DNA from: an uncultured Chlorobiaceae bacterium
Lineage (GTDB): Bacteria > Bacteroidota > Chlorobiia > Chlorobiales > Chlorobiaceae
NCBI GenBank assembly: GCA_903920215.1
Contig: CAIXLG010000022.1
Span: 1-39,466, forward strand
Length of the DNA: 39,466 nt
Direction: 5' to 3'
Under the pieces are notes generated by a model. It saw only the letters and a list, made by a program, of their open reading frames with translations. It was not told the origin of the DNA and made no database searches. A program made the translations under genes and the position numbers. Positions 1 through 39,466 of the stretch are shown in pieces. The number at the start of each line of letters is the position of its first letter. The stretch's first letter is position 1.

Positions 1-2
1 TA

Positions 3-110
3 TGCCCGCCAGGCATCAAAGTAAGTGATGCTGCATTTAAAAAAATTCACATTCTACGAAATGAATTTCATGGTGAATGGAACTATAAAATTGAGCCGAA
101 TCTCGATTAA
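3..110 (+). CDS. 3' end of an ISAzo13-type transposase (partial, cut by window edge)
   Basis: The open frame entering from the left edge ends at a TAA at 108-110 and reads CPPGIKVSDAAFKKIHI followed by LRNEFHGEWNYKIEPNLD. The ending FHGEWNY-x-I-x-P is the usual C-terminus of the ISAzo13 (Rhodopirellula-type) transposase family as I remember it. Only about 35 residues are visible, so I cannot say whether the element is intact. The terminal inverted repeat expected downstream was not recognised in 111-418. Family assignment is by motif memory only. Confidence 0.65.
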   Translation, partial: CPPGIKVSDAAFKKIHILRNEFHGEWNYKIEPNLD

Positions 111-418
111 ATTGTTATAGTTATTTATTAACGATTACTTAGTATAAGCAGGCGTGCAAAACGGTGCATTGGATGGTGTGGATTTGGGCTGGGGAAGCTT
201 TAAAGGAACGAATCAATGAATAAAAGCTGTTTAAAGAATAACTCTAAACTTGCTCTCTGTAATCCTGATTGCATTGGTTTTTTACTTGTTTGGCATGTGA
301 ACTGGAATGGTTTTGGATTGTAAAATTCCTGTAAATTATCGCCGGAAAGCGAAGTTGAGAATAGCATCTAAAATATTGTTATATATAATATTATAGGGAT
401 ATAATTTTTATTTTTTAT
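111..418. other. AT-rich stretch between transposase end and msrB
   Basis: No gene is supported here. The segment should hold the right end of the IS element and the msrB promoter. Two TATAAT-like hexamers lie at 384-389 and 400-405, 14-30 bases before the msrB start, but no convincing partner -35 was found. There is no Shine-Dalgarno sequence before the msrB ATG. Confidence 0.4.
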
Positions 419-949
419 ATGAAACAGCTCTTGTTACTGCTGCTTGTGTTTGCAGCTCTCCTTTTTTCTTCTACTGCACCAGCGGAAAACATCAAGACAC
501 CCAAAAAAATGGAACAGCAAAAGCCCTCCAATCCATATTATTCCCGTACTGATACCAGGAAACTCAATCTGCCCGATGCGGTGTGGAAGAAGGTGCTCTC
601 ACCTGAGGTATATGCGGTAGCCCGTAAAAAAGAGACCGAGTCTGCATTTTCCGGCAAGTTCTGGGACTATACCGGTAAGGGTACCTACTACTGTGCGGCA
701 TGTGGAAACGCACTTTTTCGTTCAGATGCCAAATTTGCCTCAACCTGCGGCTGGCCGAGTTTTTTTGAGGAGGTGCGAAAAGGAAGTGTAACCTATATCC
801 CGGATCGCTCTTATGGCATGGTAAGGACTGAGGCCCTCTGTGGAAGGTGCGGCGCACATCTCGGCCATCTCTTTGACGACGGCCCGCCCCCAACCGGAAA
901 GCGCTATTGCATGAACTCTGTTGTGCTCGATTTCGTCCCGGGTAAATAA
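419..949 (+). CDS. msrB: Peptide-methionine (R)-S-oxide reductase, exported
   Basis: MsrB reduces methionine-R-sulfoxide in oxidised proteins. The 176-residue product begins with a signal-peptide-like segment (residues 1-22, Lys then a long Leu/Ala run ending in APA), so it should act in the periplasm. The two zinc-binding CxxC pairs are C92/C95 and C141/C144. The catalytic Cys is C164 in the RYCMNS motif; C110 in TCGWPSF is at the site where a resolving Cys or other residue is found in the family. The last residues read VVLDFVPGK, where the normal tail may have been replaced: the coding sequence for VLDFVP recurs at 2052-2070, followed in frame by a different tail. It faces emrB, with the dinD insertion between them. 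Confidence 0.93.
   Translation: MKQLLLLLLVFAALLFSSTAPAENIKTPKKMEQQKPSNPYYSRTDTRKLNLPDAVWKKVLSPEVYAVARKKETESAFSGKFWDYTGKGTYYCAACGNALFRSDAKFASTCGWPSFFEEVRKGSVTYIPDRSYGMVRTEALCGRCGAHLGHLFDDGPPPTGKRYCMNSVVLDFVPGK
921..939 (+). repeat. Left copy of 19-bp direct repeat inside msrB
   Basis: The sequence ttgtgctcgatttcgtccc is identical to 2052-2070. It codes for VLDFVP near the msrB C-terminus. The offset between copies is 1131 bp. The two copies bracket dinD like the ends of an integrated segment. Confidence 0.85.
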
Positions 950-970
950 TATTCAGTTGACAATCAGGGT

Positions 971-1807
971 TTATTTCTTTTTCACAGTCTTGAGTAGTTT
1001 CTTTTCATCCCCGTCAAGATTGCGCTGAACCTTCTTGACATCTTCTGCGCGTGGTAAGGTTTCGGGTTTAACTCCACGCTCAATGAGCATCTTCCTTACA
1101 GCCTTATTATTTTCTACATGCTCGTAAGATATGGCATGTTCATTCGATAAATCTTTATCGATAACGTTATGACTGGTCAACTCAGTAGCAAAGTCTTTTG
1201 CTTTCATGGTCAACGTAGGTAAGAAATCAGCCAATGGACGTCCTTCCGGGACTGTAAGCTTCTTTTTCATTTCGAATGTTGTATATCCTCCAAACAACGC
1301 CTGATCACCACGTGAACGAATGAGTGCAAAACCTTTGTCGTCAACCCCACGTTCATAAATGATTCCGGATAATTTTTTCTCCGATTTTGATAGTCTTTCT
1401 CTGGCTGTAACACGATCAACATCCAGTAACCTTTGCGCAATAATTTCTTGCTTACGAGTTTGAACCGCGAAATAAGTTTGGGCAAAAGCGATTTCACTTT
1501 TAGACGGGTCTCCATTTTGAGCAACCAGGTAGCACGCATAACGCGTAAGAGCCACATCCTCAATTTCTCTTTGCCCCCCTTTCCCCAACTCGATCATTTT
1601 GTTGATATCAACAAAATGATCGGCCACAACAATTCCTGCATTATGGCAGGCTGTTTTCCCTTTATCGATGACTTTTATGAAGTTTCGCCACTCCTTGTAT
1701 CCTAGATGTTCCTGCAGATATCGTGCACTCCAAAATTCCATCCCGTGGAAGATGTAACATGCGCCTTCAAATTTTTGAAAGAGCTCGATTATAAGTTCTT
1801 GCTTCAT
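971..1807 (-). CDS. dinD: DinD-like DNA-damage-inducible protein
   Basis: The 278-residue protein matches the DinD family in length (E. coli DinD is about 275) and in sequence features: an N-terminal BRO/KilA-N-like region with FHGMEFWSARYLQEHLGY and the block LTRYACYLVAQNGDPSK, then a charged central part with SEKKLSGIIYERGVDDKGF and a basic C-terminus. E. coli DinD is an SOS-induced protein that acts against RecA-dependent activities; the role here is inferred from the family only. A candidate promoter reads on the minus strand with TATAAT at 1827-1832 and TTGCGA at 1852-1857 (19-bp spacer). No recognisable LexA box was found. The gene occurs alone inside the direct-repeat-bounded segment at the msrB 3' end, which suggests acquisition. 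Confidence 0.82.
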   Translation of the reverse strand: MKQELIIELFQKFEGACYIFHGMEFWSARYLQEHLGYKEWRNFIKVIDKGKTACHNAGIVVADHFVDINKMIELGKGGQREIEDVALTRYACYLVAQNGDPSKSEIAFAQTYFAVQTRKQEIIAQRLLDVDRVTARERLSKSEKKLSGIIYERGVDDKGFALIRSRGDQALFGGYTTFEMKKKLTVPEGRPLADFLPTLTMKAKDFATELTSHNVIDKDLSNEHAISYEHVENNKAVRKMLIERGVKPETLPRAEDVKKVQRNLDGDEKKLLKTVKKK

Positions 1808-2051
1808 ACCCTATCAATTGCAGTTGATTATATGTAAAAATACGTAAAATATCGCAATTTTTGGGAGTTAAGCGAAGATTTGGAAAAATAACCGATGCTG
1901 CGGTTTCGGTTCTTCTAATCATAGCGATAATATGAAAAACATCAGATCAAGTATGCTGGTGAGCTATGAATCGGAGAACACAAAATTCGAAGGAAGTTTT
2001 GAAGAATTTAGAGAAATCCTATCCTTCAACAGGATCTATCATCTGTTCTTT

Positions 2052-2070
2052 TTGTGCTCGATTTCGTCCC
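2052..2070 (+). repeat. Right copy of 19-bp direct repeat
   Basis: Identical to 921-939. The flanks differ: g versus t before the repeat and g versus c after it, so the exact match is 19 bp. Confidence 0.85.
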
Positions 2071-2101
2071 CGACAAGCAGGGAGTCAAAAAAGGCAAATA
2101 G
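2054..2101 (+). pseudogene. Displaced 3' tail of msrB
   Basis: In the same phase as msrB, this stretch reads VLDFVPDKQGVKKGK and stops with TAG at 2099-2101. The first six residues equal those of the intact msrB at 923-940; the next nine would be the tail msrB had before the insertion. The stop lies three bases from the emrB stop codon (2105-2107), a spacing natural for two convergent genes. The tail has no start codon of its own. Confidence 0.6.
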
Positions 2102-2104
2102 GGG

Positions 2105-3724
2105 TCAGTGTGCAGATGAAAGATCGACCTTTTCCCCTTTTGGTATCCTGATCAGTAGGAGCAGAGGCAAAGCAAGTGCAAAAAGGAGCGCAATAAGCAT
2201 GAATGCATCCATGTAAGCCAGATGGTGGCTTTGAACAGTAACGGTGCCTTCAAGCGCCTTTATGCCTGCAAGCTCAGCCTCATGCGGTGACAGGCCCGCT
2301 TTCATGGTGGCAAGCTGCTGTAAGCTCTCAAGCCTTGCGACCGCGGCGGTGTCATAGGGCGAAAGGTGGCTGAGAAGCTCCACCCTGTGTGCCGCTACCC
2401 GCCTTGCGATATAGGTATTGGTAATCGCAATGCCGAACGAACCGCCAAGCTGGCGTACCATGTTATTGAGCCCTGTAGCCTGTCCGATGTCTTTGCCATG
2501 CAGCCCTGCAACAGCGAGCATGGTAACGGGAATGAAAATAAACCCAAGCCCGAAACCGCGTAACAGAAGTATCCAGAAAAAGTTATCCGATCCTGACTGC
2601 ATGGTTTGCTGACCGAGTTCCCAGCAGAAAACGGTAAAGGACACCATACCGACAGCCATCACCTTTTTAGGGGAGATACCCCGTTGCAGCGCTATGCCGA
2701 GCGGAAGCGAGATTATTCCAGTGACAATTGTGCTTGGAAAAAGCACCAGCCCTGTCAAGAGGGCGGTAAAACCGAGCAGCCGTTGTACAAACACAGGAAA
2801 GATAAAGAGAGAGCCATAGAGGCCATAACCAACAATAAAGGTAAGTACTGCTCCAATTGCCAGGTTTTTGCTTCGGGCCAGCACTCTCAAGTCAACTGCA
2901 GGTTCATCTGTGTGCAGCTCCCACCAGACAAAACCCAGAAGTGAAATAGCGGCTATGAGGGTAAACCAGGTGATATAGGGTGTTTCAAACCAGTCTTTTG
3001 CCTCTCCCCGTTCAAGAATGAACTGCAGCGAGCCAATGCCGACAGCAAGCAGCCCTATGCCCGCCCAGTCAATTTTAGAAACCGTGTGCTGGACTTTTGG
3101 CTCTCTGAGAAAGGTGAAAGCAGACCATGCGGCAAGCAGCCCGACCGGGATGTTGACGAAAAAGCACCACTCCCAGGCAAAATAGTCAACAAGAAAGCCC
3201 CCGAGCAGCGGGCCTATAGTGGGGCCGAGCACAAGTCCCATGGAAAAGATACCGGTGGCCTTGCCACGCTCTTCGGGCCGGTATGTTTCATAAAGGATAG
3301 CTTGTGATGTCGGCAGGAGCGCACCACCACCGAGACCTTGAAGAAAGCGGAAAACCACAAGTGCCCAGATATTCGGGGCCATGCCGCAAAGCAGGGAGGC
3401 AAAGGTAAAAAGCAGAATCGAACCAATGTAGTAGTTTCGCCGTCCAAGCAGGTTGCCGAGAAAGCCTGAAAGGGGAATTACAATAACGTTGGCAATGGCA
3501 TAACTGGTGATGACCCATGCTGCATCATCGATACTCGCACCAAGGTTCCCGCTGATCTGGGTGAGCGCTACATTCACAATGGTGGTGTCGATCAGTTCAA
3601 GCATGGCTGAAACGATCACCGTCAAGGTGATGATTATTTTTCTGAACCCGGTGTCATAGGTTTGGGCTGGATTCGGCAGCATTGCCGCTACCGCAACCCC
3701 ATTCTGTTGTTCAACTCTTGCCAT
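2105..3724 (-). CDS. emrB: EmrB-type multidrug efflux permease (MFS, DHA2 family)
   Basis: A 539-residue inner-membrane transporter expected to have 14 membrane segments and to export hydrophobic compounds by proton antiport. The DHA2 signature in the first helix is LELIDTTIVNVAL (about residues 42-54). The antiporter motif C region GLVLGPTIGPLLGG is present at about 165-178, and a motif-A-like SGFLGNLLGRRNYY follows helix 2. The C-terminus ends in a short basic cytoplasmic tail. It is the last gene of tolC-usp-emrA-emrB, so it should work with EmrA and TolC as a tripartite pump. It is separated from emrA by 113 bp that contain a hairpin-forming repeat, which could reduce its expression relative to emrA. 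Substrate is not predictable. Confidence 0.92.
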   Translation of the reverse strand: MARVEQQNGVAVAAMLPNPAQTYDTGFRKIIITLTVIVSAMLELIDTTIVNVALTQISGNLGASIDDAAWVITSYAIANVIVIPLSGFLGNLLGRRNYYIGSILLFTFASLLCGMAPNIWALVVFRFLQGLGGGALLPTSQAILYETYRPEERGKATGIFSMGLVLGPTIGPLLGGFLVDYFAWEWCFFVNIPVGLLAAWSAFTFLREPKVQHTVSKIDWAGIGLLAVGIGSLQFILERGEAKDWFETPYITWFTLIAAISLLGFVWWELHTDEPAVDLRVLARSKNLAIGAVLTFIVGYGLYGSLFIFPVFVQRLLGFTALLTGLVLFPSTIVTGIISLPLGIALQRGISPKKVMAVGMVSFTVFCWELGQQTMQSGSDNFFWILLLRGFGLGFIFIPVTMLAVAGLHGKDIGQATGLNNMVRQLGGSFGIAITNTYIARRVAAHRVELLSHLSPYDTAAVARLESLQQLATMKAGLSPHEAELAGIKALEGTVTVQSHHLAYMDAFMLIALLFALALPLLLLIRIPKGEKVDLSSAH

Positions 3725-3780
3725 TTGTTGCTTACGCTTTCTTATCAGTAATTGCTGTCCTTTCTTCTAACCTGCTCCTT

Positions 3781-3816
3781 TGTCATTCCGAACCCCCCTT
3801 GCGGGGTGAGGAATCT
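3781..3816 (+). repeat. Dispersed short repeat, hairpin variant, between emrA and emrB
   Basis: This starts gtcattccgaac and ends gtgaggaatct, like the copies at 8984-9010 and 10822-10848, but its middle is expanded into a small C-run/G-run hairpin (cccc-ccttgc-gggg). It lies in the emrA-emrB gap and would be transcribed as part of the operon. Confidence 0.6.
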
Positions 3817-3837
3817 ATCTTGACGATCGAGCCTATC

Positions 3838-4836
3838 TCATTTAATCTTAACGTCCACAACCACGTTCATGCCGGCAGCAAGCTGATGATCCTTGTCAGG
3901 CTGTTCGGTAAAGACGATTTTGACTGGAACACGTTGCGTCACCTTTATAAAGTTGCCGCTTGCATTGTCGGGTGGAAGCAGGGTGAACTTTGCACCGGTA
4001 CCCGCTGAGAGAGACTCCACCTTCCCTTTGAACTCTTTATCAGGGAATGCATCAACCTTGATGGTCACTGGCAGTCCGGGATGTATTTTGTCAAGCTGGG
4101 TCTCCTTGAAATTCGCAACAACCCATAGCTCGCTGCTGCCGACCAGAGCAATGAGTTGCTGCCCTGGGGTAACGTATTGGCCGGGTTCTATATTCTTTTT
4201 TGAGATATGTCCTGCAGCCGGTGCTATAATGTTGGTGTAGGATAACTGCAGTTCAGCGTTGTGGAGTTCCGCTTCCTTCAGTCTGACCTGTGCGGCAGCA
4301 GCTTTCTGCTGTCCTACTGTTGCAGAATGTTGTGATGAGGATGCGTCGGCACCGGCACGGATGGCATCAAATTCAGCCTGTGAGATCACATCTTGCTGCC
4401 GAAGGGTGCTGTTTCGCCGGAGATCGGCGCCGAGTTTCCGTTCGGTAGCTGATGCTGCTCCTGCGTTTGCTTCTGCCGCAAGAACGGATGCACGGGCATT
4501 CTGCAGGGCAGCTTCTGCCATTTCTCGTTTGATCCGGTAATCCGGAATATCAAGGATGATGAGAGTGTCACCCTTCTTTACTTGTTGATTGGTTTCTACA
4601 CGTACTTCATGTACAGTTCCGGGAATTCGTGAAATGATCGGATAGACATCTCCTTCAATCTGGGCGTTGTCCGTTTCAACGTACTGAAAAGAGTGGTAGA
4701 GGGTCATGCCGCCCCAGATCAGTCCGACAGTAATAACAACACCTGCAATAATGATGCGCAGCGGATTCGATGCCTTTACAGGGTCTTTGCCGGAGGTCGG
4801 GTTTCCAGGGATTGTCTTTGAATCAGTTTGTTCCAT
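3838..4836 (-). CDS. emrA: EmrA-type membrane fusion protein (HlyD family)
   Basis: The 332-residue product links an inner-membrane EmrB pump to an outer-membrane TolC channel. I place the start at the ATG at 4836 (MEQTDSK) because it lies one base after the upstream usp stop codon (4838-4840); a longer in-frame start at 4893 would run into usp. One membrane segment lies at about residues 27-49 (LRIIIAGVVITVGLIWGGM). It is followed by a biotinyl-lipoyl-like half (QIEGDVYPIISRIPGTVHEV), an alpha-hairpin of about residues 105-190, and the second lipoyl half and beta-barrel (LSYTNIIAPAAGHISKKNI onwards). Second-last gene of the efflux operon. Confidence 0.92.
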   Translation of the reverse strand: MEQTDSKTIPGNPTSGKDPVKASNPLRIIIAGVVITVGLIWGGMTLYHSFQYVETDNAQIEGDVYPIISRIPGTVHEVRVETNQQVKKGDTLIILDIPDYRIKREMAEAALQNARASVLAAEANAGAASATERKLGADLRRNSTLRQQDVISQAEFDAIRAGADASSSQHSATVGQQKAAAAQVRLKEAELHNAELQLSYTNIIAPAAGHISKKNIEPGQYVTPGQQLIALVGSSELWVVANFKETQLDKIHPGLPVTIKVDAFPDKEFKGKVESLSAGTGAKFTLLPPDNASGNFIKVTQRVPVKIVFTEQPDKDHQLAAGMNVVVDVKIK

Positions 4837-4837
4837 G

Positions 4838-5305
4838 TTATTGCTTGTTGTTGTCGTGAAGAGTATCATTTTGAAGATTGTCCTGAACTGCATTCCCGTT
4901 GTTGTTCGGCATTTTAAGAATCACAACCGGGCATGGAGCCTGCCGCATAACTGTTTCTGCAGTGCTTCCAACAAGAAGCCGTCCTATGGCAGTGGTGCCG
5001 TGCGAACCCAGGAGAATCATATCTGCGTTATGTTCTTTTGCATAAACGAGAATCTCTGCAGCAGGGTCGCCATATGCAACACTGAATACGGTGTCAGCTT
5101 TACGTTGAGAAAGCATGTCGCTGTATCGCGAAAATTCATGCAAGTGTTTTCTCAGCAGGTGATCATGATTGTTTTCTGCCGGCGCCACATAGAGAAGAGT
5201 GAGTTCTACATCACAAGAGTATATCGCGGCTGCATAACGCACTATAGAATCCGCAGCAGTGGAAAAATCTACGGCGCAGATTATTTTTTTAAGCGAAGTC
5301 GTCAT
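4838..5305 (-). CDS. Universal stress protein, UspA family
   Basis: A 155-residue single-domain UspA protein, cytoplasmic. It starts with the typical first strand KKIICAVDFS and carries the ATP-binding signature of the ATP-binding subclass, G-x2-G-x9-G-S, in GSHGTTAIGRLLVGSTAE, followed by CPVVIL. The start at 5305 (MTTSLKK) is one base after the tolC stop codon (5307-5309); a start at 5332 would lie inside tolC. A tail of about 20 Asn/Asp-rich residues follows the domain. It is sandwiched between efflux genes with one-base gaps on each side, so it must be co-transcribed. Its role there is unknown; sensing nucleotide or stress state of the cell is a guess. Confidence 0.9.
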   Translation of the reverse strand: MTTSLKKIICAVDFSTAADSIVRYAAAIYSCDVELTLLYVAPAENNHDHLLRKHLHEFSRYSDMLSQRKADTVFSVAYGDPAAEILVYAKEHNADMILLGSHGTTAIGRLLVGSTAETVMRQAPCPVVILKMPNNNGNAVQDNLQNDTLHDNNKQ

Positions 5306-5306
5306 G

Positions 5307-6620
5307 TTACCAGAAAATCTCCCCGGTTGCACGTTTCAGCGTATAGTTTCTTATTACATAGGTATAGCCAGCCTGGAGTCTCGCAAGTTCTGCCTCGGAA
5401 AGTGACGCTTCAGTGTTAAGCAGGTCGAGTACTGTCGCCATGCCGTTTTCATACCGCGCTCTCACATGTTCGGCTGCAAGCTTGGCTTGTTGCACCTGTA
5501 CTTCAGTCGTAGTTATTTTTTCCGATGCGGTTTCGAGGGCATGGGTTGTCTCTTCGACATCTGATTTGACCTGCTGCTGGGTATCAAACTTTCGGTTCGC
5601 AGCGGCATGCATGAGAGCTGTCGCCTCCTGACGTTCAGCACTGGTTTTGAATCCGCTGAAAAGAGGTACCTCAAGATGCAGGCTGCCCACAAAATTTTCA
5701 CGGATTTCATTAATATCAGGCATGAGGCCATTGGTGACACCGTAGGATGCGCTGCCGGATATTACAGGAAGTCCGTCTTTCATCGCGATGGAGCGTTGCT
5801 GTTCAGCGGCATGTTCATGTTCGTTGGCAAGTTGCATCTCAAGGCGCTGTTCCAAGGCGTGCTTTACAAGTTCGGTGTTTTCATGACCAGTCGGAGTGAC
5901 AGCAAACGATCCCTGAATATTGAGCGGCACGTTGTCCGCGATACCTGTCAGGCGTCGCAGGGTCAGTTCCTGGCGGAGCCGCTCATGCCGCAAATCAAGC
6001 ATTTTGCTCTTTGCAGCTGCGATTCGTACTTCGGTGGAAAGAACATCAAATCTGGTCGCAGCACCTGTTTTGTAGCGTTTTGTTGTGAAGTCGAGAGCCT
6101 TGCTGAGTGCTGTGATCTCTTTCTCTTCCACCTTTATATTTTCCCTTATAAACAGAATCCCGTAAAAGAGTTGAACAGCCTGAAACGAGAGCTCTCTTCG
6201 GGATAGTTCAAGAGTATGTTCAGCTGTTTTTTTCCCTGTCTTCGCCAGATCGACCGTAGAGCCTCTTTTACCGAAGTCAAACAGGGTTGCCTTGGCGGTG
6301 ACTTTAGCTTCATAGTTGTTATTTGGGGCAAACTTGAGCATGGGACTTCCAAAAAAGCTCATTTCAGAAACAGGGTCAAGATAGGTGTACCCCGCGCTGG
6401 CTGAGATCTGTGGAAAATATGCGCTTCTGCTCTGGGTAATTCGGGCATCGGCCGCACCTATATCATCGGCCGCAGCCTTCAATGCCGGATTGTTTTCACG
6501 GACCATGCGTATCGTTTTTTCAATCGTAAGCGGTTCTTCAGCACCCATTGCCAGTAAAGGCCAGGAAAGCATCAGTGCAGTTGCTGCGACTCTAACAGTT
6601 CCTGTCAAAATTCTATTCAT
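5307..6620 (-). CDS. tolC: TolC-type outer-membrane efflux protein
   Basis: The 437-residue protein forms the outer-membrane and periplasmic channel for the EmrAB pump. I place the start at the ATG at 6620 (MNRILTG), because what follows is a signal peptide ending at about residue 25 (LLAMGAEE) and then the usual first helix of the family (LTIEKTIRMVRENNPALKAA). The open frame extends further upstream to 6893, but that part would read through the sigma-54-type promoter. Long alpha-helical stretches with internal duplication, typical of TolC, occupy about residues 45-430; SRSAYFPQISASAGYTY is the conserved strand region. It is the first gene of the operon. Confidence 0.9.
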   Translation of the reverse strand: MNRILTGTVRVAATALMLSWPLLAMGAEEPLTIEKTIRMVRENNPALKAAADDIGAADARITQSRSAYFPQISASAGYTYLDPVSEMSFFGSPMLKFAPNNNYEAKVTAKATLFDFGKRGSTVDLAKTGKKTAEHTLELSRRELSFQAVQLFYGILFIRENIKVEEKEITALSKALDFTTKRYKTGAATRFDVLSTEVRIAAAKSKMLDLRHERLRQELTLRRLTGIADNVPLNIQGSFAVTPTGHENTELVKHALEQRLEMQLANEHEHAAEQQRSIAMKDGLPVISGSASYGVTNGLMPDINEIRENFVGSLHLEVPLFSGFKTSAERQEATALMHAAANRKFDTQQQVKSDVEETTHALETASEKITTTEVQVQQAKLAAEHVRARYENGMATVLDLLNTEASLSEAELARLQAGYTYVIRNYTLKRATGEIFW

Positions 6621-6698
6621 AAGAGCTCGATGATTTGTTCTGTTATTGTTCTTATACATCCAGAAGCGTAGGCTTGAACATGTCATGTACACTATAAA

Positions 6699-6716
6699 TT
6701 GCAATTTACATGCCAG
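6699..6716 (-). promoter_or_regulatory. Sigma-54 (RpoN) -24/-12 type promoter for tolC-usp-emrAB
   Basis: Read on the minus strand the site is CTGGCATGTAAATTGCAA. It matches TGGCAc-N5-TTGCa with one change (T for C), and the invariant GG and GC are exactly 10 bases apart (GG = 6713-6714, GC = 6701-6702 on the complementary strand). Transcription would start near 6689, about 70 bases before the tolC ATG. The divergent neighbour is a sigma-54 activator. Confidence 0.8.
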
Positions 6717-6790
6717 ACAACGAAAACGGTGCAATAACAGCTGCAGCCCCTGTTCTATAAGGGGGTTAATTCTTGTTACTCGTGCATGGA

Positions 6791-6807
6791 TTCTGAAAAA
6801 GTCAGAA
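6791..6807. promoter_or_regulatory. Inverted repeat, candidate activator-binding site
   Basis: TTCTGA-AAAAG-TCAGAA has perfect 6-bp arms. It lies about 75-95 bp upstream of the -24 element, i.e. roughly 100-120 bp before the predicted start, the usual place for an enhancer site of a sigma-54 activator. It also overlaps the -35 region of a possible plus-strand promoter (TATACT at 6815-6820) for the activator gene, so binding could repress the activator's own transcription. Confidence 0.55.
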
Positions 6808-6863
6808 AATTCTGTATACTGTGTTCCTGATATTTCGGAATACCTTGAAACAACTATTGCGTT

Positions 6864-8963
6864 ATGAGTATTTCTTCTGTTCATGAAGCACACCTTCTGA
6901 TGCAGTACATCAGTGATGCGGTTGGTTCAATTCGCGATCCTGACGAACTTTTCCGAACCGTTACAGACAAGCTTCGCCTGGTATTTGAGTTTGATTCTGT
7001 CGTGATTATCACCTTTGACAAAGAGCGGCGGTATAGCAATGTTATTTTTGAAATGCTTCGATTTCAGGTCCCTGAAAGTTTAGAACGCAAAAAAAGGCCG
7101 ATTGCCGGGTCATGGATTGAGCCGCATATGGCTGATTCGAAGGTTTCGGTTTTCAATATTAAAGAGCTTCTTGACCGTTACCCGGCTGATTACCCTGTTC
7201 CGCATGTTCTTTACGATGCCGGCATGCGCCAGGTTGTGTTTTCGCCGCTTCGGACAGGCGGTAAGGTTATAGGGTTTCTCAATTTTGTGACAAAAGAAGA
7301 AAAAAACTGGTCGGAGAGCGATAAAGAACTGCTTGCCACCCTTTCATCTCCAATCGCAGTCGCAGTCAGCAATACCCTTGCATACGAGGAGCTTCGTCTC
7401 CGTGAAGCCCAGACCGTTATGCAGCTTGCCGTCAACAATGCCCTGCTGACCATAAAGGACCGGAACAGAATGCTCCTTGCTGTCTGTGAGCAGATCGATA
7501 AACTGGTGCCCTGTACGTTTCTTGGTATTCGTGTGATGGGTGACGATGGCAGGTTTCGTCTTTACGACAATTTCATGCGTGAAGGGGGGAGTGGCTTTTT
7601 TCCTGTCTCTTCGGCTGAAAAGCTTGCTATTTCCGATGTTGAAGAGATAGCAAAAGAGAGCTTTTCATTGATTGCAAATCCAGGATGTTATGGAGGAGAG
7701 GCTTTTCTTCATCTTTGCACAACGTATCGCATACTGGCGCTTGCCCGTGAAAAATTTGGTGTCTGTTCTCTGATAACTTTGCCGTTATGGGATACCCCGG
7801 GAAGTCGTGCTGGTCTCATTATTTCCGATACTTCCCGCTCTTTTGATGAGCACGACCAGGCTACGGTAAGCCTGATTGTTCCACAGCTCTCCCTTGCATT
7901 GCAGAACTATCTTGCATTTGAGGAGATCGATGAACTCCGCCGCAAGCTCGAAGGGGAACGTACCTGCCTTATTGAAGAAATCAAGGCCGGGCATAATTTT
8001 GAAGAAATCATCGGCAACAGTGCTCCCCTCACAACGGTATTGCATCGTGTAAGTCAGGTTGGTCCGACCGATGCCACAGTATTGATCCAGGGCGAAACAG
8101 GTTCCGGAAAAGAGCTTTTTGCCAGGGCGCTTCATAATTTATCTAACCGAAGGCAGCGCGCACTGATCAAGATTAATTGCGCGACATTGCCCGGCACGCT
8201 TATTGAATCAGAGCTTTTCGGTCATGAAAAAGGAAGTTTTACCGGCGCAATAGAAAAGCGGATCGGCAAGTTTGAGCTGGCTGAAGGCGGAACTGTTTTT
8301 CTTGATGAAATTGGCGAGCTTCCGCTGGAGCTTCAGGCAAAACTGCTTCGTGTTCTTCAGGAACGTGAGCTCGAAAGGCTTGGCGGAAAAACAGTGATCA
8401 AGGTTGATGTGCGTGTCATTGCCGCTACAAACCGTGATCTTGCAAAAGAGGTCGCTGAAGGCAGGTTCCGGGAAGATCTTTATTTTCGTCTCAATGTTTT
8501 CCCTCTTTCCATACCGTCGCTGAGTGAGCGGCGTGAGGATATCCCAATGCTTGCAGCACACTTTGTCGCAAAATTTTCAAGGGAGTTCGGCAAGCCTCTC
8601 CGTATGTTCAAAGAGAGCGATATGCAGCGCCTGGCAGCCCGCGAGTGGAAAGGCAATATCCGTGAACTCGCTCATCTCGTTGAACAGGCAGTTATTGTTT
8701 CTGAAGGCCCATCGCTTGATTTTTCAACAATTTTATCTCTTCCTGAGCCATCCGTTGAACGCCCCATTCCTGCAGAGGGTAAAACCATGCACGATTTCGA
8801 GCTCGATATTGCCCTGATGGAAAAGGAGCTGATCCTTGATGCCCTAGAACGCTCAAACGGCAGGGTGAGCGGTACCGGCGGAGCTGCCGAGCGCCTTGCC
8901 ATGCACCCCAAAACCCTCTACTCCCGCATAGAAAAACTCCATATTCAAAAACGCTACCACTAG
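6864..8963 (+). CDS. Sigma-54-dependent activator with two GAF domains
   Basis: The 699-residue protein has three parts. Residues about 15-170 and 185-360 look like two GAF sensor domains (EFDSVVIITFDKERR; ... VPCTFLGIRVMGDDGRFRLYD). Residues about 378-605 are an AAA+ domain with Walker A GETGSGKE (about 410-417), the sigma-54 contact loop as GSFTGA (about 457-462, Ser for the common Ala), Walker B GGTVFLDEIGELP, and the arginine-finger region FREDLYFRLNVFP. The C-terminus has a Fis-type helix-turn-helix (RVSGTGGAAERLAMHPKTLYSRI). The layout is that of the FhlA/NorR group. The signal bound by the GAF domains cannot be read. It is divergent from the efflux operon that has the sigma-54-type promoter, so that operon is the likely target. 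Confidence 0.93.
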   Translation: MSISSVHEAHLLMQYISDAVGSIRDPDELFRTVTDKLRLVFEFDSVVIITFDKERRYSNVIFEMLRFQVPESLERKKRPIAGSWIEPHMADSKVSVFNIKELLDRYPADYPVPHVLYDAGMRQVVFSPLRTGGKVIGFLNFVTKEEKNWSESDKELLATLSSPIAVAVSNTLAYEELRLREAQTVMQLAVNNALLTIKDRNRMLLAVCEQIDKLVPCTFLGIRVMGDDGRFRLYDNFMREGGSGFFPVSSAEKLAISDVEEIAKESFSLIANPGCYGGEAFLHLCTTYRILALAREKFGVCSLITLPLWDTPGSRAGLIISDTSRSFDEHDQATVSLIVPQLSLALQNYLAFEEIDELRRKLEGERTCLIEEIKAGHNFEEIIGNSAPLTTVLHRVSQVGPTDATVLIQGETGSGKELFARALHNLSNRRQRALIKINCATLPGTLIESELFGHEKGSFTGAIEKRIGKFELAEGGTVFLDEIGELPLELQAKLLRVLQERELERLGGKTVIKVDVRVIAATNRDLAKEVAEGRFREDLYFRLNVFPLSIPSLSERREDIPMLAAHFVAKFSREFGKPLRMFKESDMQRLAAREWKGNIRELAHLVEQAVIVSEGPSLDFSTILSLPEPSVERPIPAEGKTMHDFELDIALMEKELILDALERSNGRVSGTGGAAERLAMHPKTLYSRIEKLHIQKRYH

Positions 8964-8983
8964 CCCCCTTAGCCTCTTTTTGT

Positions 8984-9010
8984 GTCATTTCGAAACGCAG
9001 TGAGAAATCT
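8984..9010 (+). repeat. Dispersed short repeat, copy 1
   Basis: A 27-bp unit starting gtcatttcg and containing cgaaacgcagtgag and ending aaatct, identical to 10822-10848. It lies between the convergent activator and aminotransferase genes. It resembles the family of gtcattnCGAA...gtGAGnaatc repeats common in intergenic DNA of many bacteria. Confidence 0.85.
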
Positions 9011-9047
9011 CACTTCCCATTCTTCACTGCCAACTGTCTTCTCCCAC

Positions 9048-9070
9048 CTCAGCACTCAGCACTCAGCACT
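9048..9070 (+). repeat. Short tandem repeat, 7-bp unit
   Basis: Three copies of ctcagca plus two bases. It lies 25 bp beyond the stop codon of the aminotransferase gene. No function is suggested. Confidence 0.85.
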
Positions 9071-9094
9071 TCCAACTCCCCCCAGCACTATCTT

Positions 9095-10288
9095 TCATTC
9101 GCAAACAGCGCGTATAGCCTGAGCAACAATCGGGATCCCCTCAGCGATCTGCTCGGGGGAGTTGTTGCAGTACGAGAGTCGCAGCGAATTGTTTTTTTTG
9201 CCGGCAGGATCGAACGTTTTTCCTGCAACAAACACCGCCCCGCCTTCGATGGCCAGCGTCATTATCCTTGTTGCATCGGCATCATCCGGCAGGGTGAGCC
9301 AGATGTAAAATCCTCCTCGAGGTTCATTCCACTGCACATAGTCCGGCAGGTGTTCCCTGAGGGCAGTGACCATGGCAGCCGCTCTTTTTTTATACTCCTG
9401 CCGTACACCGGCAACATAGCTGTATATCTGGCCTGAACGAATAAATGAATCGGCCAGCACCTGGGTGAAACTCGGCGAACAGGCATCAGCTGACTGTTTG
9501 ATGAGTTCACATTTAGCATAAATTTTTTCCGGTACCAGCATCCATCCAAGCCTCAGGCCGGGGCCAAGAATTTTGGAAAAAGATCCGGTATAGCACACAT
9601 TGATACCGTCCGGATTAATAGCCTTGATCGGTTTGAGGCGCTCCTGATCCTCCTCGAAAAAATAGAGATCCCCGTACGCATCATCCTCAATGAGCGGAAT
9701 GTTGGTTCCCTGAAGTATTGTAATAAGCTGCTCTTTGCGTTCGGCAGTGTAGAGTATACCTGCCGGGTTGTGGAAATACGGGGTGACATAGAGAAACTTC
9801 GCCTTCTCATTCCTGTTAATTTCCTGACGCAGCCCTTCTATTGAAATGCCGTCGCCGTCAACGGCAATCCCTCTCAGTTCAGCATCATAAGAGCGGAAAG
9901 CTGAGAGCGCTCCGATAAAGCAGGGGGTTTCGACCAGAACTGGTTCACCGGGGTCAATAAAGGCTTTGCCCAGAATATTCAGTGCCTGCTGGGAACCCGT
10001 CGTAATGAGCAGTCGGTTTTCCTTTATCGGCAATCCCTTTTTTTCGAGAAACCCTTCAAGTGATTCAAGGAGCGAAGGCAGGCCGGGTGTCGGCCCATAC
10101 TGAAAGGCAGCCTGTTTTTTTTTGATATCAAGCGCCCCGTAAAGCTTTTCGACTGCCTCAACAGGAAAGAGGTCATTTCCGGGCATCCCGCCGGCGAAAG
10201 ATATAATGTCTGGTCTTGAGGCCAGGGTCATGAGATCCCTGATTTCGGAAGAGCGAAGTGACGATACTGCTTTTGAAAACCTGGGCAT
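9095..10288 (-). CDS. PLP-dependent aminotransferase (class I, AAT fold; 2-aminoadipate/aromatic type)
   Basis: The 397-residue enzyme swaps an amino group between an amino acid and a 2-oxo acid in the cytoplasm. PLP-contact features are visible: TGSQQALNILGK (97-108), HNPAG (173-177), D203 with Y205 in EDDAYGDLY, the Schiff-base lysine K239 in GSFSKILGPGLRLGW, and the C-terminal Arg in LRLSY. The sequence belongs to the LysN/MocR-like branch but has no DNA-binding domain. As last gene of iorAB-paaK-(insert)-ACT-aminotransferase, 14 bp after the ACT gene, it probably acts on aromatic amino acids and their keto acids, the substrates of IorAB. The substrate is inferred from the context only. 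Confidence 0.88.
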   Translation of the reverse strand: MPRFSKAVSSLRSSEIRDLMTLASRPDIISFAGGMPGNDLFPVEAVEKLYGALDIKKKQAAFQYGPTPGLPSLLESLEGFLEKKGLPIKENRLLITTGSQQALNILGKAFIDPGEPVLVETPCFIGALSAFRSYDAELRGIAVDGDGISIEGLRQEINRNEKAKFLYVTPYFHNPAGILYTAERKEQLITILQGTNIPLIEDDAYGDLYFFEEDQERLKPIKAINPDGINVCYTGSFSKILGPGLRLGWMLVPEKIYAKCELIKQSADACSPSFTQVLADSFIRSGQIYSYVAGVRQEYKKRAAAMVTALREHLPDYVQWNEPRGGFYIWLTLPDDADATRIMTLAIEGGAVFVAGKTFDPAGKKNNSLRLSYCNNSPEQIAEGIPIVAQAIRAVCE

Positions 10289-10302
10289 GAACGTGTATGT
10301 GG

Positions 10303-10731
10303 TTAAACCTGGATGACATCGCCTTCCTTGAGAAGCTCCATTTTGTGCTCCTGAAGGACGTCGATAATTTTATGGAGAGAGTCCGCCCTGATGACAACTG
10401 TCGCCTTGCACTCTCCTGAAGCAAAGGCATACATGTACTCAATGGCGACACTGTTGTCCGAAATGATCTGGAGCGCCTTGTGCAGCCCCCCCGGCGTGTT
10501 AGGAATAATCATCCCAACAACATCAGTAATTTTAACAGTAAACCCGCTGTCTTTAAGCACCTGTGCAGCAAGTTCAGGTCTCCCGACAATCATGCGCAGA
10601 ATACCGTAATCAGCCGTATCGGCAATGCTGAACGCCGAGATATTAATGTCGTTGTCAGCAAGAATTCCGGTCAGTTCAGTCAGCCGACCTGTCTTGTTTT
10701 CGAGAAACACCGATAATTGCTTGATAATCAT
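10303..10731 (-). CDS. Protein of two ACT domains
   Basis: The 142-residue protein consists of two ACT ligand-binding repeats, about residues 1-66 (IKQLSVFLENKTGRLTEL) and 70-140 (VVGMIIPNTPGGLHKALQII). It has no catalytic or DNA-binding part, so it probably binds an amino acid. Such stand-alone double-ACT proteins commonly neighbour phenylacetate-CoA ligase and indolepyruvate oxidoreductase genes. Here paaK is upstream but separated by about 1 kb holding two hypothetical genes, and the aminotransferase is 14 bp downstream. It may sense an aromatic amino acid; this is inference. Confidence 0.88.
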   Translation of the reverse strand: MIIKQLSVFLENKTGRLTELTGILADNDINISAFSIADTADYGILRMIVGRPELAAQVLKDSGFTVKITDVVGMIIPNTPGGLHKALQIISDNSVAIEYMYAFASGECKATVVIRADSLHKIIDVLQEHKMELLKEGDVIQV

Positions 10732-10821
10732 GGCATAACCTCATTTTAATAATGATCAACCAGCTCTAAGTTACAATAAAGTCAAAAGTCCTGATAAAAA
10801 GCTATTCCGTTCCCTCTCTCA

Positions 10822-10848
10822 GTCATTTCGAAACGCAGTGAGAAATCT
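10822..10848 (+). repeat. Dispersed short repeat, copy 2
   Basis: Identical over 27 bp to 8984-9010, same orientation. It lies between the start of the ACT gene and the end of the 84-residue hypothetical gene, at the edge of the segment that interrupts the operon. Confidence 0.85.
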
Positions 10849-10861
10849 TTTTTCTCAGCAT

Positions 10862-11116
10862 TCATAACTCATTCCTCGTCCCACTCTGAATATCGATCAA
10901 CTGATTCCATTGCTTTTTTAATTGCCGATTACAAAACTTCCTGAGTTCTCTCATCTGAACCAACTCACCGCCTTTATCAGCATTACGTGCTACTTTTGCC
11001 TTTCCTGCGTCGGTTCGCGGGCCGGTTGATTTCGCCCACGGCTTCCACTTTTGTATCATCTCCGATTGCCGTGCCCTTCGCTCTGCCGACCATGCATTTG
11101 CCCTTGGCTTTGTCAT
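10862..11116 (-). CDS. Small conserved-looking basic protein, function unknown
   Basis: The 84-residue product has the block ANAWSAERRARQSEMIQKW (6-24) followed by KPWAKSTGPRTDAGKAKVARNA (25-46). I recognise this Trp/Pro/STGPRT pattern from small uncharacterised proteins in proteobacteria that follow a gene like the next one. It overlaps that gene by 134 bp (10983-11116) in another frame, so residues 1-44 are encoded over the partner's last 44 codons. No function can be assigned. The composition is Arg/Lys-rich. Confidence 0.65.
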   Translation of the reverse strand: MTKPRANAWSAERRARQSEMIQKWKPWAKSTGPRTDAGKAKVARNADKGGELVQMRELRKFCNRQLKKQWNQLIDIQSGTRNEL

Positions 11117-11714
11117 GCTTCAATAGTTTGTTTTGCTCAATTTTTATTTTTTTCGGTGTGTTACTGTCGGCATCACTCCCCCTGTGAAGCGTGTTGTTAA
11201 CCTGCTGTGGACCATTGCTGATATTGGCCTGATTGGTTATAACGGTCTGCCGGGGGTTCTTGATATTTGCGAGGGTCTCAATCGTTGCGCGACTCTGGCT
11301 CTGAGCCTTCAAGGCAATGCGCATATACGCCTCAGTCTTTTCAGAATCCTTGCTATCACTTGATTTTCTTGCCATATCGGCGAAAATAGCGTTCAACGCT
11401 ACAGCTTGTCCAATAAGTATTCCTTCAATTCCTTTTGTCTCGCCGCTATGAAACTCATCTATTTGCCTGTGAATCTCGCCAACCATATCGCAAGGCGGGA
11501 TATCCCCGATAGGATTAAACTTTTTCAGTACTGAAGCTGCATTTCCCGGACCGCTCAAGACATACTCTGCAGCCCTTGCACCTCTTGATCGTTCATCTCC
11601 CGGTGCTTTTATAATGATGTGTAAGTGTTTGGGTAGACTTTCCAGGTTAATCTCCTCCTTGTCAACACTCTCCTGATAATCCCTATCCAAAGCAGTCATC
11701 TCTTCCTTTGTCAT
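10983..11714 (-). CDS. Hypothetical protein, overlapping partner of the 84-residue gene
   Basis: The 243-residue protein has an N-terminal acidic/helical part, a helix with TEAYMRIALKAQSQSRATIE (128-147) and then KNPRQTVITNQANISNGPQQ (152-171), a pattern I recall from uncharacterised proteobacterial proteins with TVVxNQANxxxGPQQVNN. After about residue 175 it is Lys/Arg-rich and low in structure; residues 200-243 are encoded over the start of the 84-residue gene. The pair sits between paaK and the ACT gene, which elsewhere are neighbours, so it looks inserted. No catalytic motif is visible. Confidence 0.65.
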   Translation of the reverse strand: MTKEEMTALDRDYQESVDKEEINLESLPKHLHIIIKAPGDERSRGARAAEYVLSGPGNAASVLKKFNPIGDIPPCDMVGEIHRQIDEFHSGETKGIEGILIGQAVALNAIFADMARKSSDSKDSEKTEAYMRIALKAQSQSRATIETLANIKNPRQTVITNQANISNGPQQVNNTLHRGSDADSNTPKKIKIEQNKLLKHDKAKGKCMVGRAKGTAIGDDTKVEAVGEINRPANRRRKGKSST

Positions 11715-11779
11715 GATTACGTTTTTAATGGCGAGGTTTAAAAAGTCAAACAGATAAAGCGATTCCTGAGCCTCCTTTG

Positions 11780-13081
11780 TTATTGTAAGTTACGTTTGTC
11801 GATTACCCGCTTCGCCTTGCCCATGCTGCGCTCTATGGTGCCGGGTTCAACCAGCCTGATACTCGCGCTGATCCCGAGGGTGCTGGATATATTGGCCTTG
11901 ATCCGATGGCGCAGTCCTTCGAGCTCTTTCACCTCATCTGAAAAGAACTCCTCTTCAATTTCCACCTGGATTTCCATGGTGTCGAGGTTGTTTTCACGAT
12001 CGACCACAATCAGGTAGTGAGGTTTTGTTTCACTCATTTCGAGCAGAACCGATTCCACTTGGGAAGGGAAGACATTGACACCCCTGATAATGAGCATGTC
12101 GTCCGAACGGCCCACGCATTTTTCCATGCGCACAAGCGTTCGGCCGCACTCGCATTGTTCCGCATGGAGGCGGGTAAGGTCGCGTGTCCTGTAGCGGATA
12201 AGCGGCATAGCCTCTTTTGTAGCCGGAGTGAATACCAGTTCGCCAAGTTCACCGTAGGGGAGCACCTCCCCAGTATCGGGGTTGATGATTTCAGGGATAA
12301 AATGGTCTTCAAAAATATGCATCCCACGCTGAAACTGGCACTCCATCGAGACGCCGGGGCCGATAATTTCAGTGAGGCCGTAAATATCATAAGCCTTGAT
12401 GCCGAGCACCTGCTCAATTTGCGCGCGCATCTCCTGTGTCCATGGTTCGGCGCCGAAAACTCCTGCTTTGAGTTTTATCTTTCTCGGGTCAATTTTTTCC
12501 TCAACGAGGGATTCCCCAATAAAGGCAGCATAGGATGGCGTGCACGCAAGTACAGTAGAACCGAAATCTTCAATGAGCTGCAGCTGTTTTTTTGTGTTGC
12601 CGCCTGAAATTGGTACAACAGAAGCCCCTACTTTTTCCGCTCCATAGTGCAGGCCAAGTCCACCGGTAAAGAGGCCGTAACCATATGCAACCTGGATAAT
12701 ATCAGTTTTTGTCACTCCCGCCATGGTGAGCGAACGGGCAACAACTTCGCTCCACATTTGAATATCGTTATGCGTGTACCCGACCACTGTTGGTTTGCCT
12801 GTGGTGCCGCTAGAGGCATGAAATCGAACGATTTCCGGCTGAGGTACGGCAAAAAGGCCGAAGGGGTAGTTATCGCGGAGGTCTTGTTTTGTCGTGAAGG
12901 GCAGTTTTTTCAGCTCTTCAATTCCTTTGATGTCACCGGGTTCGATACCTGCTTCCTTCAGTTTATTGCGGTAAAAGGGAACCGTGTCGTAGACACGTTT
13001 CACCATCTCCTTTACCCGCTGGCCTTGAAGTTTTTGGAGTTCTTCCCTCTCCATACACTCGTAATGCTCGTTCCAGATCAT
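11780..13081 (-). CDS. paaK: Phenylacetate-coenzyme A ligase
   Basis: The 433-residue enzyme activates phenylacetate (or a related arylacetate) to the CoA thioester with ATP. The adenylate-forming P-loop is [16 protein letters not shown] (88-103, SSGTTGKP). Further motifs are [36 protein letters not shown] (motif A5-like), and RTRDLT with the CECGRTLVR Cys pair, then the hinge region [11 protein letters not shown], all usual in PaaK. The start ATG overlaps the iorB stop (ATGA, 13078-13081), so the two genes are translationally coupled. With IorAB it may interconvert arylacetate, aryl-acetyl-CoA and aryl-pyruvate. Confidence 0.93.
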
Positions 13082-13668
13082 AGCTCTGTCGCTTGAGTTT
13101 GAGATAATTCCTGTCCTTTTCTGAATGCCCTGATGTTAATGTCAACAATATCCGGGCCTTTTGCATGAAAAAGCTCTCCGATGGCCGATTCAAGCTGTTC
13201 AGTGGCAATCCTGATATAAGGAGCTGCCGCACCGAGCATTACCATGTTTGATGTTCTTGCATTGCCCGCCTCCCTCGCAAGTTCTGCCGCATTCACCAGC
13301 ACAGGGCTGTTTGTTCGGCGCAATTCAGCAAGGATATCTTCAATTGCCGGATAGTTCTCAACGTTGATAAATGGGTCTATAGAGGTAATGATTCTGCTTT
13401 GGGGGGCAAGGAATGGCAGATAACGAAGCGCTTCATGAGGTTCAACAGAGAGAATCATATGCGCTGTTCCTTCAGCGATCAGATCAGAATAAATCGTTCT
13501 GTTTGAAATTCGCAGGTGCGACTGAACAGCACCTCCACGCTGGCTCATTCCATGAACTTCTGTCTGACGGATAGTGAGGTTGCTTTGCAGGGCAGCCCGG
13601 CCTATTACAGCCGCAATAGTAAGTATTCCCTGTCCACCTACTCCCGCTAGAATAATGTTGATATGCAT
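13078..13668 (-). CDS. iorB: Indolepyruvate:ferredoxin oxidoreductase, beta subunit
   Basis: The 196-residue subunit carries the pyruvate-ferredoxin-oxidoreductase gamma-type domain: N-terminal [16 protein letters not shown] (4-19), then [19 protein letters not shown] (37-55). Together with IorA it catalyses the reversible, ferredoxin-linked conversion of an aryl-pyruvate plus CoA to aryl-acetyl-CoA and CO2. It lies 9 bp after iorA and overlaps paaK by four bases. Length and motifs are normal for the family. Confidence 0.94.
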
Positions 13669-13677
13669 AGTGTGTTG

Positions 13678-15279
13678 TTACGTGCTGGCCACCTTGGTTC
13701 GTTTTTTCCGTGCAGCTGTTTCAATGCATTCACGCTGCGCAATAACTACCGATACCCCGTCATAGGAAATTTCTTCCTTGAGTACCGTCATGTTTTCTTC
13801 AAGATGCGATTTCAGCGGGACGATGGTTTTAAGGTGCTCCTCCTCAACGCCGAGTCCCCTGCAGATATCCAGAAGCTTTGAGCCTGTTGCAGACGATTGC
13901 TGGCCGCCGGTCATAGCTGTGGTATCATTATCAGCGATAATAACAGTGAGCGGCGACCGGTCGTTAATGGCATCAAGCAGACCGGTCATGCCGGAGTGCG
14001 TAAACGTCGAATCACCAATAACCGCCACTGCCGGTCGCAGTCCTGCATCTGCCGCACCTTTGGCCATAGTTATCGATGCGCCCATATCGACGCAGGTATG
14101 AATTGCATTGAATGGTTCCAGAGCGCCAAGTGTGTAGCAGCCGATGTCTGAAAAAACATGGTGCTCTCGAAATGAACTCATGACCGCGGTAAGTGCGTCG
14201 TACAGGTCACGATGGCCACACCCTTTGCAGAGAGCTGGTGGTCTTTGAACAACAATATCAGGAACCGGCATTACAGGCATTGGTTCAATGCCAAGTCCAC
14301 TGGCGATAATATCAGCATTGAGTTCTCCTGCTCGAGGCAGCGTTCCGTCCATGCGTCCCTTGATGTTCTCTCCGCCAAAATAACCTCTCAGCAGCTCTTC
14401 GTAAACAGGGTATCCCTCTTCGGCGACAAGAATGGTATCGCAGGATGTAAAGAAGCTTTCAACCTGTTTTCTCGGAAGCGGATACTGTCCGATTTGAAGA
14501 ACAGGAAAGTCAAGCTTAAAGGTTTGACGCACCTCCATTGTATAGTTGAAGGCAATGCCGAATGCTATAACCCCTCTGGAGCCGGTTCCTGTGATAAGGC
14601 GGTTAAGCCATGACTGTTCTGAACGTTTTTCAAGCTCCTTCTGCATTCCCAGGAGCACATTGTACTGTCGTCGGGCATTCTGCGGAATGAGTACAAAGCG
14701 TTCAGGGGCATAGATGGCATGAAGGGGGTTCTGCATGCGAGCGAGAGTGCGCTCCACTCCTGCACGCGAATGAGCAAGCCTGGTGGTAAGCCGAAGAAGT
14801 ACAGGAAGCTTGACTGATTCAGAGAGATCAAAAGCCTCACGGGTTGCGGTATACAGATCCTGCTGAGAAGAGGGTTCGAGTACAGGCAGCATGGCAAATT
14901 TTCCATAGACGCGGCTGTCCTGCTCGTTTTGCGACGAATGCATTGAGGGGTCATCAGCAACCGCTACAACAAGCCCTCCGTTGACGCCTGTAATGGCCGA
15001 GTTTATGAATGCATCAGCGGCTACATTCAGTCCGACATGTTTCATGCACACCAGACTTCGTTTTCCGGCATAAGACATGCCGAGAGCCGCCTCATAGGCA
15101 GTTTTTTCATTTGTGGACCATGATGATCGTACCGGTTGAGCTAATGCATCACTGTTTTTCTGAATGTATTCGGTGATTTCTGTCGAAGGGGTTCCGGGGT
15201 AGGCATAGACGCCTGATATTCCGGCGTCAAGGGCACCAAGAGCAATTGCTTCAGCTCCCAGCAAAAGGTGTTTGTTCAT
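13678..15279 (-). CDS. iorA: Indolepyruvate:ferredoxin oxidoreductase, alpha subunit, without C-terminal ferredoxin domain
   Basis: The 533-residue subunit binds thiamine diphosphate. Motifs: AYPGTPSTEITEYIQ (26-40), MKHVGLNVAADAF (79-91), the NEQDSRVYG block, a CKGCGHRDLYDAL motif at about 354-366 and the TPP/Mg signature GDSTFTHSG...ITDR-like with IADNDTTAMTGGQ. Archaeal IorA proteins of about 600-650 residues go on to a C-terminal domain with two 4Fe-4S motifs. Here the protein ends soon after VVIAQRECIETAARKKRTK, and no CxxCxxC motif occurs. Electrons must therefore leave by another route, perhaps directly to a separate ferredoxin. First gene of the ior-paaK operon; upstream gap 123 bp. 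Confidence 0.93.
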   Translation of the reverse strand: MNKHLLLGAEAIALGALDAGISGVYAYPGTPSTEITEYIQKNSDALAQPVRSSWSTNEKTAYEAALGMSYAGKRSLVCMKHVGLNVAADAFINSAITGVNGGLVVAVADDPSMHSSQNEQDSRVYGKFAMLPVLEPSSQQDLYTATREAFDLSESVKLPVLLRLTTRLAHSRAGVERTLARMQNPLHAIYAPERFVLIPQNARRQYNVLLGMQKELEKRSEQSWLNRLITGTGSRGVIAFGIAFNYTMEVRQTFKLDFPVLQIGQYPLPRKQVESFFTSCDTILVAEEGYPVYEELLRGYFGGENIKGRMDGTLPRAGELNADIIASGLGIEPMPVMPVPDIVVQRPPALCKGCGHRDLYDALTAVMSSFREHHVFSDIGCYTLGALEPFNAIHTCVDMGASITMAKGAADAGLRPAVAVIGDSTFTHSGMTGLLDAINDRSPLTVIIADNDTTAMTGGQQSSATGSKLLDICRGLGVEEEHLKTIVPLKSHLEENMTVLKEEISYDGVSVVIAQRECIETAARKKRTKVAST

Positions 15280-15402
15280 GCAATAAAAAGTTTTCCCCCA
15301 AAGATCAGCAATTATTTCCTTCGATGCCAGTGAAATCAGCCGAAAGGGATAAAGACGGGTGGCTTTTTTTATAAGTCCTATTGGTACTATAGGCCCTATT
15401 CC

Positions 15403-15918
15403 TCAATAATAAGTTGTTATTTCCTCAAGAGATTTGCGCTTTTTCGGTGAGGGCAATGCATCCGGAGCAGCATACCCAAGGGGAGTGAATGCATAAATCT
15501 CAATATTTCGGTCAAGCTGCAATGCTTCGCGAATGATGCCCGGATCGAAAGCGGCAATCCAGCAGCTTCCCAACCCTTCCCATGCTGCAGCAAGAATCAG
15601 ATGGTCCATGACGATTGTCAGATCGGTTTCGATGGAGTTGTAGTTGTCATGACGGCGTACCCATGCGCTGTTTCTATCACCGGAAACAATCATGAGACAG
15701 GGTGCACTTTGTATCCAGTCACGCTTATAGCAGGGGTATATTTTTTCAAGCACTTCTGGTGATGTGATCACGTGGAAGTGCCAGGGCTGAAGATTATTTG
15801 CCGAAGGCGCCAATCTTCCTGCGTTGAGAATTCTGTTGAGAACCTCTTGGGGAATAGCTCTGCTCATATCAAAGCTGCGGATACTGCTACGATTTGATAC
15901 CAGGTCGCAAAAGTCCAT
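15403..15918 (-). CDS. Nitroreductase-family flavoprotein
   Basis: The 171-residue protein is expected to bind FMN and use NAD(P)H; the substrate is unknown. Family motifs are NRSSIRSFD (8-16), the FMN-contact APSANNLQPWHFHVI (about 38-52), and GLGSCWIAAFDP (about 115-126). I choose the ATG at 15918 because a Shine-Dalgarno-like gaaggtgg precedes it by a few bases and family members begin at MDF; the ATG at 15936, which overlaps the upstream stop, is possible. It is translationally coupled to the upstream gene. Confidence 0.87.
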   Translation of the reverse strand: MDFCDLVSNRSSIRSFDMSRAIPQEVLNRILNAGRLAPSANNLQPWHFHVITSPEVLEKIYPCYKRDWIQSAPCLMIVSGDRNSAWVRRHDNYNSIETDLTIVMDHLILAAAWEGLGSCWIAAFDPGIIREALQLDRNIEIYAFTPLGYAAPDALPSPKKRKSLEEITTYY

Positions 15919-15932
15919 AGTGCCACCTTCGA

Positions 15933-16544
15933 TCATATCTTCTGGATCTTGCAGAAATCTTTGGACATGGAGTGAAACATGCTGTTTGTAGCAGTCTGCA
16001 TAATAAACGTCATCCCTCCATTGACCATGGTTCGAACAACTCTTTTAGGGACAATTCTGAATGCGGGATAAAGGAGAAACTTTACATCGACGCGTAAATC
16101 AAAGTGAACCTTGGTTCTTTTTGCATCTATGCGCTGAATATCCATATCGCCCGAGACTTTTCCCTCAAAAAGGTATTTTTTGGGATCAGAAATTTTATGG
16201 CCGACAGGGTGGTGTTTCCAGCGAACTTTTTTGAAGATTGCATAGCTTTTGATCATTTCCTCGGTGAGATCGTCCGGGTCAGCACATTCGATGTGGTCAG
16301 GCAGTTCAACCTGCAGTTCTTCCGACTGTTCGACAAAAAAGATGATATCAAAAGGGTTGTTTTGCGGATCAGTTACACGGAAATTCCATTTATAGACGTT
16401 CTCAATGTCTGTAAGTTCCACGTTATAGCAGAAAGGGTTAAACCCCAATACTCTTTTCAGATCGGCCAGATAGCTCGCTGTCCGGTCAAATTCTGCAAAA
16501 AATATCCACTCTCCCTTACTTACTCCTGTAGCATGCATTTCCAT
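15933..16544 (-). CDS. Putative SRPBCC/DUF1997-like lipid- or pigment-binding protein
   Basis: The 203-residue cytoplasmic protein has no signal peptide. The pattern resembles the DUF1997 group (START/SRPBCC fold), known from cyanobacteria, plants and green sulfur bacteria: alternating strands in the middle (NVYKWNFRVTDPQNNPFDII; KYLFEGKVSGDMDIQRID; KVHFDLRVDVKF) and a long C-terminal helix (MVNGGMTFIMQTATNSMF) that would close the cavity. Function unknown. It is followed by the nitroreductase with a four-base overlap. A perfect 14-bp palindrome lies 43-56 bp before its start. The family call is from memory and could be wrong; the fold call is more robust than the name. Confidence 0.55.
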   Translation of the reverse strand: MEMHATGVSKGEWIFFAEFDRTASYLADLKRVLGFNPFCYNVELTDIENVYKWNFRVTDPQNNPFDIIFFVEQSEELQVELPDHIECADPDDLTEEMIKSYAIFKKVRWKHHPVGHKISDPKKYLFEGKVSGDMDIQRIDAKRTKVHFDLRVDVKFLLYPAFRIVPKRVVRTMVNGGMTFIMQTATNSMFHSMSKDFCKIQKI

Positions 16545-16586
16545 GTGTATTCAGCGTTCTATAGGTTTCGGTTTATTTGAGAGCGC

Positions 16587-16600
16587 TGGAAAATTTTCCA
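16587..16600. promoter_or_regulatory. 14-bp palindrome before the SRPBCC-nitroreductase pair
   Basis: TGGAAAATTTTCCA is its own reverse complement. It lies in the 140-bp gap between the prfA stop and the downstream start at 16544, a position where an operator would control the two-gene unit. No known regulator is identified. Confidence 0.4.
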
Positions 16601-16684
16601 TGCGGGTAGTTACCTCAAAAAATATAAAGAGAATCTGAGAAAACATATCCTTACAGAACGTTTTATTTGGCGAAAATAGTGAGA

Positions 16685-17758
16685 TTACAGAAGTTCCGCT
16701 TGCAGGCGTTCCGCCTGATCATGCATTTTGAGGGCGTCGATAATATCCTGTATGTCTCCCTGGAGAATCTGGGGAAGAGCATGGCTGGTAAAGCCGATAC
16801 GGTGGTCAGTAACCCTGGATTGAGGGTAGTTGTAGGTGCGGATTTTGGCACTCCGGTCACCGGTCGTTACCATCGAGCGGCGTAAGTCAGCTCTTTGCTG
16901 CTGCTGCTCGGCAAGCTGGATGTCATAGAGTTTTGTCCTGAGCATTTTCATAGCCCTCTCCTTGTTCTGAAGCTGGGAGCGTTCTTCCTGACAGGCAGCA
17001 ACAATACCGCTCGGCATATGGGTGATTCGTACGGCTGTTTCCACCTTATTGACGTTCTGTCCTCCCTTTCCTCCGCTTCGGTAGGTGTCAAACCGCAAAT
17101 CCTCCCTGCGGATTTCAACATCAACCTCTTCGGCTTCCGGCAAAACTGCCACGCTGACTGCAGAAGTATGAATACGCCCCTGTGTTTCTGTATCCGGAAC
17201 CCGCTGTACACGGTGTACTCCACTTTCATATTTCATAGTGCCGTAAACATCATGTCCGCTCACGCCCATGGTAATCTCTCGGAAACCACCCGGCATTGAA
17301 CTTTCATTAAAGTGAAGCACCTCGCACTGCCAACCCTGTTTCTCAGCATACCGTTGGTACATTCTTGTCAGATCAGCGGCAAAAAGTGCGGCCTCCTCTC
17401 CCCCTGTGCCTGCCCGGATTTCAATAATAACATTGCGGGAATCCGCCTCGTCTTTTGGCAGCAGGAGTACTTTTAACTTCTGTTCGAGATCAGGCAGCTT
17501 TTTCTGCAGCTCATTAATTTCGGACTGTATAAGCTCTTTCATTTCCGGATCTTTCTCGATTTTCAGCAGATGGAGAGATTCATCGAGCTCTGTTTTGGCC
17601 TGAGCATAATAATCGTAGGCCTGTACGATTTCCTTAAGGTCGCTGTACTCCTTGTTAAGTTTTCTGAAGCGGGCTTGATCGGCTGCCGCTTTCGGGTCAG
17701 CAAGCAGCTGTTCAAGATCAAGATGTTTTTCTTTTATGGAATGTAGTTTCTCAAGCAT
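16685..17758 (-). CDS. prfA: Peptide chain release factor 1
   Basis: RF1 ends translation at UAA and UAG. The 357-residue protein has the RF1-type tripeptide PxT anticodon as PDT at 188-190 ([14 protein letters not shown]) and the universal GGQ at 232-234 ([11 protein letters not shown]), which enters the peptidyl-transferase centre. Length is normal. It begins 18 bp after the rseP stop, so it belongs to the dxr-rseP-prfA run. Confidence 0.97.
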
Positions 17759-17776
17759 TGAATGGGGGCGTCAGCC

Positions 17777-19138
17777 TCAGAGATTGAAAATATCATTGAT
17801 AAGAATGTATGCGAACAGTGCAAGGAGCAGGGCCATGCCAACTTGTTGAATGCGCATTTTAATCTCAAAGGGAATCTCTTTACGGATAACACCTTCAACC
17901 GCGTTCAGAAGGAACTGTCCTCCGTCAAGTGCAGGAACCGGAAGGATATTGATGATCGCGAGAGAAATTGAGAGCATGGACAAGAAATACAAAAAGCTTA
18001 CCGGCCCTTGCTCAGCGCTCTGACTGGCTATTTTGGCAATTTTGATCGGGCCACCGACGGATTTCCGGAAATCTTCCTGACCGGTAAAAATTTTTGCGAA
18101 TCCTTGTACTGTCATGGCGCTCATTTTCCAGGTCTGTCCAACTCCGCTCACTATAGCGCCGCCGAAACCAAGTTTTCTTCTTTCGGTAGCGATTGTCTGT
18201 TTGAGCGAAATGCCGATTTTTCCCACATTGCTTGGTACAACTGTGGTCACAAACGTTTTGCCTTTAGCACGAAGGTACTCCGCAGTGATTTTATCCCCAG
18301 CTGCAGGTTCCAGATATTGCCAGGTAATTGTGATAGGTTTTGCTGCATGTGCGGAGATAATACCTACGACTTCAGTCCAGTCGGCAACCGGGGTTCCGTT
18401 TATTGCCGTAATAAGGCCTCCGGATTTAATTCCTGCCTGGCGGGCTGGCTGCTTTGCAAGAACTTCATCTATGACTGGCGGAACAGTAGGTCGGATGCCA
18501 AGGCTGCGACTGTCGTTGATCTTCGTCATGATGTTCGACGGAGAATAAAGGGTGATGTTTTTGCCATCACGAAGAATAGTGTAGTTAAGCGACTTGGCAG
18601 TGAAGAGTTCCGGGTCCAGTGCTTCTTCCCAGCTTTTGAGCTGTTTGCCATTTGCAAGTAAAAGCCGGTCTCCGGTTTTCATACCCATTGTTGCAAATAC
18701 AGATCCTTTTTCAACAAAGGCAGGATTATTGACGCTTGTCCGGGGTTCCCCAAGAACAAGCGTGATACCGATAAAGATCACTGTGGCCAGAATCAGGTTC
18801 ATCGTTACCCCTCCGGCAAGAACAATGAGGCGTTGCCACACAGGTTTTGCCCTGAACTCCCAGGGCTGCAGCTCCGAACCCTGATAATCGGTGTCGAGGC
18901 TTTCATCAACCATGCCGGCTATCTTTACATAACCGCCAAGAGGAAAAACGCCAAGTCCATATTCGGTTTCACCGATTTTCTTTTTCCAGAATCTCAGATT
19001 ATAAAAGTCAAAACCGATATAAAACTTGTCAACCCTCATGCCGAAAAGTTTCGCGGTCAGAAAATGGCCGAGTTCATGCGCAGTGACAAGGATAAAAATG
19101 GCAACAATGAAAAAAAATGTCGAGCTAAGAAAATCCAT
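17777..19138 (-). CDS. rseP: Site-2 intramembrane metalloprotease RseP
   Basis: The 453-residue inner-membrane zinc protease cuts membrane proteins inside the lipid bilayer, classically anti-sigma factors. The zinc motif HELGH is at 21-25 in the first helix; the third ligand lies in [12 protein letters not shown] near the C-terminus. A periplasmic part (about 120-330) contains PDZ-like sequence ([20 protein letters not shown]). The C-terminal helix ends with [13 protein letters not shown]. Gene order dxr-rseP is common in bacteria. Target proteins here are unknown. Confidence 0.95.
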
Positions 19139-19207
19139 AACAATCCTTCGTTTCAGAAAAAAAAGCAGTATAGCCGTTGGAGCGGTTTGCCAGCTTCTTT
19201 TATTTGG

Positions 19208-20356
19208 TTATGCAATAAATTTTTGAGCGGTTTCACGTGCCCATCTGTCAGCCTGAAGATATTCATCAAGTTCAACGGGAGTATATGCCTGGTGAGCCTG
19301 CATGGTTTTCTCAACAGTTGCCGCAATGTCGGTAAATCCAATCTTTTTATCGAGAAAAGCTGCCACAGCAATCTCGTTTGCTGCGTTAAGGACTGCCGGA
19401 TACGTTCTGCCTGCTTTCAACGCGTCAAACGCAAGACTGAGAGCGGGGAACCTTACCATATCAGGCTCTTCAAACGTTAACGTCCCAATCTTGATAAGGT
19501 CGAGTTTCTGGATACCGCTTTCGCACCGCTCGGGATAAGACAAAGCATAGGCGATCGGTGCCCGCATATCGGGAGAACCCAGCTGGGCTATGACGCAGCC
19601 ATCAATATATTCAACCATAGAGTGAATGATACTTTGGGGATGGACAACAACGCCGATTTTTTCAGCAGGCATGTTAAAAAGCCAGTGCGCTTCAATCACC
19701 TCAAGCCCCTTGTTCATCATTGTTGCGGAGTCAATGGTGATTTTTGCACCCATAGACCATTGCGGGTGTTTAAGAGCCTGCTCAAGCCTGACATTTTTCA
19801 GCTCTTCAGCTGCTGTATTGCGGAACGGTCCTCCTGAAGCAGTAAGAATGATGCGTTCAACATCTTCTGTCCGGTGCCCCTCAAGTGACTGAAAGATTGC
19901 TGAGTGCTCGCTGTCAACAGGAAGCAGGCGGACATTATGTTTTTTTACCAGATCAGAAACCAGTTGACCAGCAACAACAAGGGTTTCCTTGTTTGCAAGG
20001 GCGATATGCTTTCCTGCCTTTATAGCGTTTACTGTAGGCACAAGGCCGGCAGCACCGACAATTGCCGATACCACCATATCGGATCCATCCGCAGCGGCAA
20101 TGGTAGAGGCTCCTTCCACACCATACAAAATTTCCGGTTTGTAATCTTTAAGCAGTGCCTCAAGCTTTTTTGCCGATGCTGCATCTTTGACTGAAACAGC
20201 ATCAGGCATGAACTCCTTGATCTGTTCCGCCAGCGCAGTAACATCCTGTCCTGCGGCAAGGCAGGAAACACTGAATTTTTCAGGGTGCTGCCTGACGACA
20301 TCAAGGGTACTGAGCCCGATTGAGCCGGTAGAGCCGAGGATGGTGAGTGATCTCAT
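19208..20356 (-). CDS. dxr: 1-deoxy-D-xylulose 5-phosphate reductoisomerase
   Basis: Dxr makes 2-C-methyl-D-erythritol 4-phosphate with NADPH, the second step of the non-mevalonate isoprenoid pathway (needed for quinones, carotenoids and, if phototrophic, chlorophyll tails). The 382-residue protein has the NADPH motif LGSTGSIG (7-14), the metal-binding [11 protein letters not shown] (about 145-155), and the catalytic loop TASGGPFR...[23 protein letters not shown] (split here). Typical length. Likely first gene of dxr-rseP-prfA, with 69 bp to rseP. Confidence 0.97.
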
Positions 20357-20468
20357 AATGAGTAAAAAAATTATCAGGCTTGGTGAATTATCGGCCTGAA
20401 TTTATGCTTTTTAGTGAAGGCATACAAATAACTGGTCATGACTCTCTTTCAGAAGCAGTTTTTTCTTT

Positions 20469-20496
20469 TTGTAATCCCCTGAAATTATATTATAAT
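20469..20496 (+). promoter_or_regulatory. Promoter of tRNA-Val
   Basis: TTGTAA (20469-20474), a 16-bp spacer and a perfect TATAAT (20491-20496) lie 14 bases before the tRNA. Transcription should start at about 20503. Confidence 0.6.
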
Positions 20497-20510
20497 TGTG
20501 CCCTTGTAAT

Positions 20511-20584
20511 GGGTTCCTAGCTCAGCTGGTTAGAGCGACTGGTTTACACCCAGTAGGTCGGGGGTTCGAATCCCTCGGGACCCA
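20511..20584 (+). tRNA. tRNA-Val (anticodon UAC)
   Basis: A 74-base cloverleaf: acceptor GGGTTCC/GGGACCC (one T-G pair), D-loop AGCTCAGCTGGTTAGAGC, anticodon arm ACTGG-TTTACAC-CCAGT with TAC in the loop, and T arm with GGTTCGAATCC-type loop. Discriminator base A at 20584. The following bases are CAC, so CCA is not encoded and must be added. UAC in the wobble position reads all or most valine codons. Confidence 0.97.
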
Positions 20585-20607
20585 CACATAATTTCTCATG
20601 GACGAAT

Positions 20608-20632
20608 AAAAGGCAGGTAACCCCTGCCTTTT
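20608..20632. terminator. Intrinsic terminator, tRNA-Val / ftsH
   Basis: Perfect 10-bp arms aaaaggcagg and cctgcctttt with a 5-base loop. A-runs and T-runs on both sides allow use in both directions, for the tRNA (plus) and ftsH (minus). Confidence 0.9.
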
Positions 20633-20681
20633 ATGTTTTCCGCACTTTGAAAAGTTTTATTCCATTTAGCGTTCAGTGCTT

Positions 20682-22757
20682 TCAGTTTTCCGGGATATTT
20701 CTTTCCACTCTCAGTCTTGCAACAGCTGCTTCAAGCTCCGCCTGCTCATGCTCGCTGAGCTTGTCTGTACTTACGGAACTACTGCCGTTACTCTCGTCTG
20801 AGCTATCTTCTTCAATATGGACAGGAAAGAGGCTTGCAGGACGTTTCCCCAGAATTTCCTCAATCTGAGCGTATTGAAGCATCTCCTTCAGCAGCAGTTC
20901 ATTAGCAAGCTTTTCAAGCTTTTCACGATTCAGCGTCAGTAAATTCATAACGTTCAGGCGAGATGCCTCTACGATAGCCATTACCTCCCTGTCGATAAGA
21001 CGCGCAGTTTCCTCGCCGTACTTTTTGTCAATACCCGGACTTCCGTAATAGGGGTTATTGCTTTCAAAGAACGAAAGGTTTCCAAGTTTTTCGCTCATCC
21101 CGTAAACCATGACCATGTTATAAGCTATACTTGTTACCTTTTCAAGGTCATTCTGCGCTCCGGTCGAGATTTCGTTGAAAATAATCTCTTCTGCAATGCG
21201 CCCGCCGAGAAGACCGCAAATACGAGCAAGAAGCTCACTTTTCGTCATGAGATAGCGATCCTCAAGCGGGATGTTCATAGTATAGCCGAGAGCGCTCATC
21301 CCTCTTGGAACAATGGATATTTTCTGGACAGGATCGTTCTCTGCCATCATCCAGCTTATAATGGCATGACCCGCTTCATGATAGGCAACAATCTGCTTTT
21401 CTCGCGGATTGATAACCTTGTTCTTTTTTTCAAGTCCAGCCACTACACGCTCAATTGCATCCTCAAAGTCTTTCATCTCAATGCTCAGCTTGTTGCGTCG
21501 CGATGCCAGCAACGCAGCTTCGTTGGCGGCATTGGCAATTTCTGCACCTGCAAATCCTGGAGTCTGCGATGCAAGGGCTTTCAGGTTGACATCCGTTGAA
21601 AGCGAAAGATCCTTGGTGTGAACTTTGAATATATCAATACGTCCTTTGAGGTCAGGTTTGTCCACCATGATCTGGCGATCAAAACGACCCGGTCTAAGGA
21701 GTGCTGAATCAAGTACATCGGGTCGGTTTGTCGCGGCTATCAAAATGACGCCTTTGTCAGTTGCAAATCCGTCCATTTCAACAAGCAGCTGGTTCAAGGT
21801 GTTTTCACGCTCGTCATTGGCTCCCATCATTGCCCCTTTTCCTCTGCTGCGACCCACAGCATCGATTTCATCGATAAAGATTATGCAGGGGGCTTTTTCT
21901 TTGGCTTGCTTGAAAAGGTCGCGAACTCTTGCAGCACCGACACCGACAAACATTTCCACAAAGTCCGAACCGCTGATGCTGAAAAACGGCACATCAGCCT
22001 CACCTGCAACAGCTTTTGCCAGAAGAGTTTTTCCTGTACCTGGAGGGCCAACAAGCAGGACTCCTTTTGGCAGTTTTCCGCCGAGGGTCGTATACTTTTT
22101 CGGATCCTTGAGGAAGTCGACTACTTCCATGACCTCAGCCTTCGCCTCATCAAGTCCAGCTACATCTTTGAAGGTGATGCGGGTGTGTTCGTCAAGGTTT
22201 TCATAAAGTGCGGCCTTGTTTTTGCTGATATTCATGAACTGCGATCCCGGCCCGCCCATTCGACGGAAAACAAAAAAGTAAATACCGATCAGAAGACCAA
22301 AAGGCAGTATCCATTGAAGCAGTTCACTAATCCATGTGTTGCTCGCAACTCCTTGGTACTTAATGCCTTTTTGTTCAAGAAGTTCTATCAGCGATTCATC
22401 CCGTACGGCATTGACATAAATCTCGTCCTGCTTTGATGTGGACTGAGGAAGAAACATGCCGGGGCCGTCTTTCTGGGGTTCCTTTGCTGTTACACCGGTA
22501 TTCATGCCTGGTTTCAGTTTCAGATAGATCCTCTCCTGAGCTATTTTTACTGATTCTATCTTGTTTTCTGCAATGAGCTTGCGGAATGTACTATAGGGGA
22601 TTTCCTGTGTCGAGCCCGACCAGAAAAAGGCAAGCTGAACTCCTATGAGAAGAACAATAACGACCACATAATACATTATCGAGAATTTCGGACGCGGTAC
22701 GTTGTTTTCCGGTAGATTTTTATAGGGATTTGAGGGTTTACTCAGTTTTTTTGCCAT
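20682..22757 (-). CDS. ftsH: ATP-dependent zinc metalloprotease FtsH
   Basis: FtsH degrades misassembled and short-lived membrane and soluble proteins. I use the ATG at 22757 (MAKKLSKP); a TTG just before it is the only upstream alternative. The 691-residue protein has two membrane segments (about 27-46 and 147-165) around a periplasmic domain. The AAA+ domain has Walker A GPPGTGKT (237-244), Walker B IIFIDEID, and the second region of homology [19 protein letters not shown]. The protease zinc motif is HEAGH (460-464). The C-terminal tail is Glu/Ser-rich. It is divergent from pyrF across 270 bp. Confidence 0.97.
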
Positions 22758-22962
22758 CAATCATCATTCAGGGTTATAATAAAGCGACTCAGGTCATTGT
22801 TCACCGTTCGCGTAGTTACGAAATTCAATTTACGGGATTCTTCCATTTAAAGAAGCATCTCATAAGAAAACATGTTATATATTACCAGCATATAAACTGT
22901 ATTCTTGCAGTTATAAGTTTCATTTAGGTTTGCGGGTTTTTGTCCGGGTGATTTTTTTGCGT

Positions 22963-23000
22963 TATACCGCATTCGTTTATGGTGTATAGGGTTTTTTTTT
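22963..23000 (+). promoter_or_regulatory. Hairpin plus T9 run in the pyrF leader (possible attenuator)
   Basis: Imperfect arms TATACC and GGTGTATA (22963-22968, 22981-22988) are followed by GGG and nine Ts (22992-23000), 27 bases before the pyrF start. It looks like an intrinsic terminator but is weak (about six pairs, one bulge). The T run could also allow UTP-sensitive slippage. The rest of the 270-bp gap (22758-23027) has no clear element. Confidence 0.3.
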
Positions 23001-23027
23001 ACAATTTCAGAGAGGCAGGGTAAAGCT

Positions 23028-23852
23028 ATGAGCGTAGTTCGGGATAAGACAAACTGCAGAATATCAGCATTGAAATCTCTCCTGTGTGTCGGTCTTGACA
23101 GCGATCCTGAAAAAATCCCAAAGTTTTTTTTTGAATATGCAAATCCTGTTCTGGAGTTTAACAGCTCAGTTATCAGAGCAACAAGTGATGTAGCTGTAGC
23201 CTATAAGCTGAATACCGCTTTTTACGAAGCCAGAGGTATTGCTGGATTACAGGATATGGAAAAAACACTCCTTCAAATTCCCGACACAGTCATGACGATT
23301 GCCGATGCCAAACGGGCTGATATCGGCAACACAAGCAGGATGTACGCTCAGGCTTTTTTCGAGCACTGGCCATTTGATGCCGTGACGGTTGCCCCATACA
23401 TGGGGTTTGACTCCCTCGAACCATTTTTTGCCTATGAGGATAAGCTGGTATTTGTTCTTGGCCTTACCTCAAATAAAGGTTCTGAAGATTTTGAAGAACA
23501 GAGAATGCAGAATGGGCGGCCGCTCTATTGCAGCGTGCTTGAACATGTTGCATCATGGAGCAGGAACGGAAACGGTGGTGTTGTCGTTGGTGCAACTAAA
23601 AGTACCTTGCTTGACGAGATTCGTCGTGAAGTTCCCGGGCTTTTTCTGCTGATCCCAGGGGTAGGTGCACAGGGTGGCTCGCTTGAAGATGCTGTCAATT
23701 TTGGAGTTGATGTAAACCGCCAAAGTGCTGTTATCAATGTCAGCAGAGGTTTAATTTATCCCTCCGGGTCTTTTTCCTGTATAGACGATTATGAAAGTGC
23801 GGTTGCCAGAGAGGCTGCAATAATTCATGCTGAAATGAAGCGGGTTTTATAG
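23028..23852 (+). CDS. pyrF: Orotidine 5'-phosphate decarboxylase (type 2)
   Basis: PyrF makes UMP from OMP, the last step of de novo pyrimidine synthesis. The 274-residue length and motif pattern are those of the type 2 family, longer than the E. coli type: LCVGLDSDPEKIP at about 19-31, the catalytic DAKRADIGNT (about 88-97, Asp-Lys-x-x-Asp), APYMGFDSLEPF, and the C-terminal phosphate loop LIPGVGAQGG (about 205-214). Its leader contains a terminator-like hairpin with a T9 run. glmS follows after 86 bp. Confidence 0.96.
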   Translation: MSVVRDKTNCRISALKSLLCVGLDSDPEKIPKFFFEYANPVLEFNSSVIRATSDVAVAYKLNTAFYEARGIAGLQDMEKTLLQIPDTVMTIADAKRADIGNTSRMYAQAFFEHWPFDAVTVAPYMGFDSLEPFFAYEDKLVFVLGLTSNKGSEDFEEQRMQNGRPLYCSVLEHVASWSRNGNGGVVVGATKSTLLDEIRREVPGLFLLIPGVGAQGGSLEDAVNFGVDVNRQSAVINVSRGLIYPSGSFSCIDDYESAVAREAAIIHAEMKRVL

Positions 23853-23938
23853 CTGATTCTGGTTAGCGCAATCAATCATTTCTCAACTTCACAGGTTTTC
23901 CGGTGAGTTTCTTAATAACTCTAAAAATTAATAAGGTT

Positions 23939-25783
23939 ATGTGTGGAATTGTTGGATATATAGGGTGGCGTGAAGCTGCTCCGCTGCTTCTGAAAGGGTT
24001 GAAGCGGCTTGAATATAGAGGTTATGATTCGGCAGGGGTCGCCTTGTTGAATGAAAGTCTTTTGGTTATGAAGCAGAAGGGCAGCGTCAGCGGCCTTGAG
24101 GTTGCGACTGAAGGCCTGAGTAAGGAAATGAAGGCTGCGACGATAGGCATTGGGCATACAAGGTGGGCTACCCATGGTGAACCAAATGATATCAATGCTC
24201 ATCCGCACCAGAACACCGTCGGCGATATCGCTGTTATTCATAACGGGATTATTGAAAACTATTCGGCCCTGAAACAGGAGCTGATCTCCCAGGGATATAT
24301 ATTTTCAAGCGATACCGATTCTGAGGTGCTGGTTCACCTGATCGACAGGATATGGAACAGTGATTCCTCACTTGACCTTGAATCGGCGACCCGTAACGCT
24401 CTTCGTCATGTTGACGGCGCATACGGTATTTGCGTGATCTCTTCGCGGGAACCTGACAAGATCATTGTTGCACGCAAAGGCAGCCCGCTGGTGATCGGTA
24501 TCGGTACCGGGGAATATTTCATTGCATCTGATGCAGCTCCGATTGTTGAGCATACCAATAAAGTGGTTTATCTCTCCGATGGTGAGCTCGCTGTAGTGAA
24601 AAAGGATGGCTACGTTGTAAAGACGATTGAGAATGTTGAACAGCAAAAAATTATAACCGAACTTGATTTTTCCCTTGAAAAAATAGAGAAAGGCGGCTTT
24701 GAGCATTTCATGCTCAAAGAGATTTTTGAACAGCCAGCCGTTATGCACGATGTGATGAGGGGACGTGTGCGACTTGATGAGGGCCGGATTTGTCTTGGCG
24801 GGATCGAGGATTATCTCGACCGTTTGAAGCAGGCGAAGCGTATCGTCATTTGTGCCTGCGGAACAAGCTGGCATGCCGCTTTGATTGGCGAATATCTCAT
24901 TGAGGAGTTTGCCCGTATTCCGGTAGAGGTTGATTATGCCTCAGAGTTCAGGTATCGCAATCCCATTGTCGGTGTTGATGATGTAGTAATTCTTATTTCC
25001 CAGTCGGGTGAAACTGCCGATACACTTGCAGCCCTTCGAACAGCTAAGGAAAAAGGGGCCCTTGTGATGGGAATATGTAACGTTGTCGGCTCTACTATTG
25101 CCCGCGAAACCCTGTGCGGCATGTATACCCATGCAGGCCCGGAGGTAGGCGTAGCATCGACTAAAGCCTTTACAGCGCAGGTCATCATGCTCTATATGCT
25201 TGCTCTTGCACTCAGCAGAGGAAGAACCCTCTCACAGGACGAGATTACCCTGAATCTCAGGGAGCTTTCACGTCTTCCTGAAAAAGCCACACGTATTCTT
25301 GAACTCGACAGTCAGATCAAGGATATAGCAGAGCGTTTCAAGGACGCAAAAAATGCGCTGTATCTCGGGCGCGGCTTCAACTTCCCTGTGGCTCTTGAAG
25401 GTGCGTTGAAACTCAAGGAGATATCTTATATACACGCAGAAGGTTATCCTGCCGCTGAAATGAAACACGGCCCGATTGCCTTGATTGACAAGGATATGCC
25501 GGTTATTTTTATTGCTACCCGCGACAGCACCTACTCCAAAATTCTCAGTAATATTGAGGAAGTGCGCAGTCGTAAAGGTCGGGTTATTGCGATTGCCAAT
25601 GAAGGGGACCAGGAAGTAAGCCGTCTTGCCGAACATGTCATCTATATTCCGCAATCTTCAGGGCCGATTACACCTCTGTTAACGGTCATTCCTCTGCAGC
25701 TCCTTGCCTATCATATCGCTACACTCCGTGGCTGTAATGTTGACAGACCGAGAAATCTCGCAAAATCTGTGACCGTCGAATAA
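23939..25783 (+). CDS. glmS: Glutamine--fructose-6-phosphate aminotransferase (isomerizing)
   Basis: GlmS makes glucosamine 6-phosphate for peptidoglycan and lipopolysaccharide. The start must be the ATG at 23939, because the N-terminal nucleophile is the Cys right after the initiator Met (MCGIVGYIG); an in-frame ATG at 23903 would bury it. The 614-residue product has the glutaminase domain (GHTRWATHGEP, VIHNGIIENY) and two SIS sugar-isomerase domains (ACGTSWHAALIGEYLIE, SQSGETADTLAALR, and GRGFNFPVALEGALKLKE), and ends in the usual LAKSVTVE. The 86-base leader is too short for a glmS ribozyme. Confidence 0.97.
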   Translation: MCGIVGYIGWREAAPLLLKGLKRLEYRGYDSAGVALLNESLLVMKQKGSVSGLEVATEGLSKEMKAATIGIGHTRWATHGEPNDINAHPHQNTVGDIAVIHNGIIENYSALKQELISQGYIFSSDTDSEVLVHLIDRIWNSDSSLDLESATRNALRHVDGAYGICVISSREPDKIIVARKGSPLVIGIGTGEYFIASDAAPIVEHTNKVVYLSDGELAVVKKDGYVVKTIENVEQQKIITELDFSLEKIEKGGFEHFMLKEIFEQPAVMHDVMRGRVRLDEGRICLGGIEDYLDRLKQAKRIVICACGTSWHAALIGEYLIEEFARIPVEVDYASEFRYRNPIVGVDDVVILISQSGETADTLAALRTAKEKGALVMGICNVVGSTIARETLCGMYTHAGPEVGVASTKAFTAQVIMLYMLALALSRGRTLSQDEITLNLRELSRLPEKATRILELDSQIKDIAERFKDAKNALYLGRGFNFPVALEGALKLKEISYIHAEGYPAAEMKHGPIALIDKDMPVIFIATRDSTYSKILSNIEEVRSRKGRVIAIANEGDQEVSRLAEHVIYIPQSSGPITPLLTVIPLQLLAYHIATLRGCNVDRPRNLAKSVTVE

Positions 25784-25817
25784 CGGCAGAAACTTTCAGG
25801 CAGCACATCTTTATGAC

Positions 25818-25863
25818 AATAAAACCGGGCGGGCATATCAGTCTTCCCGGTTTTATTTTTTTC
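25818..25863 (+). terminator. Intrinsic terminator after glmS
   Basis: Perfect 12-bp stem: aataaaaccggg (25818-25829) and cccggttttatt (25846-25857), 16-base loop, then more Ts. It is 35 bp after the glmS stop. Confidence 0.92.
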
Positions 25864-25967
25864 TTAAATATCTCCAGTGGGAATTATTATGCATAATAGC
25901 CTGTTCAGTAACAGGTTATGTCCCTTTTAATTCATGCGATTTTTTTTCACTACAACTGAAATAGCGT

Positions 25968-26909
25968 ATGCAAGGCCATATTGTAATTACCGGAGCTACC
26001 GGCGTTATAGGCGCTGAACTTGTCCTGAAGCTGATTGCTAGGGGAGAAAAAGTTGTTCTGCTCTCCCGCTCTCCAGAGAACGCAGCACGGAAAATACCTG
26101 GCGCTGCCGGCTATGTCAGGTGGGACCCGTATATGGAAAGCGGTGAGTGGGCTGGCTTTATAACTGGAGCAAAGGGTGTCATTCATCTCGCAGGAAAGCC
26201 CCTCCTTGAAAGCCGCTGGAATGAAGCTCACAAGGAAGAGTGCTATAATTCAAGAATTCTCGGTACACGGCACATGGTATCTGCGATTGTCGGTGCGACA
26301 GAAAAGCCGCAGGTTTTTATTTCTGCTTCTGCTATTGGCTACTATGGCTCGTTTGATTGCTGTAGTGATTCTCCGGCTATTGTCGAGTCCGGCTCTAAAG
26401 GCAGGGATTTTCTTGCGAAAATCTGTATCGATTGGGAAATGGAGGCGCTTGAAGCTGAAGCGACGGGAGTGCGGCTTGTGCTTTTGAGAACGGGTATTGT
26501 GCTGTCAACAAAAGGGGGGATGCTGCAGAAAATGCTTGCACCCTTTAACTTTTTTCTTGGTGGACCTATTGGTTCCGGTTTGCAGTGTATCTCCTGGATT
26601 CATCTTGACGACGAGATTGCCTGCATTCTTGAAGCGCTTGATAATCCTTCATACAGAGGCCCGATCAATGCTGTCAGCCCTGAACCTGTTTCCATGAAAG
26701 ATTTTGCCGATCGACTGGGTGAGGCTCTTGGCCGGCCATCCTTCCTGCCGGTGCCGAAACTTGCCGTTCAGCTTCTTATGGGTGAAGGCGGTCAATATGC
26801 TGTGCAGGGTCAGAAAGTAAAGCCAGGTTTCCTGCAGTCTCACAACTTTTCTTTCAGGTATTCGCATCTGCCAGAAGCACTTGCCGACCTTGTGAAAAAC
26901 AAGAAATAA
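25968..26909 (+). CDS. TIGR01777-family NAD(P)-dependent epimerase (YfcH type)
   Basis: The 313-residue short-chain dehydrogenase-like protein has the Rossmann motif ITGATGVIGAEL (7-18), the YfcH-type block HLAGKPLLESRWNEAHKEE (about 72-90, with the AGxP/RW pattern), and the catalytic-region SASAIGYYG (about 118-126). The C-terminus carries the DUF1731 ending (GxxVxPxxLQxxxFxFRYPxLxEAL), seen here as GQKVKPGFLQSHNFSFRY. The substrate of this family is not established. It stands alone with terminators on both sides. Confidence 0.87.
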   Translation: MQGHIVITGATGVIGAELVLKLIARGEKVVLLSRSPENAARKIPGAAGYVRWDPYMESGEWAGFITGAKGVIHLAGKPLLESRWNEAHKEECYNSRILGTRHMVSAIVGATEKPQVFISASAIGYYGSFDCCSDSPAIVESGSKGRDFLAKICIDWEMEALEAEATGVRLVLLRTGIVLSTKGGMLQKMLAPFNFFLGGPIGSGLQCISWIHLDDEIACILEALDNPSYRGPINAVSPEPVSMKDFADRLGEALGRPSFLPVPKLAVQLLMGEGGQYAVQGQKVKPGFLQSHNFSFRYSHLPEALADLVKNKK

Positions 26910-26930
26910 CATACCGGACTGAATATCGAC

Positions 26931-26964
26931 AAAGCCAGACAGAGCTTGTTTTCTGTCCGGCTTT
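26931..26964. terminator. Hairpin between the convergent epimerase and RRM genes
   Basis: aaagccagacaga (26931-26943) pairs with tctgtccggcttt (26952-26964), 13 positions with one A-C mismatch. T-rich tails are short, so efficiency may be moderate; it could serve both strands. Confidence 0.75.
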
Positions 26965-26984
26965 GCGTAGAATAACAGAAAAGT

Positions 26985-27257
26985 TTAGTAGCGCTCTCTT
27001 CTTTCCGGTCTTTCTTCGCGAGGTCTCGCTTCGTTTACTTTTATAGTGCGGCCTTTCAAATCTTTGTCATTCATTGATTCGATGGCTTCACGCGCTTCAC
27101 TTTCATTTGGCATGTCAACAAATCCGAACCCTTTTGAACGTCCTGAAAATTTGTCGTTTATGATGTTCGCGCTGTCGACCTGTCCGAATTGGGAGAAGGC
27201 ATCACGAAGATCATCTTCAGTAACAGTGTAAGGCAAATTACCAATGTAAATATTCAT
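26985..27257 (-). CDS. RRM-type RNA-binding protein
   Basis: A 90-residue protein of one RNA-recognition motif and a short Arg/Glu-rich tail. RNP2 is IYIGNL (3-8) and RNP1 is SKGFGFVDM (about 40-48). The start at 27257 (MNIYIGN) is fixed by the domain; a start at 27317 would lie in the structured leader. Such small RRM proteins in cyanobacteria and other bacteria are often cold-induced RNA chaperones. The 5' leader has two hairpins and probably matches the published Chlorobi-RRM RNA motif. Confidence 0.93.
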   Translation of the reverse strand: MNIYIGNLPYTVTEDDLRDAFSQFGQVDSANIINDKFSGRSKGFGFVDMPNESEAREAIESMNDKDLKGRTIKVNEARPREERPERRERY

Positions 27258-27299
27258 TGTTAGTCTCAGTAAGCATGTGTATTGATAGAAAGAAGCGCC

Positions 27300-27390
27300 G
27301 ACAGGTAACCAAAGCACAAATTACCTGCATAGCGATCAGACAACCATTGGCTGATTTCTGTGTGTAATTTATCGTAATTAATGGTTGTTT
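27300..27390 (-). ncRNA. Structured leader of the RRM gene, probable Chlorobi-RRM motif
   Basis: Two stems are visible: CAGGTAA/TTACCTG (27302-27308 with 27321-27327, 12-base loop) and a 9-bp stem from 27340-27348 with 27380-27388 (arms acaaccatt/aatggttgt, 31-base loop). They precede the RRM start by about 45 bases. A structured element (Chlorobi-RRM) was described upstream of RRM-protein genes in Chlorobi and suggested to mediate autoregulation. I recognise it by position and context, not by a covariance model. Confidence 0.6.
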
Positions 27391-27500
27391 TCAAAAATAA
27401 AATACTCTCAAATGATAAATTTATACGCCTTGCTCGAGCATTGACCGATCCTCGTTATTCTATATAAACCGCTACGTTCCCGCTTGAATCCGCAAGAAAG

Positions 27501-27510
27501 TGTCGCGACA
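27501..27510. promoter_or_regulatory. Perfect 10-bp palindrome
   Basis: TGTCGCGACA with A/T-rich flanks (aaag before, tttg after). Could be an operator for one of the divergent genes; regulator unknown. Confidence 0.35.
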
Positions 27511-27667
27511 TTTGTTTCCTTTCTCCTGTACCACTTTTTACAGCATCCCAGGTTATTATCTGCAGGCAGGTTCAGTAAAAGCCCTAAGGCATCCTGCGTT
27601 AAAAATACTGATAATTCTACATTTGCGTAATAAAAGCTGATGAAGCTTTGGTTTTAGTTAATAAAAT

Positions 27668-27685
27668 AACTACATATACGTAGTT
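27668..27685. promoter_or_regulatory. 18-bp near-palindrome before amt
   Basis: AACTACATATACGTAGTT: 8 of 9 positions in each arm are complementary. It ends 43 bp before the amt ATG, a place suited for an operator. The regulator is unknown. Confidence 0.45.
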
Positions 27686-27728
27686 CTCGTTAATAATTTA
27701 GGTTGATTTAATTTCATTTAATCTATTC

Positions 27729-29063
27729 ATGAGTAAAAGACTTTTAATATCGATGCTTTTCCTGTCGGCGGCATCGTTGTTTCAGCCAGGAGTAACAACT
27801 GCCGCCTCGGCAGTTGTTACCGATACCGGTACTACGGCATGGATGTTGACCTCTACAGCACTTGTTCTTCTTATGGTTCCAGGACTCGCCATGTTTTATG
27901 GCGGACTTGTCAGAACGAAAAATGTTCTTGGAACCATGATGCATAGTTTTTCTGCTATGGTAATTATCGGTGTTCTCTGGCCGCTGGTTGGTTATGCTCT
28001 GAGTTTCGGTCATGGGATTCTCGGTGGGTTTGTAGGATGGGACAGCAGGTATTTCATGCTGCAGGGCATTGACGACGCTATAATGCCTACGCATATCCCT
28101 GAGTATGTGTTTGCTATGTTTCAAGGTAAATTTGCCATTATTACTCCTGCTCTGATTGCGGGAGCATTTGCTGAAAGGGTTAATTTCAAAGGTTATGCGG
28201 TCTTTATTGCCCTTTGGAGCATTTTTGTCTACAGTCCGATTTGTCATTGGGTATGGGCTGCAGACGGGTTTCTTTTCAATCTTGGTGCAGCTGGAGCTAT
28301 CGACTTTGCCGGTGGCACCGTTGTTCATATCTCTTCCGGTATTACTGCGCTTGTAGCCGCACTCTACCTTGGCAAAAGACGTGCCTACCCGAATAACGTT
28401 ATGCATCCCAACAACCTGGTAATGACCCTGACTGGCGCCGGTCTACTTTGGGTTGGATGGTTCGGGTTCAATGCCGGCAGTGCAATTGCCAGCGATTTGG
28501 CCACTGCAAGAGCACTTACGGTCACTCAGGTAGCCGCGGCTGCAGGGGCGTTTACCTGGATGCTCATTGAAATGTTCCACCATGGCAAAGCCACCAGTCT
28601 CGGTGTCGCATCTGGAATTTTGGCAGGCCTTGTTGCCATTACACCTGCAGCTGGAGTTGTACAGCCCACAGGTGCTTTTGCGCTTGGTGCGCTCGCCGCT
28701 CTATTCTGTTATACAGCAATTCTGATTAAAAGCAAGCTTGGTTACGATGATAGTCTTGATGCATTCGGTGTCCATGGTGTTGGCGGAATTGTCGGCGCCC
28801 TTGCTCTGGTATTTTTTATCCGTCCTGCATGGATGGCAGATGCCGCGGTAAAAGCTGGAGGAAGCTGGACGGTTTGGCAGCAGCTTGGTGTTCAAGCTAC
28901 GGCGGTAGGTGTTACCATTGTATATGCCGGGCTGATTTCATTCATTCTTCTCTTTTTGGTAGAAAAAACAATTGGTCTTCGTATAAATGAAAATGATGAA
29001 ATGTCCGGCCTTGATCACAGCATGCATGGCGAGCATGGATATGGTCTTATCAACCTTAATTAA
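27729..29063 (+). CDS. amt: Ammonium transporter
   Basis: Amt carries ammonium across the inner membrane. The 444-residue protein has a cleavable-signal-like N-terminus (about 1-26) followed by 11 membrane segments. Family motifs are MLTSTALVLLMVPGLAMFYGG (about 38-58, split here as MVPGLAMFYGG), CHWVWAADGFLFNLGA, DFAGGTVVHISSG (twin-His site 1) and DAFGVHGVGGIVGA (twin-His site 2). The C-terminal cytoplasmic tail is where PII proteins bind. glnB follows after 9 bp, the usual amt-PII pair. Confidence 0.96.
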   Translation: MSKRLLISMLFLSAASLFQPGVTTAASAVVTDTGTTAWMLTSTALVLLMVPGLAMFYGGLVRTKNVLGTMMHSFSAMVIIGVLWPLVGYALSFGHGILGGFVGWDSRYFMLQGIDDAIMPTHIPEYVFAMFQGKFAIITPALIAGAFAERVNFKGYAVFIALWSIFVYSPICHWVWAADGFLFNLGAAGAIDFAGGTVVHISSGITALVAALYLGKRRAYPNNVMHPNNLVMTLTGAGLLWVGWFGFNAGSAIASDLATARALTVTQVAAAAGAFTWMLIEMFHHGKATSLGVASGILAGLVAITPAAGVVQPTGAFALGALAALFCYTAILIKSKLGYDDSLDAFGVHGVGGIVGALALVFFIRPAWMADAAVKAGGSWTVWQQLGVQATAVGVTIVYAGLISFILLFLVEKTIGLRINENDEMSGLDHSMHGEHGYGLINLN

Positions 29064-29072
29064 ATCTTTGCA

Positions 29073-29414
29073 ATGAAACTGATAACAGCAATTATTCAGC
29101 CTGACAGGCTCGATCATGTTCGCGAAGCCTTGATTCAGGCTGATATAACCAGAATTACCGTTAGTCGAGTAACTGGTCATGGCCGGCAGGAGGATATTGA
29201 AATCTACAGGGGACAGAAAATTGCACCCAATCTTATTCCGAAAATAAGAATTGATATTGCAGTCAATAACGAATTTGTCGATATCACGGTTGACACCATT
29301 ATTCAGGCAGCAAGTCATGGTGTGGGAGAGATTGGCGATGGAAAGATATTTATTACCCCGCTTGAAGAGTGCATCCGGATAAGAACCAGAGAACGAGGCG
29401 GCACAGCGATATAA
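29073..29414 (+). CDS. glnB: PII nitrogen regulatory protein, T-loop without the uridylylation Tyr
   Basis: The 113-residue trimer-forming PII protein reports 2-oxoglutarate and ATP/ADP and probably gates Amt. GHGRQ (35-39), IYRG (44-47), GEIGDGKIF (B-loop) and RIRT (C-loop) are present. Aligned with E. coli GlnB, the E50-Y51-M52 segment reads K49-I50-A51, so the Tyr that is uridylylated in proteobacteria is missing. K9 is replaced by Gln and the T-loop continues PNLIPK. It is adjacent to amt (GlnK-like by position). I name it glnB by family; glnK would be equally fitting. Confidence 0.93.
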   Translation: MKLITAIIQPDRLDHVREALIQADITRITVSRVTGHGRQEDIEIYRGQKIAPNLIPKIRIDIAVNNEFVDITVDTIIQAASHGVGEIGDGKIFITPLEECIRIRTRERGGTAI

Positions 29415-29430
29415 CAACTGTTTCCCGGTC

Positions 29431-29462
29431 ACAGGGGCCGGAAAATCATTCCGGCCCCCTGT
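29431..29462. terminator. Terminator between convergent glnB and TPR genes
   Basis: Arms acaggggccggaa (29431-29443) and ttccggccccctgt (29449-29462) form a 13-bp stem with one extra C as a bulge and a 5-base loop. It overlaps neither gene and could act for both. Confidence 0.82.
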
Positions 29463-29464
29463 TC

Positions 29465-30070
29465 TTACTGACTACTTGTCGATGAGGGAGTTGCTGGTGC
29501 CGATAGAGGAGGGAATGGTATCTGCTTCCATTCAGGAACATAGGTGTTCAGCCAGTTTTCGGCGTTAGTGTCGCCAAGTTTTGCTGCCTGACGGAAGTCA
29601 TCAAGACGTCCAGATAAGTCGCCGGTTTTGCTTTTTGCGATCCCCCTGTGAAAAAACGCAGCTGCCAATTTTTTGTCAAGCTCAATGGCGAGGGAAAAAT
29701 CCGAAATAGCTTCTGCATAATCGCCACTCATGTTTTTCACCACCCCCCGGTTATAATATCCAACCGCCTTGAAATATGGCTCTCCACAGTTTATGACCAT
29801 GGTGTAATCGTTAATGGCCAGAGCATATTCTTTCAGTTGCTGTTCTGCTACGCCCCTCATCTGGTAGGCCATTGCAAACGCAGGGTTTTTATCAATTGCT
29901 TTTGAATACAATTTCAATGCACCTGAAAGATCGCCATGAAGGTGTTTTTCATATCCATCGTTGAAATTGCTGTTGGAAGATTCCGCCCGGGCAATGCTGA
30001 TGTCGAGCAGCATAAATGCGGAAGCAATGGTGATACAACATAAAATCCTTGTCATGGATGCCCGGCTCAA
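29465..30070 (-). CDS. Exported TPR-repeat protein
   Basis: The 201-residue protein starts with a signal peptide (about 1-29, IARAES as cleavage region). Four to five tetratricopeptide repeats follow: from FNDGYEKHLHGDLSGALKLY to FFHRGIAKSKTGDLSGRLDDF, then a Pro/Ser-rich C-terminus (FPPLSAPATPSSTSSQ). Such proteins hold partner proteins in the periplasm; the partner is unknown. There is no Cys lipobox at the cleavage site. It is divergent from scpA across 183 bp, in which I see no clear promoter or operator. Confidence 0.88.
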   Translation of the reverse strand: MSRASMTRILCCITIASAFMLLDISIARAESSNSNFNDGYEKHLHGDLSGALKLYSKAIDKNPAFAMAYQMRGVAEQQLKEYALAINDYTMVINCGEPYFKAVGYYNRGVVKNMSGDYAEAISDFSLAIELDKKLAAAFFHRGIAKSKTGDLSGRLDDFRQAAKLGDTNAENWLNTYVPEWKQIPFPPLSAPATPSSTSSQ

Positions 30071-30253
30071 AAGTCTATAAGGAATAAAACATGAATAAAG
30101 CGTGATGTTTTAATATAGTTTTCCCGTCATCAGTTGTTCCTCTTTTTTATGTGTTGCCGAATGACCGGTCATCACTGATGTTTATTTGCACAAGTTATTC
30201 TGCTTTTTCTATCTTGACTTTATAGTCGATATTGTCAACGTACCCTCCCGTTA

Positions 30254-30988
30254 ATGTTCAGGATCAGCCTCGAAGAATTTGAAGGGCCGCTTGATTTGCT
30301 GCTTTTTTTTATCAGGCGCGATGAACTGGATATTTATAATATTCCGATCGCTAAAATTACCGCTGATTTTATTGGCTACATCCATGATGTCAGAAATCTG
30401 AATCTTGAGGTTGCGGCGGAATTTATTTATATGGCCTCCATGCTTATGAGCATCAAGGCGAAAATGCTGCTTCCGCGAGAAACAATGGATGGAACAGATA
30501 CGGACGAGTTTGATCCTCGAACAGAACTTGTCCAGCGGTTGCTGGAATATAAACGGATTAAGGAGGCTTCAGTTGCCATGAACAAGCTTGCTGAAGTTCG
30601 TGGAAACCTTTTTGGTCGTGGTTTTTTTGAAGAATTCCAGCCTGAGACAATCGACGAACTTGATGAACCGGTCAATCGCCCAACGCTCTACCATCTCATG
30701 CATGCCTATAAAACCGTTCTTGAAAACATTCCTCGACCCATGACTCGTAATGTCCAAGATGCTCCGGTAACGGTGGAAGAGCAGACACTCCTTATTTTAT
30801 CACGACTTACGGATCAGGTGCCGATTTCTTTTCTTTCTGTGCTCGAGGGAGTTACTGAGCGCCTCATTCTTGTGGTTACGTTCCTTGCCGTGCTTGAATT
30901 GTGTAAAAACCAAAAAATTATTGTACTGGTAAAGGATGGTCACGACGATTTCTGGATTACAACGAGAACAGTGTTGAGCCCTCGATAA
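30254..30988 (+). CDS. scpA: Segregation and condensation protein A
   Basis: ScpA is the kleisin that joins SMC and ScpB into the bacterial condensin. The 244-residue protein begins with FRISLEEFEGPLDLLLFFI (2-20), the SMC-head-binding N-terminal helix region, and ends with a winged-helix part (TDQVPISFLSVLEGVTERL). scpB is not next to it. DUF1015 starts 24 bp downstream, so co-transcription is likely. Confidence 0.95.
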   Translation: MFRISLEEFEGPLDLLLFFIRRDELDIYNIPIAKITADFIGYIHDVRNLNLEVAAEFIYMASMLMSIKAKMLLPRETMDGTDTDEFDPRTELVQRLLEYKRIKEASVAMNKLAEVRGNLFGRGFFEEFQPETIDELDEPVNRPTLYHLMHAYKTVLENIPRPMTRNVQDAPVTVEEQTLLILSRLTDQVPISFLSVLEGVTERLILVVTFLAVLELCKNQKIIVLVKDGHDDFWITTRTVLSPR

Positions 30989-31011
30989 TACTCTTTTAAT
31001 TTTTTAGTGCT

Positions 31012-32286
31012 ATGCCTGAAATTGTACCCTTTAAGGGGATTCTCTATAACAGCGAATTGCGCTTGAAAGCCTCAGGGCTTATTTGTCCGCCTTACGATGT
31101 TATATCAGAAGAACTGCAGCAGCAACTCTATCGGAGCTCACCGTTCAACGCAATACGGCTTGAACTTCCCCTGGAGTCTGATCCCTATACCGCAGCGGCA
31201 TCGCGCCTCCAAGAGTGGTTGCATGACGGTGAACTGAAGAAAGACTCTGTCCCGGCAATCTATCCATATTTTCAGACATTTAAGGATTCCGAAGGAAATA
31301 CGCATACCCGGAGTGGCTTTTTCGCTGCCATGAGGCTGTATGAATTTGCCGAAAAAAAGGTTCTTCCGCATGAAAAGACACTTTCAGGTCCTAAAGCTGA
31401 CCGATTAAACCTGTTCAGAAAAACCAAAACCAATATCAGCAGTATTTTTGGCCTCTATGCTGACGAGAGTAAAGCCGTAGATGATTTGTTGCAAGCATTT
31501 GCCGAAACCCATGAACCCATTGTTGATGCACTGTTCCTGGGCGTGAAAAACCAGATGTGGCGGATCACCGATACTCAGTTGATCAACCAGATTCAGAACT
31601 CCCTCATGGAACGCTCTGTCTATATTGCTGATGGTCACCACAGGTATGAGACCGGTGTGAACTATCGCAATGAATGTGCTGCTGCGAATCCCGAACATAA
31701 CGACCAGGAAGCGTATAATTTTATTCTGGTCTATCTGGCGAATATTTATGATGAAGGGCTGCTTATTTTTCCGATTCATCGTCTGGTGCACAGTTTGGAA
31801 GGGTTTGACGCTGCAGGTTTAAAACGAAGGCTTCAAGAGTTTTTTACTGTTACCGAACTGCATGACAGAGCCGCTCTGAAAACATTTCTCGACTGTGAAC
31901 CGTCAAACTACACGTATGGAGTGGTAACCTCCGGTAATGTTTACGGCATATCACTGAAAACTGATCCTTCTCCTCTGCTTGATTTTTCTCGGCCAGAAGC
32001 ACTGAAACGTCTTGGTCTGGTACTTTTGCACGATCTCATCCTGGGTCGCCTGCTTGGTATTTCCCAGGAAGCTATGGCAAAACAATCTAATCTGCTCTAT
32101 GTGAAGGACGACAGGGAGGTTTTCGAATCTGTCGCATCAGGTCAGGTGCAAGTCGGATTTGTCGTAAAACCGACAACCGTTGAGCAGGTTCTTGCCGTAT
32201 CGGAAACAGGGGAGGTCATGCCGCAGAAATCGACCTTTTTCTACCCTAAAATCATGACAGGCCTTCTGTTTAATCCGCTCGAATAA
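31012..32286 (+). CDS. DUF1015-family protein
   Basis: The 424-residue cytoplasmic protein has the family start (VPFKGILYNSE...PPYDVISEELQ, about 5-42), HEKTLSGPKADRLNL (about 121-135), and the strongest motif, YIADGHHRYETGVNY (about 203-217). The His/Arg/Tyr-rich motif suggests an active site. The biochemical role is not established to my knowledge. It lies between scpA and tsaE, a position kept by operon-like spacing (23 and 6 bp). Confidence 0.88.
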   Translation: MPEIVPFKGILYNSELRLKASGLICPPYDVISEELQQQLYRSSPFNAIRLELPLESDPYTAAASRLQEWLHDGELKKDSVPAIYPYFQTFKDSEGNTHTRSGFFAAMRLYEFAEKKVLPHEKTLSGPKADRLNLFRKTKTNISSIFGLYADESKAVDDLLQAFAETHEPIVDALFLGVKNQMWRITDTQLINQIQNSLMERSVYIADGHHRYETGVNYRNECAAANPEHNDQEAYNFILVYLANIYDEGLLIFPIHRLVHSLEGFDAAGLKRRLQEFFTVTELHDRAALKTFLDCEPSNYTYGVVTSGNVYGISLKTDPSPLLDFSRPEALKRLGLVLLHDLILGRLLGISQEAMAKQSNLLYVKDDREVFESVASGQVQVGFVVKPTTVEQVLAVSETGEVMPQKSTFFYPKIMTGLLFNPLE

Positions 32287-32292
32287 ACCCCT

Positions 32293-32733
32293 ATGACTGA
32301 AGAGTATCTCTCTACCTCTGCTGAAGAGACCCGGGGGTATGGCCGGCAGTTTGCTTCGGGGTTGCATGCTGGTGACATTGTCTCTCTTACCGGCCAGCTT
32401 GGCGCAGGTAAAACGGAGTTCATGAGAGGCATTACAGACTTTTTTAATTGTTCCGACCAGCTATCGAGTCCGACGTTTCCAATATTAAATATCTATCAGG
32501 GTTCGCTCTTTGGCACGGAGGTCACGCTGCATCATTTTGATCTTTACAGAATCAAGACACCCCATGAGCTTGAAGCCATCGGATTCGATGAATATCTTTC
32601 CAGCGGATATCTTTCTGTCGTGGAGTGGGGCGACCTCTTTGCCGAGTACGCTTCACTCTATTCTGTAACGGTATCTCTTGAATATACAGGGGATAACCAC
32701 CGACGAATTATTATTAATCATTCGACTTCATGA
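32293..32733 (+). CDS. tsaE: tRNA t6A synthesis ATPase
   Basis: TsaE drives turnover of the TsaB-TsaD-TsaE complex that makes N6-threonylcarbamoyladenosine at A37 of ANN-decoding tRNAs. The 146-residue P-loop protein has Walker A GQLGAGKTEFMRG (about 36-48), SSPTFPILNIY (about 57-67), and the C-terminal VVEWGDLF motif. Its stop codon overlaps the tsaB start (ATGA), so the two are translationally coupled. Confidence 0.95.
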   Translation: MTEEYLSTSAEETRGYGRQFASGLHAGDIVSLTGQLGAGKTEFMRGITDFFNCSDQLSSPTFPILNIYQGSLFGTEVTLHHFDLYRIKTPHELEAIGFDEYLSSGYLSVVEWGDLFAEYASLYSVTVSLEYTGDNHRRIIINHSTS

Positions 32734-33395
32734 ATATTCTTGCCATAGAGTGCACTCATGCAGCACTAAGTGCTGCTGTAAAGAAAGATGATATCATTAC
32801 CGAGCTGAAGAGTGCCGATTGGCGTAAGGCCGCTGAGGCGCTTGTGCCGCTTATCGAGGAAGTCATGGCAAAAAGCGGCCTTGAAAAGCGTGATTTGGAC
32901 TACATTGCGATTTCATCCGGCCCGGGCTCTTTTACCTCTTTGCGTATTGGGATGTCTGTTGCTAAAGGAATTGCCTATGGACTTGGAATACCGCTGATTG
33001 CGGTTCCTACAATGCCGGCAATGGCTGCATCTTTCCAGGCAGGACAAGGTAAGGTTATGGCTGTTATTCAGGCCCGAAAGGGGGAGTACTATTTTGCCGT
33101 CTACAGTTCTGAAGAGCTCTCTTCATCTGTATGGCATGACGAGGTTCTGAGAGGCTCAGCCTCAGATGTTTCTGCTGCGGCTCAAGGGTCTGCGGTAGTT
33201 GGTCGTCAGCTGGATGAACTCCGGCCTTCGCTTGCTGCCTGCGGGTCAGCCTATGCAGAAGCTGATTTTTTTTCAGCCAGCTCCCTTTTCCCGGCAGCTG
33301 AAAGGCATTATGGGGCTGCTGATGCCGTAGGGCTTAACCATGTAGTTCCCGACTATCGACAAATGTTTATTCCCAAGGTTGTGAAAGAGCGGTAA
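32730..33395 (+). CDS. tsaB: tRNA t6A synthesis subunit
   Basis: The 221-residue inactive ASKHA-fold protein binds TsaD and holds TsaE. Features: N-terminal MNILAIECTHAALSAAVK, SSGPGSFTSLRIGMSVAKGI (about 67-86) and IPLIAVPTMPAMAA. The family's missing ATPase motifs are expected. TsaD itself is not in this window. Overlaps tsaE by four bases. Confidence 0.95.
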   Translation: MNILAIECTHAALSAAVKKDDIITELKSADWRKAAEALVPLIEEVMAKSGLEKRDLDYIAISSGPGSFTSLRIGMSVAKGIAYGLGIPLIAVPTMPAMAASFQAGQGKVMAVIQARKGEYYFAVYSSEELSSSVWHDEVLRGSASDVSAAAQGSAVVGRQLDELRPSLAACGSAYAEADFFSASSLFPAAERHYGAADAVGLNHVVPDYRQMFIPKVVKER

Positions 33396-33603
33396 CAGCC
33401 CTTTTGTCCTTGTTGTCCCTGAAGTCATTGATTGTCCTTTTTCTTTCTCTTTCCCCTAAAGACTTTCAGTGTAGCATGTTACAAGGCGCTTAAATTACGT
33501 CCAAATTATCGTATATTGAAGCTCATGTCTTCCCCAAATTCAGGCATAAAACCATGCCATTGGTATGAGACTATAACACCGATACGATAATCAGTTTACA
33601 GCT

Positions 33604-33912
33604 ATGCCCAAAAAATCACATTGGCCTAAAACCATAAAAAATGCAACAGAACGCATCATCGCCCAGATGAGCGACGAAGAAAAGCGAACACTTCGGGGGA
33701 CTAACAAAGAGGAGTTGGCGAAATTCAATTTTGGTATGGGAGTATACATCCGCAACAAGTTCGGACTGTTTGACGGCAATGATGCCTTGATGAAAGCATG
33801 TGCTCTCAGTCAGCACGGGGAGGTCTACAATATATTTTACGGTGACGACCCGGATAGTGCAGCAGGGGTTATCATTGAAGCGGTTTGGAAAGAACTGAAA
33901 AGTGCAGCCTGA
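33604..33912 (+). CDS. Small protein, DUF6794-like
   Basis: The 102-residue soluble protein contains HWPKTIKNATERIIAQMSDE (6-25) and FNFGMGVYIRNKFGLFDGND (41-60), then AAGVIIEAVWKELK. The WPKT...MSDEEK...FxFGMGxYIRNxFGL pattern is as I recall the DUF6794 family, of unknown function. It is preceded by a 208-bp gap rich in ttgtcc (33403-33439) and followed by the structured region at 33932. Confidence 0.72.
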   Translation: MPKKSHWPKTIKNATERIIAQMSDEEKRTLRGTNKEELAKFNFGMGVYIRNKFGLFDGNDALMKACALSQHGEVYNIFYGDDPDSAAGVIIEAVWKELKSAA

Positions 33913-33931
33913 CGATGACCTTCCGGGGAGA

Positions 33932-34050
33932 CCCGCCTGATTTCAGTTCCGATTACTGCGGATTGAAGTTGGCGGGCTGGCCTGCGGTCATACCAGCCAA
34001 TTGCGGGCATGATTCACGGCTTTTTTTTGCGTCCGTGAGCAGGCTTTTTT
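33932..34050 (+). ncRNA. Candidate structured RNA with terminal U run
   Basis: Stem 1: CCCGCC (33932-33937) with GGCGGG (33971-33976), continued inward by TTTCA/TGAAG and TCCG/CGGA, loop at 33952-33958. A closing helix GCCTGC (33980-33985) pairs with GCAGGC (34039-34044), immediately followed by TTTTTT (34045-34050). It encloses TCACGG/CCGTGA (34014-34019, 34033-34038). An alternative hairpin GGCTGG/CCAGCC (33975-33980, 33993-33998) competes. A terminator-like end and stem-loops recall the description of the Chlorobi-1 RNA motif, but I cannot verify this. It could instead be a 3' UTR of the preceding gene. Confidence 0.45.
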
Positions 34051-34142
34051 GTATGTTCATGTGATGTTATTATTGCCATTTTGTTAAGTAGCGGCGATAA
34101 GTTGTTATAAAATTATAGTCTAACTATGAAGAACGGAGGTTT

Positions 34143-34538
34143 ATGAGTAATCTGAAAAAGGAAGATACCTATACAGCAGGCAAAGGAAAAGAGGTGGAAA
34201 TCAGTGAATTGCTGGCGAAGAGAAGTGCCGAACTGGCGCTGGAGAAAAAGTGTGAAGATATTAAAATCCTTGATTTGAGGGGAGTGACATCGGTCACCGA
34301 TTTTTTTGTGATTGCGACAGCTGATTCCGATCGAAAGGCAAAGGCGGCAGCTGAGCACGTAATCGATGAGCTTAAGGAGGATGGGGAACGCCCAATGCAT
34401 ATCGAAGGCATGGATTCCATGCACTGGATCCTGTTGGATTATGTTGATGTTGTTGTGCATATTTTTATGCCTGATGAACGCCGTTTTTATGACTTGGAAT
34501 CACTCTGGTCCGACGCACCGGTAATTACGGTAAGTTGA
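34143..34538 (+). CDS. rsfS: Ribosomal silencing factor (Iojap/RsfS)
   Basis: RsfS binds ribosomal protein L14 and blocks joining of subunits under starvation. The 131-residue protein has the family core [20 protein letters not shown] (about 44-63), followed by [14 protein letters not shown] and [11 protein letters not shown] short N-terminal extension of about 20 residues precedes the domain. Unusually for this window there is a strong Shine-Dalgarno, GGAGGT, four bases before the ATG. It is followed by gyrA after 125 bp. Confidence 0.95.
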
Positions 34539-34663
34539 TATTTTGAGAGACAATCTGCGCTTTTCCTTTCATCTATGCTTAATCCGTCGGTAAGAATTTC
34601 GGCGGATATTTTCTACATTACCCCGTTGAGTTATTTATATCAATTATCACCCAGGATATACCT

Positions 34664-37150
34664 ATGCAGCGTGAAAGAATAGTCCCGATCAGTATTGAAG
34701 AAGAAATGCGGGGTTCTTATCTCGATTATTCAATGTCGGTCATTGTCAGTCGTGCGCTGCCCGATGTTCGGGACGGTCTGAAACCCGTTCATCGACGGGT
34801 ACTGTTCGGCATGCACGAGCTTGGTCTGCAGGCAGGCAAACCGCATAAAAAGTCTGCACGTGTTGTCGGTGAAGTGCTTGGCAAGTTTCACCCGCATGGC
34901 GATACTGCTGTTTACGATAGTCTTGTTCGTCTGGTGCAGGACTTTTCCCTGCGTTATCCCCTGATTGACGGACAGGGAAACTTTGGTTCAGTTGACGGCG
35001 ATTCACCTGCTGCAATGCGATATACCGAAGTCCGCATGAAAAGCATTGCCGGCGAAATGCTTAAGGATCTTGAAAAAGGAACCGTTGATTTTTCTCTGAA
35101 CTTTGATGATTCTCTTGAAGAGCCCACGGTTCTTCCTTCTGCGATTCCCAACCTGCTGGTTAACGGATCGTCAGGTATTGCAGTTGGAATGGCTACCAAC
35201 ATCTCTCCCCAGAACCTCAGAGAGGTTGTTGATGGCATGATAGCCCTGATTGCAAATCCGGAACTGGAAGTGACCGATCTCATGAAATATGTTATCGCTC
35301 CTGATTTCCCGACTGGAGGTATTATATATGGTTACGAGGGAGTTCGTTTGGCATATACGACCGGTCGAGGAAAAGTTGTTATCCGGGCACGAGCCCTTGT
35401 GGAGGTTACCCAGAAAAACGGCAGGGAATCCATTATAGTTACAGAGCTGCCATACCAGGTTAATAAGGTACGGTTGATTGAAAAAATTGTCGAACTTGTT
35501 CACGATAAAAAACTTGAAGGCATTGCCGATATTCGTGACGAATCCGATCGTGACGGTATGCGACTGGTGATTGAGCTGAAGCGCGATGCGGTTGCAAAGG
35601 TAGTGCTGAACAATCTCTACAAGCATACCCCGATGCAGGACACCTTCGGGGTGATTATGCTGGCATTGGTGGATGGAGTGCCGAGGGTACTCAATCTCAA
35701 GCAGATGATGGAGTATTACATCAAGCATCGCAATGAGATTATTCTTCGTCGAACGCAATTTGACCTCGCTGCAGCCGAAAAGAGAGCCCATATTCTGGAA
35801 GGACTGAAAATCTGTCTCGATAATCTTGACGAGGTTATCTCAACTATCAGGGAGTCTCCAGATGCCAACACAGCCCAGGAAAGGCTCATAGAGCGTTTCG
35901 GATTGTCAGAACTCCAGTCTAAGGCTATTCTTGAGATGCGTTTGCAGCGTCTTACCGGTATGGAGCGCAAAAAGATCGATATAGAGTACACCGAGGTACT
36001 TGCTCTCATTGAAGAGTTGCGGTTTATTCTCAGCAGTCCCGAGAAGCAGATGCAGATCATCAGGGAGGAACTGCTTAAAGTCAGAGAGGTCTACGGAGAC
36101 GCCCGACGCACAGAGATTGTGCCGCAGGAAGGAGACTTCTCTATAGAAGACATGATTGCCCAGGAAGATGTGGTTATTACCATAACCCATGATGGTTTTA
36201 TCAAGCGTTTCCCTGTTTCAGGCTACCGCCGTCAGGCAAGAGGAGGCAAGGGTGTAACCGGAGCACAGGCTAAGCATGACGACTTTATCGAACACATGTT
36301 TATTGCCTCAACCCACAACTATATTCTTTTCTTTACCAATAGAGGCCGATGCCATTGGTTGAAAGTATACGAAATCCCGGAGGCCGGTCGTGCCGCAAGA
36401 GGTCGGGCACTCGCAAACATCATGGAGCTTCAGCCGGGCGAAAAAATCAGAGCCTACATCAACATCAGAAATTTTGATGAGCCTGGCTTTATTGTTATGG
36501 CCACGACAAATGGAATCGTGAAAAAAACCGCACTTGAAGAGTTTTCACACCCGAGAAAGAATGGTATTGCTGCCATTACCATTGAGGAACACGATGAACT
36601 GCTTGATGCCCGTCTGACCGATGGCGAGCATCAGATCATTCTTGCCAAGAGCTCCGGTTTTGTCGTCCGTTTTCCTGAAGCTGAAATTCGTTCTATGGGT
36701 CGTACAGCCATGGGTGTCAAGGGTATTACTCTCGACGAGGGCGAAAAATGTATTTCAATGGTAACGACCAAGCGTTTCGATACAGCACTTCTTGCCGTTA
36801 CCGACAATGGCTTTGGCAAGCGAAGCCGCGTGGAAGACTATCGTCTCACACGACGCGGAGCTCGCGGAGTTATTACTCTCAAGGCTCATGAAAAGATTGG
36901 CGCTCTTATTGGCTTGCTTGATGTCAATGATGACGACGATCTCATCATCATCACCACTCATGGTATCGTCAATCGTCAGCACGTTTCCGACATCAGGTTG
37001 ACCGGAAGGAATACTTCAGGGGTTCGTCTTGTCCGGCTTATGGCAGGAGATCTCATTTCCGCACTTGCAAGGGTACCGAAAAGCGATGAGGAAGGAGATC
37101 CTGATTTTCCTATAGAGGATCCTGATGGCCAGATTGATCTTTTTGTCTGA
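34664..37150 (+). CDS. gyrA: DNA gyrase subunit A
   Basis: GyrA cuts and rejoins DNA for negative supercoiling. The 828-residue protein has the catalytic Tyr120 in [10 protein letters not shown]; the quinolone region [10 protein letters not shown] has Thr81 and Asp85 where E. coli has Ser83 and Asp87. The C-terminal beta-pinwheel begins with the gyrase box [11 protein letters not shown], which marks gyrase rather than topoisomerase IV. The tail is acidic. Standard length. The gene is followed by a CDGSH gene after 55 bp. Confidence 0.97.
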
Positions 37151-37205
37151 CCCGGTTGTTTGTTCAAGAGGCCGCTTAACATTACAGTATATCACCGAAG
37201 AACCT

Positions 37206-37430
37206 ATGGAGCAGAAAAAGCCTTATATCATCACAGAAAAGCCGGGAACAAAGTATTACTGTGCATGTACCAGGTCGCAAAACATGCCATACTGCGACGG
37301 GGCTCATAAAGGGAGCGGTCTTCATCCAGATAAGGTGGAAATTGAAGAGGAAAAAACCGTTGCAATATGCAGTTGTCGCAGTTCGGCCAACCTTCCTTTC
37401 TGCGATGGAGCCCATAAAACGCTCCAATAA
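37206..37430 (+). CDS. CDGSH-type iron-sulfur protein with two motifs
   Basis: The 74-residue protein has two C-x-C-x8-C-D-G-A-H motifs: C19, C21, C30, H34 and C55, C57, C66, H70. Each is the three-Cys one-His ligand set of a 2Fe-2S cluster. The start at 37206 (MEQKKPY) is chosen because it precedes the domain and lies downstream of the gyrA stop; the earlier in-frame start overlaps gyrA. Both motifs have Ala in place of the Ser. Role unknown; electron transfer or redox sensing is likely. pyrG starts 36 bp downstream. Confidence 0.92.
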
Positions 37431-37466
37431 CCAAATTTTACCAATTATTCAACGACCAACGCTGTC

Positions 37467-39164
37467 ATGGCTCGACCGAAAAATGTGAAGCATATTTTTG
37501 TAACCGGCGGGGTGATTTCCTCGCTCGGCAAGGGCATTCTGTCAGCATCTCTCGGGATGCTGCTTAAATCCCGAGGATTGAGGGTGGCAATACAGAAATA
37601 TGATCCTTATATCAATGTTGACCCCGGCACCATGTCTCCCTACCAGCATGGCGAGGTCTATGTTACCGATGATGGTGCTGAAACTGACCTTGATCTTGGT
37701 CACTACGAGCGTTTTCTTGATGAGTCCACAACACAGGCCTCAAATCTGACTATGGGCAGGGTCTATAAATCGGTCATCGACAAAGAGCGTCGCGGTGAAT
37801 ACCTCGGCGCAACGGTCCAGGTTGTGCCTCATGTGATCGACGAAATCAAGGATCGGATGGCTGAACAGGCTAAAAACAGCAACCTCGACGTGCTTATTAC
37901 CGAGATAGGCGGCACAATCGGTGATATCGAATCGCTCCCTTTTCTTGAAGCAATGAGGCAGATGAAGCTTGAGATGGGCGACAGCAACTTGTTGAACATC
38001 CATCTTACGTTTGTGCCCTATATCAAGGCCGCAAGCGAACTGAAAACAAAGCCAACCCAGCACAGCGTTAAAATGCTTCTTGGAGTCGGCATACAGCCGG
38101 ATATTCTTGTCTGTCGGAGTGAAAAGCCCTTGTCTCGTGACATTAAAAACAAGGTCGGGCATTTCTGCAACGTCAACGAACACGACGTTATAGGTCTTAA
38201 CGACTGCGATACAATTTATGAGGTGCCGCTGATGCTCCTCAAGGAAAAACTCGACCTGCGCGTTCTTAAAAAGCTTGGACTCAAAAAATACAAGGAGCCA
38301 GGCCTCGACTACTGGCGCGATTTCTGCAACAAGGTTAAATTTCCGCAGGACGGCGAGGTCACTATCGGCATATGCGGCAAGTACACCGAATACCCTGATG
38401 CATATAAATCTATACTTGAGTCCTTTATTCATGCCGGAGCAAGCAATAATGTAAGGGTTAACGCCAAGCTGCTCAGAGCAGAGGATGCCGAATTGAAGGA
38501 ATTTGATTTCGCAAAAGAGCTGGAGGGGGTCAGCGGTATACTGGTCGCCCCGGGTTTCGGAGATCGAGGCATCGAAGGGAAAATAAAGTTTATCCAGTAT
38601 GCCAGGGAGCAGAATATTCCCTTTTTTGGCATCTGTCTGGGCATGCAGTGCGCTACAGTCGAGTTTGCCCGTAACGTATGCGGTCTTCAGGATGCCAACT
38701 CTACAGAGTTTAACAAGCGTGCCCGATTTCCAGTCATTGACCTCATGGAGCATCAGAAAAAGGTCAAGGAGAAAGGAGGTACCATGCGTCTTGGCAGCTT
38801 CCCCTGCATTATCAAAGAGGGATCCAAAGTGCATGAAGTCTATCAGAAGTTTCTTATCAACGAACGGCATCGCCATCGCTATGAGTTCAATAATGTTTAT
38901 CGCAAGAACTTTGAGGACGGCGGAATGATTTTTTCCGGCACTTCACCAAACGGCGAGCTGGTTGAGATTATAGAGCTGAAAGACCATCGCTGGTTTGTCG
39001 GCGTACAGTTTCACCCTGAGCTGAAGTCAAGGGTGCAGAAAGTGCATCCCCTCTTTCATGGCTTCGTAGCGGCAGCCAAAGAGTACGCAAGAGGTTCTCA
39101 TCAGCTTGATTTGACCGTAGATATGCCCTTTTTTCTCCCGTTAGAAAATGAACCGGGACAATAA
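37467..39164 (+). CDS. pyrG: CTP synthase
   Basis: PyrG makes CTP from UTP, ATP and glutamine. The 565-residue protein has the N-terminal amidoligase P-loop-like region [14 protein letters not shown] (about 11-24), and the [25 protein letters not shown] region, cut here for length ([17 protein letters not shown]). The glutamine amidotransferase domain starts near 290 and has the nucleophile Cys390 in [10 protein letters not shown], with HPE in VQFHPELKS. Length is normal. A terminator follows at 39208. Confidence 0.97.
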
Positions 39165-39207
39165 AGACTTTATTGAGGCAGAGCAGCTCATTGCCAAGTT
39201 TTTATCC

Positions 39208-39242
39208 AAAAAAGCCCATTCCACAAAAAGATGGGTTTTTTT
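39208..39242 (+). terminator. Intrinsic terminator after pyrG
   Basis: A-run plus GCCCAT (39208-39219) pairs with ATGGGT and a T-run (39231-39242), one G-T pair, 11-base loop, seven or more Ts. It is 44 bp after the pyrG stop and can work both ways. Confidence 0.85.
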
Positions 39243-39350
39243 GTTTTCCCCCTCTTCCTGACTTCATACATAAAACCTTGCAAAGCCAATAAAGACGGGG
39301 GTATGGCTTTAAAACCAGGCACTACAATGCAGTAATTCCAAAGAGCATTA

Positions 39351-39466
39351 TTACATCAAAAACGGTGTCGCACTGAGTTTTTCACCCATGACCTGATAGA
39401 TTTTCTGGGCATGCAATGTGGGTTTTGACGGGATGCCATATCGAGTTCCTTTGGTTTTGTGGATGA
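39351..39466 (-). CDS. 3' end of an unidentified minus-strand ORF (partial)
   Basis: The frame entering from the right edge stops with TAA at 39351-39353. The visible 38 residues include KTKGTRYGIPSKPTLHAQ and end VMGEKLSATPFLM. The pattern of a basic stretch plus IPSxPTL is reminiscent of the C-termini of IS1634-type transposases, but the match is weak. It may be an IS fragment, which would put mobile debris at both window edges. The 184 bp between pyrG and this ORF contain only the terminator. Confidence 0.35.
   Translation of the reverse strand, partial: IHKTKGTRYGIPSKPTLHAQKIYQVMGEKLSATPFLM

Follow-up and report, generated by a model that had tools for sequence, protein, structure and literature searches.

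We found that the tolC-usp-emrA-emrB operon of a Chlorobium genome is, in all likelihood, transcribed from a sigma-54 promoter and would be switched on by an activator that is encoded divergently from it. The locus lies in a stretch of 39,466 nucleotides, here called the window, for which a sequence-only reading had proposed a sigma-54-controlled efflux operon. Judged from comparative evidence, that proposal is very probably correct, and the evidence exceeds what the reading had claimed: the sequences show the promoter, two enhancer sites, rpoN, an activator whose sigma-54-contact machinery is intact, and conservation throughout the family (Table 1).

Table 1 Features of the efflux locus in the window
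Feature	Position	Strand	Remarks
emrB, DHA2-family MFS drug exporter	2105..3724	-	TIGR00711 411.5 bits, above the cut-off of 230.2
emrA-like HlyD-family periplasmic adaptor	3838..4893	-	start may be 4836
usp, universal stress protein	4838..5305	-	family models
tolC-like outer-membrane channel (OEP), first operon gene	5307..6620	-	start ATG 6620
Sigma-54 (-24/-12) promoter of tolC-usp-emrA-emrB, TGGCATGTAAATTGC	6701..6715	-	sequence, genome pattern search, relatives
Enhancer site B, perfect palindrome TTCTGA-N5-TCAGAA	6791..6807	.	centre 96 bp upstream of -12 G
Conserved linker between A and B	6808..6823	.	extra GAA half-site abutting site B (GAA-N2-TTC)
Enhancer site A, second palindrome, TTCCGAAATATCAGGAA on the minus strand	6824..6840	.	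33 bp from site B; centre 129 bp from -12 G
Sigma-54 activator (enhancer-binding protein), 699 aa	6864..8963	+	two GAF, AAA+ with GSFTGA loop, FhlA-like Fis-type HTH

Results

The operon and its divergent activator in the Chlorobiaceae

Family models assigned the four operon genes to an OEP channel, a universal stress protein, an HlyD adaptor and an EmrB exporter, in agreement with the earlier reading. The OEP domain of the tolC product is certain (Pfam, E = 1.1e-59), and the protein scored 184.4 bits with TIGR01844 (cut-off 225.15). The tolC start was placed at its ATG because distant relatives align only from about there. The nearest model of the adaptor is that of EmrA (TIGR00998, 220.6 bits, below the cut-off of 390.8); the protein is classed here as EmrA-like, and strict EmrA membership is not claimed.

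The host is a Chlorobium genome of 3.04 Mb with identified relatives. A profile search of this genome recovered a complete rpoN, a 489-aa frame with the Sigma54_AID, CBD and DBD domains. Neither of the sequence features that would argue against sigma-54 control, a genome lacking rpoN or promoter bases that vary among relatives, was found: rpoN is complete and the promoter bases are kept in two genera.

We searched 86 family genomes for the activator and compared the DNA around its orthologues, which gave 63 orthologous Chlorobiaceae loci with upstream DNA from two genera, 54 of them non-redundant. The activator is divergent from tolC in 63/63 loci and, where the contig allows, tolC is followed by (usp), emrA and emrB. 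Six activator-less genomes, some of them incomplete, also lack emrB (G002, G008, G067, G105, G108 and G109). In four others (G027, G075, G086 and G091) emrB lies on a contig that breaks off short of where the activator would be, and G027 retains the double enhancer near the contig edge. Among the 86 family genomes we saw no emrAB operon of this type that was contiguous and lacked the activator.

Two neighbouring regions were also observed. At 971-1807 the window holds a BRO-N domain gene between msrB and emrB; the msrB-emrB gap of the closest relative (L032) is only about 30 bp, so roughly 1.1 kb has been inserted in the window, and this insert is perhaps phage-derived. On the other side, 9095-15279 encodes an aspartate-type aminotransferase, an ACT-domain protein, a 243-aa gene, a PaaK-like ligase and IorBA, an aryl-pyruvate block that is often kept beside the activator and convergent with it. 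The 243-aa open frame (10983-11714, between the ACT and PaaK genes) had no Pfam or NCBIfam match.

A -24/-12 promoter precedes tolC in every locus

The near-consensus GG-N10-GC promoter that the earlier reading placed before the operon is present at 6715-6701 on the minus strand. Its layout is TGGCAT-GTAAA-TTGC, with GG at 6714-6713, N10, and GC at 6702-6701, and it agrees with the consensus at 11/12 positions (GG-N10-GC in the context TGGCAYR-N4-TTGCW). The position of these elements predicts a transcription start at about 6689, the same value as had been proposed. The pattern TGGCAYRN3WTTGC has a single match in the window. Across the whole 3.04-Mb genome it has 7 matches, versus 1 for the reversed pattern used as a control, and one of the 7 stands immediately before nifH, a classic sigma-54 gene. 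A second match precedes the gene for a PEP-CTERM-type protein (L103:1284-2159, on contig G000:C136), where a near-consensus sigma-54 site stands 114 bp before the gene; the same contig also carries another sigma-54 activator homologue.

We then searched the tolC strand at comparable positions for [CT]GGCA[CT]-N5-TTG and found it in 63/63 orthologous loci from the two genera, versus 0.27% of shuffled regions. Within the 54 non-redundant relatives GGCA and TTG are invariant, an invariance that is partly forced by the search pattern, so that the conservation counts partly rest on the pattern that found the sites; its occurrence in every locus is not forced. The -12 C is replaced by T or A in 13/54 loci. 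Flanking bases of the 54 non-redundant regions average only 0.21 bit, so the conservation is local and the promoter stands out from its surroundings.

A paired palindrome forms the candidate enhancer

The 6-bp-arm inverted repeat that had been noted at enhancer distance was confirmed as site B and is conserved among relatives, where it proved in fact to be double. Alignment revealed a second palindrome, site A, which the sequence-only reading had overlooked, and both lie within the usual enhancer distance of about 80-150 bp upstream of a promoter. Both palindromes occur in 56/63 loci: TTC-N11-GAA is found twice, exactly 33 bp apart, in these 56, versus 0/16,200 shuffles, and the remaining 7/63 lack the exact pair. 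Conservation extends into the linker, whose GAA half-site has an information content of 1.9-2.0 bits.

A pattern search of the 86 family genomes recovered the exact 50-bp composite A-B site in 66/86, nearly always as one copy and at the activator gene, while the reversed pattern gave 1 match in all 86. The few extra composite matches (G078:C286, G092:C77 and G105:C79) look like chance occurrences. A composite site that occurs about once per genome, beside the activator, points to a regulator dedicated to this locus. The activator probably serves only this locus, with the proviso that single-site targets would escape the search; a palindrome search of the genome with one mismatch allowed matched too freely for a regulon to be drawn from it.

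In most loci site B lies about 96 or 107 bp from the -12 element; the remaining ones have distances of 63/64, 73, 75, 85, 86 or 196 bp. The distance changes inferred from these values are 11, -10, -22, -22, -33, -20 and +89 bp, of which 6/7 are close to whole helical turns and +89 is not. A helical-phase test gave p ≈ 0.015 with a period of 10.5 bp per turn and p ≈ 0.001 with one of 10.8, a result that depends on the period chosen and on seven events inferred by eye from alignments. Changes by roughly whole turns are what DNA looping predicts, and the pattern is suggestive of an enhancer that must face the promoter.

The activator has a tandem-GAF, AAA+ and Fis-type architecture

Pfam detected the domains of the GAF-AAA+-Fis activator that the earlier reading had described (PF00158, E = 9.7e-72; HTH_8, E = 7.4e-07). 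An alignment of 31 homologues showed that GETGxGKE, GSFTGA and GGTxFLDE are conserved, Walker motifs included, and that the HTH is strongly conserved. In an AlphaFold model, two GAF folds follow one another (residues ~10-180 and 190-345) and are connected by long helices; the GAF domains are modelled with confidence, whereas the AAA+ part is poor and was not interpreted, and no ligand was inferred. PDB 3k2n, a sigma-54 regulator domain from Chlorobium tepidum with the same GAF fold, is 58% identical to activator residues 10-181. Only its structure entry was found, with neither a function nor a ligand; the domain is probably the first GAF domain of the Chlorobium tepidum orthologue. The best NCBIfam match of the activator is the FhlA model NF011958, with 409.5 bits, about half of the cut-off of 830, and the NorR model NF003451 gave 365.3 bits, below its cut-off of 476. 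By these model scores, the activator is FhlA-like in architecture, not FhlA.

The activator gene has a putative promoter of its own. A sigma-70-like CTGAAA-N16-TATACT at 6793-6820, of a kind that occurs at chance frequency, overlaps the palindrome at 6791-6807, and its putative -10 element (TATACT, 6815-6820) falls inside the A-B linker. The inverted repeat that had been described over the activator's -35 is this same repeat, site B. Autoregulation of the activator is plausible from the overlap of sites A and B with the predicted promoter.

Some paralogues and distant homologues adjoin other exporters

Paralogous activators are 57-63% identical and have as neighbours either usp with tolC, HlyD and ABC exporter genes, or usp alone. 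The former arrangement was identified by Pfam in L212 and is alike by gene layout in L214 and L211. The latter is found in L062, L063 and L213, where paralogues 57-58% identical (L062:7179-8057, L063:6705-7581 and L213:6956-7980) adjoin usp without emrAB or another recognised pump. The paralogous loci again carry -24/-12-like sites. L062 and L063 have TTTTTGA as their -12 element, and their palindrome arms are one base closer, TTCTGA-N4-TCAGAA.

In another family of the same order (L233:319-6755), a 45% homologue is divergent from tolC-HlyD-ABC genes, and the intervening DNA carries TGGCACGGCAGTTGAA, a sigma-54 site agreeing at 11/12 positions; the exporter type has changed here and the link to the regulator has stayed. 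In Nitrospira defluvii (L123:6479-12349), a 40% homologue is directly followed by genes for HlyD and an exporter with a double ABC domain. No strong sigma-54 sites (≥11/12) were found near the exporter genes of the distant homologues in Nitrospira and Acidobacteriota, so outside the order the link is seen in gene neighbourhood only.

Taken together, these neighbourhoods suggest a general tie between the activator lineage and exporters. A broader reading, which we put forward tentatively and think somewhat more likely wrong than right, is that the FhlA-like tandem-GAF clade comprises widespread, dedicated one-component efflux regulators in the Chlorobiaceae, the sister family and perhaps Nitrospira. 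On that reading, the link to tripartite exporters (EmrAB, or HlyD-ABC with TolC) would have been kept while the pump type changed, and the enhancer spacing would have been re-tuned in the paralogues.

Alternative explanations of the conserved sites

The same upstream DNA could be read as a housekeeping sigma-70 promoter that mainly drives the operon and overlaps the -24/-12 site, the sigma-54-like bases being coincidental. The window does contain a 9/12 sigma-70-like match, TTGTCT-N18-TATAGT, at 6720-6691, but the number of such matches in the region equals that of shuffles (8 versus 7.4), and a sigma-70-like element overlaps the -24/-12 site in only 4/54 relatives, whereas the -24/-12 bases occur in all. 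The housekeeping promoter is therefore not what is conserved, and we consider this explanation most improbable. Little more probable, in our estimate, is that the palindromes belong to another regulator, such as one that represses tolC or the activator gene, and that the activator acts elsewhere. This would fit the overlap of A and B with the activator's predicted promoter; yet the composite site and this activator are conserved together, about once per genome and side by side, and the diverged paralogues have related sites with altered arm spacing, as expected if the HTH and its site co-evolve.

The alternative that carries real weight concerns the purpose of the system and is compatible with the sigma-54 regulatory mechanism: sigma-54 control would be right, but it would mainly serve metabolite export or a general stress response with Usp as a key product, not drug resistance. 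We give this a substantial chance, a little short of even. Most operons include usp, which is also the common neighbour in two pumpless paralogous loci (L062 and L063), but it was not detected in the operons of about six relatives. The neighbouring aryl-pyruvate block (IorAB, PaaK, ACT, aminotransferase) makes aromatic acids of the arylacetate type conceivable among the candidate pump substrates, but the block and the activator are convergent, and they do not adjoin in every case.

Discussion

From the parts of the locus and their conservation, which were observed directly, we infer activator binding, looping, ligand control and autoregulation in the following form. Using the Fis-type HTH, two activator dimers would bind palindromes A and B, which are 33 bp or about three helical turns apart. 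Once one of the two GAF domains had taken up a small molecule, the AAA+ domain would be released and could assemble into a hexamer; the DNA from enhancer to promoter would loop, and the GSFTGA loops would remodel the closed sigma-54 complex. The EmrAB-TolC-type pump would then be made and expel a toxic compound or metabolite. Activator bound at A and B may also limit its own synthesis, because these sites overlap its predicted promoter.

Such a system resembles the FhlA/NorR/NifA type in N-terminal GAF sensing, AAA+ and Fis-type HTH, and in controlling a neighbouring or divergent operon locally through a palindrome upstream of it. It differs in that the activator falls below every curated equivalog cut-off and in having a tripartite exporter as its target instead of hydrogenase, NO-reductase or nif genes. 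The pump itself resembles EmrAB-TolC of E. coli in combining an EmrB-subfamily MFS exporter, an HlyD-type adaptor and a TolC-type channel. E. coli EmrAB-TolC is regulated by the MarR-type repressor EmrR/MprA; in the Chlorobium locus tolC lies within the operon, usp is included and a sigma-54 activator replaces the MarR repressor.

Sigma-54 activators beside their target operons and sigma-54 control of efflux are both already known. In Myxococcus xanthus, the direct targets of Nla28 include the efflux operons MXAN7147 (RND/ABC) and MXAN989 (CusAB-type) (PMC9765219). Nla28 is thus a sigma-54 activator with efflux targets, but it is a starvation regulator with many targets, neither dedicated nor adjacent. 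Sigma-54 promoters of E. coli acrD and emrD are listed as confirmed (PMC8743547); these too are drug-efflux genes read by RpoN holoenzyme, but no dedicated adjacent activator is described there. ABC-type transport systems have also been predicted to be under sigma-54 control (PMC12316311). The earlier statement that sigma-54 control of Emr pumps is unusual was too strong in view of acrD, emrD and Nla28. In the open-access literature we found no account of an EmrAB-TolC-type pump with a sigma-54 activator that is dedicated to it across a family, and none of the present locus in any green sulfur bacterium.

In the usual description, drug pumps are kept silent by repressors that come off the DNA. 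The green sulfur bacteria, an entire family of anaerobic phototrophs, appear to hold one such pump off by default, through a sigma-54 promoter and its own sensor-activator. With sites defined to the base, a GAF domain of a close homologue already crystallised and a target that is probably single, the system is compact and suited to finding the inducing compound and to learning how sigma-54 is driven from a pair of activator sites spaced by three turns.
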